Assembly (NCBI RefSeq): GCF_002289565.1
Contig: NZ_NTFY01000034.1
Coordinates: 1-64,000, forward strand
Source of the DNA: Rhodopirellula sp. SM50
GTDB lineage: Bacteria; Planctomycetota; Planctomycetia; Pirellulales; Pirellulaceae
DNA: 64,000 nt
Direction of reading: 5' to 3'
Under the pieces are notes generated by a model, which saw only the letters and a list, made by a program, of their open reading frames with translations, searched no databases and was not told the DNA's origin. How positions within the stretch are numbered: the first letter of the stretch is position 1; every line of letters begins with the position of its first letter. The translations under genes were made by a program, and so were the position numbers. Positions 1 to 64,000 of the stretch are shown piece by piece.

Positions 1-142
1 CAAGGGGGCTACGGACCCGTCGAGCGATCCATGTCATGCGCCGCTGATTCGTCTGATTGGATCGCGGACTCAAGCCGGTGGGTTGCGGTGCGACGCTGGA
101 AGCGCCTGCCCGAGGACACCCCCCAGTGCCCCATTTAAATGA

Positions 143-217
143 ACCCACCGATGGCAGAGCGTACCCACGGATAAAAAGCAGCCAGGGATCCGTGGGTACG
201 CCTTGCCATCGGTGGGT
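143..217. repeat. Imperfect inverted repeat, 30-bp arms
   Basis: Bases 143-172 and 188-217 are inverted copies of each other with about 28 of 30 positions matching and a 15-base loop. The rest of 1-363 shows no convincing gene. The element lies just past the stop of the leftward permease gene at 364, so it could act as a transcript-end hairpin. It is not followed by a T-tract, so a mobile hairpin repeat is equally likely. Confidence 0.75.
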
Positions 218-363
218 GTTCTCCGTTGCGGTGATACCGGAGATCGTTTGTTCGATCAGATCGATCGAGGGAAGCCGTTTGCAGACGGTGCATGCCCCAC
301 GCATGACATCTACCGATAGACGCAGCACTACGTTCAGAAACGTCTCCCGCCGTTCCCCTGACA

Positions 364-1245
364 CTACCGCCGCGTCGCCAGAAACACCGCGACGCCGCTC
401 CAAACGAACGCGAACCCGACGAGCGTGTAGGTCGACATCGGTTCGCCGAAGTAAAACGCGCCGACCATGAACTGCAATGTCGGCCCGATGAACTGCAGGA
501 CGCCGATCAACGTCAGTGGAATGCGTTGTGCCGCGGCGGAGAAAAACGCCAGCGGAACCAACGTCAAGAATCCGCCGATGATCAACATCCAGTCCAGCAT
601 CGGGTCGCCGCGGCCAAAGTCACCGGCGCCGCCTTGGTACAAGAACGCCAAATAGACAAGCGTCGGCGACAACAGCACGAGCGTTTCCAAGAACAAGCCG
701 TTCATCGGATCCAACCGGGCTTTCTTTTTAACCAACGCATATCCGGCAAACGAACCGGCCATCAGCAACGAAACCCAGGGGAACTGGCCCGCGGCGACGG
801 TCATCACCGAGACGCCGACTCCGGCCAGACCCACCGCGCCCCAACGTGGGGCGGACAATCGCTCACCGAGCACGACGACGCCCAACAAGACGTTGAACAG
901 CGGGCTGATGTAATAGCCCAGCGATGAAAGTAGCACTTGCTGATTGGTCACCGCGTACAGGAACGCCCCCCAATTGATCGCGATCAGAAACGCGGCGGCG
1001 GAATAGATCGCCCACGTTTGTCGCCGGCAAAGCGACTCCAACAACGCCCCCCGAACGATCCGGCTGCTGAGCCGAAATCGAATCACGGCGATCACCATCG
1101 AAAACACAAACGCCCAGACGATCCGGTGGCTGACTAACTCCAGCGCCGACGTCCCGCGCAGCAAATTCCAGAAGATCGGAAACAGGCCCCAAATCACGTT
1201 GGCGGCAACGGCGCAGAAAAATCCCAGACGGGTCGATGCGGACAT
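364..1245 (-). CDS. rarD: RarD-type EamA-family permease
   Basis: This encodes an inner-membrane permease of the drug/metabolite transporter superfamily, in the RarD branch of EamA-family proteins. It has about ten hydrophobic segments over roughly 293 residues, which is the family's usual size. The N-terminal stretch GLFPIFWNLLRGTSALELVSHR carries the RarD-type pattern of a first helix, then E and HR before the second helix. The open frame continues upstream to 1314, but the start at 1245 (MSASTRLG) gives the normal RarD N-terminus just before the first helix. The substrate is unknown; a chloramphenicol-sensitivity link is only the historical family name. It stands alone, divergent from the operon at 1607. 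Confidence 0.88.
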   Translation of the reverse strand: MSASTRLGFFCAVAANVIWGLFPIFWNLLRGTSALELVSHRIVWAFVFSMVIAVIRFRLSSRIVRGALLESLCRRQTWAIYSAAAFLIAINWGAFLYAVTNQQVLLSSLGYYISPLFNVLLGVVVLGERLSAPRWGAVGLAGVGVSVMTVAAGQFPWVSLLMAGSFAGYALVKKKARLDPMNGLFLETLVLLSPTLVYLAFLYQGGAGDFGRGDPMLDWMLIIGGFLTLVPLAFFSAAAQRIPLTLIGVLQFIGPTLQFMVGAFYFGEPMSTYTLVGFAFVWSGVAVFLATRR

Positions 1246-1606
1246 GCGGTGTTTTTGAAAACCTTGGCAAACGCCGTAGAATGCCCAACCAAACACGCGG
1301 TGGACTTGCTGCAATTCGAGATCAACCGATCACCCCCGCAAGCCTGAGCGAATCCGGCCGATATTCCGTGAATACCAGCCGAATCGAGTGAGCTTACAGA
1401 TCCTCCTTTCAGAATGGCAACGCGTTCGAAGCATCCTCGACGCCAAGCCATCGGCCATCCTGTTCGTCGTCGACTGGAATCCCAATCGCCCACGGGAGAA
1501 CTTCGTCGATCCCAATGAATCAACGAGCCGTGAGAGGGTATAATCCAGTCCAATTCCCTCAAAATCGATCCCCACCGAATCTCAGCCCACCGAACCCGAG
1601 CCCCCC
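1246..1606. other. Divergent intergenic region
   Basis: These 361 bases separate the leftward permease from the rightward six-gene operon. They should hold both promoters, but no confident -35/-10 or sigma-54 element was picked out. No MoxR ATPase gene is present here, although DUF58 operons usually begin with one. Short open frames on the minus strand have no recognisable protein features. Confidence 0.5.
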
Positions 1607-2515
1607 ATGCGGATATTGGATTTCGTCAAACCCAAGGAACTGTCGCGCGTCGCGCGATTGCAAATTCTGGCGCGGGAGATTGTCGAAGGCTACTGCAGTG
1701 GACGACACCGTTCACCCCACAAAGGGTTCAGTGTCGAATTTAAGGAGCACCGACAATATGTCCAAGGCGACGAGCTGAAGAATATCGATTGGAAGGTCTT
1801 CGGCAAGAGCGATCGTTTGTACATCCGCCAGTACGAAGAAGAAACGAACCTAAGGTGCCACTTACTGGTCGACCAAAGCGGTTCGATGGCCTACAAGGGC
1901 ACCCGCAGCGTCGACGGATTGACCAAGCACGAATACGCCACCCGCCTCGCCGCCGCGTTCGCCTACTTCATGTTGGGCCAGCAGGACCCCGTCGCGCTGG
2001 TCACGTTTGACAATGATCTGCGGCAACAGGTTCCGCTGCGAAGCCGTCCTTCTCACCTGCAACCGATCCTGTCGGCACTGGTCGCGGACCAATCACGACG
2101 CGACACGGACCTGGGCGGTGTGTTCCGAAAGATCGTTCCCAAGGTCGGACGGCGGGGATTGATCGTGATCATTTCCGATTCGATGGGCGACGCCGAATCG
2201 ATTTCACGATCCCTGGCTCAGTTTCGAGCCAACAAACACGAGATCATCTTTTTTCAAATCTTAGACCCTGACGAAGCGGAATTTCCGTTTTCGGGACGGA
2301 TTCAATTCCGTGACTTGGAACAGGTGATCGACGAACAGACCGTGGATGCCGCGTCGATCCGAGATGCTTATCAAGACCGGCTGGCCCAACACAACGAAGC
2401 GTTGCGCGAAGCCAGTCGACGGAGCCGCGTCGATCTGATCCCGATCACCACCGACCAACCCTTCGTCGACGTCTTGCATGAGTATGTCGCGGCAAGGAGA
2501 CGCGCGGTCCGATGA
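1607..2515 (+). CDS. DUF58 domain protein with VWA MIDAS motif
   Basis: This is a cytoplasmic DUF58-family protein of 302 residues. The family signature is clear: GFSVEFKEHRQYVQGDE at 40-56 followed by IDWKV at 60-64. A von Willebrand A metal site D-x-S-x-S lies at residues 89-93 (DQSGS) and is followed by a typical VWA alpha/beta sequence. DUF58 proteins usually work with a MoxR AAA+ ATPase and membrane VWA partners in envelope or enzyme maturation; the actual client here is unknown. It is the first gene of a coupled operon, and its stop overlaps the next start (ATGA at 2512). The missing adjacent MoxR gene is the unusual point. Confidence 0.9.
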   Translation: MRILDFVKPKELSRVARLQILAREIVEGYCSGRHRSPHKGFSVEFKEHRQYVQGDELKNIDWKVFGKSDRLYIRQYEEETNLRCHLLVDQSGSMAYKGTRSVDGLTKHEYATRLAAAFAYFMLGQQDPVALVTFDNDLRQQVPLRSRPSHLQPILSALVADQSRRDTDLGGVFRKIVPKVGRRGLIVIISDSMGDAESISRSLAQFRANKHEIIFFQILDPDEAEFPFSGRIQFRDLEQVIDEQTVDAASIRDAYQDRLAQHNEALREASRRSRVDLIPITTDQPFVDVLHEYVAARRRAVR

Positions 2516-4779
2516 GTCTTCTCAACGCAGCGTTGGCGTTCGGCGCGTTCGCATTCACGATCCCGCTGATCATCCATCTGTTCTTCCGCAGCCGGTTCAA
2601 AACGGTCGACTGGGGTGCGATGTACTTGCTCGAAAGCGTGGTGCGCGTCAATCGCCGTCGTATGCAGGTGACCAATCTGCTGTTGTTGTTGCTGCGATGT
2701 GCGATCCCCGTGCTGTTGGCGTTCTGTCTGGCTCGGCCCGTTTGGACGGGGCTTCGCGCTCTCGCCGGCGATGCTCCGAAAACACTGGTCATCGCGATCG
2801 ATGATTCCCGCAGCATGTCATTGACGCCGCCGGGCGAACCGTCGCGCATCGAAGTCGCCAAACGAGAACTTCGAACCGTGCTAGCGGATCTGACGCGACG
2901 CGATGAAGTGATGTTGGTCCGCGGATCTCGATTAGGCGCCGTGCCGTCCAAAATGGGTGTTTCCGACGCGTTGGCGGGCTTGCGAAAAATCGATGCCCAA
3001 GGCAACGCCGTGTCAATCGGTCAACTGATCGATGCGGCCATTGCGGCCGCCGACGAAGGCTCGCATCCCAGACGCCAAATCCTGGTCGTGTCCGACTTTC
3101 AAGCCGGCGCGGTCGATACCGCGACACTGGAGGCGGCTCGTCGCATCGCCGAAACGAACAAGATCGAAGCGGAAGCCGATGGCGGCAAGCAACTGGTCAT
3201 CGACATGCTGGACGTGGGCACCCACTGGGACGATCTGGCCAACGTGTCGGTCGATGCGGTGACCATCGATTCGCCGGTGATCGTCAGCGAGCGTTCGGGG
3301 GTCTACACGGCAACACTACGCAATGCGTCCGACCTGCCCGCCAACGACTTGCGATTGATCTGGTCGATCGACGGAAAACCGTTGGAACCGCGAGTGGTTT
3401 CGATCGACGCGAAATCAACATCGACCAATCGGCTGACCCACACGATCGATCAGGCCGGGATCCATGAAGTCGCCGCGACAATCGATCGTGGTGACGTGCT
3501 GGTCGACGACAACACGCGCAGCGTGGCCGTCGAAGTGATCGACGAAGTCAACGTGTTGTTGGTCGACGGACGGCCCGGCAAGGAGCCGCTCAGCGGACAA
3601 GCCGACTTTTTGGCCATCGCGCTGAGCCCCTTTGCCTTCGGCGGTGACGACCGTCCCGATCCGGTCCGCGCCGCCGTCGTCACGTCGAGACGGTTGGAAT
3701 CCGCACTCGATGAAAACCCGACGCGTGTCATCGTGCTGTGCGGCGTCGGACAACTTTCCGATTCGGTCAAGCAACGGATGGCGACCTTTGTCGATCAAGG
3801 TGGGGCGTTGGTCGTGTTCGACGGACCGAGTCTGCGTCCGGAGCTTTACAACCAGGTGTGGCGAGACCAAGACGCCGTGCTGTCGTTCCCCGCATCGCTC
3901 GGCGACGTGGTCGGAAATCCCGAGGTCGACAGCGGTGCCGCCGAAGAGACGTTTGCCATCGATCAGCCCACCTCCCTGTACCAGCCTTGGAAGATCCTGG
4001 CCCGCGGAAGTGACAACCCGATGTCCGCCGTCAACTTGTCGGCCTACCGAGCCTTCACGATCGACGAAGCGGACGAGAGCGATTCCACCCATCGGATTGT
4101 CTTGCTGCGAACCACCGACGGAGCGCCGTTGGCGGTGATGGATACCGTCGGCGACGGGACGGTCGTGCAGTTTGCGATCTCGGGAAATGCCGCCTGGACC
4201 AATCTGCCGCTGCGCCCCGTCTTCCTGCCGCTGATTCAGCAGCTGGTTCTCGATTTGGCCGGCAAACGCAGCGACGCCATGATTCAAGTGGGGCAACCGA
4301 TCGTGATCAACCCGAATGATTGGCCTGCCCCCAAGACGGAAGGGGGCGCGGAAACCCGTACCCGTTTCGCCGCACGCACGCCGCGAGGACAATTCGAACT
4401 CGAGACACCCGACGCGGGTGAACCCGTGCGTCTGACGGCGACTTATTCCCCCGGCGTTTACACGATCCAGAAACGGTTGACCGACCTTGCCGATCCGGAG
4501 AAATCCGAAACCATGGAAACCCTTCGGATTGCGACGGTCGACGCGTCCGAATCAATGTTGGTCGATGTCAGCCAAGAACGTCAACAAACATTGGCCAACA
4601 TTCTCAACGCGCAGGTGTTCGAGAGCGCCGTGTTGCTGCAAGACGCCGACCGTTCGCGTTCCTTCGGACGCGAGATCTGGCGGGTGATTTTGGTGGCGCT
4701 GTTGATCGCATTGGTCGCCGAGCTGTGGTTGCAGCAAAATCTGGTCGCCCGACGGAAAATCACGGGAGGCACGTCGTGA
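2512..4779 (+). CDS. BatA/VWA-domain membrane protein
   Basis: This is a 755-residue membrane protein. An N-terminal BatA-type region (residues 1-80) has two hydrophobic helices flanking the basic loop RSRFKTVDWGAMYLL. A VWA domain follows, with MIDAS residues D97-x-S99-x-S101. The middle of the protein resembles an adhesion-like fold followed by a glutamine-amidotransferase-like segment (VLLVDGRPGKEPLSGQ and a later GGALVVFDG). A C-terminal transmembrane helix lies at about 722-740. The domain order matches planctomycete BatA proteins encoded after DUF58. The VWA domain is probably exposed outside the membrane. The start overlaps the previous stop and the stop overlaps the next start. Confidence 0.87.
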   Translation: MSLLNAALAFGAFAFTIPLIIHLFFRSRFKTVDWGAMYLLESVVRVNRRRMQVTNLLLLLLRCAIPVLLAFCLARPVWTGLRALAGDAPKTLVIAIDDSRSMSLTPPGEPSRIEVAKRELRTVLADLTRRDEVMLVRGSRLGAVPSKMGVSDALAGLRKIDAQGNAVSIGQLIDAAIAAADEGSHPRRQILVVSDFQAGAVDTATLEAARRIAETNKIEAEADGGKQLVIDMLDVGTHWDDLANVSVDAVTIDSPVIVSERSGVYTATLRNASDLPANDLRLIWSIDGKPLEPRVVSIDAKSTSTNRLTHTIDQAGIHEVAATIDRGDVLVDDNTRSVAVEVIDEVNVLLVDGRPGKEPLSGQADFLAIALSPFAFGGDDRPDPVRAAVVTSRRLESALDENPTRVIVLCGVGQLSDSVKQRMATFVDQGGALVVFDGPSLRPELYNQVWRDQDAVLSFPASLGDVVGNPEVDSGAAEETFAIDQPTSLYQPWKILARGSDNPMSAVNLSAYRAFTIDEADESDSTHRIVLLRTTDGAPLAVMDTVGDGTVVQFAISGNAAWTNLPLRPVFLPLIQQLVLDLAGKRSDAMIQVGQPIVINPNDWPAPKTEGGAETRTRFAARTPRGQFELETPDAGEPVRLTATYSPGVYTIQKRLTDLADPEKSETMETLRIATVDASESMLVDVSQERQQTLANILNAQVFESAVLLQDADRSRSFGREIWRVILVALLIALVAELWLQQNLVARRKITGGTS

Positions 4780-7187
4780 CGGTTTCTCCCTTCGCATCGA
4801 TCCGCTTCGCCGGCGATTTGCCGGCTTGGCTCGTCGCAATCCTCGCGCTGCTGGCGGTCACCGGGGTGGTCGTGCTCTATGCGCGAGAATCACGTTCGAT
4901 TCGATCACCGTACCAATACTTGCTGCCGGCGCTACGCGGAACCGCCGTCGCACTGGTCGTGTTCATCTTGGCCGGACCGGTTTGGCACCGTCGACAGGTG
5001 ATCGGAACGCTCGGGCGGGTCGTGTTTGCGGTCGATACCTCACGGAGCATGTCGCTGACCGACAGCCAATCGGAGACCACGGCGGACAATCGATTGCAAC
5101 GCGCGACGGCATCGCTGCTTGGAAACGCGACCGAGCCGGGTTGGCTGGAGCAGATCCAGAAGACTCATGCGATCGATGTCATCGCCTTCAGTGACACCGA
5201 TCCCGTCTCGATCTGGTCTTCCGATGACCAAACGGAACTGCCGACGGCCTTGGATTGGGCGGCTGATGGCCCGGCGACCAACCTGTCACGCCCGCTTCAA
5301 TCCATCCTTTCGACAATCAACTTGGACGCCGCAGCCGGTGATTCCTCCGCCGGTGATTCGGCAGCCAGTGACGCCGCAGCTCCGTCGTCTGACGGCTCGA
5401 TTGATTCGGTCCGCCGTGCCGCGATCGTGTTGATGACCGACGGTCGCGACACCGAGACGGCGATGCGATTGGAACGGTCACCACCCTCGGTCGCCAATCA
5501 GCTTGCCAGCGGCGGAACGACGGTCAACACGCTGGGGTTCGGTTCCGTGGACGAACCACCCGATGTCGGAATTGTCGAGGTCATCCGCCCGGAAACCGTC
5601 GCAGCCGAAGGCAAATTGGCCGGTCAAGTGATTGTCAAACAGTTCGGCCGGCAAGGCGAACCGGTTTTGGTACGGATTGAATCGGACGGGGAAACCGTTT
5701 GGCAAAAGTCGATCAGCGTTTCGAACACGGGGCAACAGGCCGTGCCGTTTGAAATCGACGTCGGCCAGATCGTTCAATCGCTTCGTTCACGATTACCGCG
5801 CGGCATCAATCGAACCAACGAAGTCTTGCGTCTGGTCGCAACGGTCGAATCCGGCGGTCCCGATTACTCGGCGGACAACAACTTGTCGCACTTCCGTGTC
5901 GCGGCGTCGACGCGCAATCGTCGTCTGTTGATCGTCGACGGATCCAGCCGCTGGGAAACGCGATACTTGAAAAATCTGTTCGTCCGCGATCCCGCGTGGC
6001 AGGCCGACGTGGTCTTATTCGGCCCCGGAACATCCAGTCCCAAACTGCAACGTGGCAGCGCTCCGGGGCAGTTTCCCGCGACGGCAGAAGAGATGGCGCA
6101 GTACGATGCGGTTCTGTTGGGTGAAATCGACGCCTCGCAATTCACGACCGGCGACCGAGGGCTGCTGTCGCGCTTCGTCGCCGGTGGCGGTGGTCTGGTG
6201 ATCATTGACGGACGATTCGGAAAATTGCGCGCGTTGGCCGCGACCGAGTTCGGAGAATTGATGCCGGTTCGTTATCGAGGAACCGGAACCACGCCGATGC
6301 CCAGCCGATTGCAGGCGACACCCGCCGGGCTGGAGCAACCCGCGCTCGGCTTGATCGATCAAACCGACCAACTGGATTCGTTTTGGCGTTCGCTGCCGGC
6401 GCCCAAGTGGAGTGCGAACGTCGAATTGAGTGAAGGCGGTGAGTCCTGGGGGGAAACGGTGTCGGACAGCGGCATCCGCACACCGTGGCTCGCGACGCGA
6501 ATGTACGGGGCGGGACGCGTGTTCTATTTCGCCTCCGATCAAACCTGGCGCTGGCGTTACAAGGTCGCCGATCGATTCCACGCCCGGTTTTGGAATCAAT
6601 TGGTCGTCGCGGCGATGGAACCGCCGTTTTCCGCCAGCGACCAGTACGTCTCCATCGGCACCGACAAGGTGGAATACCGGGGCGGAGAGTCGGTCGCGGT
6701 CCGCGCCCGACTCCGCGACGTCCGTGGCAATCCGGTCGCCGATGCCACCGTCGATGCGCTGGTCATGCGTGACGGCAACAAGATCGCGACGGTGCCGTTG
6801 AGTGTCGATAATCCAAACCGCGGCACCTATGCCGGTCAGGTGCCGCCGCTTCCCGGCGGTGAATACTCGGTTCGAATTCGTGCCAGCGGGTTCGATGAAT
6901 CCGCCCTGCTGGCGTCGACGCCGATTTGGGTCACCGAAGACCATCACGCCGAAATGCAACGCATGAGTCTCGATGAAGACGCGTTGCGTCAAATCGCATC
7001 GGCCGGCGAGGGAACGTACATCCATGAATCCGATGCCGAGCGGATGCTGGAATTACTCAAACCGCTCTCCAGCGGCACCGTCATCGAAACCGACACGGTG
7101 CTTTGGCAATCGTATCTGTGGTTTTGGTTGATCATCGCGTTGCTGACCATCGAATGGTGGTGTCGCAAACGAGCCGGATTGGTCTAA
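4776..7187 (+). CDS. Second VWA/GATase-like membrane protein
   Basis: This 803-residue membrane protein starts at GTG 4776, which overlaps the preceding TGA. A ribosome-binding stretch (gggaggc) lies at 4764-4770, so this start is preferred over an in-frame start at 4725 inside the previous gene. Two N-terminal helices (about 17-36 and 55-68) precede a VWA domain with MIDAS D87-x-S89-x-S91. A class I amidotransferase-like region begins near RRLLIVDGSSRWE, and one helix near the C-terminus (SYLWFWLIIALLTIEWW) re-enters the membrane. It is probably a paralogue or partner of the preceding protein, with two membrane VWA subunits side by side as in Bat/aerotolerance-type operons. The client is unknown. 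Confidence 0.85.
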   Translation: MTVSPFASIRFAGDLPAWLVAILALLAVTGVVVLYARESRSIRSPYQYLLPALRGTAVALVVFILAGPVWHRRQVIGTLGRVVFAVDTSRSMSLTDSQSETTADNRLQRATASLLGNATEPGWLEQIQKTHAIDVIAFSDTDPVSIWSSDDQTELPTALDWAADGPATNLSRPLQSILSTINLDAAAGDSSAGDSAASDAAAPSSDGSIDSVRRAAIVLMTDGRDTETAMRLERSPPSVANQLASGGTTVNTLGFGSVDEPPDVGIVEVIRPETVAAEGKLAGQVIVKQFGRQGEPVLVRIESDGETVWQKSISVSNTGQQAVPFEIDVGQIVQSLRSRLPRGINRTNEVLRLVATVESGGPDYSADNNLSHFRVAASTRNRRLLIVDGSSRWETRYLKNLFVRDPAWQADVVLFGPGTSSPKLQRGSAPGQFPATAEEMAQYDAVLLGEIDASQFTTGDRGLLSRFVAGGGGLVIIDGRFGKLRALAATEFGELMPVRYRGTGTTPMPSRLQATPAGLEQPALGLIDQTDQLDSFWRSLPAPKWSANVELSEGGESWGETVSDSGIRTPWLATRMYGAGRVFYFASDQTWRWRYKVADRFHARFWNQLVVAAMEPPFSASDQYVSIGTDKVEYRGGESVAVRARLRDVRGNPVADATVDALVMRDGNKIATVPLSVDNPNRGTYAGQVPPLPGGEYSVRIRASGFDESALLASTPIWVTEDHHAEMQRMSLDEDALRQIASAGEGTYIHESDAERMLELLKPLSSGTVIETDTVLWQSYLWFWLIIALLTIEWWCRKRAGLV

Positions 7188-7203
7188 CGGACAGGAAACA
7201 GAA

Positions 7204-10200
7204 ATGGCAACGGTAAGTGAACACTCGAGGGCTCGCGCGGGGCTGGATCCGATCACCACGCGCGCGCTGGCCGCCTTCCGTCGACGTCGCGGAATGCTGC
7301 TGGTCGCCCGCGCGATCGGGGTCGGGCTGCTGGTCTTCATTTCGCTGGCACTGTTGCTGGCGACTTTGGATTATCTGTTCTTCTTTAGCGACGCGGTGCG
7401 CTGGACGCTGAGCATCGGGATCTACGTGGCAACCGCGGCGGCGATGTGGCTGACGGGGTTCTCGTCGTTCGCCGTCCGCGACGAGTTGGAAATTGCACGT
7501 CACGTGGAAAGCGTCGCGCCGAATTTGCGCGAGAACCTGGTCGCCGCCGTCGAATTGGCCGATCCCCATTCCACCAACGGATCACCTTATTTTCGACGCC
7601 TGTTGCAAAGCCGCGTCGCGCGGCGGATCGCGAACGTTGATGTGGGCCAGGTGTTGCCACTGCGATTGGTTCGCCGCTGGGTGCTCAGTGGATCCACGGT
7701 CGCCTTGTTTTGCGTCGCGTTGATGTTCATCCCCTCGGCGCAATTCGGCCGTCGCTTCGCCCGCGCCGCACTTCCCGGGTTCGCCATCGAGCGAGCGTCT
7801 CGAACCAAAGTCACCATCCTGGAACCGTCTCCGATGTCGGGCTACGTCGCCGAGCGCGATGCGGTGGGCGTGATCGTGCGCGTCGAGGGTGCCGAAGCGG
7901 ACGATGTGATGCTGCACTGGCGCAGTGCCGATGGAACCTCCGGCGAGTCGCTGATGACGCCGCGGATGGACGCGTCCGCGTTTCGGCCCGGTGAATCATC
8001 CGACGCGTCGACCGCCTCTACCGGTCCAGATGCATCCGAGGATGTTGCGATCGATGACGCACCCGGCGGACGATTTGCGGCAAACTTGTCGGTTGGCTCG
8101 GTTCCGATCCAATATCGCATCACGGCCGGTGACGCGATCACGCTTTGGCACGAACTGACGCCTTTGCCCCGACCGCGCGTCGTTCGCTATGAGAAACGCT
8201 ATCGTTTGCCGACCTACGCCCGACTCGATGATCGCACCGCCGATGAAGAACACGGGGACTTGAAAGCGTTGCAGGGCACGACGGCGGAGGTCACGGTGAC
8301 GTTCGACCAACCCGTCGAAAACCCCGTCGTCCGATTCGGTGTCCGCGGCGCTCGCAGTGAAATGGAGCCCGTCGACGAATCCTCGACCAAGTTTCTGACT
8401 CGGATTTCCATCAAGACGTCCGGTCAATATCAAGTCGATGCGACCAGCGTCCGCAGCGGACTGGATAACCCGTTCAGCCCGACCAACATGATCACCCCGG
8501 TCCTGGATACGCCCCCAATTGTCCGTTGGTCAAATGAAACCAAACCCAGCCAACTGGTGTCGTCATTGGACGTCGTCGAGATGGCCGCTTATGCCGCCGA
8601 TGATCTGCCGCTGGAACGCGTTATCCAAGAAGTCGGTGTCAACGAACGGAGATTCGAATCGTATGCGTTGCCGATCGAAGCGGAGAATCGAAAGCTGGAT
8701 CTCAGCTGGTCCTGGGACATGATGCACCGCTTGGGCGAAAACTCGCGTACGCCACAGCTTTCCGCGGGAGATCTTGTCCGAACACGACTCGTCGCCATCG
8801 ACCGCCGGGGAGCGCGAACCGAATCGCCCCTGATCGAGTTTCTGATCGCCGGCGATGGCTTCGACGCCGATCGTCACCAGTTTTTGCAACCGTTCGCCCG
8901 GCAAGTCGAACGCATCATGAAGTGGTCCCAGCAATCCAAGCAGCTCGCGGAGGGACTGAAGGAAATCGGCAACTCGGGAAACTTTGACGCCCTTAAAGAG
9001 ATCAGCAGCCAGTGGAAACCGTTGCAGCAGGAATCGGTCGCGTTGGTCAAGAGTCTGTCTGAAACGCTGACCGCCACCCAAAACACGGCCAGCGCGTCGA
9101 TGACCGAATTGGTCGGCAGAGCCATCATCGACGTCGAGACACGGTTGGATGGCCAAATCAAACAGATGCAATGGCTCTCCGAAAATCAGGCAGACGTTTG
9201 GAGCAAGGAGCACGAAAAGAATCGCCAAGCCGTCGGCCGCGAGGCAAACCAGACGGCCTACCAATGTGATCGGTTGGGTGAGTTTGTCCAGGCACGATTC
9301 GCGCTCGCCCTGTCTGCGTCTCTGTATTCCGACGTCAGCATGCTGCGTAACGGCGTCGACCGCTTGGTCGATGACATGCCCCGGCAGCGTCTGCCCCGCT
9401 ACCTGACCCTGGTGGCCGGTCAATTGGCCGAAATCGATCGGCTGATCGCACAATACGAGTCACTGTTATCCCCACAACATGCACAGCATCTTTCCGGTGA
9501 CTCCTGGATGCGTTGGTCCCAGCGTTGGAACCTTCAAATCGAAACTCTGTTAGAAGACCAGGCGCGTCGCGATCAAGTCTACGCCGTGCTGAAGTCGTTG
9601 CGTGATGAAGTCAAGGACAAACCCCAGCACGTCGTTTATTCTGCGACCCACGACACCGTATTGCGTTGGGGGCGTGACCTTCGCAAAGAAATCGGGTACC
9701 TGGCGGACCTGACACGCCGTTTGTTTGACGCCGGACGGGAGTGGCAAGCGGCCCAGAAAGCGGCCCAAGGCGATCGCAATGCCGACGATGCGGTCAAACA
9801 CGGGTTGGCGGTCCAGTGGGGACAGCTCAAATGGCAGACCGAACGAAATCGTTTGATGGTGCGTGCGGCTGGCCAAGAGAAACTCAATCGCGCCAAATCC
9901 AAAGTCGATTTAAAGTATGCCGCCGATCAAAACCTGTTCGTCCGCGCGATCAAGAACGTCACCGAAAACGGTTACCAAGATTACGAAGACGAACCGGCCG
10001 ATCGGGTCCTGAACTCCATCGCCGCTGCGATCGGGACGCTGCAGGCGGCCAGCGACATCGCCGCGGCGCGTGAGGACTGGCTGGCGATCCGGGAAGGCGA
10101 GAGCCAAAGCGATGCCGCCCCGCTGCGTAAGATCTATCATCCGGTTTGGTTCAAGTTGCAAGACATCCGGATCGAATTGGGAGTCCGTTACTTGCGACAA

Positions 10201-13083
10201 TCGCAAGTCGACTGGGTGACGGTGTTGCGGCCGATCGACGAGACACGCCACAACGAGGATCACACCCAGGCCAACAACCGAATCGATCCCCGACGTTGGA
10301 ACCTGGACCGGTTTGCCTCGGCCGGTAAACCGCTCGAATCGCTCGCACGTGACCTGCAAGTCGGACTCGTGGGCCTCTCCGAAAAACGGGAACAGGCGCG
10401 AGATGTGTTGCGACGTTACGTCTTGACGCTTTCTGAGCAGGCACGTGAAGCCGCTGAAAAAGCAGAACAGGCCAAACAAGAAACCGACCAACGGCCCGAT
10501 GCCAGCGAAGAATCGGCCGAGGAGGTCCAACCGCTACAAGACGAAGCGATCGAGAAAGCGACCGAGACCATCGGGGCACTGATCGACCAAGCCAACACGA
10601 CCGACATCATCGATGACCAGCAGCGGGAAGTCGCTCGTGATGCCGACGCCGCCGCGGAATTAATCGCCGAAGCGGTCCAGGACACCAAAGACGCTCTCAA
10701 AAAAGCTGAAGTGGCGCAATCCGATCCGCAACGCGACGAGGCACTCGAATCGGTCGAACAAAAACTCGGTGAACTCTCCGAGCGACTCGAACAAACCGCC
10801 GATCACTTCGAAAAGATCGAGAACGGCGAAGACATCGCGGAGTCACGAGAACGGTTGCGTCAAGCGGAAGCAGAATTGAAAGCCGCCGAAGAACTGGAGC
10901 AGCGATACGACAGCGCCAGCGAGATGGCCGAGGCAGCCAAACAAGACCCACGCGAACTGTTGCGTCAACTCGAAGAAGAACTTCAACGCAATCAACCGAT
11001 GCAGAACGAGCTCAGCGAGATTGCCGAGAACATCGTCGGTGAGGTCGCCGAGAACCTGAAACAGGCCGCCAAGGATGAAGACGAATTGCAACGTCGACTG
11101 GAATCCGACGACGACGCCTTCGCCGAACAAAAGCGTCAAAAACAACTGATGCTCGACGAGTTTATCGGGAGGGCAAAAACGTTGCGGGACCGGACGCTTT
11201 CCACCGCATCCAAAACGGCCGGCTGGGGCGACGATCCGAAAACACGTGAATCGATTGAACAAACACGCCAAAAACTGAACGACGCGATCAACCAGGCCGA
11301 ACAGGTCTCCCGCGGCAAACCCACCCTCAGCGAACTGCAATCGGCAACACGCCGGATGCAACAGGATGTCAAACAGGCCGCCGATGCAACCCGGCAAGCT
11401 GGCCAGCAATTGGCCCAACGGGCGGACAAGGATCTGCACGGTGACAAACAAAAACGCAACACCGCCGCGGAGTCGATGCAGCGCAACGAGAATCAACTGC
11501 GCAATGACGAGCTTCGCGCACTCGACCAACAGCGAAAGAAATGGGCTTCAGCGGAAAAAGACGCCGGACGACGGGTCCGCGAAAGTGAACAGAAAAAGCG
11601 TAGTGCCGAAAACGCGCTCAACCGAGAGCAGGACAAGCTGAAGAAGAATCCTGACAACCAGTGGCACAAACGAGAGGTAGAAAAACAACAGGACTTGATC
11701 GCTGAGGCGTCGCGGGCGATCGAACAGTCACGCCAAACCAAAGACCTGGCAACGGAGCGCGGCAAAGAGGCTGTCAAACGCGCGAATGAAATCAATCAAA
11801 CCAAAGTCGCGCCGCTGGACAAAGCCAACCCGGCTGCCCAATTGGGAGAAAAAGTGGCCAGCAACGCGGCAGCGCGGCTACAGCAACTCGCCCAAGAACT
11901 CGGTCAGCTTGCCGACGATTCTGACATCGCTCCAGATCTCCGCGCCACCTCCGAGTCGGCCGAAAGCCTGGCCAAACAGCAGGGGTTGGTCCAAGACAAT
12001 GTGCAAGCCGCCACCGATGATCTGGCCCGCGCGTCCCGCCATGAAGCCCGCTTGGAAAACGACCGGGCGGCCGAACAACTCGCCCAGGCAGCACAGCAAA
12101 CCGACCAGATCGCTGGGCAGGCCGCCAAGCAAGCCGGGGAAGAACTGGAGCAAACCGCCGACGAAAGTAACAACGCCGCCGCTGCCGCCGAGGCGCTGCA
12201 AGATGCGAAGGAAAAAATCGCCGCTCAAGCCGAAGCGGTTCAGTCGATGCTCGGTCAATCGCAGTCGCCCGACGGTCAGTCCAGCCAACCGCCCGGTGAA
12301 TCGGGGGATTCAGACAGTCCGGCGACGAGTCAATCGGCCAGCGCCGACGCGACCCAATCGCCCAGACAGCCCCCCAGTCAGCCGCCCAGTCAACCATCCA
12401 GCCCAACCCCGTCGGGCAATGCATCCGAGTCCGGTCAACAACCTTCCTCGGGGCAGCAAGCCGCGCAGCCCGGCCAACCCTCCGGCAACCAGCCGTCTGC
12501 CAGGCAAATGGCTCAGACACTCGATGAATTGGACCGATCTCTCGCCGCTCAGGCATCTCAGTCCGCTCAACAGCCGTCCGAGTCCCAATCGGCATCGGGA
12601 CAACCGTCCGAAGCTGAGCAGGGACAGCCGGCCAGCGGACAAAGCGGTAACGAACCCGGCGGCCAACCGTCCAACGATCCCAACGCAGACGGTCGCCCCG
12701 GATCCGGCCAGCCGCCGCAAAACGCCGTCGAAGCTTCGCCGACGCTCGCCCAGATGCTCGAAGCCCAAATGCAGCAGGCTGCCCGCGAACGACTAAAAAG
12801 TCTGCAACAGGCACAAGCCGGCGAGCAACCCGGCGAACCGTCCAACTCCGATGCCTCGTCGCCCAACCCGGTATCCGAATCGGGCGAAGGCGACATGCCG
12901 GACGGCCCCGACGAGATCGATCTGATCCAAGGCGCGATCGCCGACGGTGATTGGGGCGACCTGCGGCGCCGCGGCGTCGACGACGCCGCACAAGGTCGTT
13001 CGATTCAAATCCCGCCCGGTTACTCGCGCGAGATCAAAGCCTATTTCAAAGCGCTATCCAAACGGGCCGCGGAGTCGAAATGA
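7204..13083 (+). CDS. Giant membrane-anchored coiled-coil protein (DUF4175-like N-terminus)
   Basis: This is a 1959-residue protein. Three hydrophobic helices (about 31-55, 61-80 and 157-175) sit in an N-terminal region like that of DUF4175 proteins. A beta-rich segment (about 190-450) resembles extracytoplasmic Ig-like modules. A long helical region runs from about 560. Roughly 1080-1690 is a highly charged heptad-rich coiled coil (A, E, K, Q, R), followed by a low-complexity S/Q/P/G linker to about 1890. A conserved-looking tail follows, containing GDWGDLRRRGVDDA and IPPGYSREIKAYFKALS. A ribosome-binding stretch (aggaaa) precedes the start, 16 bases after the previous gene. It probably scaffolds the VWA proteins at the envelope; this is inference. 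The function is not known. Confidence 0.82.
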   Translation: MATVSEHSRARAGLDPITTRALAAFRRRRGMLLVARAIGVGLLVFISLALLLATLDYLFFFSDAVRWTLSIGIYVATAAAMWLTGFSSFAVRDELEIARHVESVAPNLRENLVAAVELADPHSTNGSPYFRRLLQSRVARRIANVDVGQVLPLRLVRRWVLSGSTVALFCVALMFIPSAQFGRRFARAALPGFAIERASRTKVTILEPSPMSGYVAERDAVGVIVRVEGAEADDVMLHWRSADGTSGESLMTPRMDASAFRPGESSDASTASTGPDASEDVAIDDAPGGRFAANLSVGSVPIQYRITAGDAITLWHELTPLPRPRVVRYEKRYRLPTYARLDDRTADEEHGDLKALQGTTAEVTVTFDQPVENPVVRFGVRGARSEMEPVDESSTKFLTRISIKTSGQYQVDATSVRSGLDNPFSPTNMITPVLDTPPIVRWSNETKPSQLVSSLDVVEMAAYAADDLPLERVIQEVGVNERRFESYALPIEAENRKLDLSWSWDMMHRLGENSRTPQLSAGDLVRTRLVAIDRRGARTESPLIEFLIAGDGFDADRHQFLQPFARQVERIMKWSQQSKQLAEGLKEIGNSGNFDALKEISSQWKPLQQESVALVKSLSETLTATQNTASASMTELVGRAIIDVETRLDGQIKQMQWLSENQADVWSKEHEKNRQAVGREANQTAYQCDRLGEFVQARFALALSASLYSDVSMLRNGVDRLVDDMPRQRLPRYLTLVAGQLAEIDRLIAQYESLLSPQHAQHLSGDSWMRWSQRWNLQIETLLEDQARRDQVYAVLKSLRDEVKDKPQHVVYSATHDTVLRWGRDLRKEIGYLADLTRRLFDAGREWQAAQKAAQGDRNADDAVKHGLAVQWGQLKWQTERNRLMVRAAGQEKLNRAKSKVDLKYAADQNLFVRAIKNVTENGYQDYEDEPADRVLNSIAAAIGTLQAASDIAAAREDWLAIREGESQSDAAPLRKIYHPVWFKLQDIRIELGVRYLRQSQVDWVTVLRPIDETRHNEDHTQANNRIDPRRWNLDRFASAGKPLESLARDLQVGLVGLSEKREQARDVLRRYVLTLSEQAREAAEKAEQAKQETDQRPDASEESAEEVQPLQDEAIEKATETIGALIDQANTTDIIDDQQREVARDADAAAELIAEAVQDTKDALKKAEVAQSDPQRDEALESVEQKLGELSERLEQTADHFEKIENGEDIAESRERLRQAEAELKAAEELEQRYDSASEMAEAAKQDPRELLRQLEEELQRNQPMQNELSEIAENIVGEVAENLKQAAKDEDELQRRLESDDDAFAEQKRQKQLMLDEFIGRAKTLRDRTLSTASKTAGWGDDPKTRESIEQTRQKLNDAINQAEQVSRGKPTLSELQSATRRMQQDVKQAADATRQAGQQLAQRADKDLHGDKQKRNTAAESMQRNENQLRNDELRALDQQRKKWASAEKDAGRRVRESEQKKRSAENALNREQDKLKKNPDNQWHKREVEKQQDLIAEASRAIEQSRQTKDLATERGKEAVKRANEINQTKVAPLDKANPAAQLGEKVASNAAARLQQLAQELGQLADDSDIAPDLRATSESAESLAKQQGLVQDNVQAATDDLARASRHEARLENDRAAEQLAQAAQQTDQIAGQAAKQAGEELEQTADESNNAAAAAEALQDAKEKIAAQAEAVQSMLGQSQSPDGQSSQPPGESGDSDSPATSQSASADATQSPRQPPSQPPSQPSSPTPSGNASESGQQPSSGQQAAQPGQPSGNQPSARQMAQTLDELDRSLAAQASQSAQQPSESQSASGQPSEAEQGQPASGQSGNEPGGQPSNDPNADGRPGSGQPPQNAVEASPTLAQMLEAQMQQAARERLKSLQQAQAGEQPGEPSNSDASSPNPVSESGEGDMPDGPDEIDLIQGAIADGDWGDLRRRGVDDAAQGRSIQIPPGYSREIKAYFKALSKRAAESK

Positions 13084-14654
13084 TGCATCAGGGCCGAAAC
13101 TCCATTGCAGAAACGCACGAACGCTCCAACACCCGGAGCATCCCGCCTACAACGCCACCCTCCCGGCAGGCATCGGTGTCTACACAACTTGAGTCACGCG
13201 CCCTGGCAGGCGACGTTGTGAAGCATTTTTTAGCGGCAGGGCGCGAGCCCTCCGGTGTTTTGGCAAAGTTGAAGGACCGGAGGGCTCGCGCCCTGCCGCT
13301 AAAACCTCAAGAAACACATGGGAAAAATGCTTCACAGCATTGCCTGGCAGGGAGGGGCGAGCGCAGCGAGGGGAGGGGCGAGCGGTCGTCGCTGAGCGAT
13401 TCCCAGCCACAGAGACCCTCCCCGCGTCGTCGTAAACTCCTCCGCGACCCTCCCAGAGGGAGGGTGACTTCGACGGTTGCGACTTGTGTCGCTACCGATG
13501 CCTGGCAGGAGGAGCGAGCGGAGGTCGAAACGTCAATCGCCGGTGCAACATCAACCGCAGAGTCTCCCAGTCTCGGTCGCCGCGACCTGTTCGCGCTCGC
13601 CGGCGCCATGGCCGGACTGCTGGCAACTCCGGCATGGTCCGATGAGCCACCGTCGATCGACAACCTGTACGTCGACGACGAATTAGACCAAGCCTGTGAG
13701 CGTGCGATCGAGTTTCTACTGCGCAACCAACGTGCCACCGGAGCGATCACCGATCGTGGTCACGAACTTGCGCTCACTTCGCTGGCGATCATGGCGCTGG
13801 CGGCGATCGGCACCGAACCGGCCGAGCCCACGCGACGCGGGCGCGCCATGCGTGCCGCACTGGACTTCGTGCTCAAACCGGACCACCAAAACGACTCCGG
13901 GTATTTCGGCGCCTACGACGGGTCGCGGATGTACGGCCACGGGATCGTCACGTTGATGTTGACCGAAATGCTGGGCATGGGCGCGACGCCGAAACAAAAT
14001 GAGCTGATTCATGAACGCCTCGAACGCGCCCTGCGGTTGATCCTTTCTTCCCAAGCGGTCCGGAAAGAACGAAAACTCGAAGGCGGATGGAGGTACTCGC
14101 CCCAATCACGCGACAGTGACCTGTCCGTTTCGATCTGGCAACTGATGGCCTTGCGCTCGGCCAAGAACGACCAGATGAATGTGCCCAGCGAAGCGATCGA
14201 CAAAGCCCTCGATTACCTGCGCAATTCCTTCACCGGACGACGCACGGCGAGCGGGGTCGGCGAAGGCGGTTTCAGCTACACGCCGGGGCAATCACGCCCC
14301 TCGTTTACGATGACCGCAGCCGGATTGCTGGCGATGCAGGTCTGTGGACAATACGACGCTCCCGAAGTGGCCGCGGCGGCGGATTGGTTGTTCAGCCATC
14401 GCCCCAAGACCAACGAACGTTACCTGTTTTACGGACTGTATTACTACGCCCAAGGCATGCACCAGGTCGGCGGCAAGTACGCCGACGAATCCGGCCGCGT
14501 CGTCTCCTCGTTGTTGTTGCCGCGACAACGTAGCGACGGATCGTGGATGTCGCCCGGTGGCGAAGAGCGTAACGTCGGCCTGGTCTACTCCACTTCGCTG
14601 GCGTTGCTTTCCCTCTCCGTGCGCTACCATTATTTGCCGATCTATCAACGATGA
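13080..14654 (+). CDS. Squalene-cyclase/prenyltransferase-fold protein
   Basis: The core of this protein (from about 13650) is an alpha-alpha toroid of the prenyltransferase/squalene-cyclase repeat type, with repeated helices such as ELALTSLAIMALAAIG, GHGIVTLMLTEMLGMG and SFTMTAAGLLAMQ. The catalytic DxDD motif of true squalene cyclases is not seen, so enzymatic cyclase activity is doubtful. A twin-arginine-like export signal (GRRDLFALAGAMAG) begins near 13575. The annotated start ATGATG overlaps the previous stop, but residues 20-130 are translated from an intergenic-type repeat cassette. A functional start may therefore be closer to the Tat signal, for example GTG 13464. It is the fifth gene of the operon. 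Confidence 0.78.
   Translation: MMHQGRNSIAETHERSNTRSIPPTTPPSRQASVSTQLESRALAGDVVKHFLAAGREPSGVLAKLKDRRARALPLKPQETHGKNASQHCLAGRGERSEGRGERSSLSDSQPQRPSPRRRKLLRDPPRGRVTSTVATCVATDAWQEERAEVETSIAGATSTAESPSLGRRDLFALAGAMAGLLATPAWSDEPPSIDNLYVDDELDQACERAIEFLLRNQRATGAITDRGHELALTSLAIMALAAIGTEPAEPTRRGRAMRAALDFVLKPDHQNDSGYFGAYDGSRMYGHGIVTLMLTEMLGMGATPKQNELIHERLERALRLILSSQAVRKERKLEGGWRYSPQSRDSDLSVSIWQLMALRSAKNDQMNVPSEAIDKALDYLRNSFTGRRTASGVGEGGFSYTPGQSRPSFTMTAAGLLAMQVCGQYDAPEVAAAADWLFSHRPKTNERYLFYGLYYYAQGMHQVGGKYADESGRVVSSLLLPRQRSDGSWMSPGGEERNVGLVYSTSLALLSLSVRYHYLPIYQR
13218..13335. repeat. Nested inverted repeat inside the coding frame
   Basis: The inner arms 13231-13256 and 13276-13301 are perfect 26-base inverted copies. 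The outer arms 13218-13230 and 13323-13335 are perfect 13-base inverted copies. Together they form a long cruciform-capable element. It falls within the 5' part of the squalene-cyclase-fold gene and keeps the frame open. Confidence 0.9.
13340..13475. repeat. GC-rich CTCGCTGCGCTCG-type repeat segment
   Basis: This segment has the form of an intergenic repeat: cctggcaggg, gcgagcgcagcgagggg, then accctccc near the end. The same elements occur in reverse order at 58100-58140 in a noncoding gap. Here it lies inside the 5' part of an open coding frame, immediately after the nested inverted repeat. It supports the idea that the N-terminus of this gene was invaded by repeat DNA. Confidence 0.6.
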
Positions 14655-15388
14655 CCGAAATCCATACTGACGGCCCCGAGTCGATCGGTGACGTCCAGCC
14701 ACTCGATTTCCTGGTTGTCGCCCCGCATCCCGATGATGCCGAGATCGGGATGGGCGGAACGATCGCCAAGATGATTCGCCAAGGCATGCGGGTCGGAATT
14801 TTGGATCTGACCACCGGGGAACCGACGCCGCACGGCAGCGAAACCATTCGCCGCGCCGAGACGGTCCGTGCAACCGAAATCCTGAATGTCACGTGGCGCG
14901 GCAATGCGGGGCTGGTCAACCGAGAGTTACAGCACACGCTCGAAGCGCGAAAGCGAATCGCCAGCTACTTTCGGATGCTTCGTCCACGCTGGGTGTTCGC
15001 GCCGTATTTTCACGACGCCCATCCCGACCACGTCGCCGCCACCGAACTGATCGAAGCGGCCCGGTTCTGGTCCAAACTCAGCAAGACTGACATGCCGGGA
15101 GAACGGTTTCATCCCGAACGAACGTTCTATTACTTCTGCATTCATCTGCGTCTGGCCGTCCAGCCCAGTTGGATTGTGGACATCAGCGAGACGATGGACC
15201 AAAAACTCGAATCGATCCGCGCCTACGAAAGCCAATTCGTCGTCGGCCGCCCGACCGACCCGCCGACGATGCTCGACCGCATCGAAACCGACGGAGCCTA
15301 CTTCGGCAACCTGATCGCCCGCCGCTACGGAGAACCCTTCGCCACCAAAGAGCCTTTGGCCCTGACGTCACTGAGGGATGTGTTTTAG
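14651..15388 (+). CDS. bshB1: Bacillithiol biosynthesis deacetylase BshB1 (PIG-L family)
   Basis: This is a 245-residue PIG-L/LmbE-family Zn-dependent deacetylase. BshB-type enzymes remove acetate from N-acetylglucosaminyl-malate during bacillithiol synthesis in the cytoplasm. The zinc-binding signature PHPDDAE lies at residues 27-33, and the second zinc histidine region DAHPDHVAA is at about 118-126. Length and flanking residues (GMGGTIAKM, LDLTTGEPTPHG) fit BshB1 well. Its ATG overlaps the preceding stop (ATGA), so it is co-translated with the VWA operon although its thiol role looks unrelated. No bshA or bshC is in this window. A deacetylase for another N-acetylglucosaminide is the main alternative. 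Confidence 0.88.
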   Translation: MTEIHTDGPESIGDVQPLDFLVVAPHPDDAEIGMGGTIAKMIRQGMRVGILDLTTGEPTPHGSETIRRAETVRATEILNVTWRGNAGLVNRELQHTLEARKRIASYFRMLRPRWVFAPYFHDAHPDHVAATELIEAARFWSKLSKTDMPGERFHPERTFYYFCIHLRLAVQPSWIVDISETMDQKLESIRAYESQFVVGRPTDPPTMLDRIETDGAYFGNLIARRYGEPFATKEPLALTSLRDVF

Positions 15389-15533
15389 CTGTTAGCTGTT
15401 AGCTGTTAGCTGTTAGATTTGAGATTTGAGATTTGAGATTTGAGATTTGAGATTTGAGATTTGAGATTTGAGATTTGAGATTTGAGATTTGAGATTTGAG
15501 ATTTGAGATTTGAGATTTGAGATTTGAGATTTG
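15387..15533. repeat. Two adjoining heptanucleotide tandem arrays
   Basis: About four copies of AGCTGTT (15387-15414) run directly into about seventeen copies of GAGATTT (15415-15533). The array starts at the stop codon of bshB1. A 7-base unit moves the reading frame at each copy, so it cannot encode a simple repeated peptide. Confidence 0.95.
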
Positions 15534-15602
15534 TTTAAACGATGTTGACTGAGATGCCTCGGACGGCGACCTCGATCCATACCTTCAACCGATCGCCCCC
15601 GT

Positions 15603-15745
15603 CATTCTGCCACCCATCATTCTGCCACCCATCATTCTGCCCCCATCATTCTGCCCCCATCATTCTGCCCCCATCGTCTTGCCCCCATCGTCTTGCCCAC
15701 ATCGTCTTGCCCACATCGTCTTGCCCACATCGTCTTGCCCACATT
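15603..15745. repeat. 14-15 bp tandem array (ATTCTGCCCCCATC family)
   Basis: About ten copies of a 14-15 bp unit occur. The first half reads cattctgcc(a)cccat and the second half drifts to cgtcttgcccacat. The units change gradually along the array. It abuts the 3' end of a broken leftward gene. Confidence 0.9.
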
Positions 15746-15859
15746 CACCGCGCACCCAGCATTCTGCGACCATCGTCTCACCTCCCATCGTGGACGTCTA
15801 CGTGAACAGTTTGGTTGCCGTTCCCTTGTGTTGATTGACCTTGATATGGCCAAGGTTCT

Positions 15860-16319
15860 AACGTTCGCATCAATCCGATCCGTTGACGCCTTCGGCGGCT
15901 TGGAGGTCCACCGCACCCGTCCGGATGTCTCGAAACGATAATACTCTGTGCGACCGAAGTATTCGATTTTCCACCAGCCTTGAAAATGGTCGGCATCGTT
16001 GGCCACCCGGTCGTCGGCGGTGAAGTGGATCAACGTGTACGCATAGCGACCGTCTTTCAGCCACCACTCCTCGTTCTTGGATCACGATTTCGTCGCCGTT
16101 GGGTTTCTGAAAAACCGTAGACTCACCGACCATGTGACCATCAGTGGAAAAATCCGGAACGAAGAGGGCTTCCCAACCATCGCTTTCCGGGGCTTTCAGC
16201 TCCTTGCGTTTTTGACTGATACGGACCGCCTTGTCGCTCAACATGAAGTAGCCGTCGCTGCACGGCTTGTTTCAGTATTTCGCGGCGTATTCCAGCGCCG
16301 CCGAACGATTCAGAGCCAT
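15860..16319 (-). pseudogene. Broken gene of unknown function (nonsense plus frameshift)
   Basis: Read leftward from ATG 16319, the frame gives MALNRSAALEYAAKY, then TGA at 16274-16272. It then continues in the same frame as NKPCSDGYFMLSDKAVRI through KAPESDGWEALFVPDF to about 16075. There it must shift by one base to continue as EEWWLKDGRYAYTLIHF, DADHFQGWWKIEYFGR and RWTSKPPKAS. Both halves look like real protein, so this is probably one gene with a TGG-to-TGA change and an indel. The N-terminus (NR-AA-YA-KYW) weakly recalls amidase-domain proteins of the PF12671 type, but the C-terminal half does not. Family assignment is uncertain, and the 3' end runs into the 14-bp repeat array. Confidence 0.55.
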
Positions 16320-16488
16320 TGGCGTTCTCCGTGTCGAGTGTTGAACATGCACGAACCTTTTCGGAAGCGTCACCCTCTTCTGTGATCGTTTCCAGTCACG
16401 GATCGTTGTCTGATCCAGCGAAGGGATCGCAAACTTTGCGGTTGTTCGACCTGCGTCGCGATGGCGACGTTGTCCGTGAAGCCCATTG

Positions 16489-17928
16489 CTAGAAGTCGCG
16501 GAAGGGACCGCGGGGCTCGGATGCATCCATCTCGGTTTGCCACTGTTGGAAGCGGGCTTGAATGTCGCGTGCGACTTCGGGGTATTGCTTGGCAAGATCA
16601 TTTGATTCGCCGATGTCGGTTTGCAAGTCGAAGAGCATGGCGTTCTGATCGCCCAATTGCACCCATTTCCAGTTCCCGATCCGCGCGGCTCGGTGGTCGC
16701 GACGTTTCCAGAACATTTCTCGGCGGGGCGACGTCTGTTGGCCGCGAAGTGTCGGCCACCAATCGAATCCGTCCAAGGTGACATCGGCGGGTGTTTCGGC
16801 GCCTGAGGCGTTGACAAGACTGGGGAAGATTTCCAACGAGGTCAAAAACTGGTCGTTGATCGCACCGGCGGGAATGCCGCCGGCGGGCCAGCGGACCAGA
16901 CAGGGAACGCGAACGCCGCCTTCCCACATCGTTGCTTTCTTGCCACGCAGCGGCGAATTGTCGGCGCCGCCCGAGCCCCCGTTGTCGGAAAAGAAAATCA
17001 CGATCGTGTTATCCAGACAGCCCTTGGTTTCCAATTCATCGAGCAGCTTGCCGATCGACGCATCCATGCAGGTAACCGCCGCACGGTAATCACGCCGGCG
17101 GGCTTCGGGGGTCGTCACGGTTGCATGGTCCGCGTATTTGTGTTTGCTCGTGGTCCGATACTCGACTTCGACGTCCGGATACAATTGTTTGAACTCATCG
17201 GGGGCCTGAACAGAACTGCGAATCGCCGGATCCAGCGACGAGGAATTGTGCGGCGCGTTGAAGGGAACGTAGAGAAAGAACGGTGCTTCGCCGGACCACT
17301 CACGTAAGAACCGCAACGCTTCTCGTCCGAACAAGTTCGTGCAATAGGTCCCCTTGTCTTCCTCGGTCGGCGATTCATTGCGGAACATGCTTGGCACGCC
17401 GTATCGCTCGTGGGTGTAGTAATCGATTCCGGTATTGACGAAACCGTAAAAGTCGTCGAACCCCCGCGACGTCGGCAGAAACCGCTTGAGGCTGCCCAGA
17501 TCCCACTTGCCATAAATCCCGGTCTTGTACCGGGACCGTTTCAGCACGTCGGCGATCGTGGTTTCTCGCAGGTCCATACCTCCGATGCGTTCAAACGTGA
17601 CCGCATATTGGTCCGGCGTGTAGCGATAACCGTAATCGGGGGCTTCGTTGCGAATCATGTCGTAAATGCCATTTCGCTGCGGATAGCGACCGGTCAACAG
17701 GCTCGCCCTGGAGGGTGTGCACGCCGGCCACGCGACATAGAAGTTCGTTAGCCGAGTCCCCTCAGCCGCGATCCGATCCAGATTCGGTGTGATGATCCCA
17801 TTTCCGAGCACACCCAAGTCGTTGTATCCCTGGTCGTCGGAAACGATCAACAAGACATTTGGCTGTGCTGCGAGGGAGATGTTGCCGAACAGGATTCCAG
17901 AGAGCAGTAATATATGAACGCGATTCAT
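16489..17928 (-). CDS. Secreted sulfatase (arylsulfatase family)
   Basis: This is a 479-residue sulfatase that hydrolyses sulfate esters, probably on marine polysaccharides. An N-terminal signal peptide (LLLSGILFGNISLAAQ) directs it out of the cytoplasm. The metal-binding start NVLLIVSDDQGYNDLG carries D31-D32. The formylglycine site is the canonical C70-T-P-S-R74, which must be converted by a formylglycine-generating enzyme not present here. Later sulfatase landmarks include GIYGKWDLG, FNAPHN, FFSDNGG and MWEGGVRVP. The frame is open far upstream, but that extension is translated repeat DNA, so the start at 17928 directly before the signal peptide is chosen. The exact substrate cannot be read from sequence. 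Confidence 0.93.
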   Translation of the reverse strand: MNRVHILLLSGILFGNISLAAQPNVLLIVSDDQGYNDLGVLGNGIITPNLDRIAAEGTRLTNFYVAWPACTPSRASLLTGRYPQRNGIYDMIRNEAPDYGYRYTPDQYAVTFERIGGMDLRETTIADVLKRSRYKTGIYGKWDLGSLKRFLPTSRGFDDFYGFVNTGIDYYTHERYGVPSMFRNESPTEEDKGTYCTNLFGREALRFLREWSGEAPFFLYVPFNAPHNSSSLDPAIRSSVQAPDEFKQLYPDVEVEYRTTSKHKYADHATVTTPEARRRDYRAAVTCMDASIGKLLDELETKGCLDNTIVIFFSDNGGSGGADNSPLRGKKATMWEGGVRVPCLVRWPAGGIPAGAINDQFLTSLEIFPSLVNASGAETPADVTLDGFDWWPTLRGQQTSPRREMFWKRRDHRAARIGNWKWVQLGDQNAMLFDLQTDIGESNDLAKQYPEVARDIQARFQQWQTEMDASEPRGPFRDF

Positions 17929-18470
17929 CTTCAAGTGATGCTTGATGGGGATGCGGAATGCGGTAAGACAGATTTCTTTTCGCGAAGCTCGTCTTACCGT
18001 TTTCGTGTTGCGTGACGGCTTTGTTATAGCCACCGCTCCGCGATGAGTCCTCGCTTCCGGCGACATTTCGTTTAAAAACCAACGCCGAGATGGTCTCTCA
18101 GCACGTGGCGTGAGCCAGTGGCGCGACGGATGGCGGAGCCTCCAGGATGGTGCGTGAGAAGTGGGGTAAGCATCCTGCTGGCCACCCTCGCCGGCTCCGC
18201 CGGCGTGCTCCTGTAGCAAAACCACACACCGATGTCGGCCAAGAGGCGGGAGCCTCCAACACAGTGCGTTCCCAGGCAGAACCTGGGGAACGAGGGCACG
18301 CGCCGCTCGCTGACGCGTCCCGCTGGGATGGCGCTCGCATCTCGTCACGAGGCTCCGCCTGGCGTGGGTTTGGGGTGCGACGGAGGCGGAGCCTGGGCTG
18401 CGCCAAATTGATTGTTGCTGCCGGTCCGAAATTTTAGGCGGAAACCTTTCCGCAGCATTTGCCCAGAGGG
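17929..18470. other. Intergenic repeat-rich DNA
   Basis: There is no credible gene here. The region contains short inverted repeats such as gttcccaggcagaacctggggaac near 18268-18291, and GC-rich phrases such as gcggagcctcc. It also has ggtaagcatcctgctgg near 18160, related to the repeat family at 44702. It reads open on the minus strand, which inflates the apparent length of the sulfatase gene. Confidence 0.6.
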
Positions 18471-18686
18471 CATCGACAACATAGCCTGGGGTCAGGGAGC
18501 GAGCGCAGCGGAGTGACCGCCACCCCAGGGAAAGAAAGCCAAACCCGCTCTCTCCCCCTTTCGATCGGCCGGCGGCTCTGCCGCCGGCCGATCGAAAGGG
18601 GGAGGGTTTTCGTTGGATCGTGGACCTGGGGTTACGCCCGGATTCGCTGGGGCTCATCCGGTCTCACCCCAGGCTATGTTGTTGAT
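18471..18686. repeat. 216-bp element with nested palindromes
   Basis: The outer arms 18471-18491 and 18666-18686 are inverted copies (about 20 of 21), with the shared core acatagcctggggt. In the middle, 18553-18576 and 18580-18603 form a perfect 24-bp hairpin with a 3-base loop. It contains no open frame of its own. It lies between the leftward sulfatase and the rightward SDR gene. Confidence 0.9.
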
Positions 18687-18770
18687 CGCCTTTGGCGAAC
18701 CGAGCCGATTGGTTCTTGATCCACCATGGAACAAGAACGCCCAGCCACTACACCCTAAGGAGTTTGCACA

Positions 18771-19718
18771 ATGTCCAAGACAAATCCATTTGGCCCGAAA
18801 GGTTGGACCCCCGAGCGACTCGGCTCACTTGCCGGCAAGACCTATGTCATCACCGGTGCCAATAGCGGCGCGGGATTTGAGGCATCGCGAGTGTTCCTGT
18901 CCAAGGGCGCAAGCGTGGTGATGCTGAACCGCAGCGACCAGAAATCGTCTGTCGCTATCGCGGCCTTGAAGGAGGAGTTTGGCAGTAACGCTGACGTGAC
19001 TTTCATCCAAATGGACTTGGCCGAGCTCGATTCTGTGCGGAAAGCGGCGGCGGAAGTTATCGAGACAGTTCCTCAAATTGACGCATTGATCTGCAACGCG
19101 GCCATCGCGCAGGTGGCCAAACAGGAGATCACCGCCGACGGCTTCGAAAGCCAGCTTGGTGTGAACCACTTCGGCCATTTCTTGCTGTGTGGACTGCTGT
19201 TTGAGCGAGTCGAAGCGTCAGCCGGGCGGATCGTGGTTGTCGGCAGCAACGCGTACAAAATGGGGTTGAAGAAGATTCAGTTCGAGGACCTCAACTTCGA
19301 CGAGAACTACACCGCCTGGAACGCCTATGCGCAAAGCAAACTGGCGCAGATGATGTTTGCCTACGAGCTGCAGCGCCGTGTTGGTGCTGCGGGCAAGAAC
19401 GTGACGGTTCAGGTCTGCCATCCAGGCGCGTCGCGGACGAACTTGTTGCAGGACACAGCCAGCACGTTCAACAAGATGGCCTGGGCGATCCTTTCTCGTT
19501 TCATCGCACAATCCGCCGAGAAAGGCTCCTGGCCCGAAGTGATGTGCGCAGCCGAACCGGAAGTGGAGTCTGCAAAACTCTATGGCCCTACCAAAAGGGG
19601 GCAAATGGTCGGCCCCGTCGGAGAGTGTCCGCTGGACGGCTGCGCCCTCGATCGGGAGGCGGCTGCGAAACTCTGGATGCTGTCTGAGCAGAAGACGTCC
19701 CTGGATTGGTCGCCCTAA
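18771..19718 (+). CDS. SDR-family NAD(P)-dependent oxidoreductase
   Basis: This is a cytoplasmic short-chain dehydrogenase/reductase of 315 residues, slightly longer than the classical 250 and similar to retinol-dehydrogenase/protochlorophyllide-reductase-like members. The Rossmann signature TGANSGAG lies at about residues 25-32. The active-site pattern YAQSK is near residue 187, and the usual NNAG is replaced by CNAAIA. The substrate is unknown. A strong ribosome-binding stretch (aaggag) lies 9-14 bases before the ATG. The gene stands alone, between a palindromic repeat element upstream and a 23-bp-arm hairpin downstream. Confidence 0.9.
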   Translation: MSKTNPFGPKGWTPERLGSLAGKTYVITGANSGAGFEASRVFLSKGASVVMLNRSDQKSSVAIAALKEEFGSNADVTFIQMDLAELDSVRKAAAEVIETVPQIDALICNAAIAQVAKQEITADGFESQLGVNHFGHFLLCGLLFERVEASAGRIVVVGSNAYKMGLKKIQFEDLNFDENYTAWNAYAQSKLAQMMFAYELQRRVGAAGKNVTVQVCHPGASRTNLLQDTASTFNKMAWAILSRFIAQSAEKGSWPEVMCAAEPEVESAKLYGPTKRGQMVGPVGECPLDGCALDREAAAKLWMLSEQKTSLDWSP

Positions 19719-19751
19719 CCCCAATACCGCTACGTGAAGCACGGAAAATAA

Positions 19752-19808
19752 GTGGGATAGGCTTCCAGCCTGTCGATGCTGAAAAGACAGGCTGGAAGCC
19801 TATCCCAC
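19752..19808. repeat. Hairpin repeat, copy 1 (23-bp arms)
   Basis: The arms 19752-19774 and 19786-19808 are perfect 23-base inverted copies with an 11-base loop. The same arms occur at 50564-50620 with a different loop. The element sits downstream of the SDR gene. Confidence 0.95.
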
Positions 19809-20062
19809 TCTGTTGCTGTAGATCTTTGAGGGTCTTCCCGGCTTCGTTTCGAAACTGCTGGTCGGTATAACAGATTTCAACCCAATGCTTGCGGGCTGTC
19901 GTTTTTGTGAGCCGCGACGCGTAAGCGGCCGGGCACTCCGACGCTGCCCGAGGCCTTACGGCCAGCGGCTCACCATTGACTCAGCAGGTCCCGACTAAAT
20001 CGACAGCCCGCTTGCTGCGGACAGCTCGGCGCAGCGCGGCAAGGTCAATCGTGATCGGCGGT
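19809..20062. other. Intergenic tail of the AGE epimerase gene
   Basis: No gene is seen. A short inverted motif, gagccgcgacgcgtaagcggc against gccagcggctc, lies at about 19909-19971 and may form a hairpin between the convergent SDR and epimerase genes. Confidence 0.4.
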
Positions 20063-21238
20063 TTACGTCGAGGACGTTGTCAGCAACTGCCAGCAGGTGA
20101 GTTGCATGCGAGGCATGTGGAAGGGGCCTTTCCAGAGGTTTCCTTTGAGCGGGGAGCTGAGTCGGCCGTCGCGGTGCAGATAGCCGAACCACTCGCCATG
20201 CTCGGTGTCAGGAAAATGCGCGTAGCTCCAGTCATGGATCGATTGGTGCCAGTCGGCGTACTTGGAATCACCGGTCAGCTGATGAGCCAGGAGTGTTGCG
20301 ATGATGGTTTCGTTTTGAGGCCACCAGAATTTCATGTCGTGCCAGTACTCCTGGACGGGCCGACCGTTGACATCGACGAAGTACAGGATCCCTCCAAACT
20401 CTTGATCCCAACCACGCTGCCACATCCAGTCGAGCATCTGGCAGCCGGTTTGGACCAACGAGGCGTCACCTCGGAGCTTTCCTTCCTGCATGATGAACCA
20501 GGCGCCTTCGATCGCGTGGCCGGGGTTGAGCGTGCGGCCGTCGAAGTGATCGATGATTTCACCGGTCGGACTGACGGTCTCCATCACGCACTGGATGTCT
20601 TCTTTGAGGTGAAATCGACGGATGTCGTCAATGCTGCGATCGATCCATTGGTCGGCATCGGACAGGCCGATGGATTCGCGAAGCTCCTGTGCCGTCACCA
20701 GGGTGATCATCGGGAACCCGATGCCTCGGGTCGGCCTTGTCGAGGTGAATTTTGGCTGCACGCCGCGCGGATTCAGGTTGTGATCAAGAAACCGTCGGAA
20801 TGTGCGTTTCGCTTTTTCCGCGTATTGTTCGTCGCCGGTCGCTTTGAAGAGTTCTCCATAGGCGATTGATGCAAAGCTTTCCGAAAACGCGTAGCGGCGT
20901 TTGCGAATGGGTTGTCCATCTCGAGTGACGTGAAACCACATTCGACCGTCCGCGGGATCGAAGCAATGTTCATCGAGAAACCTCGCGCCGTGTTTCGCCA
21001 GTTCCAACCATTCGTCACGGGGTTGGACGTTGTTGTACAGTTCGCCCAGCAGCCAAGTGAATCGGCCCTGTTGCCAGACGCCCTTGTCCGTGTCGACCAC
21101 GGTTCCGTCGCGATCGAGCGACATCATGAACCCGCCGTATTCATGATCAACGCAGTGCTTGATCCAAAACGGCAGCGTGTCGCTGAGAAATCCGTCGCGA
21201 TACGTGGCGATCAGTTCGTTGCGCCGAGATTCATCCAT
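20063..21238 (-). CDS. AGE-family epimerase/isomerase
   Basis: This is a 391-residue protein of the N-acylglucosamine 2-epimerase family, with an (alpha/alpha)6-barrel, acting on sugars in the cytoplasm. Family features include WQQGRFTWLLGELYN near 55-70, the central NPGHAIEGAWF and FWWPQNE near 295, where catalytic histidines and the substrate pocket lie. Length matches the family (about 390-420). Members epimerise N-acylglucosamine, cellobiose or mannose, or isomerise mannose to fructose; the sequence alone does not choose. There is no signal peptide. Its isolated position near glycan-degrading genes suggests carbohydrate catabolism. Confidence 0.9.
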   Translation of the reverse strand: MDESRRNELIATYRDGFLSDTLPFWIKHCVDHEYGGFMMSLDRDGTVVDTDKGVWQQGRFTWLLGELYNNVQPRDEWLELAKHGARFLDEHCFDPADGRMWFHVTRDGQPIRKRRYAFSESFASIAYGELFKATGDEQYAEKAKRTFRRFLDHNLNPRGVQPKFTSTRPTRGIGFPMITLVTAQELRESIGLSDADQWIDRSIDDIRRFHLKEDIQCVMETVSPTGEIIDHFDGRTLNPGHAIEGAWFIMQEGKLRGDASLVQTGCQMLDWMWQRGWDQEFGGILYFVDVNGRPVQEYWHDMKFWWPQNETIIATLLAHQLTGDSKYADWHQSIHDWSYAHFPDTEHGEWFGYLHRDGRLSSPLKGNLWKGPFHMPRMQLTCWQLLTTSST

Positions 21239-21684
21239 ACAAGTTGTTCCAAAGTGAAACGGTGTCGTGGGACGGATTTTGCCATGTTTTTCCCATGTCG
21301 CGTGTGGTCATCACCACTCGCCTCGGTTCGCGGTTGTGCCGGCAATTGAACCTCACAGTTTCAGGCTCTCGAAACGGGTCGTCGCGTTCACGTCGGGGTT
21401 GAGCATTGTGATGCGTTGGTCGGTGATCAGCAAAGACGTGTTTCGCTAATCTTCGCCGACTTTGCGTGCCATTGGCACAATCTTTGCGAGCTAGGCTTCG
21501 GCCGATAACGCAAAACGGTCCGGCATCGCTGGCTGATGCGGCGCACCGAGAAAGTGAGCATGGGGCCGGTACGACGTGACTGGGTGAGAGTGACATCGTG
21601 GTCGAAAAGCAGCCAGCCGAACCGAGCTGGTGCGGCGAGCCTCGGAATTGAGTGAAAAAGTCGATCATTGAACGGTGACCGCAG
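21239..21684. other. Intergenic region upstream of the sigma/PP2C genes
   Basis: No convincing gene is seen in these 446 bases. A sigma-54-like site lies at 21472-21487. No residual sigma region 2 coding was recognised upstream of the region-4 fragment, whose frame is closed by TGA at 21676. Confidence 0.5.
21472..21487 (+). promoter_or_regulatory. Putative sigma-54 (-24/-12) promoter
   Basis: The sequence TTGGCACAATCTTTGC matches the sigma-54 consensus TGGCAC-N5-TTGC. It has the invariant GG (21474-21475) and GC (21486-21487) at 10-base spacing. Initiation would be near 21499, upstream of the region-4 sigma fragment and the PP2C gene. No enhancer-binding site was identified. Confidence 0.45.
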
Positions 21685-21924
21685 TTGGAGTCGGACAACG
21701 TCAAAGTCGTCCATCAGGCTCTCGACGCACTCTCGGAAGAACATCGCGCGATTCTGGTGCTGCGCGAGTTGGACGAGTTAGCCTACAGAGAGATCAGCGA
21801 CATCCTTGGCATTTCGGTGGGCACCGTTCGTAGTCGCCTCAATCGTGCACGGGGGCGACTTCGAGAAGTGATCGAAGCCATTCAAGCGAACGTATCCGAA
21901 CAAGGGACATCCGATGAGAACTGA
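21685..21924 (+). CDS. Region-4-only sigma factor fragment
   Basis: These 79 residues are a sigma-70 region 4 module of the ECF type. ALDALSEEHRAILVLRELDEL is followed by the helix-turn-helix YREISDILGISVGTVRSRLNRARGRL. Region 2, which binds core polymerase and the -10 element, is absent, because the frame is closed by TGA at 21676. A TTG at 21685 is the only nearby start. It overlaps the next gene (ATG 21914), so it was once, or still is, translated with the PP2C gene. It is either a decayed sigma factor or a small DNA-binding protein kept for regulation. Both readings are possible. Confidence 0.6.
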   Translation: MESDNVKVVHQALDALSEEHRAILVLRELDELAYREISDILGISVGTVRSRLNRARGRLREVIEAIQANVSEQGTSDEN

Positions 21925-22795
21925 TGGGGTTGACATTTTCGGTGCCAGTGACATCGGGAAAAAACGCGAGGAAAATCAAGATCATTTCATGGTCGCCGAT
22001 TTGCGGCGTCAGCTTACCGTTCGGCAAACGGACATTCCTGACAAGCAAAACGCGGAGCTGTTCGGCTGTCAGCAAGGAAGCCTAATGGTCGTTGCCGATG
22101 GCATGGGGGGCCATCAAGGCGGCGAACATGCAAGTCATACAGCGGTCGCAGCCTCAGCAAAGTATGTGCTGGATATGATGCAGTGGTTTCTGAAACTCGC
22201 TGCCGACGACGAGCAAGAGTTTCTCGATGAACTGTCGGATTGTTTGAAGTCGGTACAAAAGAAGATTTGGTCCGCGGGCGGACCCGGCGGGCGACACATG
22301 GGCACCACCGTGACGATGGCCTATTTGTTGTGGCCCCGGATGTTCGTCATTCACGCCGGAGACAGTCGATGCTATCTACTCCGCGACGGCCAGTTTCGAC
22401 AGCTGACAACAGACCATACCATCGCCCAACAGTTGATTGATTCCGGCGGCATGTCACCCGACGATGATGCTGTCAAAAATTGGCGACATGTGCTTTGGAA
22501 TTGCGTCGGTGGAGGCGATCAACAAGTCCGCCCGGAAGCGGTTCGATGCAGCCTACAACACGACGACATTCTGGTGTTGTGCAGCGATGGTCTGACGGGG
22601 ATGTTGAGTGACGAAACGATCCGTTTGATCATTTCCTCGACCGACAGCAGCGAACAGGCCGTTCGCCGTTTGATCGACGAGGCGAATCGTGCGGGCGGCG
22701 AGGATAATATCTCAGCCATTGTCTGCCGGATCGACCAACCCGACGATTGCGAGGGCGACCAACCGGTCGGATCGTTTGACACCACCATCGTCTAA
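21914..22795 (+). CDS. PP2C-family Ser/Thr protein phosphatase
   Basis: This is a 293-residue cytoplasmic metal-dependent protein phosphatase that removes phosphate from Ser/Thr residues. The conserved PPM motifs are in order: GASDIGKKREENQDHF (7-22), VVADGMGGHQGGEHAS (about 56-71), HAGDSRCYLLRDG, SDGLTGMLSDE and GGEDNISAIV. These supply the metal-binding aspartates. No membrane helix or extra domain is present. The start overlaps the end of the sigma region-4 fragment, which suggests a signalling unit of phosphatase plus transcription factor. A kinase partner is not present in this window. Confidence 0.93.
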   Translation: MRTDGVDIFGASDIGKKREENQDHFMVADLRRQLTVRQTDIPDKQNAELFGCQQGSLMVVADGMGGHQGGEHASHTAVAASAKYVLDMMQWFLKLAADDEQEFLDELSDCLKSVQKKIWSAGGPGGRHMGTTVTMAYLLWPRMFVIHAGDSRCYLLRDGQFRQLTTDHTIAQQLIDSGGMSPDDDAVKNWRHVLWNCVGGGDQQVRPEAVRCSLQHDDILVLCSDGLTGMLSDETIRLIISSTDSSEQAVRRLIDEANRAGGEDNISAIVCRIDQPDDCEGDQPVGSFDTTIV

Positions 22796-23016
22796 CCGTT
22801 CCGCATGGTCCACAGACGCTCATCAATGTTACCGAGATCGCGGCCGAGGTCAGCGGAGCAGTCGATGTGCGTTTCGGCGGTTTGCCCGATCTGTCCACCG
22901 ACGTCGGCAAAGTAATTGCGGTAGATCGTGCCGGCTCCGCAGACGCTTGCCCACGCCGGCCCTTGCGTGTGGTCATCTTCATCAATGCCGACGCCTCTTT
23001 CAGGCGTCACATGGGG
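22792..23016 (-). pseudogene. Remnant of a macrodomain-linked or uncharacterised gene
   Basis: Read leftward from about 23016, the frame gives PHVTPERGVGIDEDDHTQGPAW, AGTIYRNYFADVGGQIGQ, THIDCSADLGRDLGN and ERLWTMRNG, then a stop. These phrases recall, from memory, an uncharacterised protein family with TQGPAC, TIYRNYF, GQ and LW-M-NGYA segments. There is no start and the frame ends abruptly at the 3' end of the PP2C gene. It therefore looks like a fragment of a longer gene. The family identity is not certain. Confidence 0.5.
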
Positions 23017-23078
23017 GCTGGGTTTACATAGGATACTTGCCGGTGTTGCCAACGACCGGCTGTTCAGCGTTGTGACCG

Positions 23079-26000
23079 CTAGCGATAGTCGAACTGAACG
23101 GTGGCGGAGGTTTCTGTATTGCAGACAGCTCGTATCCAGCAAGCTGAAAACCCCTTGGGAAACTCATGCCGCAGAGCCTCGCCGGCAGGCACTGCAAAGC
23201 TTTGATGGTTCACCCAGCGGTTGTTTCCGTCGAGATCAATCTGAAGGGTGATGCGGACGGGTTTCGAGCTGCCGTGAGCGATCGTGACGGACTTTTGGTC
23301 GTAGCCTTTCATCAGGTAGGGATCCGATGGGATTCCTGGTTGCACCTGCGTTTGAAGCCACGGGCCGCCGTGTCCGACAGGCTTGCCGAGTTTCCAAAGG
23401 TCGTCAATTCCGCCGAACCAGAGGCCGGCGTGCTGTTTCTCGTCGCGGAAGACATGACCGTCGGCGGCCGCGTCCGGTCGGACACCGCACAGGACCAATA
23501 AACCGTTCCATGAGCAGAAGTCGGTGATCTGTTTGGAGTGACTCGACACGGGGCGGATCAGATTCCACGCGGGCGGCGCACCGTTGGTGACGAGCGGAAC
23601 TTCGTAGAACGTGCCATGGATGTTCGCGAGGTGACGTTCGGATTCGACTTCTCGCGATGCTCGCGGCCAACCCCAGGCGAAGGGCTTGTCGAAGGCGACG
23701 TCGCCTTTGGGCAATCGCAGCTGTTTGCCGCCGTGGTTCAAGATGACGGATGCTTCGTCGACCGAGAACTCCGGTTCGACGTGCAGAAGTCTCGCAAGTT
23801 TTGGATCGGGCTTGTCGGGTTCGAACCCAAAGTCCGCTTTGGTGAAATCGAAGTTGCGGCCGTCACCGGTGATGATTCGCAGGTTTCGATTTCGTTTCGC
23901 CGGGTAGACCATGCCGGCCAGGGCGTCCTCGCCGACATCGGCAAGGCCGGCGAATCGCGTCCTGTTCTCTGTAGCGTTGCCGTCGATGAATTGGCTGGCT
24001 GTCTGGTGCAGGATGGCAGTTGCGACGCAGTCGCGATCGGTGACCAATCGCAGCCACTCCGCAGCCAAGTCTTGGGGGAGTGCTTTGGCAATGGAGTCAC
24101 CGACAGCCAACTCGATCGTTTCCAAGTCGGTCCAAGAATGGTTGCCATTTTTGTCTACCTGCAGCGTCACGCGAACCGGAGTGCCGGTTGTTGACTTTGC
24201 AGACTCGCGTTGATATGGCAACTGGACCGAAGCTCGGCCGACAGGCGAAACAGAGTCTGCGGAACCGTCGTCGACTTTGATGAATGCGAGATGTGGTGTT
24301 CCGAACGCACCCTTGGAATGCTCAAACGAATTGCCCGGTATCGAGACTTTCCCGGCCGGGAAGTCACGGACATAAATAGGGTCGTGCACCGCTTTTCCCC
24401 AAGTCAATGTGAGGTCGGTTCGAGTCCAATCGGGCGACAACGTCGATTCGCCGCGCCCATCGATAGCCAGATAAACCGTTGCGGGCTTGGTGAGAACAAA
24501 TTCAAAGCCGGCTGCGGGCTTTCGCCAATCGCCACGAGCAATGCTCATGCGTGGGAGGCTGGCGAGCGACTCGGGCAACGCGGTGATCGGCAGTTGATCG
24601 GTGGTCCGCAACGCCTGTTCGGCAACTGGTTTGATTCGTCCGATCGCAAGGTGCAAGATGCGATGATCGAAACCGGCAATGAGAAACGGATCCGATGGCG
24701 TGTCGGCTTTCACCTCATCTTCGATCCACGGTCCGCCATATCCGCTGGCGGGCCCCCACGTTTTGAGATCGTCGTAGGTCCCAAACCAAAGATTGCTTTG
24801 CGGTTGTCCGGCGAGCGGATTGCCTTGGATGCTGGTTTCGTCGGTCGCCAACACCAGCTTGCCGTTCCACTGGCAGAAGTCCGGCACATACCGCAAATGG
24901 CTGCCGATCGGTCGGATGCCTGCCGAGTTTGAGCTGCAGAATGTCTTGGGGAAATCAAAGAACATCCCGTGCATGTCCATCATCCAGCGTCCATCGGTGA
25001 TCTCTCGAATGCGCGGCCATTCGGTATACCATCCGTGCTCGGCATCGTTGCAGTAGGCGGCCTTGGGCAGCAGGTAAGTGTGCCAGGTCCCGTTATCGAG
25101 GACTTTCAAGCGAACGCTGCGGCGGTCCCAGCCCATGGTCCAAATCGGATCGTTGCCGTCACTGCCGCCGGTGATTCCCTTGGGGCCGGTCACCTCGGTG
25201 TACTGTCTTCGTTCAACGATCTTCCAGTTCGTGCCGTCGAATTCTGCCAACACGCCTCGTTCTTCCGGCGTTTTCGCCTCGCCGCCCACCAAAACGTCCT
25301 TGTAGTCGCCGACATGCAGCTCTCCATTGTTGGAAATGACAAGTCGTCCCTGCGATGTGTAGCCGCCTTTACCGTGCCAACCGGGAACAGGCTTTTTGAA
25401 CAATCGCTTCACAGCGAGCGTGTGGACGTTGGCTTCCCAAATGGAGCCTTCCATATCGACGTAGTAGACCATGTTCTCCGGATCGACCAGGTGACGCGCG
25501 ATTGCGGTGACACGGATAGGCATGTCCTTCGGCTGGATCGTACGCACGTTTCCATTTTCGTCGATCAAGTGATGGGCAATCAAAAGTTGATTCGATTCGG
25601 CATGAATCATCCGTCCTGCAGGCGTCCCACCCACGCTTTCGGGATGAATCGTCATTGGCTTGGACAAGTCGGGGTCAACCGAGAACAACTTGTGTTCGCT
25701 GCCGCGAGGCATGTGGGGTGCGTAATTCACCATCCACAATTTTCCGGCCCACGGCACGACGGCCCCGATACCGCATTCGTTGTGGCCCTGTTTATCGTGA
25801 GCACCGTTTTGACTGTAGACGCCATACGTCGTCAGATGGGGATAAACGCCGCTGATGTGAATGTCTGTGCGAGCGGGCTTTGGCGGAGCGTTGGGGATTT
25901 GTGGGTTGCTGTTCTCAGTCGGTTCTTGTTCTGTAGGGCCGGCCGCGTCCAGGTCCGACTTGCCATCCGTGATCGCGGTCGAAATAAAGACGGCATTGGG

Positions 26001-26171
26001 TCGGGCTGTCGCGTGAAGACGATTGGGGACCGAGCCAGCCGATGCCACCGATTCGGACGGGTTCGCTTCGGCAACGCCCGACAACGTCGCGAAAACAAGG
26101 TAGCCGGCGAGCGAGACTGTCCACAGCACGCCGCGTGTGTGCTGGCCAAATCCAAGGGTATTTTGCGTCAT
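23079..26171 (-). CDS. Large secreted protein with an internal duplication, function unknown
   Basis: This is a 1030-residue exported protein. An N-terminal hydrophobic signal (VLWTVSLAGYLVFATLSGVAEA) is followed by a proline-rich linker to about 105. Residues 110-400 have short beta-strand-rich repeats (GKLWMVNYAP, NQLLIAHH, GSIWEANVHTL) like a beta-propeller. A block at 431-500 (DFCQWNGKLVLATDE, LWFGTYDDL, GYGGPWIEDEV, PSDPFLIAGF) recurs at 884-955 (DFCSWNGLLVL, LWFGGIDDL, GHGGPWLQTQV, PSDPYLMKGY). This shows an ancient duplication. No catalytic motif was recognised. It is divergent from a GH16 gene, so a role in polysaccharide use is plausible but unproven. Confidence 0.8.
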   Translation of the reverse strand: MTQNTLGFGQHTRGVLWTVSLAGYLVFATLSGVAEANPSESVASAGSVPNRLHATARPNAVFISTAITDGKSDLDAAGPTEQEPTENSNPQIPNAPPKPARTDIHISGVYPHLTTYGVYSQNGAHDKQGHNECGIGAVVPWAGKLWMVNYAPHMPRGSEHKLFSVDPDLSKPMTIHPESVGGTPAGRMIHAESNQLLIAHHLIDENGNVRTIQPKDMPIRVTAIARHLVDPENMVYYVDMEGSIWEANVHTLAVKRLFKKPVPGWHGKGGYTSQGRLVISNNGELHVGDYKDVLVGGEAKTPEERGVLAEFDGTNWKIVERRQYTEVTGPKGITGGSDGNDPIWTMGWDRRSVRLKVLDNGTWHTYLLPKAAYCNDAEHGWYTEWPRIREITDGRWMMDMHGMFFDFPKTFCSSNSAGIRPIGSHLRYVPDFCQWNGKLVLATDETSIQGNPLAGQPQSNLWFGTYDDLKTWGPASGYGGPWIEDEVKADTPSDPFLIAGFDHRILHLAIGRIKPVAEQALRTTDQLPITALPESLASLPRMSIARGDWRKPAAGFEFVLTKPATVYLAIDGRGESTLSPDWTRTDLTLTWGKAVHDPIYVRDFPAGKVSIPGNSFEHSKGAFGTPHLAFIKVDDGSADSVSPVGRASVQLPYQRESAKSTTGTPVRVTLQVDKNGNHSWTDLETIELAVGDSIAKALPQDLAAEWLRLVTDRDCVATAILHQTASQFIDGNATENRTRFAGLADVGEDALAGMVYPAKRNRNLRIITGDGRNFDFTKADFGFEPDKPDPKLARLLHVEPEFSVDEASVILNHGGKQLRLPKGDVAFDKPFAWGWPRASREVESERHLANIHGTFYEVPLVTNGAPPAWNLIRPVSSHSKQITDFCSWNGLLVLCGVRPDAAADGHVFRDEKQHAGLWFGGIDDLWKLGKPVGHGGPWLQTQVQPGIPSDPYLMKGYDQKSVTIAHGSSKPVRITLQIDLDGNNRWVNHQSFAVPAGEALRHEFPKGFSACWIRAVCNTETSATVQFDYR

Positions 26172-26623
26172 TTAAATTGGAACTCAAGAGAATTGTCTGT
26201 CTGGGTGGCATTACAGTGCCCGCCCGAGCGCCCTTGGACAGTCGATGCGCTATTTTTTACAAAAGAATGTGGGTGGTGTCCAAACTGTCGGCTGTCGGCA
26301 CTGTAACTAAGTCTGGATCTATCTGACAAATAGAGCAATGCCCATGGAGAGCCTTGCTTCGTCAGGGCGGATTGCATTTGCTCGGTCAGTTTTGGGGTTC
26401 CCCCGGCCAGTTCGGACATCTTTTGTGCTTTGAGTTTCGGCTCAAGCGGATTCAGCGTCGTTGGATTGCAGTTGTACCAACCCTGCAATCCGAAATAGAT
26501 GGCGCGTACCGCATGCGGAACCGATCCGTAGAACTGAATCAAATACGGTTTGTTCGTTTTCACTCAGTCGCATGAAAACGGGGTACAATGCCTCCGAAAC
26601 AATTGACCACAGCGAGGTGTCCC
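26172..26623. other. Divergent intergenic region with a doubtful small ORF
   Basis: These 452 bases separate the leftward 1030-residue gene from the GH16 gene. A leftward frame of 131 codons (26168-26563) overlaps the next start by ATGA, but its amino-acid makeup is unlike the neighbouring genes and no motif was found. It is not called. The region is AT-richer than its surroundings and should contain both promoters. Confidence 0.4.
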
Positions 26624-27547
26624 GTGAAGCATCGATCCATTGTGTTGGTGGCATTGGCGACATCGTTTGTCGCCTGCAACCAAGCTCAGCTATTGGCCCA
26701 GACCAGCAAGAACAACGTCCCGCTGTCGTCGCTGGCAGCGGACAGGTGGCAGATTCGCTGGGATCGATCAGACGACTTCAACGGCGATGAGGTGGATTGG
26801 CGAAAGTGGAATAAGTCGCCGGAAAACTTTGGTGCCTGGGTTTGGGACAACGAGAGCAATGTCGCGGTATCCAGCGGCATCCTTCAAATCACGATGCGAC
26901 GACTGCCGGCTCCCGTCGTAAAGGGACGCAGGGCTCCGACGCCGTACACGTCCGGCATGTTGAAGTCGCATATGACTGGGACCTATGGCTACTACGAGGC
27001 GCGACTCAAGGGGGCTCCACTGTTTCCCGGCGTGTGTCCATCGTTTTGGCTGTACAGCAAAATTGACGATTCGATTGTGACCGAAGGCGAGGCGCGTTAC
27101 AGCGAAGTGGACATTGTCGAGCTAACGCAGCGAGGCGATCGAATCGAAGGCAACGAACGCATTGCCGATTGCAACTTGCACGCGATTTTGTCCAACGGCA
27201 AGCCGGGTATGCCTGGACGCCATTGGCAGCGTCCCAATGACGAACGATTCAAGGCAGAGCAAGCCAATGAAGTGCGACTTCCGTTTGATCCGCGAGGTGA
27301 TTTTCATACCTACGGTTGCGAGATCACTCCGGAGACGATCACGTGGTTCATCGACGGCAAAGCGATCGGACAGAAACGAAATCGTCACTGGCACCGCGCA
27401 ATGAACGTGGCCCTGTCCCTTGGGCTTCGCCCACCCTATTCGACGTATACCGTCAAAGGATTCGTTCCCTCCGAAGTGGAGGTGACCGACGAATTTCCCA
27501 CCACCATGGAAGTCGACTACGTCCGTGTCTGGGAGCGGGCGAAATAG
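26624..27547 (+). CDS. Secreted GH16-family glycoside hydrolase
   Basis: This is an exported endo-glycanase of GH16, the family of laminarinases, agarases, porphyranases and carrageenases. The catalytic signature E-x-D-x-x-E is exact (EVDIVE, E161, D163, E166 from the chosen start). Supporting elements are the aromatic WSpatch-type segment TGTYGYYEARLKG, the lid region PSFWLYSK and the strand FHTYGCEITPETITWFIDG. A signal peptide (VLVALATSFVACNQA) follows the start. The frame is open back to 26588, but GTG 26624 has a ribosome-binding stretch (agcgagg) and places the signal properly. The agarose/carrageenan-type substrate is inferred from family features, not proven. Confidence 0.9.
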   Translation: MKHRSIVLVALATSFVACNQAQLLAQTSKNNVPLSSLAADRWQIRWDRSDDFNGDEVDWRKWNKSPENFGAWVWDNESNVAVSSGILQITMRRLPAPVVKGRRAPTPYTSGMLKSHMTGTYGYYEARLKGAPLFPGVCPSFWLYSKIDDSIVTEGEARYSEVDIVELTQRGDRIEGNERIADCNLHAILSNGKPGMPGRHWQRPNDERFKAEQANEVRLPFDPRGDFHTYGCEITPETITWFIDGKAIGQKRNRHWHRAMNVALSLGLRPPYSTYTVKGFVPSEVEVTDEFPTTMEVDYVRVWERAK

Positions 27548-27630
27548 CTCGCCGTTGGATGCTCTGCAGGTATTCGCCTAGGTAGCTGGTTTCACCGAGA
27601 CTCGGGCAAGTGGATCGAAAGCCCGATGGG

Positions 27631-28143
27631 TCATGGCAATTCGATGCCGAGGCCATGATTGACTCGATTGGTGAAGTTCGCCAGCGCCACCGACGCGGCG
27701 AGCGTGACCAGCTGCTGATCGTTAAGGAACGTTTTGATTTTTTCAACGACGGCCGCATCGACGTCGGCCTTTCGTGTCAGTTGCTCGGCGTAACGCAAAA
27801 CACTTCGCTCTTGCTCGTCAAACAAATCGTTCGCGTCAGCGCTCATCGAGTCGAGTTGCTTGTCGCTTAATCCCGCTTGCTTGGCAGCTTGACGGTGATA
27901 ATGTGAGCAATAGTCACACGCGTTGACCAGCGATGCCTTGTAATAGGCCAGTTCGCGATATTTCGCAGGCAAATCATTTTGCAGGCCATCATTGATTTGC
28001 GTGAGGCCACCCAGCACGTCGGGCTGGTGCGCGAGCGTGCTGAAGATGTTCAACGATTGCCCGAATTTTTCTTCGATCGCTTTGAGTAGGGGTTTGGATG
28101 CTTCGGGAGCTTCGTCAATGGTGAGCGGTTTTGCATGAGGCAT
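27631..28143 (-). CDS. AhpD-like carboxymuconolactone decarboxylase family protein
   Basis: This is a 170-residue all-helical AhpD-fold protein. The redox centre C76-x-x-C79 with H83 (CDYCSHYH) is typical of peroxidase-related alkylhydroperoxidase AhpD proteins, which reduce peroxides or peroxiredoxin partners in the cytoplasm. The frame extends to 28287, but ATG 28143 has a good upstream ribosome-binding stretch (ggag) and matches family length. The gene stands alone and convergent with GH16. A partner peroxiredoxin is not in this window. The physiological role is oxidative-stress defence by family inference. Confidence 0.88.
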   Translation of the reverse strand: MPHAKPLTIDEAPEASKPLLKAIEEKFGQSLNIFSTLAHQPDVLGGLTQINDGLQNDLPAKYRELAYYKASLVNACDYCSHYHRQAAKQAGLSDKQLDSMSADANDLFDEQERSVLRYAEQLTRKADVDAAVVEKIKTFLNDQQLVTLAASVALANFTNRVNHGLGIELP

Positions 28144-28751
28144 AGTGTTTCTCCGTGTAGGTGAACGTTCGGTGCGATCGGTGCCGCCGGTGGTCGTTGT
28201 CAAGAAAGCATCTCCGGTCGCGTCGCGTTTGATCAGCGCGGCGCCGAAGAAGTTGCCGTGGTGCAAAGAGTGTGCCGTTACTGGCACGCCGTTCCGGTGT
28301 CCGGCGAGACGTGAGGTGGCTGGTCGGCAATCACCCAGGTTGGATGTTTGGGGCGCAGAGTTTTGACACGCTGGATGGGTTCTTGGACAGTGATTTTGTT
28401 TGCGTTTGGGAAGCCGATTGCGTACCTTGAGTTTGATTGATCCCCCCGTTGGGTGATTGCATGGAAGTCTTCATGGCCTCCCGGGCAGACGTCCAACGCC
28501 GGGGAGTTCGAGTTTTCCGCAGAGTTATCCGTTCAAGCTTCGCCTGATGGAGTGTTAGGCGAGCGGAGGTGAACCCTGGTCGGTGTACCCTGGTCATTGA
28601 GTGCGCCGACCTATTGCAGCGGCAGCGGTCTCATCGCACAGCCAAGGGGGTGATCTGTGTCGGTCCGCCATGGAACTCGCCTGTCCCGTGACGGTTTCAG
28701 ATGCGATTTCCCTCCGCATATCGATTACATGTATTGTCGAGAAGCAGCAAA
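28144..28751. other. Intergenic region, nothing recognised
   Basis: These 608 bases lie between the divergent AhpD-like gene and the DUF1592 gene. No open frame has protein-like features, and no clear repeat or promoter consensus was found. Promoters for both flanking genes must lie here. Confidence 0.4.
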
Positions 28752-31550
28752 ATGAAACCTCCATCCGCGGTCACCGTCCTCGCCGTGTCGGTGTTTGTCC
28801 TCGTGGCAGTTTGGTTTCCTTCTGCCGGGATGCCGGGATCGGTTTCGTATGGCGATGATGCGTTGGTGCAAGTGGTTGTGACGTCGCCGCGGAACGAAGC
28901 ATCACTGGCGTCGTTTTCTGAAACAATCGCGCCGATCATGAAACGCAACTGCAGTCAATGCCATGGTGAGGGCAAGCAGGAAGCCGGGCTGCGTTTTGAT
29001 GAGCTCGATCCGGCGATGTCGTCTGATCACGACGTGTCAGCTTGGTCGTCCGTCCGCGATGCTTTGAATTCTCACCAGATGCCGCCGCCAGATGAGACGC
29101 GGCAGCCAAGCGAGCAAGAACGACAGCAAATCGTGGCCTGGATTGACGCGTCGTTTGAGGGTGTTGCCCGGCGGCGGCGGGCGAATCGATCGTCTTCGAT
29201 GCGGCGTCTGACCGTCGCCGAATATGAGCACACGCTGCAAGAACTGTTCGGCGCAAAGGTTGCATTCGCAAAAAATCTTCCCGCCGCACCTTTGTCCGAG
29301 CACGGGTATTCGCGTGATGCAGACCTGCTAGGCGTGTCCGCGCTCGAGCTTGAATACTTTCTTGCCATCGCGCGTCAAAGCGTCGACGACTACGTCATTT
29401 TCGCGGGACACATCCCTGATAGCGAGCACTATCTCATCGAGTTCGAAGACGTCGAGTATCGCCCCGGCGTGGCCGGCGGCTACTCTGTCGATGAGCCGTT
29501 GACTGAGCAAGAGTTGTTGGAGAAACGACGGGCAAGGGATGCCGGGCCGGTCATCTACTCGGATCGAACGTTGTTCCCATTGCCGGATGGACCACTCGAT
29601 CTGAGCTCTGAGGAATTGAATCGGTCTGATCGACAAAAATTTCATCAACAATTTGCTAGATTCAAGAGTCACCAGCTTCACAAAGCCGGCGAATTGGTCG
29701 CCAGAGTCTATGTCGCTGCAAAACTGGGGGATGACGGTTCGGCGCCTCGACTTCGATTTCGCATCGGCGACACGTTGGGTATGGAGTTCGCCGAACCGAT
29801 TCCGAGCGAATGTGATGTCACAGCCTCGACTGAGAAGCCGCAGGTCTGTACGTTCCGGATCCCGTTTCGCCACGTACCCACCGGGACGACTGACGAAGAG
29901 GAGGATGAGGAGACAACGCTGACGCTTTCGGTTTCCAACGCATCGCGTAATCCCGATGCGATCTACGACGTGGTTCCGGAGGGCTACAACGTTGCCCCAG
30001 GTAAGTCCGGCCTGATGTCGCGATACCGGAAGACGCTCGCGGATTCAATCGTCAGCAAAGCCGCGATGCGGACAGCCGGTGTGAACGAGCTTTACCTCGA
30101 TGCGATCGAAATCGATCTCGTGCCGTTCGGTCTGGACATGCATGCAAGGCTGTGGCGAATCGATGCGCAACGAGCCAATTTGAATGCCGGTGCCGACGCA
30201 CGTACGGTTGCGGAGGAATCACTCCAGGCTTTTATGCAGCGTGCCTATCGCCGTTCCATCTCGTCGGCGGAATTAGACTCGATGATGTCGCTCTATGATC
30301 AATTTCGTAGTGAAGGGGACAGCTTTGAGGATGCCTTGAAAGAAACATTCAGCACCGTGCTGATCTCCGACCCTTTCTTGTATGTTGCCGCGCCGATTCC
30401 GCTGGATCACCATCAATCGATCTCCGAGGAAGAGCGTCGCCAGCTTGCGTCTCGGCTTTCCTATTTCCTGTGGAGCGGTCCTCCAGATGATCGGCTGCTC
30501 GAACTGGCCTCTCAGAACCGGCTCAGCGACCCTGGCACGCTTGCCACTGAGGTCAGCCGCATGCTTGGTGACCGTCGCGCTCGTCGTTTTAGCGAACGAT
30601 TTGCACGTGAGTGGTTGCGGCTGGACAAGTACGGTCTGGTCGCCATCAATCCCGAGTTCTACCCGAACTACGATGAGGATCTCGGGGAGGACATGGTTTC
30701 GGAGGCAATCACGACGTTTCAGGAGATTTTTCACGGCGCGAGAGATGCGCGCGAGCTGATCGCATCGGAGACGGTGTACGTCAATCAGCGTTTGGTTCGC
30801 CATTATGGGTTGCCGCCGGTGACGGGCGGTCAGTTGCAAGCGGTTGACGTGCCGGATTATCGAACGCGTGGCGGTTTGCTTCATCAGGGTGCTATTTTGA
30901 CCATGACCGCGGATGGGGCCGAGTCAAATCCGATTTACCGTGGGGTCTGGATTTTGGAGCGTCTGTTGAATGATCCTCCACCGCCCCCACCTCCATCCGT
31001 TCCGGCATTAGACGCATCCTCGGCAGATTTGGCGCCGCTTACACTCAAGCAAAAGATCGAGTTTCATCGTCAACAAAGTGCCTGTGCGACCTGTCATGCC
31101 AAAATCGATCCCTGGGGACTGGCGCTCGAAAATTTCGATGCGATCGGCGCGTGGCGTGAAGCAGCCCTGGTGATCAATCCGGACACGGCCGCCCGATCGT
31201 TTTCGCCCATCGACAGCAGTACCGTTCTGCCGAGCGGCGAGAAAATTGAAGGTTCGAGCGACCTCGTTTCGTACCTGGTTGGCCAGCGGCAGGAGGAGTT
31301 CACACGTGCCTTGACCTGGCACATGATGACTTACGCACTTGCCCGCGCGCCGAATCTCGGCGACGAATCCGAGTTGGAATCGATTCATCGCTATTTCCGG
31401 ACTTCCGGCTACAAGCTGCCGTCACTCGTTTTAGCCATCGTGCAAAGTGAGTCGTTCCAGGCGGTGCCTGAAAGCACAGCAATGGACCAAGCAGATTCAT
31501 TTCAGAAAAAGAATGCCCCGACAGCAACACTGATTGGAGAGAGACAATGA
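28752..31550 (+). CDS. DUF1592-type exported cytochrome c protein (pair 1)
   Basis: This is a 932-residue exported protein with a signal sequence (VTVLAVSVFVLVAVW). Residues 58-75 form an N-terminal heme-binding site C67-S-Q-C70-H71 (planctomycete cytochrome c type). After a DUF1587-like region (SMRRLTVAEYEHTLQELFG), the DUF1592 and DUF1588 domains follow (SYFLWSGPPDDRLLELA, FARDWLRLDKYG-like, NQRLVRHYGLP, GAILTMTADGAESNPIYRGVWILERLL). A second heme motif, CATCHAKIDPWGLALENFDAIG, lies near the end, and then a DUF1585-like tail. It probably transfers electrons at the cell surface or periplasm; its enzyme role is unknown. The stop overlaps the partner gene start (ATGA). Confidence 0.93.
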   Translation: MKPPSAVTVLAVSVFVLVAVWFPSAGMPGSVSYGDDALVQVVVTSPRNEASLASFSETIAPIMKRNCSQCHGEGKQEAGLRFDELDPAMSSDHDVSAWSSVRDALNSHQMPPPDETRQPSEQERQQIVAWIDASFEGVARRRRANRSSSMRRLTVAEYEHTLQELFGAKVAFAKNLPAAPLSEHGYSRDADLLGVSALELEYFLAIARQSVDDYVIFAGHIPDSEHYLIEFEDVEYRPGVAGGYSVDEPLTEQELLEKRRARDAGPVIYSDRTLFPLPDGPLDLSSEELNRSDRQKFHQQFARFKSHQLHKAGELVARVYVAAKLGDDGSAPRLRFRIGDTLGMEFAEPIPSECDVTASTEKPQVCTFRIPFRHVPTGTTDEEEDEETTLTLSVSNASRNPDAIYDVVPEGYNVAPGKSGLMSRYRKTLADSIVSKAAMRTAGVNELYLDAIEIDLVPFGLDMHARLWRIDAQRANLNAGADARTVAEESLQAFMQRAYRRSISSAELDSMMSLYDQFRSEGDSFEDALKETFSTVLISDPFLYVAAPIPLDHHQSISEEERRQLASRLSYFLWSGPPDDRLLELASQNRLSDPGTLATEVSRMLGDRRARRFSERFAREWLRLDKYGLVAINPEFYPNYDEDLGEDMVSEAITTFQEIFHGARDARELIASETVYVNQRLVRHYGLPPVTGGQLQAVDVPDYRTRGGLLHQGAILTMTADGAESNPIYRGVWILERLLNDPPPPPPPSVPALDASSADLAPLTLKQKIEFHRQQSACATCHAKIDPWGLALENFDAIGAWREAALVINPDTAARSFSPIDSSTVLPSGEKIEGSSDLVSYLVGQRQEEFTRALTWHMMTYALARAPNLGDESELESIHRYFRTSGYKLPSLVLAIVQSESFQAVPESTAMDQADSFQKKNAPTATLIGERQ

Positions 31551-32926
31551 GTCATCGATCTCGTCACCCCCGCCGCAAGTTGTTGCAACTCGGATTGGCT
31601 GGCATGGCCCTGCCCCCGCTTGCTTCGCTGCTCGAACCGTCAAAGACAGCTCGGGCTGCCACGACGGCCCAGCGACCAGCCCGGCTGGTCACGATCTTTT
31701 TTCCCAACGGCGTTTCATTGCCACCGGAAGGGCACCGTAGTTTTGACGACTGGCATTGGTTTCCCCATCATCCCGGTCCAGATTATGTGATGACAAAGAC
31801 GCTCCGACCGCTCGCCGAGCTCCGCAGCGAACTTTCGATCCTGTCCGGATTTTCGCATCCCCATCTGCGTTCGAATATCACACATTCCTGCAGCGCGCAG
31901 TTTCTAACCGGCGACGACCAGTCCAAAGGCTACAAGAACTCGATCAGTTATGACCAGGTATTCGCCGAAAAGATTGACGGCACGACCCGATACTCGTCAC
32001 TGGCATTGTCCGCGTCGGGAGGTACGGGAAGCCTGGGCCGTCCCGCAACGATTTCTGTCAACCGCGATGGTGCGCTGATTCCCGCCTTGTCGGATCCGCA
32101 ACAGATTTTCAACCGCTTGTTTGTTGTCGACGCGCGCGGTGCCGAGGCGCGGGCCAGAGCGATCGCCCGCGACCGCAGCATTTTGGATCGGGTGAGTTCA
32201 AGATTGTCGGGCCTCAATGGCACGCTTTCAGCAGACGACCGGCATCGCCTCGATGCCTACTTCACCGCAACGCGAACCTTGGAACGGCAGCTTGAACGTG
32301 CCAATGAATGGCTGAACGTCCCGAAGCCCGAAGTAGATCCTGGGGCATTTGATTTGGATGCTGAGCCGACGCGCGAGCTGGGAACGAACTATGTGCGCAC
32401 GATGTTCGACCTCATCCACATGGCACTCCTGACTGACTCCACGCGAGTCGTGACGTATCAAACCGCCATTGAAGGCGGCAGCGGTCGAGGTAATCAACTT
32501 CCCTACGCAGCAGGTCTTTCGCTGCATCATCACCAACTCAGCCATAGCGCCGCTCGGGACGAAGGCGGATGGGAACGCTGGGCAAAATTCGACCAGTATC
32601 TGACCGAACGCCTCTCGGAGTTCTTGACGAAGATGGCTGAAACGCCTGATCCGCTCGCCGAAGGCAGCCTGCTGGACAACACGATCGTGCTTTACGGCAG
32701 TGGGACCAGCAAAACACACGTCGGCAGAAACTACCCGCTGATTCTCGCCGGCGGAAAGAATCTCGGCGTGAAGCATGGCGCATTCCATCGATTCGAAGAC
32801 GAACGTCCGTTCAATGACCTGCTACTGACGCTCTTGCAACGTGTGGGTGTCGAAGCAGAGAGCTTCGGTGACAGCGAAGGAATTGTTGACCAAATCATCG
32901 CCAGACATTTCAGTCCGGTGTTGTAA
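31547..32926 (+). CDS. DUF1552 Tat-exported partner (pair 1)
   Basis: This is a 459-residue DUF1552-family protein. It begins with a twin-arginine-type signal (SRHPRRKLLQLGLAGMALPPL). Family landmarks include RLVTIFFPNGVSLP near 46-60, LSGFSHPHLRSNITHSC, FDLIHMALLTDSTRV and the C-terminal TIVLYGSGTSKTHVGRNYPLILAGG. DUF1552 genes occur with DUF1592 genes in planctomycetes and probably encode an exported partner of the cytochrome. The biochemical role is unknown. The start overlaps the DUF1592 stop. The 3' end overlaps the end of the convergent phosphatidyltransferase gene by 17 bases. Confidence 0.93.
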   Translation: MSHRSRHPRRKLLQLGLAGMALPPLASLLEPSKTARAATTAQRPARLVTIFFPNGVSLPPEGHRSFDDWHWFPHHPGPDYVMTKTLRPLAELRSELSILSGFSHPHLRSNITHSCSAQFLTGDDQSKGYKNSISYDQVFAEKIDGTTRYSSLALSASGGTGSLGRPATISVNRDGALIPALSDPQQIFNRLFVVDARGAEARARAIARDRSILDRVSSRLSGLNGTLSADDRHRLDAYFTATRTLERQLERANEWLNVPKPEVDPGAFDLDAEPTRELGTNYVRTMFDLIHMALLTDSTRVVTYQTAIEGGSGRGNQLPYAAGLSLHHHQLSHSAARDEGGWERWAKFDQYLTERLSEFLTKMAETPDPLAEGSLLDNTIVLYGSGTSKTHVGRNYPLILAGGKNLGVKHGAFHRFEDERPFNDLLLTLLQRVGVEAESFGDSEGIVDQIIARHFSPVL

Positions 32927-33608
32927 ACGGTTTTCGATCGCCCCCCCGGACGTTTTCGTCTTCTCTTGATGCGTCAAGGGAACTGGCGTTGCCATGCAGA
33001 CGAAACACCGATGGCAGATCTGTCAGCGGTTGTCGCAACAGGTAGGTGATGCAGCTGCTTTCAAGGTTGGCGATCACCACGGTCGCCATCGCCAATCGCA
33101 GCGGCCAGGCTGGTCCGCCGGACAACAACGTTACCGCGGCAATCGCAACCATTAGCCATGCCACCTTGGCCGACCGGGTGTGATAACTGGGCAGTTGCCC
33201 GAACTTGGCCAACGCGAACATTCCGGCGGCAATGTAGCTGACGATGGCGAAGGCAATCCACAAGACTTCCTGTCCGAGCAAGTCACCACGCAGAAAAATC
33301 AACGCGAGTGCCAAGCATCCGTACATGACGGCGTCCGCAAAGCTGTCAAGTTTCGGGCCGATGGCAGACCTTTGATTGAGCCAACGAGCGAGTTTGCCGT
33401 CGACGAAATCGCTAAACGTCAGAACCAGGAACAGTACGAGCGTCCCGGTCAGCCGACCGTTCCAGGCCAGCACCAACATCAGTGGCGAGCAAACGGCACG
33501 GCCGACGCAGATGGCGTTCGGGATCGTGATCCAGGTTGTCGAACGCTCTGCGGACGATACGCCGCCACTGTGTTTCCCAGGCGAACCCGATGATGACGAG
33601 TTTCTCAC
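32910..33608 (-). CDS. CDP-alcohol phosphatidyltransferase
   Basis: This is a 232-residue integral membrane enzyme that joins a CDP-activated lipid to an alcohol, giving a phospholipid. The family signature D-x2-D-G-x2-A-R-x8-G-x3-D-x3-D is exact (D67, D70-G71, A74-R75, G84, D88, D92), and several hydrophobic helices flank it. The acceptor (glycerol phosphate, serine or inositol phosphate) cannot be told from this motif. It starts at GTG 33608, which overlaps the stop of the CdsA-like gene (GTGA). That is the logical pathway neighbour, because CDP-diacylglycerol made by CdsA is the substrate here. Confidence 0.9.
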   Translation of the reverse strand: MRNSSSSGSPGKHSGGVSSAERSTTWITIPNAICVGRAVCSPLMLVLAWNGRLTGTLVLFLVLTFSDFVDGKLARWLNQRSAIGPKLDSFADAVMYGCLALALIFLRGDLLGQEVLWIAFAIVSYIAAGMFALAKFGQLPSYHTRSAKVAWLMVAIAAVTLLSGGPAWPLRLAMATVVIANLESSCITYLLRQPLTDLPSVFRLHGNASSLDASREDENVRGGDRKPFTTPD

Positions 33609-34552
33609 CGCATGACCTCCACAAGCAGCAATGCGATGGGTGCGGAAAAGGTTAACGAATCAATGCGATCGAGCATGCCGCCCTGTCCCGGAATCAACGT
33701 ACCGCTGTCTTTTACCCCCGCAGCACGTTTGATCGCCGACATGTTGAGATCACCGAGTGTTCCTGCTGTCGCGATCGCCAACCCGAGCAATGACCAATCA
33801 AGCGTCGTCAGCTCGGTCAAGCTGGGGCCAAGCAATGCCGCAGTCACGACCGTTCCGATCAGTCCACCGACGAAACCTTCCAGCGATTTTTTGGGCGAGA
33901 TCACTGCCGCTAGTTTTCGTCGACCCAGTAAACGTCCCGCCCACGCCGAAAGGATATCGTTCCACTGCGTCATCCCGACCACCAGTAGAAACAACGCGGG
34001 GGATTCCGGATCAAGCAGCAATAGGCTGCATGCCGGGAAGATTCCGCAAAGCAATAGTCCCAGGATCGAAAACGCAATGCGTGAGGTGTATTGCTGGACT
34101 CCTGCTGCAGTCAGCGTTGCGGCGCATAAAGCAATCGCGGATGCGGCTGAAACGAAGGCCAACCAAGCGATGCCTCCGCCAACTGCGATTCCGATGTAGA
34201 GCACCGTGAGGTTGACCGTCATGACCCGAGCGGCGGGCGTCCACTCCATCGCGGACGCCGCCGACGGAGTGGTTGACGGAGTTGGCGCTGACAATCGCCT
34301 GTACTCCGTCATTGCGATCAGCGACATTGCCAACCAGATGCTCGACGCAGCCCACCGGCCGCCCAACGCCGCAACAAACAAGGAACCGGCAATCAGCCAC
34401 CACGAAATCAGGCTCGCCACCCGACGACGAGCGGTTTCGCCTGGGCAGCGACGCAGCGACGACAGCCGATAGAGCGTGCCGGCAAGCAGGGCGCTGAACA
34501 CCGCCATCGCCAGCGACAACACGTTGGCATACGATCCGGAAATGACGTTCAT
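33605..34552 (-). CDS. CdsA-like phosphatidate cytidylyltransferase
   Basis: This is a 315-residue polytopic membrane protein of the CTP_transf_1/CdsA family, making CDP-diacylglycerol from phosphatidate and CTP. The family hallmark is SPKKSLEGFVGGLIG, followed by GDLNMSAIKRAAGVKDSGTLIPGQGGMLDRIDSL, with the conserved K-R, KD and GGxLDR residues. The chosen start (ATG 34552) overlaps the stop of the upstream VTT-family gene; the frame is open to 34702 but overlapping. Together with the downstream phosphatidyltransferase it completes a phospholipid-synthesis pair. This may be a second copy alongside a housekeeping cdsA elsewhere, which cannot be judged from this window. Confidence 0.9.
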   Translation of the reverse strand: MNVISGSYANVLSLAMAVFSALLAGTLYRLSSLRRCPGETARRRVASLISWWLIAGSLFVAALGGRWAASSIWLAMSLIAMTEYRRLSAPTPSTTPSAASAMEWTPAARVMTVNLTVLYIGIAVGGGIAWLAFVSAASAIALCAATLTAAGVQQYTSRIAFSILGLLLCGIFPACSLLLLDPESPALFLLVVGMTQWNDILSAWAGRLLGRRKLAAVISPKKSLEGFVGGLIGTVVTAALLGPSLTELTTLDWSLLGLAIATAGTLGDLNMSAIKRAAGVKDSGTLIPGQGGMLDRIDSLTFSAPIALLLVEVMR

Positions 34553-35277
34553 GATGCGGTGAACTCCCGCCGTTTCTTGTCCGATGAGCCGTCGGCACTT
34601 TTGGAAGCTGTCTTGCCGATCCGCGTCAGTTTTCCGACCACCATCGGCGTTGCAATTGCCAGCGTGGCTGCGGAGAGCAACGGCCAGTCGATCAATTGCC
34701 AAGGCTGGACCTCAGCCATCTGATCCAGCGCCGGCAGCCTCGCTCCGGCAAGGACGAAGACTAAGTTGCTGGGCATCATGCCCAATAGCGTGGTCCAAAC
34801 GAATGTGGTCATCGGGACACGCGTCGCACCGGCCGAGTAGTTGACGCCGGTGTACGGGACGTGGAGTAGCCGTAGCGTCAAGAGGCAGGTCGCCTCGCCG
34901 CCACGCTCGAGCGACTGATCGATTGTGGCGATGATTCGTGGCACACGCCGCAACGCCCAGTCGCGAAAGTAGCTGCGAACGGCCAGCATCGCGATCACCG
35001 CCGCCGAGGTCAACGAGACGCTGACGATGCCCAGGCCGACCCAGAATCCGAACAACCATCCGAACGCAATGGATTTGCCCGTGGTGCCTGGGATCAGCGA
35101 CGTCAGGGTGTAGAGCAGGACGCCTACGATCACGGCGACAGCGGGGTGCCTTGCAACGGCATCACGCAAGGCGCGTTCGTTCTTGACAAACGACGCCCAG
35201 CTCAAGGAGGCTGCAGAGAAGTACCACGCTGCGATCGCGAGAGCGATGATCAGCAATGTTACCGCCAGCTTTTTCAT
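34549..35277 (-). CDS. VTT-domain (TVP38/TMEM64, DedA-like) membrane protein
   Basis: This is a 242-residue membrane protein of the VTT/SNARE-associated family, related to DedA. The family core lies around IPGTTGKSIAFGWLFGFWVGLG, preceded by a signature RHPAVAVIVGVLLYTLTSLIPG. A second conserved stretch, LRLLHVPYTGVNYSAGATRVP, follows. At least five hydrophobic helices are seen. VTT proteins scramble or translocate lipids in bacteria and eukaryotes. That suits its place as first gene of an operon with CdsA-like and phosphatidyltransferase genes, linked by ATGA overlaps. The start at 35277 (MKKLAVT) directly precedes a signal-like helix. Confidence 0.88.
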   Translation of the reverse strand: MKKLAVTLLIIALAIAAWYFSAASLSWASFVKNERALRDAVARHPAVAVIVGVLLYTLTSLIPGTTGKSIAFGWLFGFWVGLGIVSVSLTSAAVIAMLAVRSYFRDWALRRVPRIIATIDQSLERGGEATCLLTLRLLHVPYTGVNYSAGATRVPMTTFVWTTLLGMMPSNLVFVLAGARLPALDQMAEVQPWQLIDWPLLSAATLAIATPMVVGKLTRIGKTASKSADGSSDKKRREFTAS

Positions 35278-35610
35278 GCCGCCACCATCCTTGTTGAGTC
35301 CGACGCAGTGCTGCAGCCGATGCAAGGTTCGGTGCGCGAGGCAGGTCGTACCGCACTCATTGGGGGACCGAATCCTGCCTGATTCTGGTCGCTACGTGCC
35401 GGTGCTTTTGACTTAAACTGCGGTGTGAGAGAATTCAGATGATGTCGAGGCATCTCAGCGTTTTGTAGGAGGATGATGGGATTCGCGTGCATCGGTATGC
35501 GGATTGCAGGTTCAATGCTTCCTCCGCGAGCATTCGCTTGTTTCGCATCCGCCTACGGAGCCGCAGACTACCGAGCAACTCTCATACGACTGCACAGCAA
35601 ACCTCATACC
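35278..35610. other. Divergent intergenic region
   Basis: These 333 bases separate the leftward lipid operon from the metallophosphoesterase gene. A frame open from 35473 would extend the phosphoesterase, but its extra residues carry no conserved features. No promoter consensus was confidently found. Confidence 0.4.
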
Positions 35611-36495
35611 ATGAAGATTCTCCACATCTCCGATCTGCATTTTGGTCCACCCTTCCTTCCTCGTGTCGGTGAGTCACTACAACGTGTCGCCGAGTTGGTA
35701 TCGCCGGACGTGATTGTGGTCAGCGGCGATCTGACGCAACGTGCGAAGCCGGAGCAGTTCGAACAGGCCGCCGCGTTCCTGCGACAATTGCCGGATGCAC
35801 CTCGAGTCGTCGTCCCGGGCAACCACGATGTGCCGCTGTACCGGATTATTGAGCGGTTTACCGACCCTCATCGGCATTACCAACGCATCATCTCAAAGGA
35901 ACTCAATACAGTTCTACGTACCGATGAAGCCGTCATCGTAGGCCTCGACTCGACGGCCCCTCGTTCTGCCATCTCCAACGGGCGGCTTCACCCATCGAAG
36001 CTCGATTTCTGTCGGCGGGTATTTGAAAACGCACCGCCCGACCTCACTCGGATTGTCGTGGCGCATCATCACTTCGCCCCGGCACCGGATTACCTGCGTG
36101 ACCGACCCATGCCCAAAGCGAAGCGGGCCATCAAGCTGTTCGTTGACCTCGGTGTTGAATTGATTCTAGGCGGGCACCTACATCGTTCCTACATCGGTAA
36201 CACTCTCGATTTCTATCCGGCCGCTGGCCGCGACCGCGGAATCGTGATCGTTCAATCCGGCACGAGCACGTCACGCCGTGGACGGGGCCGCGAGCGTGAA
36301 AAGAACACGTTCAACGAGATCGATCTGTCACGCCGTGCCATCCGAGCGACGCATCATATCTACGACGACGACACCGGCGTCTTTGCACCGCTTAGCCGCC
36401 ACGAATTCGCCCGTGGCAGCGGACGGCTCTCCACCCCAACAGGCGCGATCGAAACGCAGCGGTCTGCAGAGTGGGAGACAGGGGTTTCGCGATAA
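35611..36495 (+). CDS. Calcineurin-like metallophosphoesterase
   Basis: This is a 294-residue cytoplasmic metallophosphoesterase. All motifs of the binuclear metal site are present in order: D8-x-H10 (SDLHFG), GDLTQ, GNHD, the histidine cluster VAHHHF, and GGHLHRSY. Members cleave phosphodiesters such as cyclic nucleotides or lipid head groups. The nearby lipid operon makes a phospholipid-linked substrate such as UDP-diacylglucosamine or glycerophosphodiesters possible, but that is speculation. The start at 35611 (MKILHIS) is the family-typical N-terminus; the longer frame is rejected. It is divergent from the VTT-CdsA operon. Confidence 0.92.
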   Translation: MKILHISDLHFGPPFLPRVGESLQRVAELVSPDVIVVSGDLTQRAKPEQFEQAAAFLRQLPDAPRVVVPGNHDVPLYRIIERFTDPHRHYQRIISKELNTVLRTDEAVIVGLDSTAPRSAISNGRLHPSKLDFCRRVFENAPPDLTRIVVAHHHFAPAPDYLRDRPMPKAKRAIKLFVDLGVELILGGHLHRSYIGNTLDFYPAAGRDRGIVIVQSGTSTSRRGRGREREKNTFNEIDLSRRAIRATHHIYDDDTGVFAPLSRHEFARGSGRLSTPTGAIETQRSAEWETGVSR

Positions 36496-36597
36496 TTTTG
36501 TACTGCGAACCGGACGCCGCTTCATTTGACGCCGCCCGAAATCAAATGCACCCGTCATGCATATCACGGTTCCACAGGCCGGGTGTTCGGCTGTCCC
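36496..36597. other. Short convergent gap
   Basis: These 102 bases separate the stops of two convergent genes. No repeat or strong terminator hairpin was recognised. Confidence 0.3.
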
Positions 36598-38430
36598 TCA
36601 CGCCGGCGCGTCCTGTGAATAGATCAGCACAGTGTAGGGCGGCAATTGGATGCGTGCTTTGCACGGTTGCCCGTCGTAGCCTTCCGGCATCGCGTCGATG
36701 TCGCCGCTCGCGTCTCCGCCGAATTCGTCGCTGTAGGCTTCGCGATCGCTGCTGAACCGTCGCTTCCATGTACCTTGCGACGGTAAGCCGAACTCGTAAT
36801 TTTCGAAGTGCTGGTGGGCGAAGTTGGCAATCACCACGACATCATCGCCAGGACCGCCATCAAATCGGCGAACGTAGGCGACGACTTTGTCTCTGTGGTT
36901 GACGTGAAAGACATCGATGTGCTGCCCCGTCAATCCCTTGGTGCACCCGTCGTGGTTGAGCCGCAATGCGATCAGGTCGCTGATCAACTCGCCAATGCCG
37001 CCTAGTGATTCGGCATTGTCCCATTCCAATTCTTCGGTGTCTTGGAACCATCCGTCTTGCAGCAGTTCTTGTCCTTGGAACAGCATCGGGATCCCGGGAG
37101 CCGTCATCACCAGGGCGATCCCCAGCGTGGAGCGTTTCTGGGCGAAATAGCTGTCCGGATCGGCTTCGTCGACCTCGCTGGGAACGCGTGATTTTCCGTT
37201 CGCGACCTCGTCGTGCGATTCGGTGTAGACGACGCGTTGGAACGCGTCAGCGTTGTAGGCATGCATGAGTGCCTCGCGAACCTTGTTCATGTCGCGGCCG
37301 GCATCGTCGGGTTGAGTGATGACGTCTCGAATCGGGTGCACGAACTTGGCGTCCCACTGCGTCGAAAATCCCGCTCCGCCCTCGACGTCCGACTTCGTCA
37401 GGTAGGCGTTATTTTGCAGATCTTCGGCGATCGTGATGGCACTCGGCTTGAAACCGTGAATCTCGCGGTTGACCCATTGCGTCAGTCCCCAGCCTTCGGG
37501 GATTTCTTGCTGGCCACTTGCATCGACGCTGCGGATGTAGAGCGTCATGTCGTATCGCAATCCATCAACGTGGTAGTCTTTCAACCACATCATCGCGTTG
37601 TCTCGGATGTAAGAACGCACTTCGCCACGTCCGTAGTCCGGTCGCGTGTCTCCCCAGGGAGTGTCGCTGCGATAGTCGTTGTAGAAGTAGATGCCACCTT
37701 TGCCGTTTTCGCTCCAACCGTCAAATTGCCAGAGGTCCAAGTCGCTGGGGCCGAAGTGGTTGTAGACGACATCCAGGATGACGGCGAAGCCAGCCTTGTG
37801 GGCTTCACGGACAAATGTTTTGAAGCCCTCGGGGCCGCCGTATGCCGACTCAATCGCATAGGGATGCGCCGGATTGTAGCCCCAAGAGAGGTCGCCGGCG
37901 AACTCCGCAATTGGCATCACCTGCAACGCGTTGACGCCCAAGCGTTTGAGGTGGTCAAATTTGTGTTGGTAGTCGGCGAAGGTGCCCACGTCACTGTCCC
38001 CGGGCCGATGGAACGTTCCGATGTGGGTTTCGTAGATGACCAGTTCGTTCCACGCCGGCATTTGAAAGTCATCGCCCTGCCAATCAAACGCCGGATCGTG
38101 AATCACACCGTTTCCGACGGAATTGGTCACCTTGCGGACGCGCGGGTCGATTCGCGTGAACACGTCTTCGCCACGAGAGATTTGATACTTGTACTCGTCG
38201 CCCGGTTTGGCGTTTTCAACAAAAGTGAACCAATGCCCGTTGTCTTCATTGGTCATTTCGTTGGCATCACTTTGCCATTGGTTGAAGTCACCCACGACGC
38301 TGACGCGATCGGCATGTGGTGCCCAGACACGAAACGCGACGCCGCGGTCCAAGACAATCGGGCCCATTCCGGCCGCTTGGGTCTGTTCATTGGTCGCTGC
38401 CGACTCGCCGCACAAAGTGGAGGGTGCCAT
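36598..38430 (-). CDS. GH13 alpha-glucan branching-type enzyme
   Basis: This is a 610-residue GH13 enzyme. A CBM48-like N-terminal module (about 25-100, VWAPHADRVSVVGDFNQWQ) is typical of branching enzymes, isoamylases and trehalohydrolases. The catalytic barrel carries VVYNH (221-225), nucleophile D294 in DGLRYD, acid/base E336 in IAED and stabiliser D407 in SHD. A C-terminal beta domain (VVVIANFAHQHFENYEFG) ends the protein. There is no signal peptide, so it acts in the cytoplasm, probably on glycogen. A 1,4-alpha-glucan branching role is most likely, and malto-oligosyltrehalose trehalohydrolase is a possible alternative. It is divergent from a sulfatase gene. Confidence 0.88.
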   Translation of the reverse strand: MAPSTLCGESAATNEQTQAAGMGPIVLDRGVAFRVWAPHADRVSVVGDFNQWQSDANEMTNEDNGHWFTFVENAKPGDEYKYQISRGEDVFTRIDPRVRKVTNSVGNGVIHDPAFDWQGDDFQMPAWNELVIYETHIGTFHRPGDSDVGTFADYQHKFDHLKRLGVNALQVMPIAEFAGDLSWGYNPAHPYAIESAYGGPEGFKTFVREAHKAGFAVILDVVYNHFGPSDLDLWQFDGWSENGKGGIYFYNDYRSDTPWGDTRPDYGRGEVRSYIRDNAMMWLKDYHVDGLRYDMTLYIRSVDASGQQEIPEGWGLTQWVNREIHGFKPSAITIAEDLQNNAYLTKSDVEGGAGFSTQWDAKFVHPIRDVITQPDDAGRDMNKVREALMHAYNADAFQRVVYTESHDEVANGKSRVPSEVDEADPDSYFAQKRSTLGIALVMTAPGIPMLFQGQELLQDGWFQDTEELEWDNAESLGGIGELISDLIALRLNHDGCTKGLTGQHIDVFHVNHRDKVVAYVRRFDGGPGDDVVVIANFAHQHFENYEFGLPSQGTWKRRFSSDREAYSDEFGGDASGDIDAMPEGYDGQPCKARIQLPPYTVLIYSQDAPA

Positions 38431-38720
38431 ACAAGGATTCCTTCAAAATGAATCTGCCCGTCCCACCACACGACGATCGTCAGTCGACCACGCTGTGATG
38501 TTTCTGGAGCAGCGACGCTCGGAGCAACTTCCATGCCAAAATAAAGTGCGGCAATCGTCGTTCTCAGCTTGGTCGCTGCGATGGCTGCCGCGGTCTCATG
38601 TAAACTACGCTCGGCAACATCGCCGTTCGGCCGTGATTCGCCTGGCCAACCGTCATCGAGCTGGCACCACAGCGAACGTGTTTGAAACCATCGATCCACC
38701 ACGCCATTTCACCAGTCCTC

Positions 38721-40235
38721 ATGATGCACCACCTGAAACTCGTCTTCCTGCTGGCCGCGACCCTTGCCCTTCCCACGTCTCGGGGCGGGTTGATTTGTGC
38801 GGCGGAGGAATTGTCGTCGCGTCCGAACATCGTGTTCCTGTTTGCCGACGACCAGAACACGTACTCCGTTGGGTGCTATGGCAACAGCGACGTGCAAACG
38901 CCTCAGATGGACCAATTGGCCCGCGACGGCATGGTCTTTGACAACCATTACAACACCACGGCGATCTGCATGGCCAGTCGCTCCAACGTGTTCACCGGCA
39001 TGTACGAATACAAGACGGGCTGCAATTTCAGCCACGGAAACATGCGTCCGGAGGTCTGGGCAAAGTCCTATCCGGTTCTGCTGCGCCAGGCCGGATACCT
39101 GACGGCGTTCGCCGGCAAGTTCGGGATCGAGGTGGAAGGCAAGGGGTTGTGTGAAGACGACTTCGATGTCTGGGGTGGCGGACCCGGCCAGACTCATTAC
39201 GACACGGCCAAGAACAAGTCGATGGCGAAGTACGCAAAGCGGTACCCTCACTCGACGCTCTCCTACGGGGCGTTCGGCCAAGACTTTATCCGCACGGCCG
39301 CCAAGCAGGACAAACCGTTTTGCCTTTCGATCAGTTTCAAGGCCCCGCACAAACCAGCGACGCCAGATCCTCGGTTCGATCCCGTCTATGAGGGCAAGAC
39401 GTTCACCAAACCGGCGAACTTCGGCCGCGAATTTGCCGAACACCTCTCGCCGCAAAGCAAGGCCGGCCGACAGTACCCTCGCTTTACCCAGTGGAATTAC
39501 GACACCGATTACGACGGCGAGATGCGGAAGTATCACCAGCAAGTCTACGGAATCGACGTGGCGCTCGGCATGATTCGCGACGAACTGAAGGCCCAAGGGG
39601 TCGCGGACAACACGGTGGTCATCTACACCAGCGACAACGGCTACATTTGTGGCGCTCACGGCTACGGTTCCAAGGTGCTGCCGATGGAAGAATCCTCGCG
39701 CGTGCCACTGATGATCTATGACCCCCGTAGCCCACTGAACGGCAAGCAGATTCGATGCGATCGGTTGACCGGCAATATCGATTTCGCACCCACGATGCTC
39801 GAACTCGCCGGCCTTGCCATTCCCGACAACATGGACGGCAAGAGTTTGCTGGGGCTGTTGCAGAATCCCAACGAGGGCGGCCATGAACAGATGGCGTTCA
39901 TCAATGTCTATGGGCCTCTCGCCACCCACAGCCTGACCTGCCTGACTCGACAGCACAAATACACGTACTGGTGGTTCGGCAACGATCAAATGGACCCGGT
40001 CGAGGAGCTGTTCGATACCGAAAACGATCCGCTGGAACTTGTCAATCAAGCCGATCGCCCCGAGCACGCCGCGGCGCTGGAGCAAATGCGAAAGCGGTAC
40101 GACCAAGAATTGGCGAAGTGGAAACAGCAGGCGGTGGATTACAACGATTACCAGCGCTACGGAACTCTGTTTGATCGGCACGTCCCGCTGAATGAAAAGG
40201 CGATCCGAAAGAAGGACGCCGAGCTTTCTCGCTAA
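38721..40235 (+). CDS. Secreted sulfatase (CMASR type)
   Basis: This is a 504-residue sulfatase with an N-terminal signal ([14 protein letters not shown]). The metal-binding start is [19 protein letters not shown]. The formylglycine site reads C83-M-A-S-R87, a variant of the usual C-x-P-S-R in which alanine replaces proline. It should still be converted. Other landmarks are GKFG near 131, [14 protein letters not shown] and [17 protein letters not shown]. The C-terminal region is similar to heparan- or iduronate-sulfatase-like proteins. ATG 38721 is chosen because it directly precedes the signal; a longer frame from 38682 is less likely. The substrate is unknown, and sulfated polysaccharide is the family expectation. 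Confidence 0.92.
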
Positions 40236-40381
40236 TTGCGAACGGTCAAAACATCATTTTGCCCCGTATCGTTCTGCCAATTCCATTCAATCTGTGCTTC
40301 CGCCATTTGGAACCCTTGCGCAACGAGCGGATGTCGGGTGCGAACTTGCCCGCTGGATCGCGTGTCGTGATGGTTTAAGGA

Positions 40382-41569
40382 ATGTTGAGTGGAGAACCCC
40401 GATCTGGTGGATTGGTTTTGGCAGACGACGAAGACGAAGTGACCGACGAGGATCGTGAGCCCGGGCCTGAGGTGACGTCGAAACTCTTTCGTCGTTGGCA
40501 GAAGGCTGTTCGTGGCCGTTCACCGGCTGAAGACATGACCAATCCTGTCTGGCGCTGGCTTTTTCGCGGTCGTGTCGACCCCTATCACGCAAACGAGCGT
40601 TTTCGCAGCCGTCTACAAAAGATGCTCCGCCGCGTGGATTTTCCAAGCGAACCACGCTGGGCTGGGTGTCGCATGGGGCAATCGAGAACCGAGTTGGCCG
40701 ATGGGCGAGTGTTTTGGATCGCCGGCGAGCACGAAGATTTTTACGATCCCGATTTCTTTATCTACAACGATGTCATCATCGAGTCACTCGATGGTGACCT
40801 GCGAATCTTTGGGTACCCCGAATCCGTCTTTCGGCCGACTGATTTTCATTCGGCCACGGCCGTCAATGGCGATCAAAGCATCCTGATTCTCGGCAACGTT
40901 GGCTACCCCGATCAGCGAGAGGTCGGTCGCACGCAGATCTTTCGGCTCGACACCCCAACGCTTGCAATGAGTGAAGTTCATTCAACCGGCCAACAGCCGG
41001 GGTGGATCAGCGATCACCAGGCGACGCTCAGCGATGATGGATCGTCGATCCTCGTTCGCGGTGGCAAGGTGTTGTCCGACGATGGGTTCCTGGAAAACAT
41101 TGATGACTGGGCACTGTCTGTTGCCGAATTGCACTGGGATCGATTGACAAAACGGCAATGGATTCGATTCCAGGTGGCTCGCCATGACGGCAGCGGGCTG
41201 CACCTTTGGAATTACGACATGCGAAAGTTTGCGTCGGAGTATCCGCGGGCCGGTTTCGACGCGGAGGACGACCTGGCTGAGCAGATCGGCGCCGAGCCGA
41301 ACATGGAGGCCTACGACTCGCTGTACCAACCACAGGTGCCCTACACGCCGATCGAAGCGGATCCCAAAGACGATGACGATTGGCGGACCAAGAAGATCAC
41401 CATCGACGGAGTGCGCGTGCGTTATACCGACGACATGGACCATTTGACGGTCACCGTCGAAGGGGACCTGCCCCAGGCCGTCGTCGATTCGATGGCGAAA
41501 GACGTGCGTGATAAACTTTCACTCGTTGAGAATGCCGACTGTCGGGTGAAGTGGATCGAAGGAAGGTAG
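40382..41569 (+). CDS. Uncharacterised protein with kelch-like stretch
   Basis: This is a 395-residue protein with no signal peptide or membrane helix and no recognised enzymatic motif. A segment in the middle (DFHSATAVNGDQSILILGNVGYPDQREVGRT) resembles a kelch repeat blade (HSA, ILILGG-type). The acidic N-terminus (DDEDEVTDEDREPGPE) and the conserved-looking RRVDFPSEPRW and EHEDFYDPDFFIYNDVI give no family call. It lies upstream of two Hsp20 genes, but a 16-bp tandem repeat array separates them. The start is weakly supported, since the ribosome-binding stretch (aagga) is very close to the ATG. Confidence 0.65.
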   Translation: MLSGEPRSGGLVLADDEDEVTDEDREPGPEVTSKLFRRWQKAVRGRSPAEDMTNPVWRWLFRGRVDPYHANERFRSRLQKMLRRVDFPSEPRWAGCRMGQSRTELADGRVFWIAGEHEDFYDPDFFIYNDVIIESLDGDLRIFGYPESVFRPTDFHSATAVNGDQSILILGNVGYPDQREVGRTQIFRLDTPTLAMSEVHSTGQQPGWISDHQATLSDDGSSILVRGGKVLSDDGFLENIDDWALSVAELHWDRLTKRQWIRFQVARHDGSGLHLWNYDMRKFASEYPRAGFDAEDDLAEQIGAEPNMEAYDSLYQPQVPYTPIEADPKDDDDWRTKKITIDGVRVRYTDDMDHLTVTVEGDLPQAVVDSMAKDVRDKLSLVENADCRVKWIEGR

Positions 41570-41570
41570 G

Positions 41571-41714
41571 CGGTCGGAGGGTGCTGCGGTCGGAGGGTGC
41601 TGCGGTCGGAGGGTGCTGCGGTCGGAGGGTGCTGCGGTCGGAGGGTGCTGCGGTCGGAGGGTGCTGCGGTCGGAGGGTGCTGCGGTCGGAGGGTGCTGCG
41701 GTCGGAGGGTGCGG
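41571..41714. repeat. 16-bp tandem array (CGGTCGGAGGGTGCTG)
   Basis: About nine direct copies of a 16-base unit lie between the stop of the unknown gene and the Hsp20 promoter. The copies are almost identical, which suggests recent expansion. The unit is not a multiple of three. Confidence 0.95.
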
Positions 41715-41732
41715 CGCGAAATCTTTTCAAAA

Positions 41733-41749
41733 TTGGTACGCCCGTTGCA
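41733..41749 (+). promoter_or_regulatory. Putative sigma-54 promoter of the Hsp20 pair
   Basis: The sequence TTGGTACGCCCGTTGCA fits the sigma-54 -24/-12 consensus TGGCACG-N4-TTGCA with one mismatch. The invariant GG (41735-41736) and GC (41747-41748) are 10 bases apart. Transcription would begin near 41760, leaving a leader of about 104 bases before ATG 41864. A sigma-54 promoter has been reported for the small heat-shock gene ibpB of E. coli, which makes the assignment more believable. Confidence 0.55.
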
Positions 41750-41863
41750 GATTTAACCCGGCGGACAGCCAAGGCTGTCAAAAAGGCACTCGGGTGGATC
41801 CAGCCCGTTCGCCCGTGATGAAAACACCATTCTTTTGAACCCGTTTGAAAGGAGGGTACAAAC

Positions 41864-42292
41864 ATGTTAGCGACTCGATGGGAACCTTGGACTGAGCTGA
41901 ATCGGCTCAGCCGCGAGATGGACCGACTGTTCAGCCGTGGCACCAACGACGGCGTGATGGGTGTCGGGAGTTACCCTGCGTTGAACGTCTGGGAAGACGA
42001 CGACAACCTGTTTGCCGAAGCCGAATTGCCCGGATTCTGCTTGGATGATTTGGAAATCTATGTCACCGGAAACCAGTTGACTCTCAAGGGCGAACGCAAG
42101 CCGCCGGAACATGAAGGCGGAACTTGGCATCGTCAAGAACGCGGCTATGGAAAGTTCAGCCGGATGGTCGAATTGCCCGGCGACATTGATTCCGAAAACG
42201 TATCGGCCGAGTTCAAAAACGGCGTGTTGCAGATCACGCTGCCAAAAAGTGAAGCCGTCAAGCCGCGACGCATCGAAGTCAAGGCAAATTGA
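41864..42292 (+). CDS. Hsp20/alpha-crystallin small heat-shock protein 1
   Basis: This is a 142-residue small heat-shock protein, an ATP-independent holdase that keeps unfolded proteins soluble in the cytoplasm. The alpha-crystallin domain covers about residues 40-140. It begins with NVWEDDDNLFAEAELPGF and ends in the beta9-type signature AEFKNGVLQITLPK (A-x-x-x-N-G-V-L). A C-terminal IEV triplet, equivalent to the IxI motif, lies in RRIEVKAN. A strong ribosome-binding stretch (ggaggg) precedes ATG 41864. It is first of two Hsp20 genes and has its own upstream sigma-54-like site. Confidence 0.94.
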   Translation: MLATRWEPWTELNRLSREMDRLFSRGTNDGVMGVGSYPALNVWEDDDNLFAEAELPGFCLDDLEIYVTGNQLTLKGERKPPEHEGGTWHRQERGYGKFSRMVELPGDIDSENVSAEFKNGVLQITLPKSEAVKPRRIEVKAN

Positions 42293-42318
42293 TGGAACGC
42301 GTCAAGCGGCACGCCGGA

Positions 42319-42345
42319 GGCGGCTCGTTGGCAAGGCGAGCCGCC
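42319..42345. other. Intercistronic hairpin between the Hsp20 genes
   Basis: A perfect 9-bp stem (GGCGGCTCG at 42319-42327 with CGAGCCGCC at 42337-42345) and a 9-base loop lie between the two small heat-shock genes. Flanking bases extend it weakly (cacgccg with cggcgcgtg). There is no T-tract, so a stabilising or processing hairpin is more likely than a terminator. Confidence 0.7.
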
Positions 42346-42405
42346 AATGCCTGCGGCGCGTGATTCATTGTTCATGAACACTGTGATTTTCAATGGAGGT
42401 GTGCG

Positions 42406-42834
42406 ATGAGTACCACCATGACAACCACCCATCAAAACAAAACCCAACAACAAAACGGTAACGAACGCGTCAGCGAATACTTGAACGAGAACGGTCAGCG
42501 AGCTCGATCGTCCTTCCAGCCCCGATTCGATATTTGGGAAAGCGACGAGGAGTTGATTCTGTACGGCGACCTGCCCGGCGTCAGCACCGACGACTTGGAC
42601 ATTCAGTTCGAGAACCGGCTGTTGACGATCCATGCAAAGGTGGATCGCTGGCACGATGGCAAAGGGTACCTCTACAGCGAATACGGTGTGGGCGACTTCC
42701 AGCGGACGTTCACGATCGGTGAAGCGATCAACAGCGAAGCCATCTCGGCTGAATTGCGTGATGGCGTGTTGACGCTACACCTGCCGAAATCCGATCACGC
42801 GAAGCCGCGTCGCATCGAAGTGAAAGCCAGCTGA
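42406..42834 (+). CDS. Hsp20/alpha-crystallin small heat-shock protein 2
   Basis: This is a second 142-residue small heat-shock protein, a paralogue of the upstream gene. It has the same C-terminal form, AELRDGVLTLHLPKSDHAKPRRIEVKAS, but a longer threonine/asparagine-rich N-terminus (MTTTHQNKTQQQNGN). The alpha-crystallin domain starts around PRFDIWESDEELILYGDLPG. A good ribosome-binding stretch (tggaggt) precedes ATG 42406. The 113-base gap has an intercistronic hairpin and no clear second promoter, so the two genes are probably co-transcribed. Paired sHsps often form mixed oligomers. Confidence 0.94.
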   Translation: MSTTMTTTHQNKTQQQNGNERVSEYLNENGQRARSSFQPRFDIWESDEELILYGDLPGVSTDDLDIQFENRLLTIHAKVDRWHDGKGYLYSEYGVGDFQRTFTIGEAINSEAISAELRDGVLTLHLPKSDHAKPRRIEVKAS

Positions 42835-42980
42835 TTCGTTGGCGTGATGTCGTCCCGCCGCGAGCTCGCGGCGGGATTTGTTGACCACCATCGCATTTGA
42901 CGAGCATCTCAGCCAATTCGCGCCAGTGTCCGGGCTCCGCCGAATTAGCGTCCGGGCTCCGTCGAATCAATCAGTGTCGA

Positions 42981-43769
42981 TCAGCGCGCGGTCCATCCGC
43001 CGTCGACGACCAGCATGCTGCCGGTGGTGTAGCTCGATGCCGCACTGGCCAGATAGATCGCGGCACCTTGAATCTCTTCCATCCTTCCCCAGCGATTCAA
43101 TGCGACCGCCCCGACGATAAATTTCTTTGCCTCCTCCGACTCCGCGATCGGTTCATTCATCGGCGTCAAAAAGGGTCCCGGACAAATCGCGTTGACCGTG
43201 ATGCCGTCTTCGGCCAGTTCCAGCGCAAGGGCGCGTGTCATCTGTACGATCGCGCCTTTGCTGGTCGCATAAGGGGTGCGGTTGGCCAGACCGACCAGCC
43301 CTAAGGTGCTGGCCAAGTTGATGATCCGTCCACGTCCGCGTCGTTTCATGATGGGAATCACGGCCTTACAGACCGACCAGACTCCGTCGACATTGATTTG
43401 CTGGACCTTGCGAAAATCCTCGTAGGTCAAGTCGCCGATCGCGCCACGAATGTTGACGCCCGCGTTGTTGACCAAGATGTCGACCGCATCGAACGTTTGC
43501 TCCACGCCGGCGACAAAGTTTTCGATCTGGGCCGGGTCGGTCACATCGGCCTGAACGCCGATCGCGCGCACCCCGTAATGGTCGCCGATCTGCGTCGCAG
43601 CTTGTTCGGCCTCTGTCGCGTCTCGGCTGCACAAGGCAATGTTGGCACCGGCCGACGCCAGTCCCGCCGCCATCGCATACCCCAATCCCTTCGATCCCCC
43701 CGTCACCATGGCTACTTGGTTGGTCAGATCAAACAGCTTGATTCCCGGCAAGACGGCTGTTTCGGGCAT
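42981..43769 (-). CDS. SDR-family oxidoreductase (ketoreductase type)
   Basis: This is a 262-residue classical short-chain dehydrogenase/reductase. The NAD(P)-binding TGGSKGLG, the NNAGV structural motif, the catalytic serine region INLASTLG and YATSK (Y-x-x-x-K) are all present. The C-terminal GGWTAR is a typical ending. Such proteins are often annotated as 3-oxoacyl-ACP or gluconate 5-dehydrogenase, but the substrate cannot be told here. The start at 43769 (MPETAVLP) is preferred because aaggag lies just upstream, whereas an ATG at 43784 would place this element in the coding region. It follows the RNase Z-like gene, 41 bases away on the same strand. Confidence 0.92.
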   Translation of the reverse strand: MPETAVLPGIKLFDLTNQVAMVTGGSKGLGYAMAAGLASAGANIALCSRDATEAEQAATQIGDHYGVRAIGVQADVTDPAQIENFVAGVEQTFDAVDILVNNAGVNIRGAIGDLTYEDFRKVQQINVDGVWSVCKAVIPIMKRRGRGRIINLASTLGLVGLANRTPYATSKGAIVQMTRALALELAEDGITVNAICPGPFLTPMNEPIAESEEAKKFIVGAVALNRWGRMEEIQGAAIYLASAASSYTTGSMLVVDGGWTAR

Positions 43770-43810
43770 AGGGAACTCCTTCATGAAGTTTTCGGCGACA
43801 ATTGAATCAA

Positions 43811-44686
43811 TCAGGCATCGGCCAAGATGTCACGACCGATCTTACCCGGCAGGATCACCTTGATGGGGATCTCCATCGGATAGCGTTCTCGAATTTGAGC
43901 GACCGCCTGCAAAATTTGTCGCTCATCATAACGTGTCGAGAAGTGCCCCAGCACGAGCGTCTTGACGCGACTCTGGGATACCATCTGCATCACCTGATCG
44001 AGTGAACTGTGCCGATTCAAGCTCGGATCGGCAGGGTTCATTTCTTCCTCGGATAAAAAGGTCGCTTCGTGAATCAACACGTCCGCATCGTCGTACCGCC
44101 CGTCGGTTTCGATCGGCGTATCGCCCGAATAGACCAGTTTTGTTCGGCGGAACGGTTCAACAATCGCCGCTTTCCCTTTCTCCATCTTGATCGCCACGAT
44201 TTCCTTGCCCGACATTCCGACGTACTCGGGCTTTAGTTTGTGACTGATCGCTTCGACGAAGTAACTGAGGCTTTTCGATCGGCCGGGGAGGATTGGCACG
44301 TGACGATTGGCGACCGCGCGCACCACCAAGTCACTTCGCAGCGGCACTTCGTCTCCCGGATCAAGCGGGATCCACTTCGCCCCCGAGATCTGTGGATCAA
44401 ATCTTCCCATGAACCCGGCGAATGCGGGGAACGATCCCGAATGGCGTGGGTAATAGATCGACAATTCCGGTCGCGCATTGAGCTGATTGAATTGCAGCAA
44501 CCCGGCCAAGTGGTCGCGGTCGGCGTGCGAGATGAACACGTGTTTGACTTTCCTGGACTTTTGAAGCAGCCCCGCCGAAGCGCCATCGCCACAATCAAAC
44601 AGACACCCCAGTTCGTCGACGAAATACCACGTCGAAAACAGCGCGGTTGAATACCCCGTGACCGTGAGTCGATGGTCTGAGCTCAT
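43811..44686 (-). CDS. RNase Z-like metallo-beta-lactamase protein
   Basis: This is a 291-residue MBL-fold protein of RNase Z type; bacterial RNase Z trims tRNA 3' ends. The core metal motif reads H54-A-D56-R-D58-H59, so the second histidine of H-x-H-x-D-H is replaced by aspartate. The remaining landmarks are conserved: LVYSGDT, VLIHEATF and TLVLGHFSTRY with HSSLDQV. The frame continues upstream to 44845, but those 53 extra residues translate a 33-bp repeat array. ATG 44686 (MSSDHRLTV) is chosen instead. The altered motif may mean changed activity, or a lineage-specific subfamily. Confidence 0.83.
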   Translation of the reverse strand: MSSDHRLTVTGYSTALFSTWYFVDELGCLFDCGDGASAGLLQKSRKVKHVFISHADRDHLAGLLQFNQLNARPELSIYYPRHSGSFPAFAGFMGRFDPQISGAKWIPLDPGDEVPLRSDLVVRAVANRHVPILPGRSKSLSYFVEAISHKLKPEYVGMSGKEIVAIKMEKGKAAIVEPFRRTKLVYSGDTPIETDGRYDDADVLIHEATFLSEEEMNPADPSLNRHSSLDQVMQMVSQSRVKTLVLGHFSTRYDERQILQAVAQIRERYPMEIPIKVILPGKIGRDILADA

Positions 44687-44701
44687 GGGGCGGTTTCTCA
44701 G

Positions 44702-44886
44702 GTGGCGTAAGCATCCTGCTTGCGATACACAAACGTGGCGTAAGCATCTTGCTTGCGATACACAAACGTGGCGTAAGCATCTTGCTTGCGATACACAAAT
44801 GTTGCGTAAGCATCTTGCTTGCGATACACAAAAGTAGTGAAGCATCCAGCTTGCATTTATACCCCAGTGGCAAGCAGGATGCTTAC
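44702..44886. repeat. 33-bp tandem array with an inverted end
   Basis: Four near-identical copies of the unit gtggcgtaagcatcttgcttgcgatacacaaac-like (33 bases) start near 44702, 44735, 44768 and 44801. They are followed by a degenerate copy, and by the inverted core at 44870-44886, which is the reverse complement of 44707-44723. The array fills the gap between the RNase Z-like and HEAT-repeat genes. Related sequence occurs at 62044-62145. Confidence 0.93.
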
Positions 44887-44898
44887 CCCACAGGCTGC

Positions 44899-47253
44899 TT
44901 ACTCGCGACCGTTGATCTCGTCGATCGCCCGCTCATACGCCCGCTTCATGCCTCGGCTGTCGGTTTCTTCCAGCAATCGTTTCAAAATCGGGATCGCTTC
45001 GGTAGCCCGAGGACGGACTTTGCCGAGCATGTACAGCGAATAGTACTGTTGCCGTCGGTCGTTGGATTCGATGCCTTCCAACAGAACGGGCACGGCTTCG
45101 GGACCGGCGGTATTGATCGAACGCAGGGCGTCTTTGGCAAAATTCGTGTCGTCGGGCACCGGCAGCAATTGGAAGAGCGCCGGCACGGCGGACTTGGCAT
45201 CGGCACCCAAACCACCCAACGCCACCGCGGCATCGCGACGGACCGCCCAGTCCACATCGTCGAGTCCCTGTATCAACAACGGTACAGACTTTTCCCGGTC
45301 CGATTCGATCTTTGCCAGACAAGCCAACGCAGCGGCCCGCAGATCGGACCACGAGTGGTCTGTCAGGGCGATCACGTTGTCGGACAACGAACCGGCCTGG
45401 TCGCCCAACGTCGTGACCGAACGCAGCGACGCGAGCACGACCGGATCTTCGGCATCTGATAGACCGTTGCCCAGCGCCGCGATCAGTTCCGCCGACGGCT
45501 CGGCCGTCGTGGCCAGCGCCGCAGCCGCTGCGGCACGCACCGCGCCGTCCTGATCGCCGAGCAATTGCATCAACCGCGGGGAGCATCGTCGCGCAGACTC
45601 CCCGACCGCTTCGATCGCGATCGCCGCATCACGGCGCACGCTGGCGTCGGAGTCGTCCAGGCCGACGATCAACGCGTCGATCGCGGCGGTGGATTTCGAT
45701 TCCATTCGGGTCAAACCGCCGATCGCGCTGCGTCGTACTTCGGGATCGCCATCGTCGAGCGCGCCGAGCAACAACTTGGTGACGCGTGGTTGGTCCTGAT
45801 CCACGTTGGCCACGGCAAACACCGCCGCCGCTCGCACCCCTTGTTCGGGATCCCGGCACAGTGTTCGAAGTCGCGACACCACGGCATCGTCCAGTTGCGG
45901 ATACCGCCCCAGCGACGCCGCAGCGACTTCGCGCAGATTCGGATCAGCATCATCCAAGCAGGCCGCCAGCGGTTCGATCGCCGCCGCTGGAACCGAACGC
46001 ATCTTGCCGATCGCCTGTGCCGCGATCGTTTTTGCTGCACCCGTTTCGTTCCGCAAGGCGTTGAGCAGGGGCGGGGTCGCGAGCGGGCCGATTCGCGCGA
46101 GCGCCTTGGCCAATCGGACGCGAGAATGGTCGGCATCGGATGCCGCGTTCAAGAGTGCCGGAACCGATGCGGCCCCGATTCGTCGCAGCGCTTCATCGAT
46201 CGGCATCGGCTGGTCGGGATCGGTTTCTGCATCGGTGCCGGAATCTCGTTTGAGTGCGGCGACAAGTGGGCCGACCGCGCTGGTGCTACGAGGTCCCAAG
46301 GTGCCGAGCGCGAATGCGGCGGCGTCACGTTGTTGCCTGTCGTCTTGTTCCAGCAGATCGATCAATCGGTCAACGGCTCGATCCGACGCGTCACCCAAGT
46401 TGCGAAGCGCGATCACGCCGCCGCTGCGCACTTGGACGTCCTCGTCCAGCACGGCATCGATGATCCAACGAATCATTTGGTCATCTGGCTCCGCCGCGAC
46501 GGAAACGGCGACGATCGCTGCGGCGCGGACCGCCGAGGCGGGATCGTTGAGCAATTCGATCAAGCGATCTCGGTAGGGGGCGGCGTGTCGTTTTGTTTTG
46601 GCCAGCCCCTCGGCCGCAATGGCGCGGACCGATTCGTCATCGCTGTTCAACGCCGCTCCGAGCGAATCGGCGGCGACGGGACCCAACCGGGACAGTGAGG
46701 CGGTTGCCTGACGTCGCACGTCGGGATTCTGGTCGCGCACCGCATCGTCCAAACTTTCCAGCAGACGATCGACATCAGCCGCCATCCAGCCCATCGCGTC
46801 CAGCGCCGCGATTCGCCGCCGCGTCGAATCATCTTTGGCGGCGGCGACCAGTGCCTCAATCGCGGCGGTGCCGATGCGTGAGAGCGCCCAGGCAGACCGG
46901 TAGCGTCGTTGTTCGTCATCATCGCCTAGGCTGCGCACCAGGGCGTCGATCGCCGGTTCTGCCTGGGGGCCGATGCGAGCGACCGCCATCGCCGATTGCA
47001 TCCAGACTTGATCGTCACGATCGCCCAATCCCTTGACCAACGCATCGATCGCGGGCAGGGCGTCAGGGCCGAGTTTTGCGAGCGCGTAGGCCGCGTCCCG
47101 CCGCTCGTCGATCTCGACACTCGACAACGCCGATGCCAGCTGATCGATTTGGGATGTTTCATTGCCATCGGTCGGTGAATCAGCCGTGGCGGACGCGACG
47201 CAAACGGCCAGTACGAACACGCCTGACAGCAATCGTTGCGTGGTCGCGTTCAA
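44899..47253 (-). CDS. Secreted HEAT-repeat protein
   Basis: This is a 784-residue exported protein with a signal peptide (LLSGVFVLAVCVASATA). Nearly the whole length is HEAT/PBS-lyase-type helical repeats of about 37 residues, with recurring DxDxxVRxxAAxALG units such as DPNLREVAAASLGRYP and DQDGAVRAAAAAALAT. HEAT repeats make protein-binding solenoids. The start is a TTG at 47253 whose bases overlap the previous stop (TTGA). An open frame to 47466 lies within the DUF1552 gene and is rejected. It is the third gene of an operon with DUF1592 and DUF1552, which suggests that it scaffolds the cytochrome complex. That is inference. Confidence 0.87.
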   Translation of the reverse strand: MNATTQRLLSGVFVLAVCVASATADSPTDGNETSQIDQLASALSSVEIDERRDAAYALAKLGPDALPAIDALVKGLGDRDDQVWMQSAMAVARIGPQAEPAIDALVRSLGDDDEQRRYRSAWALSRIGTAAIEALVAAAKDDSTRRRIAALDAMGWMAADVDRLLESLDDAVRDQNPDVRRQATASLSRLGPVAADSLGAALNSDDESVRAIAAEGLAKTKRHAAPYRDRLIELLNDPASAVRAAAIVAVSVAAEPDDQMIRWIIDAVLDEDVQVRSGGVIALRNLGDASDRAVDRLIDLLEQDDRQQRDAAAFALGTLGPRSTSAVGPLVAALKRDSGTDAETDPDQPMPIDEALRRIGAASVPALLNAASDADHSRVRLAKALARIGPLATPPLLNALRNETGAAKTIAAQAIGKMRSVPAAAIEPLAACLDDADPNLREVAAASLGRYPQLDDAVVSRLRTLCRDPEQGVRAAAVFAVANVDQDQPRVTKLLLGALDDGDPEVRRSAIGGLTRMESKSTAAIDALIVGLDDSDASVRRDAAIAIEAVGESARRCSPRLMQLLGDQDGAVRAAAAAALATTAEPSAELIAALGNGLSDAEDPVVLASLRSVTTLGDQAGSLSDNVIALTDHSWSDLRAAALACLAKIESDREKSVPLLIQGLDDVDWAVRRDAAVALGGLGADAKSAVPALFQLLPVPDDTNFAKDALRSINTAGPEAVPVLLEGIESNDRRQQYYSLYMLGKVRPRATEAIPILKRLLEETDSRGMKRAYERAIDEINGRE

Positions 47254-48587
47254 ATCTGCAGCTCCGAAATGCGTCCGGTGCTGTCGCCGATGAAATCGAC
47301 GGGCGTTCCGAATCGGTCCAACATCGACATGAACAGGTTGCACATCGGGGTTTCGGGCGCGACACGCACATGCCGTCCCAGGTCGATCTGGTTGCCACCG
47401 GCCAGCAGGATGGGAAGGTTTTCGTTGTTGTGCCGATCGCCGTCGCTGATCGCGCTGCCGTAACAAACCGACGTGTGATCCAGTAGCGAGCCTTGCTCAC
47501 CGTCGGGTGTCGATTTCAGCTTTTGCAACAAGTACGACAATTGGGCCACGTGGAATTGGTTGATCTTTCGAAGCTTGTCGTGCTTGTTGGCATCACCACC
47601 ATGATGCGACAGGTTGTGGTGCCCTTCACCGACACCGATGTGACGATAGCTTCGATTGCTGCCCGCGTCGGCGAACATGAACGTCGCGATGCGGGTCCGA
47701 TCGGTCTGGAAGGCCAGCACCATCATGTCGCACATCAATCGAATGTGCTCGCCGTAATCTTTTGGTGTGCCTTCGGGGACCGGATAGTCGACGTCTTCGG
47801 AGACATCGAAATCATCGTCTTTACGCTGCATGCGTTTTTCGACATCGCGAACACCATCAAGGTATTCGTCGAGTTTGCGCTGATCGTTGCGTCCGAGTTT
47901 GGACTGCAATCGCTTGGCGTCTTCGGCGACGTAGTCGAGAACACTTTGGCGCAACGCCTCGCGACGAAGCGCGTTGTGATCTGCATGGACGGGCGTTCCG
48001 TCGCCGAACAACCGCTGGAAGACCAACCGCGGGTTGATCTCTTTGCTGACCGGCGTCGATTCGGACGACCAGGCGATGTTGGACGAGTAGGCACAGCTGT
48101 AACCGCTGTCGCAATTTCCGGCGCTGCGTCCCGGTTCGATCCCCAGTTCGATCGACGGAAACCGGGTCGCCTGACCGGCCGCCTGGGCAGCGACCTGGTC
48201 GACAGAAATCCCCGAACGCAAATCGCCTTCTTTTCGCGGCTGCGCCCCGGTCAAAAAGACCGAAGCACTTCGCGCGTGGTCACCGGGGCCGTCGCCGTTG
48301 GCACGCCCCTTGTCATGGGTCAGCCCGCTGATCACCAACACATCATCCTGGACCGGTGCCAGGGGGGAGAGAATGGAGGGCAAGTCGTAACCGTAGCCTT
48401 CCAACTGGGGCGTCCAATCGGGAAGGTGGACGCCGTTGGGCACAAAAATGAAGGCCATGCGGTTGGGAGTGGTCGCGGTTCCGGCGGCGGCTTTGGACGC
48501 CGTCGATTCCATCCACGGCAATGCCAGTGAAACGCCCAGACCACGCAGGACGGTTCGCCGTGACAGCCGGCTCGTTTGGATACTCAT
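47250..48587 (-). CDS. DUF1552 Tat-exported partner (pair 2)
   Basis: This is a 445-residue DUF1552 protein with a twin-arginine signal (SRLSRRTVLRGLGVSLALPW). Typical segments are AFIFVPNGVHLPDW, LVISGLTHDKGRANGDGPGDHAR, the central LFGDGTPVHADHNALRR and C-terminal VCYGSAISDGDRHNNENLPILLAGG. It is a paralogue of the protein at 31547-32926. It is second in a three-gene operon: its start overlaps the DUF1592 stop (ATGA) and its end overlaps the HEAT-protein start. It is probably an exported partner of the cytochrome; the activity is unknown. Confidence 0.93.
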   Translation of the reverse strand: MSIQTSRLSRRTVLRGLGVSLALPWMESTASKAAAGTATTPNRMAFIFVPNGVHLPDWTPQLEGYGYDLPSILSPLAPVQDDVLVISGLTHDKGRANGDGPGDHARSASVFLTGAQPRKEGDLRSGISVDQVAAQAAGQATRFPSIELGIEPGRSAGNCDSGYSCAYSSNIAWSSESTPVSKEINPRLVFQRLFGDGTPVHADHNALRREALRQSVLDYVAEDAKRLQSKLGRNDQRKLDEYLDGVRDVEKRMQRKDDDFDVSEDVDYPVPEGTPKDYGEHIRLMCDMMVLAFQTDRTRIATFMFADAGSNRSYRHIGVGEGHHNLSHHGGDANKHDKLRKINQFHVAQLSYLLQKLKSTPDGEQGSLLDHTSVCYGSAISDGDRHNNENLPILLAGGNQIDLGRHVRVAPETPMCNLFMSMLDRFGTPVDFIGDSTGRISELQI

Positions 48588-50458
48588 TGGTCTCGCTTCC
48601 TCTCACGCATCGTAAAGGGATCACTCGTGACAATGGCTTGGACGAGCGAACTGAATCGATAGCCATCGTTTTCCATTGCCGCCAGCGCTGAATTGACGGT
48701 GCACCGGTCGTAGGAGGTTAAACCCCGTCCCAACGCATAAGTTAGCAATTTACTGGCCAGGCACTTGCAGAATTGCTGTCTTTTTTCCTGCACCAAGATC
48801 TGCATCAGCTCATCGGCTCCGTCAAACTCGACTCCGCCGGGCAACTCGCCCGAGGCGTCAATTTCGTAGGCACCGTCGCGTTCGCGATACGCGCCCACGG
48901 CGTCGAAGTTCTCCATCCCGAAGCCCAACGCGTCCATCTTGCGGTGGCAGACCGCACAAGACTCGTTGGCGCGATGCTGTTCCATTTGCTCCCGCAGCGA
49001 CCCCAGGACTTCTCCGCCCTCCTCCAGGTCCGGCACATCGGCCGGTGGTGGCGGCGGCGGTTCGGCCAGGAAATTCTCCAAAATCCACTTGCCGCGTTTG
49101 ACCGGTGATGTTCGCGTCGGGTTGGAGGTCAGCATCAAAATGCTCGAATGGGTCAACACACCGCGACGCCCCGCCGGCAGTGAAACTTGTTGAAAGGAAT
49201 CGCCTTGGATCGAATCGATCCCGTAGTGCCGCGCCAGGCGTTCGTTCACATAGGTGTAGTCCGCATCCAAGAACTCCAACACGCTGCGGTCTTGACGAAT
49301 CAGTTGCTCGAAAAATGTTTCGGTCTCGCGGCGCATCGCCCGACGCAGCGGTTCATCAAAATCAGGGAATCGGACCGGATCGGGCATCAACAGGGACACG
49401 TCGCGAAGCTGCAGCCATTGTCCGGCAAAGTTGTCGACCAAGGCCTGCGACTTGGGATCGGCGAGCATCCGTTTCGCCTCGGCGGACAACACTTCTTTAT
49501 TGGTCAGTTCGCCGGAGGCGGCCAATTCGAACAATCGTTCATCCGGCATGCTGCTCCACAGAAAGTACGACAACCGCGTTGCCAGTTCATAGCCGTCGAG
49601 CGCGCGGATCCCGTCTTCATCGTCGAGGGCTGGGTCCTGTTCGACGCGGAACAAGAAGTTCGGGTTGATCAGGATCGCGGCGACCACGGTCTGAAAGATT
49701 TCGTCTCGTGGTGCCCCACGTTCGAAGGCGTTCCGCATGATCGCAAACAAGCGTTCGGATTCGTCTTCGGTGATCGGTCGCCGAAAGGCCCGGGAGGCGA
49801 ATTGGCGAACGTTCTCTCGCGCGACCGCGACCTGTTCGTCGTCACTGGCCGCTTCCCGCGGCAGCACTCGTTTTTTCGCTTGTTCGTCGGCCAACGCTTT
49901 TTCGGCGATCGTCGCGGCGGCTTCCAAATACTTTTCAAACAGGATCGGAGGGATTGTCAGCACGTCGCCGACGTTGTCGAATCCATGGGCGACGTCATCA
50001 GAAGGGAAGTTGTCGGCCAGATGTAAATCCAAACCCAGCAAATCGCGGATCGTGTTGTTGTATTCGGATTTGTTCAAGCGACGAATCGTGACACGGCCGG
50101 GACGCTTGACCGAAGTGCAATCGAAGGCGTTGAACTCCAACTCGATCGCTTGACCGAGCGAGGCGATTTCATCAGCGGTCGGCTGCGTTTGATCGGCCGG
50201 CGGCATCTGGTGCTCGACGACCAACCGCAACACCTTCTCCCAGAACTCATAATTGTCTTGGATGTTCGCCGAGTCTTCGAAGCGGTCAAAGCTGACTTCG
50301 CCCTCGAAGTCATCTCCGCTGTGACAGACGACGCAGTGGTTCTCCAAGAATGGAGCGATGTTGGTTTGAAAATTCTCGTCTGCCAACGCAATCCCCGTCG
50401 CCAGCCCGATCAACAGGGCGAATGAAATCCATCGAGTCATGCGTTGTAATGCAGTCAT
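48584..50458 (-). CDS. DUF1592-type exported cytochrome c protein (pair 2)
   Basis: This is a 624-residue exported protein with a signal sequence (ISFALLIGLATGIALA). The first heme c site is C42-V-V-C45-H46, and a second, SCAVCHRKMDALGFGMENFDAVG, lies near residue 515. Domain order is DUF1587-like (RRLNKSEYNNTIRDLLGLD), DUF1592 (SYFLWSSMPDERLFELA), DUF1588 (NERLARHYGI) and a C-terminal DUF1585-like tail. It is shorter than the 932-residue homologue of pair 1, which carries an additional central region. Its stop overlaps the DUF1552 start. It probably transfers electrons in the periplasm, and the exact reaction is unknown. Confidence 0.93.
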   Translation of the reverse strand: MTALQRMTRWISFALLIGLATGIALADENFQTNIAPFLENHCVVCHSGDDFEGEVSFDRFEDSANIQDNYEFWEKVLRLVVEHQMPPADQTQPTADEIASLGQAIELEFNAFDCTSVKRPGRVTIRRLNKSEYNNTIRDLLGLDLHLADNFPSDDVAHGFDNVGDVLTIPPILFEKYLEAAATIAEKALADEQAKKRVLPREAASDDEQVAVARENVRQFASRAFRRPITEDESERLFAIMRNAFERGAPRDEIFQTVVAAILINPNFLFRVEQDPALDDEDGIRALDGYELATRLSYFLWSSMPDERLFELAASGELTNKEVLSAEAKRMLADPKSQALVDNFAGQWLQLRDVSLLMPDPVRFPDFDEPLRRAMRRETETFFEQLIRQDRSVLEFLDADYTYVNERLARHYGIDSIQGDSFQQVSLPAGRRGVLTHSSILMLTSNPTRTSPVKRGKWILENFLAEPPPPPPADVPDLEEGGEVLGSLREQMEQHRANESCAVCHRKMDALGFGMENFDAVGAYRERDGAYEIDASGELPGGVEFDGADELMQILVQEKRQQFCKCLASKLLTYALGRGLTSYDRCTVNSALAAMENDGYRFSSLVQAIVTSDPFTMRERKRDQ

Positions 50459-50563
50459 GGGCGGGGATGTCTATTCGGTGGGTGACCCTCGGCATTGCTT
50501 CGGCCATTTCTACCGAATCAAACGCCTTAGGAAAGCCGGAACAATAAGTGACGGGAATTGGGT

Positions 50564-50620
50564 GTGGGATAGGCTTCCAGCCTGTCGTTTTCGTCATGAC
50601 AGGCTGGAAGCCTATCCCAC
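50564..50620. repeat. Hairpin repeat, copy 2 (23-bp arms)
   Basis: The arms 50564-50586 and 50598-50620 are perfect inverted copies, identical to those at 19752-19808 but with a different loop. The sequence aataag on the left and cttatt on the right suggest a longer original stem. On the left side a short insert separates aataagtg from gtgggat. Confidence 0.95.
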
Positions 50621-50868
50621 TTATTGCTCCGACGATCCTTAGGAAGGTTCGCCGGGAGAGCGGCGGGGGCGGGAATCGACGGGCTCGGCCCGACGCGGTT
50701 TATTATCACCTTTCGGACAGTGGAACGCAAATCATGCGGAAATCTCGTGTGCATCGCCTATTCCAGCAGGCTGAAAAATCTTTTAATCGTTGATCGTACA
50801 AGGATTTTGGTCACTCTCCCCTTGGGCATCGGTATCTACACGAATCAGCCCTCATCCTCGTCTGGCTC

Positions 50869-50979
50869 CCCTCTCTCCCAATCAAGCCGTGGTTGCCAAT
50901 TCAACACGGTCGACATGGCAGTTCTCGATGCGATGCGACAAACCCGCAATCTCTAAGACGGCTTGATTGGGGGAGAGGG
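50869..50979. repeat. Inverted repeat, about 21-bp arms
   Basis: The arms 50869-50890 and 50958-50979 are inverted copies with about two mismatches (core caatcaagccgt). They flank a 67-base central part with no protein features. Confidence 0.75.
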
Positions 50980-51030
50980 GCTGGGGGCTTAGGTTTGCCC
51001 ACATCATTGCATCCCGGATGGGATGGCAGA

Positions 51031-51165
51031 CAGTAGCCGGCGGTCGAGCGAAGCGAACACCGCCGGAAGGGTAAAAATCAGTCCAAACGACCCCGTCCGG
51101 GGTCAATCCGCAATCGATTTCCGGATTCCGGTGGTGCGCTAAGGCGACCACCGGCTACTTGCTGT
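51031..51165. repeat. GTAGCCGG...CCGGCTAC palindromic element
   Basis: The sequence gtagccggcggtcgagc on the left and gcgaccaccggctac on the right form an imperfect palindrome around ccccgtccgggg. A related phrase, cctccggctactggctgtaatccc preceded by ccggaggtggcgc, recurs near 58005-58047. It belongs to the intergenic repeat pool of this genome. Confidence 0.6.
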
Positions 51166-51308
51166 CTCCCCTCTCGGGAAAAACCTGCTCCGCAGGCGGA
51201 TTGAGTCCGTGAGATGTAGGTCAATCTAAGGCTGAACGCGATAAGACGAGCGACTCGGCCAGCCGACACAATTTCCAGCACTGCCCCGAGCGTCGCATGA
51301 GGCGTCGC

Positions 51309-51584
51309 TTACGAAATCGACCGCATGCCCTCGGCAAGCGTTGCCAGCAACGTTTTACCATCGCCTGCCCGGATCGCCGATTCGTCGAGCCACAGCCCCT
51401 GAAACTCGAAGCTTTTCAATGTTCCTTCGACTGCAGGCAACTCCACGTACACGCCATTTTCCAGTCGCCACCAAGCAAGTTCTTGTTTTTCCGTCTCGTA
51501 GACGAGGTATTCCAGGACGCCGGCGTGTTGGTAAACCTGCTTTTTTTCACCAAGGTCGTAACTGGCGGAGGAACTTGCTGACAG
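51309..51584 (-). pseudogene. Uma2-family nuclease remnant
   Basis: Read leftward, the frame gives SASSSASYDLGEKKQVYQ, HAGVLEYLVYETEKQELAWW, LENGVYVELP, then FQGLWLDESAIRAGDGK and a stop at 51311-51309. These match the C-terminal half of Uma2 (DUF820) restriction-endonuclease-fold proteins, with ASYDLGEKKxVY and VLEYLVW-type signatures. The upstream half with the active-site residues is missing and no start codon fits. It is therefore a truncated copy, next to the helicase gene on the opposite strand. Confidence 0.65.
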
Positions 51585-51778
51585 CAGCGGCCCAGAGAGT
51601 ATCCTTCTGCGTGCGCTGGCCCGTACGGCTTGTTGATTTAGGCGATCTTCCGAGTTTAACGCGATCAGGTCCGCTACGATGGGTCAGCGAGGGGCGCCGC
51701 GTGGCCCCTTGCGAACGCGTGCGGGCTTCGATCAACAAGCCGCTCAGCTGTCGGTATACCGTTTCGCAGAATCCTGTC

Positions 51779-53224
51779 ATGACCGTCGCACACCGATCCA
51801 GACCGGCCGTTGATTTTCATCAGGGGACGGTGCGGCTGTTCGGTTTGTCGCCGCGATTTGTCGAGAAGACGCTTGCTGACATTCCGTTGGCTTGGGACGA
51901 GCGTGAAGATTGCTTTCGCGGTGATGCGATGCATGCCGATGCCATCCGGCGAGGTCTCGAGCACTCGCTGGCCGGCGGATTCGATTGGCGGGTCGGACGC
52001 GATGCCGGGGCGGCGGAGTTTCGCAGTTTGTCGATCAAGGACCTGCGGCAGATGACGCTCCGCGGCGATCAACAGCAAGCGGTCGAGGCCTTTGAAACCG
52101 GCGGTCGGCGCGGATTGATCGTGATGCCCACCGGTACCGGAAAGACCGTGGTCGCAATCGAATTGATGATCCGCAATCGGTGCAGTACTCTGATCGTCGT
52201 TCCCGTCCGCGACCTGATGTATCAGTGGCATGCCAAGATCTTGGAAGCGACCGGCATCGATGCCGGATTGATCGGTGACGGCGTCCATCGCGTCAGCCCG
52301 GTCAGTGTGACGACCTACGATAGCGCCGCGATCCACATGCCGCGTATCGGTGATCGTTTTCAGCTGATCATCTTTGACGAAGTTCATCACCTGGCCGGTC
52401 CCTGGCGGAGTGACGCGGCGCGGATGTCGATCGCGGCCCATCGCCTCGGATTGACCGCGACGCTTCCCGGTGACGACGAACGCATGACGCGTTTGCATGA
52501 ATTGATCGGACCGACGCTGTACCAACAATCCATCGCCGAAGCGTCAGGCGCGTCGTTGGCCGATTACAGCGTGCACCGCATCGCCGTCCGACTAACCGAC
52601 GAAGAACAACATCGCTATCGTGACTATGCGCAGCAGATCCAGAAATTTGTGTTCGAGCAAAAGACGATCGATCCGAAGTTCAAATGGGAGGACACGTACG
52701 CGCTTTCGGCGGCCACCGAGGAAGAACCCGACCGCGCCCGCGACGCCGCGATTGCGATGCGAGCCTTTCGGTTGAAACGACAGATCGAAGAACACGCCGA
52801 TGCCAAACTGCGGATGCTGGAAGACTTGTTTCGACTCCACTGCGACGAATCGATCATCGTGTTCACGGGATCCAATGTGATGGCTCGCAAAATCTCGACG
52901 CGATTCCTGGTGCCCTGCTTGCTTTCCCACTGTGGAAAGAAAGAACGCCGGCAATGGTTGGAAGGTTTTGCCGAAGGACGCTACCGTGTGTTGGTGGCCA
53001 ATCGGGTGTTGGACGAAGGTGTGGATTTGCCGGAAGTCAAAACGGCGATCGTGTTGGGCGGATTGTCCAGCCAGCGTCAGGCCATCCAGCGACTGGGACG
53101 TGTTTTGCGAAAAGGGCGCGGCGGTCGGCACGCCAAACTTTACGAAGTCGTCGTCGAAGACACACGCGAAGTCACACGTAGCCGCGATCGTCGCCGTAAC
53201 GATGCCTATCGGCAAAAACGATGA
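51779..53224 (+). CDS. XPB-like SF2 DNA helicase
   Basis: This is a 481-residue superfamily 2 helicase related to XPB/Ssl2. Walker A PTGTGKT is at 117-123, DEVHH (motif II) at 200-204, LTAT (motif III) at 225-228, and the arginine-finger motif QRLGRVLRKGRGG is near the C-terminus. The N-terminal 80 residues precede the helicase core, where XPB has its DNA-damage recognition domain. A frame open to 51341 is rejected because its extra residues match no helicase feature; ATG 51779 is chosen. Archaeal XPB unwinds DNA in cooperation with the nuclease Bax1. The next gene here is a Bax1-type DUF790 protein overlapping by four bases, so the two likely act together. Confidence 0.85.
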   Translation: MTVAHRSRPAVDFHQGTVRLFGLSPRFVEKTLADIPLAWDEREDCFRGDAMHADAIRRGLEHSLAGGFDWRVGRDAGAAEFRSLSIKDLRQMTLRGDQQQAVEAFETGGRRGLIVMPTGTGKTVVAIELMIRNRCSTLIVVPVRDLMYQWHAKILEATGIDAGLIGDGVHRVSPVSVTTYDSAAIHMPRIGDRFQLIIFDEVHHLAGPWRSDAARMSIAAHRLGLTATLPGDDERMTRLHELIGPTLYQQSIAEASGASLADYSVHRIAVRLTDEEQHRYRDYAQQIQKFVFEQKTIDPKFKWEDTYALSAATEEEPDRARDAAIAMRAFRLKRQIEEHADAKLRMLEDLFRLHCDESIIVFTGSNVMARKISTRFLVPCLLSHCGKKERRQWLEGFAEGRYRVLVANRVLDEGVDLPEVKTAIVLGGLSSQRQAIQRLGRVLRKGRGGRHAKLYEVVVEDTREVTRSRDRRRNDAYRQKR

Positions 53225-54474
53225 TCCGTAGCGAGCACAGTATCGTCCACTACGACTTTCAACGCATGATCGTTCGCCCCGACCGACTCCGCCGCGGCAC
53301 CGATGCCGATTATGTCGCCGCGGCGAAGCAAATGCTGCGGGTCTATCGTGACGGAATCGGTGATCCGCGACAGGTGCTGCACGGACGGATCGAGACTTGT
53401 CTGAATCGATTGTCCGGTTGTCCGCCACGACGCATCGCCGCGTTCTGCAAGTTGTTGGACGATCAATCCGAATACCTCTCCAGCCGCAAAGCGGCCTTGC
53501 AGCTACGACGTCAGGTCTTTGATTTCGCCGCCGACCGGCATCCGATCGTGGAACATCGCGAGGGGATTTTTGATCATGACCTGCACCAAGTCCGCAGTGA
53601 ACTGGCCAAAGAGCTCGGACGGACGTGGCCAGAGATCGAAGCGGATCTGTTCAGCGACGTGCTGGAGCTACAGCGACTGCAGGCCTTCCCTTCAGAATGG
53701 ACGCCGCAACAATTGCTTTCGGCTTACAACGTCGCGCAGACCCAAGCGGCGCTCTATCGCGCGACGCGCGTCCGCATCGACGCCGCCGACGACTTGAAAA
53801 CGATCGTCCGGCACGCCAAGCTGGCCGGGCTGATGCACCGCATCGATCTGATTTCATCGGCCGGACAACCCCGTTACCGATTTATCTTCGACGGCCCACA
53901 GAGTAGCTTGCGTCAATCGACTCGCTACGGCGTGCGGTTCGCCGCGTTGGCGGCAAAACTGCTGGCCTGTCGTGGTTGGCAGCTGACGGCTGAGATTCTG
54001 GGGCCACGGAAGCAGCGGTTTCGGATGGAACTTTCCCCTGCCGATGGATTGTCCGGTTCACTCAGTGCTCCGGATGCATTCGATTCGTCATTGGAAGCGG
54101 AGGTCGACGCCGCCTGGCAGAAGGCGCCGGTGGAAGGATGGAGTTGGAGACGCGAGTCCCTGTTGCTCGTCCGCGGCCAGAGCGTGATGACGCCCGATTT
54201 TACGCTGCATCACGGTCATCGAGGCATCTTGGTGTACGTGGAAGTCGTCGGGTTCTGGACGCCGGAGTACTTGGAGGAAAAGTGTCGCCGATTGCAGGAA
54301 TTCGCCGGAATCATGCCCTGTGCAGGTCATGCGGGGGATACGGTGAAGTGGTTGTTGATCGTTTCGGGAAAGATTGAACCCGATCTGCGGCAAGGATTGG
54401 ATAATTTGCAATTGCCGATTGTTAGTTTTGACACTTCGGCGAGTCCACAGACATGGATCGACGCGATCGGCTAA
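53221..54474 (+). CDS. Bax1-like (DUF790) nuclease
   Basis: This is a 417-residue DUF790-family protein. The N-terminus has the expected IVRPDRLRRGTDADYVAAA, and residues 168-183 read YNVAQTQAALYRATRV, typical for this family. The C-terminal PD-(D/E)xK nuclease core is TPDFTL (D326), VYVEVVGFWTPEYLEEK (E341, K354), with E292/E294 as further candidate. In archaea Bax1 is a structure-specific nuclease that binds XPB. Here the start overlaps the XPB-like helicase stop (ATGA), which supports a co-translated helicase-nuclease complex, possibly for damaged-DNA processing. The DNA substrate in this bacterium is unknown. Confidence 0.82.
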   Translation: MIRSEHSIVHYDFQRMIVRPDRLRRGTDADYVAAAKQMLRVYRDGIGDPRQVLHGRIETCLNRLSGCPPRRIAAFCKLLDDQSEYLSSRKAALQLRRQVFDFAADRHPIVEHREGIFDHDLHQVRSELAKELGRTWPEIEADLFSDVLELQRLQAFPSEWTPQQLLSAYNVAQTQAALYRATRVRIDAADDLKTIVRHAKLAGLMHRIDLISSAGQPRYRFIFDGPQSSLRQSTRYGVRFAALAAKLLACRGWQLTAEILGPRKQRFRMELSPADGLSGSLSAPDAFDSSLEAEVDAAWQKAPVEGWSWRRESLLLVRGQSVMTPDFTLHHGHRGILVYVEVVGFWTPEYLEEKCRRLQEFAGIMPCAGHAGDTVKWLLIVSGKIEPDLRQGLDNLQLPIVSFDTSASPQTWIDAIG

Positions 54475-54738
54475 GCCATGGGTGGCGATTCACAATCGCT
54501 TCTCGCAAAATTTGGAGCTGTCCAGCTAAGGAGGCGTCAAACGCTCCGAATGCATGGTTCACCGCCCCGACTCGTGCGTCCGTGGCGATAGAATGGGTCA
54601 AAAAATGGGGTGGTCAAAAAATGGAGTGCCCGTTCCCGACCTGGTTGTCGTCCTGTCATTTTTATTTTTTGACCATTCCATTTTTTGACCCTCTCCGTGA
54701 CGCGCAGAACACTGCGTCCCAAGCCGCGAGAAACCGTG
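54475..54738. other. Intergenic gap with a hairpin repeat
   Basis: No gene is seen. The gap between the nuclease gene and the amidohydrolase start contains the inverted repeat listed at 54595-54691. A frame open from 54685 would add 18 residues to the amidohydrolase and is rejected. Confidence 0.4.
54595..54691. repeat. Inverted repeat with GGGTCAAAAAATGG arms
   Basis: The left part, gggtcaaaaaatgg, is followed by a second tggtcaaaaaatgg, and the right part has ttttttgacca then ccattttttgaccc. The two sides are inverted. The A/T-rich runs stand out in this GC-rich region. Confidence 0.85.
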
Positions 54739-56487
54739 ATGCCCCGTCGAATTGCCTTTGTCGTTCTAGCGTTATTCGTCACCTCGCCTTCTATTCCCGC
54801 CGCTGATCTGGTGCTCCGTGGCGGCAAGATCGTGACGGTCGATCCGGGGTTTCGCGTCGTCGAGGCGATGGCAGTCCAGGAGGGACGAATCATTCAGTTG
54901 GGCAGCGACGCGGAGATCGCCAGCCAGATGGATCCCCAGACGCACGTCGTCGACCTGGACGGCCGCATGGTGTTGCCCGGGCTGATCGATTCACACGTCC
55001 ATCCGACCGGAGCAAGTCAATACGAAGCGGACCACGAGATTCCGCCGATGGAAACGATCGATGATGTGTTGGGTTATCTTCGCCAGCGGGCCGCCGTCGT
55101 CCCTAAGGGCGAGTGGATTGTGCTGCAGCAAGTCTTCATCACGCGGTTGCGAGAACAGCGTTTTCCCACCCGCGCCGAACTCGATTCGGTCGCTCCCGAT
55201 CACCCGGTCTGGTTTCGCACCGGCCCCGACGGCAGCGCCAATTCACTTGCACTGGCGGAGAACGGAATCGACAAAGCCTTTGCCGCCAAGCATCCGCAGC
55301 ACGTCGCGGTCGATCCCGCCAGCGGCGAGCCAACTGGAGTGATCCGTCAATCATCGGCGGTCTTGAAAACGCGTCGAGATCAAAGCCGCAAGCAACTGGC
55401 GCAAGAGGAACTCGATGATCGACTGGCGGAATTGATCCGCGACTACAACCGCTGGGGAATCACGGGGATCATCGATCGCAATTGCAATGATAACGCTCGG
55501 GCACAATATGCCCGACTGTTGGAATCGGGGCGGCTGACGACGCGGACGCGATTGTCACGTTCGCTGACCCCCAACGCCGATCTCGCGGAAATCGAACAAC
55601 GGCTCGACGAGATCGCAGCCGATCCGCTGTTCACGTCGCCCGATCCCAGGCTCGGTGTGATCGGCGTGAAGGTGTTCGAAGACGGCGGCATGCTGACCGG
55701 CAGCGCCTACTTCACTCGCCCCTGGGGGACGAGCAGCATCTATGGCATTGTCGATCCGCGTTATCGCGGCATGCAGTTCATCGACGACGATCGGTTGGAG
55801 AAATTGGTTCGGTTGTGTGCCAGTCGATCGTTGGCATTCACCGCGCACTGCCAGGGCGACGCCGCCGTCGAAGCACTCGTGGCCGCCTATGGTCGAGTCA
55901 ATCAGGACATCCCGATCGCCCCGACACGCTGTTCGATCACCCACAGCAGTTTCATGAGTGAAAAAGCCATCGCGGGTGCGGCGAAAATTGGCGTCGGAGT
56001 GGATTTGCAGCCGGCGTGGTTGTATCTGGATGCCCGCACGCTGGTGGCCCAGTTCGGCCAAGATCGGCTGAAGCATTTCATCCCATTGCGAAGTCTGTTC
56101 GACGCGGGGGTGGTCGCCGGGGGTGGCAGCGATCACATGCAGAAGATCGGATCGCTTCGCAGCGTGAACCCCTACAATCCGTTTCTGGGGATGTGGGTCG
56201 CCGTGACCCGAACCGCCCGTTGGCACGACGCTCCGATCCACCGCGAACAAGCGCTCACCCGCGAGCAGATGATACGCTTTTACACGATCAACAACGCCTG
56301 GTTGATGCGTGCGGAAGAGGAGATCGGGTCGTTGGAAATCGGCAAGCGTGCGGATTTTGTGGTGATTGACCGCGACCTGCTGACGTGCCGCGACGACGAA
56401 ATCCGCGACACCGTGGTTCAGTCCACTTGGCTCGACGGTCAGAGGGTGTTTCAATCGCAGTCGCAAAGCAACCGATCACCGGATTGA
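54739..56487 (+). CDS. YtcJ-like amidohydrolase family protein
   Basis: This is a 582-residue amidohydrolase of the YtcJ/PF07969 type, a metal-dependent hydrolase of C-N bonds. A signal peptide (IAFVVLALFVTSPSIPAAD) suggests export. Metal-binding landmarks are DSHVHPTG near residue 95, AHCQGD in the middle, and GGGSDHM. The start of the mature domain (LVLRGGKIVTVDPGFRVVEAMAVQEGRI) is typical. ATG 54739 (MPRRIAF) directly precedes the signal and is preferred to 54685. Substrates of this group are unknown in most bacteria. It stands alone, downstream of the XPB-Bax1 pair. Confidence 0.9.
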   Translation: MPRRIAFVVLALFVTSPSIPAADLVLRGGKIVTVDPGFRVVEAMAVQEGRIIQLGSDAEIASQMDPQTHVVDLDGRMVLPGLIDSHVHPTGASQYEADHEIPPMETIDDVLGYLRQRAAVVPKGEWIVLQQVFITRLREQRFPTRAELDSVAPDHPVWFRTGPDGSANSLALAENGIDKAFAAKHPQHVAVDPASGEPTGVIRQSSAVLKTRRDQSRKQLAQEELDDRLAELIRDYNRWGITGIIDRNCNDNARAQYARLLESGRLTTRTRLSRSLTPNADLAEIEQRLDEIAADPLFTSPDPRLGVIGVKVFEDGGMLTGSAYFTRPWGTSSIYGIVDPRYRGMQFIDDDRLEKLVRLCASRSLAFTAHCQGDAAVEALVAAYGRVNQDIPIAPTRCSITHSSFMSEKAIAGAAKIGVGVDLQPAWLYLDARTLVAQFGQDRLKHFIPLRSLFDAGVVAGGGSDHMQKIGSLRSVNPYNPFLGMWVAVTRTARWHDAPIHREQALTREQMIRFYTINNAWLMRAEEEIGSLEIGKRADFVVIDRDLLTCRDDEIRDTVVQSTWLDGQRVFQSQSQSNRSPD

Positions 56488-56544
56488 TCGGCTCGCGACC
56501 CTTTCCCCGCTTTTCACCTTCAACACGCACAGACGAGAGTTTCG

Positions 56545-56736
56545 ATGGTCATTCCGATGTGGCTGGCAAAGACGATTGCTTGGTCGGGGATCGCGTTGAT
56601 CGGATTCGCGGTCGTCGACGTGGCCGTGACGAGTTTTTGGGACACCAGTTTGACGGGATCGAGCTGGTCATCGCTCGCCGAGTTCGCCGGCGGCTTCGTG
56701 ATGAAACACTTCGGCGAGGCGCTTGATGACGAGTAG
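56545..56736 (+). CDS. Small hypothetical membrane protein
   Basis: This is a 63-residue protein with one hydrophobic helix near the start (WLAKTIAWSGIALIGFAVVDVAV) and a short polar tail ending in EALDDE. No family was recognised. A weak ribosome-binding stretch (gacgagag) lies upstream. It sits 57 bases after the amidohydrolase gene on the same strand and could be co-transcribed with it. Confidence 0.45.
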   Translation: MVIPMWLAKTIAWSGIALIGFAVVDVAVTSFWDTSLTGSSWSSLAEFAGGFVMKHFGEALDDE

Positions 56737-57322
56737 GTTTGACAAACACTCATTCTCAATGCCCGACCGGATTCCCGCCAGCACATCACGAATCCATCCG
56801 AGGCCGCACGCGACGTGCTCGCAAGATCTCTGAAATCACGGACAAGCGAGGTCCTTTAGGCCCGGAGGGCCGGCAGAGTGGATGCCGGTGGCGTGAGCCA
56901 CCGGAAATGATTTTAACGAGTCGCAGAGGCCCAGCGGGCCGACACAATTTCACAGCTTCTAGCAACACACGCGGTTCAGCAGACACACTGTGTCGGCCTT
57001 CCAGGCCTGCTCCAAAATGTCATTCGAATTCCGGGCCCTGACGGGCCCGGCAAGCACTCTGTCAGCCCGCTGGGCTTTTGCATCCTGGGCTGGCGGACGC
57101 TTCGCATGAGTAGAAGAATGCCAGGGTGTCGGGCGCCGGCGCGGATCGGGCTCCGACCACCCCGTTCGAATTCACCCGGAGCAAAAACGTTGGCCCCCTC
57201 TGACGCGATCCATTCTAATCGAGTGGCATCACCGGCCCAACTGAGGTCGACAAAGTTCTATCGCAAGATCTATCCCCGTTCCGCCACAGGCCCGGATAGA
57301 TCGTATTTCCTGATTTGCATCG
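56737..57322. other. Intergenic repeat-rich DNA
   Basis: No gene is supported. Repeats such as gtgtcggccttccaggcctgctcc and cgggccctgacgggcccggc, with hairpin-prone GC-rich phrases, recall intergenic repeats of this lineage. The palindrome gggccctgacgggccc is near 57033-57048. Confidence 0.5.
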
Positions 57323-57856
57323 ATGAATTGCGTATTATTAATTTTGGTTTTTCTTGCTGCGTTACAGCTTCAGTCGGATCCGAAAGAGACGGAAGGAGCG
57401 TCAACGAACGTCAATATGTCGCAACTCACTGACCATTGGCGCAATCATAGTCCTGGGCGATGGGAAAACCTTGTGTTTCACGAGAACGGCCGTTTCAATT
57501 GGGAGGTTAAGTATCGGATGGGGCGAGAGGCCGTCAGTGGAACCTACAAGCGACGAGGTCAGGATCGAGTGGAATTACGAGTGACCAACATGAAACCATT
57601 AGAATCGAAGCAACCTCGCACAGCATTTGATCCTGATGATAGGCACGTCTATCGATACACGTTCGATGAAGCGGGAAATATGAGAGTTGAAAAAGTGGGG
57701 GCATCCATACAACGTCCTTATAGGATCGCAACCTTTGCAACACGTGCGTACGTCAGCAGCGGAAACCTTACAAGTAATGTCGCTGAAATGCTAAAGCTGC
57801 TGAATCAAGAGCCAGAGGATGCTGGCGACGGTGCCCGAATCATCAATGACAAATAG
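57323..57856 (+). CDS. Hypothetical exported protein
   Basis: This is a 177-residue protein with a short hydrophobic N-terminus (CVLLILVFLAALQLQ) and no recognised domain. The mature part has NHSPGRWENLVFHENGRFNWEV and GTYKRRGQDRVELRV, like a small beta-barrel (lipocalin-like) segment, but this is a guess. Its bases are AT-richer than those of neighbouring genes, which suggests a different origin. No ribosome-binding stretch is evident at the start. Confidence 0.6.
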   Translation: MNCVLLILVFLAALQLQSDPKETEGASTNVNMSQLTDHWRNHSPGRWENLVFHENGRFNWEVKYRMGREAVSGTYKRRGQDRVELRVTNMKPLESKQPRTAFDPDDRHVYRYTFDEAGNMRVEKVGASIQRPYRIATFATRAYVSSGNLTSNVAEMLKLLNQEPEDAGDGARIINDK

Positions 57857-58231
57857 CTACCTTGTTCAACCCCGATTGGGGTTGGCGGCGAGGTGGTGTC
57901 CGGATCTTGGGGTGCGCTAACGCGCCCCCAAGCTTTGATGTGGCACGCCGTGGGCGTGACTCGGCGACCCCGTCGGGGTCGGTGGGAGGATCGGGGGCGT
58001 GGTCCGGAGGTGGCGCTGCGCTGACCTCCGGCTACTGGCTGTAATCCCTTGGGACGCGAATCTGGCAGCTAAAGTAAAACTCGCGATTCACCGTTCGACC
58101 TCCCCTCGCTGCGCTCGACCCTCCTGCCAGGAGGGTTGCTTCGTAAACTGCACGCCCTCCACACGGGAGAGCGACTCGAGTTGATGCATCGAGTTCCCTT
58201 CGCGATGGGGCGACACCGGATTGAGTTTCCA
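57857..58231. other. Intergenic repeats near the DUF1501 gene
   Basis: No gene is seen. The palindrome gaccccgtcggggtc lies near 57965-57980. A CCGGAGGT/ACCTCCGG element is at 58001-58032. The sequence cctcccctcgctgcgctcg at 58096-58120 is shared in inverted order with 13350-13380. Confidence 0.6.
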
Positions 58232-59626
58232 TCACGCGATGATCTCGTCGACGACGCGGCCGTGGACGTCGGTCAGGCGGAAATCGCGGCCGGCGTGACG
58301 GTAGGTCAGCCGCTCGTGATCGAGTCCCAGCAGATGCAAAATCGTTGCGTGCAGGTCATGCACGTGCATCTTGTCGACCATCGCTCGAAATCCGAAATCA
58401 TCGGTCTCGCCGTACGTCATGCCTCCCTTGACTCCACCCCCGGCCATCCACATCGAAAAACCATGATGGTTGTGGTCGCGGCCGTTACCGTTTTCCGAGG
58501 TCGGTGTGCGTCCGAATTCTCCGCCCCAGACGATCAACGTGTCTTCCAACATGCCGCGTGACTTGAGGTCCGCGATCAACGCGGCGATCGGCTGGTCGAT
58601 GTTTTGGCAAAGCTTGGGCACCGTGCCGTCGTGTCCGCTGTGCGTGTCCCAGGGTTGCCCGTTGCCGTAATACACCTGGACAAAGCGAACGCCGCGTTCG
58701 GCCAATCGCCGCGCCAACAGACATCCGTTGGCAAAATGTCCGTCTCCGTACGCCGCCCGGGTTTGCTTGGTTTCACGATTCAGGTCAAACGCTTCGCTGC
58801 CTTCGAATTGCATGCGGAACGCCGTTTCCATCGACTCCAGGCGGGCGTCCAACATCGAGCGGTCGCGATGGGCCGCCGATTGCGTGGAAGCCTGCGCGGC
58901 GGTTGGTTCCGCGTTGAGTTGCCGCAACAGATCGAGTTGTTCACGTTGGGTCTGGCGGTCCCAGCGAGCGTTCCGCAGGTGGGGCAACATCTTCTCCGGA
59001 TCGATGGTGGAGTGATTGATGTAGGTCCCCTGGTATTCCGACGGCAGAAACGCGCTGTTCCATAAAATCGAGAATCGAACAGGGCGTCCCGGACACAAGA
59101 CGACATAGCCGGGAAGGTTTGCGTTCTCGCTGCCCAAGCCGTACAGAAACCAGGCTCCCATGCTGGGGCGCGTCGGCGTGATCGTGCCATTGTTCATCTG
59201 CAGCAACGCCGGCCCGTGATTGGGGTTGTCGGCATGCAGGGAGCGAAGCACACAGATCTCGTCGATGTGCCGACTGAGTTTGGGCAGCAACTCGCTGACG
59301 GGAATGCCGCTTTCACCGCGTTGGCGAAATTGAAACGGTGACGGCAGCAAGCCTCCCGTCGGTCGCTCGGTCAGAAGGTCCGCGCCGGGTGGCCGCGTTC
59401 CGGCGTACTTCTTGAGCGCGGGTTTGGGGTCGAATAAATCGCCTTGATAGGGCCCGCCGTTCATGAACAGGTGGATCACGCGTTTTGCTTTGGCCGGGAA
59501 ATGTGGCCCCGCGTTGCCACTCGATTCCGATGCCAACAGATGGGCGGCACCCAACATCCCCATCCCGCCGCCGAGTTGTCCCAGTAGCTGGCGGCGATCG
59601 ATCGTTGAATTCGTTTCGTTTGACAT
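58232..59626 (-). CDS. DUF1501 Tat-exported protein
   Basis: This is a 464-residue DUF1501-family protein, related to the sulfatase/alkaline-phosphatase fold. A twin-arginine signal (IDRRQLLGQLGGGMGMLGAAHLL) begins the protein. Family landmarks are FMNGGPYQGDLFDPKPAL, SLHADNPNHGPALLQMNNG, RGVRFVQVYYGNGQPWDTHSGHD, LIVWGGEFGRTPTSENGNGRDHNHHGFSMWMAGGG (split here into short parts) and LDHERLTYRHAGRDFRLTD. It is encoded 34 bases after a PSCyt/PSD1 gene, the usual partner. The start at 59626 is preferred; an in-frame start at 59671 would overlap the upstream gene. The function is unknown. Confidence 0.92.
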   Translation of the reverse strand: MSNETNSTIDRRQLLGQLGGGMGMLGAAHLLASESSGNAGPHFPAKAKRVIHLFMNGGPYQGDLFDPKPALKKYAGTRPPGADLLTERPTGGLLPSPFQFRQRGESGIPVSELLPKLSRHIDEICVLRSLHADNPNHGPALLQMNNGTITPTRPSMGAWFLYGLGSENANLPGYVVLCPGRPVRFSILWNSAFLPSEYQGTYINHSTIDPEKMLPHLRNARWDRQTQREQLDLLRQLNAEPTAAQASTQSAAHRDRSMLDARLESMETAFRMQFEGSEAFDLNRETKQTRAAYGDGHFANGCLLARRLAERGVRFVQVYYGNGQPWDTHSGHDGTVPKLCQNIDQPIAALIADLKSRGMLEDTLIVWGGEFGRTPTSENGNGRDHNHHGFSMWMAGGGVKGGMTYGETDDFGFRAMVDKMHVHDLHATILHLLGLDHERLTYRHAGRDFRLTDVHGRVVDEIIA

Positions 59627-59660
59627 CGGTCGGTCTCTTGGTCTGGTCACGCCGTTGGGC

Positions 59661-61985
59661 TCACTCGACAAACAGGGCCTGGTTGGAAACCAGCAGCGCG
59701 TGGGCGTATTGTTGCAAACGTGTGGCGGGTGAATCGTTGTCCGCCGGTTTCAGAAACTGCATCCCGATCCGTAACTCTCGATCGTCGGGTGGTCGAGAGA
59801 ACAGCAGCCAATAGAGCCGATTGATTTGGGCGGCTGGATCGTGGGGGACTTCGCGTTTCAATCGTGTGACCAGCGACTGCGATTGATTCAGCAGCAGCGG
59901 TCCGTTGAGGGCATAAAGCCCTTGCAATGCCGTGATCGTCGGTGTCCGTTTGGGGCTGTGCTGGGTCGGGTCGGGGAAGTCGTGGACCATCAGCGTCGGC
60001 GACATGTCGCGGCGATGGACGGTTGCGTAGAGTGTTCGTCGTCGATTTCCGTTTGCTTCCAGGTCGATCGACGGACCGCCGATCGTCCGGGTCAACTCAC
60101 CGCTGGCCGACAGCATCGAATCCCGCCACTCTTCAAAGGTCAACCGGCGTGAGTTCATCCGCGAGAGCCAACGGTTTTCTGGATCATGCTGAAAGGATTC
60201 CGCCGCGGTCGAGCACGATTGTTGCCAGGTGGCCGAGAGCAGGATCTGGCGATGCAGTTGTTTCAGCGACCAGCCCGAATCAATGAATCGCGTGGCCAGA
60301 TCGTCCAGCAAGTCCGGGTGTGACGGGCGGCTGCCTTGGGTGCCGAAGTTGCTCGGTGTGTCGACCAGCCCGGTGCCGAAGTGGGCCAGCCAGATGCGAT
60401 TGACAATCACGCGGGCGGTCAATGGAGCCGCTTCGGTCACGATGGATTCGGCCAGTTCCAGTCGCCCGCTGCCGTTTGAATAGGGTTCGGGTTGTTCGGC
60501 GAGAACGGTCAAGAATCTTCGCGGGACGATGTTTCCCGGGCGATTCGGATTGCCGCGGATGAACGCCGGCAGATCGCGCGGTTGTGCACGATACTCCAGT
60601 TTTGTTCCCTCTTGTGCAGTCTTTCCGGCGCGGACGACGAACAGCGATTCTTCGGACAACGCATTGGCCATCGGCATGTCATACTGTGGCGTCGAGGCTT
60701 TGGTCGTTTTAATTTCCGCGGTCAGTTTGTCGATCGTTTCGGTGGGCAGCGGTTTTTCGCGTTTTCGTTTTGCGATCTCAGCTTCCAGCTCGGCAACTCG
60801 TTCACGCGCCAGACGCACCGGTTCGTATTCTTCTTCGGGAACCAGCGGCCGTTCGACTTGGCGGCAACTGGCAAAGATGCCGGCCAACGCGTAGTAGTCT
60901 TCGGTACTGATCGGATCGAATTTGTGATCGTGACAGCGGGCACAGGCGACGGTCAGCCCCAAGAAGGTTCGCGAGACTGCGTCGACGCGTTCTTCCCATT
61001 CATCCGCGACGATCACCTTGATGATCTCGCAGGGCAGTTTCAGTTCTTTCCAATAGGTCGGGCTGAGGCTGATGAAACCGAGGGCGGGCAGGTCGCTCGG
61101 CCCCGTCTCGGGCATCAGATCGGTGGCCAACTGACGGCGAACAAAATCGTCATAGGGCATGTCTTGGTTGAACGCGTCGACGACCCAATCACGATAGAAG
61201 TGCGATTGCCCGGTCTGGTACAGCCAGCTCGCGGTGCGATCGGTGTAACGCGCCATGTCCAGCCACCAGCGGCCCCATTTCTCGCCGTATTGGGGCGAGT
61301 CCAAAAGTCGCTCGACCAGTCGCCGGTACGCGTCGGGTGATTCGTCCTCGACGAAGTCACGGACCATGGCCGGTGTCGGCGGCAGACCGGTCAGGTCGAA
61401 GCAAAGCCGTCGAACGAGTGTCACGCGGTCGGCGCGTTCGGTCGGCGCCAACCCTTGCCGCTGCATCGCGGCGAGGACAAACGAATCCAAACGCGTTTGC
61501 GGCCAATCGGATCCGCCGACGTCCGGCAGCGGTTGAGGCTGGACGGGTTGAAACGACCAAAACCGCCGTCCCTCGTCAAAATCGATCGCGCCGTGACGGG
61601 CTTGTTCGGTTTGCTCGGAAGGCGGAAAGGCTGCGCCCTGTTGAACCCAATGGGTCAGCGTGGCTAGATCGTCCGGAGAGAGCTTTCCATCAGGCGGCAT
61701 TTGAATGTCGCCGTCATAACGAACCGTCTCGATCAATAAACTCTCCTCGGGCGCTCCGGCTACGACGACCGAACCGCTGTCACCGCCCTGCCGGACGCCT
61801 TCGGCGGTGTCCAGTCGCAAACCGCCGTGGACCGTCTTGGCCCCGGCCGAGTGGCACTCGTAACAGTGCTCGACCAACAACGGACGGACCTTGCGCTCAA
61901 ACGTTTTATAGTCGTCGGCGTTTACTGTTGCGTGTACGACAAGCAGTCCAAGCAGAACAATCAGTCGCTTCGCTATGCGAGACAT
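59661..61985 (-). CDS. PSCyt1/DUF1549/DUF1553 (PSD1) cytochrome protein
   Basis: This is a 774-residue exported planctomycete-specific cytochrome. A signal peptide (LIVLLGLLVVHATVNA) precedes heme site C41-Y-E-C44-H45. The PSCyt1 segment GGLRLDTAEGVRQGGDSG and IQMPPDGKLSPDDLATL follow. PSCyt2/DUF1549 carries RLCFDLTGLPPTP and YGEKWGRWWLDMARYTD. Next come CARCHDHKFDPI, a coiled-coil segment (about 405-440), and the PSD1/DUF1553 domain with RVIVNRIWLAHFGTGLVDTPSNFG. It is encoded with a DUF1501 protein. The role is probably electron transfer at the cell envelope; the reaction is unknown. Confidence 0.93.
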   Translation of the reverse strand: MSRIAKRLIVLLGLLVVHATVNADDYKTFERKVRPLLVEHCYECHSAGAKTVHGGLRLDTAEGVRQGGDSGSVVVAGAPEESLLIETVRYDGDIQMPPDGKLSPDDLATLTHWVQQGAAFPPSEQTEQARHGAIDFDEGRRFWSFQPVQPQPLPDVGGSDWPQTRLDSFVLAAMQRQGLAPTERADRVTLVRRLCFDLTGLPPTPAMVRDFVEDESPDAYRRLVERLLDSPQYGEKWGRWWLDMARYTDRTASWLYQTGQSHFYRDWVVDAFNQDMPYDDFVRRQLATDLMPETGPSDLPALGFISLSPTYWKELKLPCEIIKVIVADEWEERVDAVSRTFLGLTVACARCHDHKFDPISTEDYYALAGIFASCRQVERPLVPEEEYEPVRLARERVAELEAEIAKRKREKPLPTETIDKLTAEIKTTKASTPQYDMPMANALSEESLFVVRAGKTAQEGTKLEYRAQPRDLPAFIRGNPNRPGNIVPRRFLTVLAEQPEPYSNGSGRLELAESIVTEAAPLTARVIVNRIWLAHFGTGLVDTPSNFGTQGSRPSHPDLLDDLATRFIDSGWSLKQLHRQILLSATWQQSCSTAAESFQHDPENRWLSRMNSRRLTFEEWRDSMLSASGELTRTIGGPSIDLEANGNRRRTLYATVHRRDMSPTLMVHDFPDPTQHSPKRTPTITALQGLYALNGPLLLNQSQSLVTRLKREVPHDPAAQINRLYWLLFSRPPDDRELRIGMQFLKPADNDSPATRLQQYAHALLVSNQALFVE

Positions 61986-62205
61986 GGCGGGCGTCGCGGA
62001 AGGTGGGAGGAAGGCGGAGAACCATTGTACTCTACCGAAAACAGTGGCGTAAGCTTCCAGCTTGCGTTAGGTACGGGTCGCAAGCTGGAAGCGTACGCCA
62101 CGGGTCGCAAGCTGGAAGCGTACGCCACTTGCAAGCTGGAAGCTTGATTGGAGTATGCTGGTGGGGCAGTTCTCCATTTGTTTCCGACACTCCCTTGCCA
62201 TCACC
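61986..62205. repeat. Inverted/direct CGTACGCCAC repeats in an intergenic gap
   Basis: Copies at 62044-62066 (plus orientation), 62079-62101 and 62106-62128 (inverse orientation), and a partial one at 62129-62145, all carry the core caagctggaagc. They can form hairpins between the leftward cytochrome gene and the rightward hydrolase. The motif is related to the repeats at 44702-44886. Confidence 0.85.
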
Positions 62206-64000
62206 ATGCGATATTTCTTGACATGTTTGCTGTGGATTGCCTGCACGATCGCTGCCTCGGCCGATGGGCTCCGGGCACTGCCCGAGGCCACGCGTCCGGC
62301 CGACCGGCGACTGGGCGAACTGCGAAACCTGAACAGCTACTTTCCGTTCCAGCCGATCGAGGATCCGGAGGCCTGGCCGAAGCGACGATCGGAGATCCAA
62401 CGACGGATTCTGTTGTCCCAAGGGCTGTGGCCGATGCCCAGCAAACCCGACTTGAACGCCGTGATCCACGGCCGAGTCGAGCGAGACGACTACGTGGTGG
62501 ATCGCGTTTATTTCGAGTCGATTCCGGGACACTTTGTGACCGGCAGCCTGTATCGCCCGAAAGGCAAGTCGGGTCCCTTTCCGGCGATCTTGTCGCCGCA
62601 CGGGCATTGGAGCGACGGTCGGTTTTACGACGCCGGTGACGCTCAGATCCGCGCCGACTTGGCCAGCGGCGCCGAACGCTTTGCAGTCGGCGGACGATTC
62701 CCGATCCAGGCTCGCGCGGTTCAGTTGGCTCGCATGGGGTGCCTGGTGTTTGTTTACGACATGACGGGAAACGCTGATTCGATCCAGATCGGACATCGTC
62801 CCGACAAAGCGGCACATCTGGATCGCGCCACCGACTGGGGGTTCTTCAGCGCGCAGGCGGAGCTTCGTTTGCAAAACATGATGGGACTGCAAACTTGGAA
62901 CTCGATTCGCGCGATCGACTTTTTATTGGAGCTGGACGAAACCGACCCGACCCGCATCGGCGTGACCGGGGCCAGTGGCGGTGGAACACAATCGATGATC
63001 TTGGGTGCGATCGACGATCGCATCGCCGCGGCCATGCCGTGCGTGATGGTGTCGACATCGATGCAAGGCGGATGCACGTGCGAGAACGCGCCGTACATGC
63101 GGATCGATCAGGGCAACGTCGACATCGCCGCGGCGATCGCGCCGCGACCGTTGGGGCTGACCGCCGCCGACGATTGGACGGTTGAATTGGAAACCAAGGG
63201 CTACCCGGACTTGCGTCAGTTGTATACCGATCTTGGACACAAGGATCGATTGACCGCGGCGTTCAATCTGCACTTCAAACACAACTACAATCACGTCAAT
63301 CGCGCGGTGATGTACGCGTTTTTTAATCGTCACTTCAAGCTCGGGTACAAGGAGCCGATTTTGGAACAAGACTACGTGCCGCTTTCCCGTTCGGAAGCCA
63401 CGGTGTGGACGGACGAGCATCCGGCGCCCCGCGGTGAAGCGATCGGTGATCCCCACGAAGTCAGGATCTTACAACTCGCCGCGGAAGATTCTCGGCGGCA
63501 GATGGACGCGTTGATTCCCAAGACGAGCGACCAGCTCGAGGAGTATCAACGCGTGGTCGGGGGTGCTTGGGAAACGATTCTCGGACGCCGGTTGGACCAG
63601 GTTCAAGCGACTTCGTTTCATCAGGTGAAGGCCATCAAGCGGGAGGGATTGTCGATCATGGTGGGGCTGCTCGATCACGCCGGCGAGCAGTTGCCGATCA
63701 TTGAAGTCGGTGATTCCGGGGCGAAAGGAACGATCGTGTGGGTCACCGATGAAGGAAAACAAGGCCTTTGGGATGGCGATCGCCTCAACCCGCTGGTCGC
63801 GAAGATCGCCCGCGCCGGATACCGCGTCATCTCAGTCGATTTGATCGGGCAAGGCGAATTTGTCTCCGGCGCCGGGTCGCTCGACGCTCAGCGGATGTGG
63901 TACCAACGGGGCGGCGAACTGGCTTGGCATCGTTTCGCCGGGTACACCTATGGCTACAACCATCCCTTGTTCGTTCAGCGTGTCCACGACGTGCTGTCGG
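62206..64000 (+). CDS. Secreted acetylxylan-esterase-like hydrolase (cut by the window end)
   Basis: This open frame is truncated at the window edge (598 codons shown). A signal peptide (FLTCLLWIACTIAASADG) precedes an alpha/beta-hydrolase. The nucleophile elbow is TGASGGGTQS (G-x-S-G-G), within a region starting RIGVTGASGG. A preceding segment, FPAILSPHGHWSDGR, gives the oxyanion-hole HGH. A second hydrolase-like half (KGTIVWVTDEGKQGLWDGD and YRVISVDLIGQGEF) follows, so the protein may be a duplicated or two-domain esterase. AXE-type enzymes remove acetyl groups from polysaccharides, fitting the sulfatases and glycanase here. ATG 62206 precedes the signal directly. Confidence 0.85.
   Translation, partial: MRYFLTCLLWIACTIAASADGLRALPEATRPADRRLGELRNLNSYFPFQPIEDPEAWPKRRSEIQRRILLSQGLWPMPSKPDLNAVIHGRVERDDYVVDRVYFESIPGHFVTGSLYRPKGKSGPFPAILSPHGHWSDGRFYDAGDAQIRADLASGAERFAVGGRFPIQARAVQLARMGCLVFVYDMTGNADSIQIGHRPDKAAHLDRATDWGFFSAQAELRLQNMMGLQTWNSIRAIDFLLELDETDPTRIGVTGASGGGTQSMILGAIDDRIAAAMPCVMVSTSMQGGCTCENAPYMRIDQGNVDIAAAIAPRPLGLTAADDWTVELETKGYPDLRQLYTDLGHKDRLTAAFNLHFKHNYNHVNRAVMYAFFNRHFKLGYKEPILEQDYVPLSRSEATVWTDEHPAPRGEAIGDPHEVRILQLAAEDSRRQMDALIPKTSDQLEEYQRVVGGAWETILGRRLDQVQATSFHQVKAIKREGLSIMVGLLDHAGEQLPIIEVGDSGAKGTIVWVTDEGKQGLWDGDRLNPLVAKIARAGYRVISVDLIGQGEFVSGAGSLDAQRMWYQRGGELAWHRFAGYTYGYNHPLFVQRVHDVLS

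Follow-up and report, generated by a model that had tools for sequence, protein, structure and literature searches.

A conserved DUF58–VWA operon of Rhodopirellula and a candidate partner MoxR ATPase encoded elsewhere in the genome

The window analysed here is a stretch of 64,000 nucleotides from Rhodopirellula sp. SM50, and close to its start lies an operon of six genes, g1 to g6 (Table 1). Taken in order from g1 to g6, the genes are joined by ATGA, GTGA, a 16-base gap, ATGA and ATGA, and both the open reading frames and the junction sequences bear out the close linkage described in an earlier note on this DNA. When the window is counted among them, the g1–g2 junction is ATGA at all 13 loci of the genus, the g4–g5 junction is ATGA or GTGA at all 13, and the g5–g6 junction is ATGA at 11 of the 13; because the junctions are kept across these loci, the overlaps are not due to chance. 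The six-gene order without an adjoining MoxR is found in 13 of the 14 same-genus genomes examined, including the source genome, with a fragmented draft (G008) as the sole exception, and the operon core is also present in many other genera, so that a one-off arrangement could be rejected. The earlier note had proposed an envelope machine and had suggested checking relatives for the same gene order. This order is indeed kept, and together with the core in other genera and the predicted membrane anchors it supports the idea of a conserved envelope-machine operon.

Table 1. Genes and repeat in and beside the operon (positions in the window)
Feature	Position	Strand	Description
g1, DUF58 protein	1607-2515	+	302 aa; predicted cytosolic; MIDAS-type DQSGS
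g2, BatA-like membrane VWA protein	2512-4779	+	755 aa; VWA domain preceded by two N-terminal TM segments and followed by one at the C-terminus
g3, second membrane VWA protein	4776-7187	+	803 aa; DUF7408 segment
g4, coiled-coil protein	7204-13083	+	1959 aa; anchored in the membrane; Ig-like beta domains followed by a long Ala/Gln/Glu-rich stretch
g5, squalene-cyclase-like alpha/alpha-toroid protein	13080-14654	+	probably exported; start uncertain
g6, PIG-L deacetylase, BshB1-like	14651-15388	+	245 aa
Divergent gene, presumably RarD-like	364-1314	-	outside operon; ORF between contig end and operon
Dispersed palindromic repeat in N-terminal part of g5	13232-13300		24-base arms 13232-13255 (+) and 13277-13300 (-)

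The g1 protein matches PF01882 with 146 bits, shows no TM segment by hydropathy, and keeps the D.S.S of its MIDAS in 37 of 37 homologues. The g2 protein matches PF07584, PF13519 and TIGR02226 (two_anch, 71.6 bits); its TM layout comes from hydropathy, its double N-terminal anchor is recognized by PF07584 and TIGR02226, both over the cut-off, and D.S.S is present in 36 of 37 homologues. The membrane assignment of g3 is likewise based on hydropathy; PF24157 is over the cut-off at 30.5 bits and VWA below it at 21.6, and the MIDAS reads D.S.S in 31 of 35 homologues and D.T.S in three, with one unaligned.

The g4 protein of the window has no Pfam match at 0.001, PF13779 included. Within its family, PF13779 (DUF4175) is matched by 3 of 19 members, with 9.1e-10 at best, and g4 appears to be a distant relative of the DUF4175 proteins, which it resembles through this match in some family members and from which it differs in having no such match itself. 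The DUF4175 literature includes AdvA, described as a cell-division protein of Acinetobacter (PMC7481262). An NCBIfam scan of the 19 family members matched nothing but models of collagen-like adhesins, each of them in a single member. A structure model of residues 1–589 (mean pLDDT 85.3) has Ig-type matches in the PDB, and because their TM-scores are low, no partner is inferred from them.

For g5, PF13243 and PF13249 score just under their cut-offs, and a model of window positions 13551–14651 (mean pLDDT 89.6) matches cyclases, GH76 and complement C4 in the PDB, with TM-scores to GH76 enzymes as high as those to cyclases. The catalytic motif of squalene-hopene cyclase is DXDD. While g5 shares the alpha/alpha-toroid fold with squalene-hopene and related terpene cyclases, it differs from these cyclases in having one toroid domain and no D.DD motif (found in 0 of 21 rows compared); the C-terminal end LPI.Q[R/K] is present in all 21 rows. 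In the window, g5 has about 150 extra N-terminal codons relative to the forms of 369–379 aa in relatives, and this extra part includes the dispersed repeat, which the genome matches exactly 131 times in forward and 114 times in reverse orientation, against 0 for a backward control. These codons leave it uncertain whether g5 starts at ATG 13080 or further in, for example at GTG 13464.

The last gene, g6, may be named BshB1 from its score against TIGR04001 (198.3 bits, cut-off 182.5). It is present in the operon at 13 of 13 genus loci and was found there only in the source genus. This score and this constancy might point to an operon for bacillithiol biosynthesis; however, the source genome has no match to BshC and none over the cut-off to BshA (best 121.3 against 273.7 bits), and g6 had no match at 37 other DUF58-bearing loci outside the genus, several of which end early, which makes a bacillithiol operon highly improbable.

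No MoxR gene adjoins the operon at any of the 13 genus loci, that of the window included. As the window and contig C75 share their first base, this absence could in principle be an artefact of the assembly or the window, with a MoxR just beyond it in the same transcription unit. However, the divergent gene, which we take to be RarD-like, stands between the operon and the end of the contig, 292 bp upstream of g1, and tblastn finds a match to it 5' of the operon in 10 of the 12 relatives from the genus. Furthermore, no MoxR occurs within about 5 kb upstream in 12 same-genus relatives, five of which are single-contig assemblies. A MoxR just upstream, which the earlier note had named as a finding that would refute it, was looked for and not found, and an artefact, already refuted by these relatives, has practically no chance of being the explanation. 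The statement that DUF58/BatA genes normally sit next to MoxR proved too strong, as 21 of 24 distant DUF58 loci from other phyla have no MoxR match in the flanking DNA covered. In the family, a MoxR stands directly 5' of the same DUF58 type, at the operon head, in 42 of the 96 genomes having both.

The operon had also been described as being without a MoxR ATPase and of unknown energy source, and this description needs to be revised. A census of the source genome located 15 strong MoxR genes, of which six do not adjoin a DUF58 match, and among the 15 is the closest relative of the operon-head MoxR (G000:C11:15446-16489, 348 aa), an intact and conserved orthologue unlinked to the operon. In a MoxR tree of 59 rows, which includes only three paralogues of the source genome, 16 operon-head and 33 unlinked MoxRs form one clade (SH-aLRT 99), outside which the own-genome MoxRs C59, C1 and C63 fall; the main group of unlinked MoxRs has a support of 100, and a DUF58 tree of 42 rows gives the same grouping with a support of 99. 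A second search, in a named-genome collection that overlaps the main set (many genomes are identical), found MoxR directly upstream at none of 26 loci with a DUF58 of at least 64% identity and at 29 of 30 with one of 50–60%. The linkage between MoxR and operon was broken on at least three occasions. One of these spans seven genera including the source genus, and the separation in the source lineage occurred once, before these seven genera diverged. Two separations were considered for all unlinked genomes and rejected, since G051 and G052 of genus g31, which lie outside both trees, are a further case. The ATPase motifs are kept in 49 of 49 MoxRs and the dN/dS of the orphan MoxR is 0.025–0.05 in six pairs; the orphan has been retained under strong purifying selection.

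Among 241 family genomes, both genes are present in 96, only one in 13 and 10, and neither in 122 (raw counts, phylogeny ignored). Looser searches settle 15 of the 23 single-gene mismatches, after which G134 and G216 still have the MoxR but no DUF58 of this type, G047 carries no closer DUF58 than a 38% one adjoining the MoxR, and G008, G126, G208 (rated 98% complete), G210 and G218 keep this DUF58 without this MoxR. Two genomes with the MoxR and no operon-type DUF58 found, and as many as 15 strong MoxR genes in one genome, would suit another explanation, in which a different MoxR or none serves the operon and the C11 MoxR has acquired a new role, for instance alongside the histidine kinase encoded next to it. 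This FHA-GAF kinase is divergent from the orphan MoxR in 31 of 37 genomes examined and beside none of 16 operon-head MoxRs examined, for 11 of which at least 1.9 kb upstream was covered, which also fits a new role. However, the orphan is orthologous to the operon-head MoxR, it is mostly kept or lost together with the operon, and its dN/dS gives no sign of relaxation, so that such a change of partner seems rather unlikely.

Overall, these comparisons of sequence make it probable that the six genes specify a membrane machine of the MoxR/DUF58/VWA type and that its cognate ATPase is provided in trans. In this machine, the C11 MoxR, presumably a hexamer, and the cytosolic DUF58 protein would work on the cytoplasmic side of the membrane, and the MIDAS-bearing g2 and g3 would cross it with their VWA domains predicted to be periplasmic. 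The g4 protein would serve as a scaffold in the envelope, extending its Ig-like domains and its long coiled coil, and the exported alpha/alpha toroid of g5 may function in client binding or presentation. Hydrolysis of ATP by MoxR would then remodel the VWA assembly, by analogy with the action proposed for NorQ on NorD. Against this reading, the 15 strong MoxR genes make cross-talk with the operon possible, a DUF58 lacking a nearby MoxR is also found in other phyla, and in a Francisella moxR mutant the levels of Bat proteins were reportedly unchanged (as cited in PMC3557215).

This proposed machine exhibits similarities to several known systems, but there are also differences. NorQ–NorD, as described in PMC13036017, likewise pairs a MoxR-class ATPase with a VWA protein that carries a MIDAS and acts on a membrane client, whereas the operon has two membrane VWA proteins, a DUF58 protein and a large scaffold, and no nitric oxide reductase gene. 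With the bat or MRP-type MoxR operon it shares the MoxR-DUF58-BatA-VWA core (in related genera), the MIDAS motifs and the membrane VWA proteins. MoxR has been described at the head of such operons in Riemerella (PMC11834572), whereas here it is unlinked and a DUF4175-like scaffold and an alpha/alpha-toroid protein are present instead; none of the six operon proteins has a TPR or BatD family match. MoxR-vWA ternary conflict systems, reported in planctomycetes among others, also contain a MoxR and VWA pair, with DUF58 absent from the main text of the report (PMC7159879), and no VMAP, iSTAND or FtsH-type partner was matched among the six operon proteins. In the titles and abstract openings of the papers found on MoxR with DUF58, with BatA/VWA proteins or in planctomycetes, and on DUF4175, no separated MoxR of such an operon is described.

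Gene neighbourhood is a frequent basis for pairing MoxR with VWA proteins. In the present case, the separation persists across seven genera, with further separations in other parts of the family, and orthology to operon-head MoxRs, combined with co-occurrence, offers a way to pick out the likely partner from 15 MoxR genes. This gives a defined set for probing planctomycete envelope machines, namely the MoxR, the DUF58 protein, two VWA proteins, the giant scaffold and the toroid protein. Finally, relocation beside the FHA-GAF histidine kinase might have made the energising of the VWA machine separately regulated and signal-controlled, a tentative suggestion that we regard as possible, though on the doubtful side, and under which the operon and its motor would be two modules with different control.

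The six open reading frames listed in the earlier note lie on the plus strand at the coordinates tabulated below, and the tight coupling claimed for them was confirmed: the junctions are, in order, ATGA, GTGA, a 16-base gap, ATGA and ATGA. The upstream end of the unit is closed by a divergent, probably RarD-like gene. The window begins at the first base of contig C75, in a genome (G000) that totals 9.8 Mb over 146 contigs. Among named relatives, 'Planctomycetes bacterium TBK1r' and Stieleria sedimenti stand closest, with 99% identity in DUF58.

Features of the operon and of related loci (window positions unless a contig or locus is named)
Feature	Position	Strand	Product	Matches and remarks
g1	1607-2515	+	DUF58	PF01882, 146 bits
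g2	2512-4779	+	BatA-like	PF07584; TIGR02226, 71.6 bits
g3	4776-7187	+	second VWA protein	PF24157, 30.5 bits; VWA score below cut-off
g4	7204-13083	+	coiled-coil protein, 1959 aa	no Pfam match
g5	13080-14654	+	alpha/alpha-toroid protein	PF13243/PF13249 scores just under cut-off
Palindromic repeat	13232-13300			in extra N-terminal part of g5
g6	14651-15388	+	PIG-L deacetylase	BshB1 match, 198.3 bits
Orphan MoxR	G000:C11:15446-16489		MoxR ATPase, 348 aa	unlinked
Kinase gene	L088:5450-7279	-	FHA-GAF-HisKA-HATPase	
MoxR-DUF58 pairs	G000:C59:137634-145376 (L094)		two pairs	close by, opposite directions, single contig
g6 homologue	L172:980-1714			G180; 69% identity

The gene order is conserved: the same operon, again with no adjoining MoxR, occurs in 13 of the 14 genus members examined (G000-G013). 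The exception, G008, is a draft broken into 1210 contigs, and just a DUF58 piece was detected in it. Among these 13 loci, the g1-g2 junction is always ATGA and the g4-g5 junction always ATGA or GTGA, and that between g5 and g6 is ATGA in 11. Outside the genus, DUF58-BatA-VWA is kept, and g4 and g5 have matches at many loci, not all; g6 has none at any of 37 further listed loci with a DUF58, several of which stop short of its place. In two genomes of genus g12 (G024 and G086; L067, L161, L175, L176), MoxR and DUF58 are only 21-23 kb apart on opposite strands, and no match to g4 or g5 adjoins g3.

The description of the operon as lacking a MoxR ATPase has to be revised: this is a conserved operon of the MoxR/DUF58/VWA type in which the linkage has been lost and the ATPase kept, with a related MoxR on contig C11 of the same genome. 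In G019 and G020, from the same family, MoxR immediately precedes a DUF58 gene of the same type, and the orphan MoxR is 72% and 68% identical to these operon-head proteins. The genome holds 15 strong AAA_3 MoxR genes, nine adjoining a DUF58 by coordinates and six not, together with 12 DUF58 genes above 95 bits and two weaker DUF58 matches. The MoxR tree (59 proteins, including 10 outgroup rows picked by the author; built by a quick method with SH-aLRT as its sole support measure) unites 33 unlinked and 16 operon-head MoxRs in a single clade (99). Outside it fall this genome's paralogues on C59, C1 and C63, the latter two on long branches.

Across 241 family genomes, the MoxR type (E<=1e-132) was found in 109 and the DUF58 type (E<=1e-80) in 106: both in 96, MoxR only in 13, DUF58 only in 10 and neither in 122 (Fisher p 2.6e-40, with no phylogenetic correction). 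Of the genomes with both, 42 have MoxR immediately ahead of DUF58, 13 have the two genes on one contig but 21 kb to 7 Mb apart, and 41 have them on different contigs; separate contigs in fragmented drafts are no proof of separation per se, and the 13 same-contig cases are. A looser search recovered DUF58 in 10 of the MoxR-only genomes, as two matched pieces with an intervening stretch in G141 and six genomes of genus g70, adjacent to MoxR in G055, on a different contig in G052 and as a contig-edge fragment in G117. The adjacent match in G047 reaches only 38%, and G134 and G216 yielded no DUF58 of the same type even by this search. In the DUF58-only set, an adjacent MoxR at 57-60% is present in G097, G235 and G237 (the last cut at a contig end), and MoxR fragments in G211 (78%) and G131 (64%); none of the same type was found in G008, G126, G208, G210 or G218. 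G208, which has a completeness rating of 98%, speaks against the co-occurrence rule.

The unlinked state requires two changes on the MoxR tree, one on a branch (100) with genera g1, g12, g62, g67, g68, g70 and g72 and one within genus g11; a DUF58 tree (42 rows) also gives two, with support of 99 for the main unlinked group. Both trees cover part of the family, and two genomes of genus g31 that are absent from them (G051, G052; L264-L267) show a further loss, there being no MoxR match within the 7 kb examined upstream of DUF58 in G051 and no DUF58 match within the 10 kb examined downstream of MoxR in G052. Therefore, the linkage was lost at least three times. A second search of named genomes (80 of 138 loci kept), which overlap the first set and so provide a method check rather than independent evidence, placed MoxR directly upstream at 0/26 loci with DUF58 identity >=64%, 29/30 at 50-60% and 3/24 below 45%. 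The remaining 21 distant loci (among L238-L263; Bacteroidetes, Ignavibacteria and others) gave no match to MoxR over the 4-6 kb examined, so DUF58 without a nearby MoxR is common outside the group.

The moved MoxR retains its ATPase motifs, all four of which are present in 49/49 clade members, and dN/dS is 0.025-0.05 in six same-genus comparisons (dS >1 in one). It is divergent from a gene for a 610-aa FHA-GAF-HisKA-HATPase protein, and a divergent kinase match adjoins MoxR in 31 of the 37 main unlinked clade genomes with surroundings covered, the others being G004, G216, G219 (MoxR at contig end), G180, G194 and G183. No kinase match lies beside the operon-head MoxR at any of 16 loci, 11 of them with at least 1.9 kb upstream covered.

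The MIDAS motif D.S.S is aligned in 37/37 g1, 36/37 g2 and 31/35 g3 homologues. A hydropathy scan gives no transmembrane segment in g1, three each in g2 and g3 and two in g4, and the basic short loops suit VWA domains that would be periplasmic. For the N-terminal part of g4, the model (mean pLDDT 85.3, pTM 0.61) runs from helices through tandem beta domains to the start of a long helix; it resembles Ig-type structures in the PDB, at low TM-scores, and 3/19 g4 family members match DUF4175. MoxR probably acts in trans, driving the VWA proteins of the membrane together with a scaffold in the periplasm, by analogy with family precedent, chiefly NorQ-NorD (PMC13036017). The separation count and the collection overlap do not bear on orthology and so leave confidence in this in-trans reading unaffected.

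Modelled g5 (mean pLDDT 89.6) takes the form of an alpha/alpha toroid whose near structural matches are terpene cyclases, GH76 and complement C4; D.DD is absent from 21/21 g5 rows. From its overlap start g5 has 524 aa, and at the other 12 genus loci 369 to 447 aa. The 24-base arm of its palindromic repeat has 131 + 114 = 245 exact matches genome-wide (backward control, 0), which makes it a member of a dispersed repeat family in frame within a coding gene. A twin-arginine, signal-like stretch begins no sooner than about residue 167, and g5 may therefore begin at an internal start codon instead. For g6, a bacillithiol role is unsupported despite its own passing BshB1 score, since the genome has no BshC match and no BshA match over cut-off. 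In G180, a g6 homologue lies ~4 kb from the orphan MoxR.
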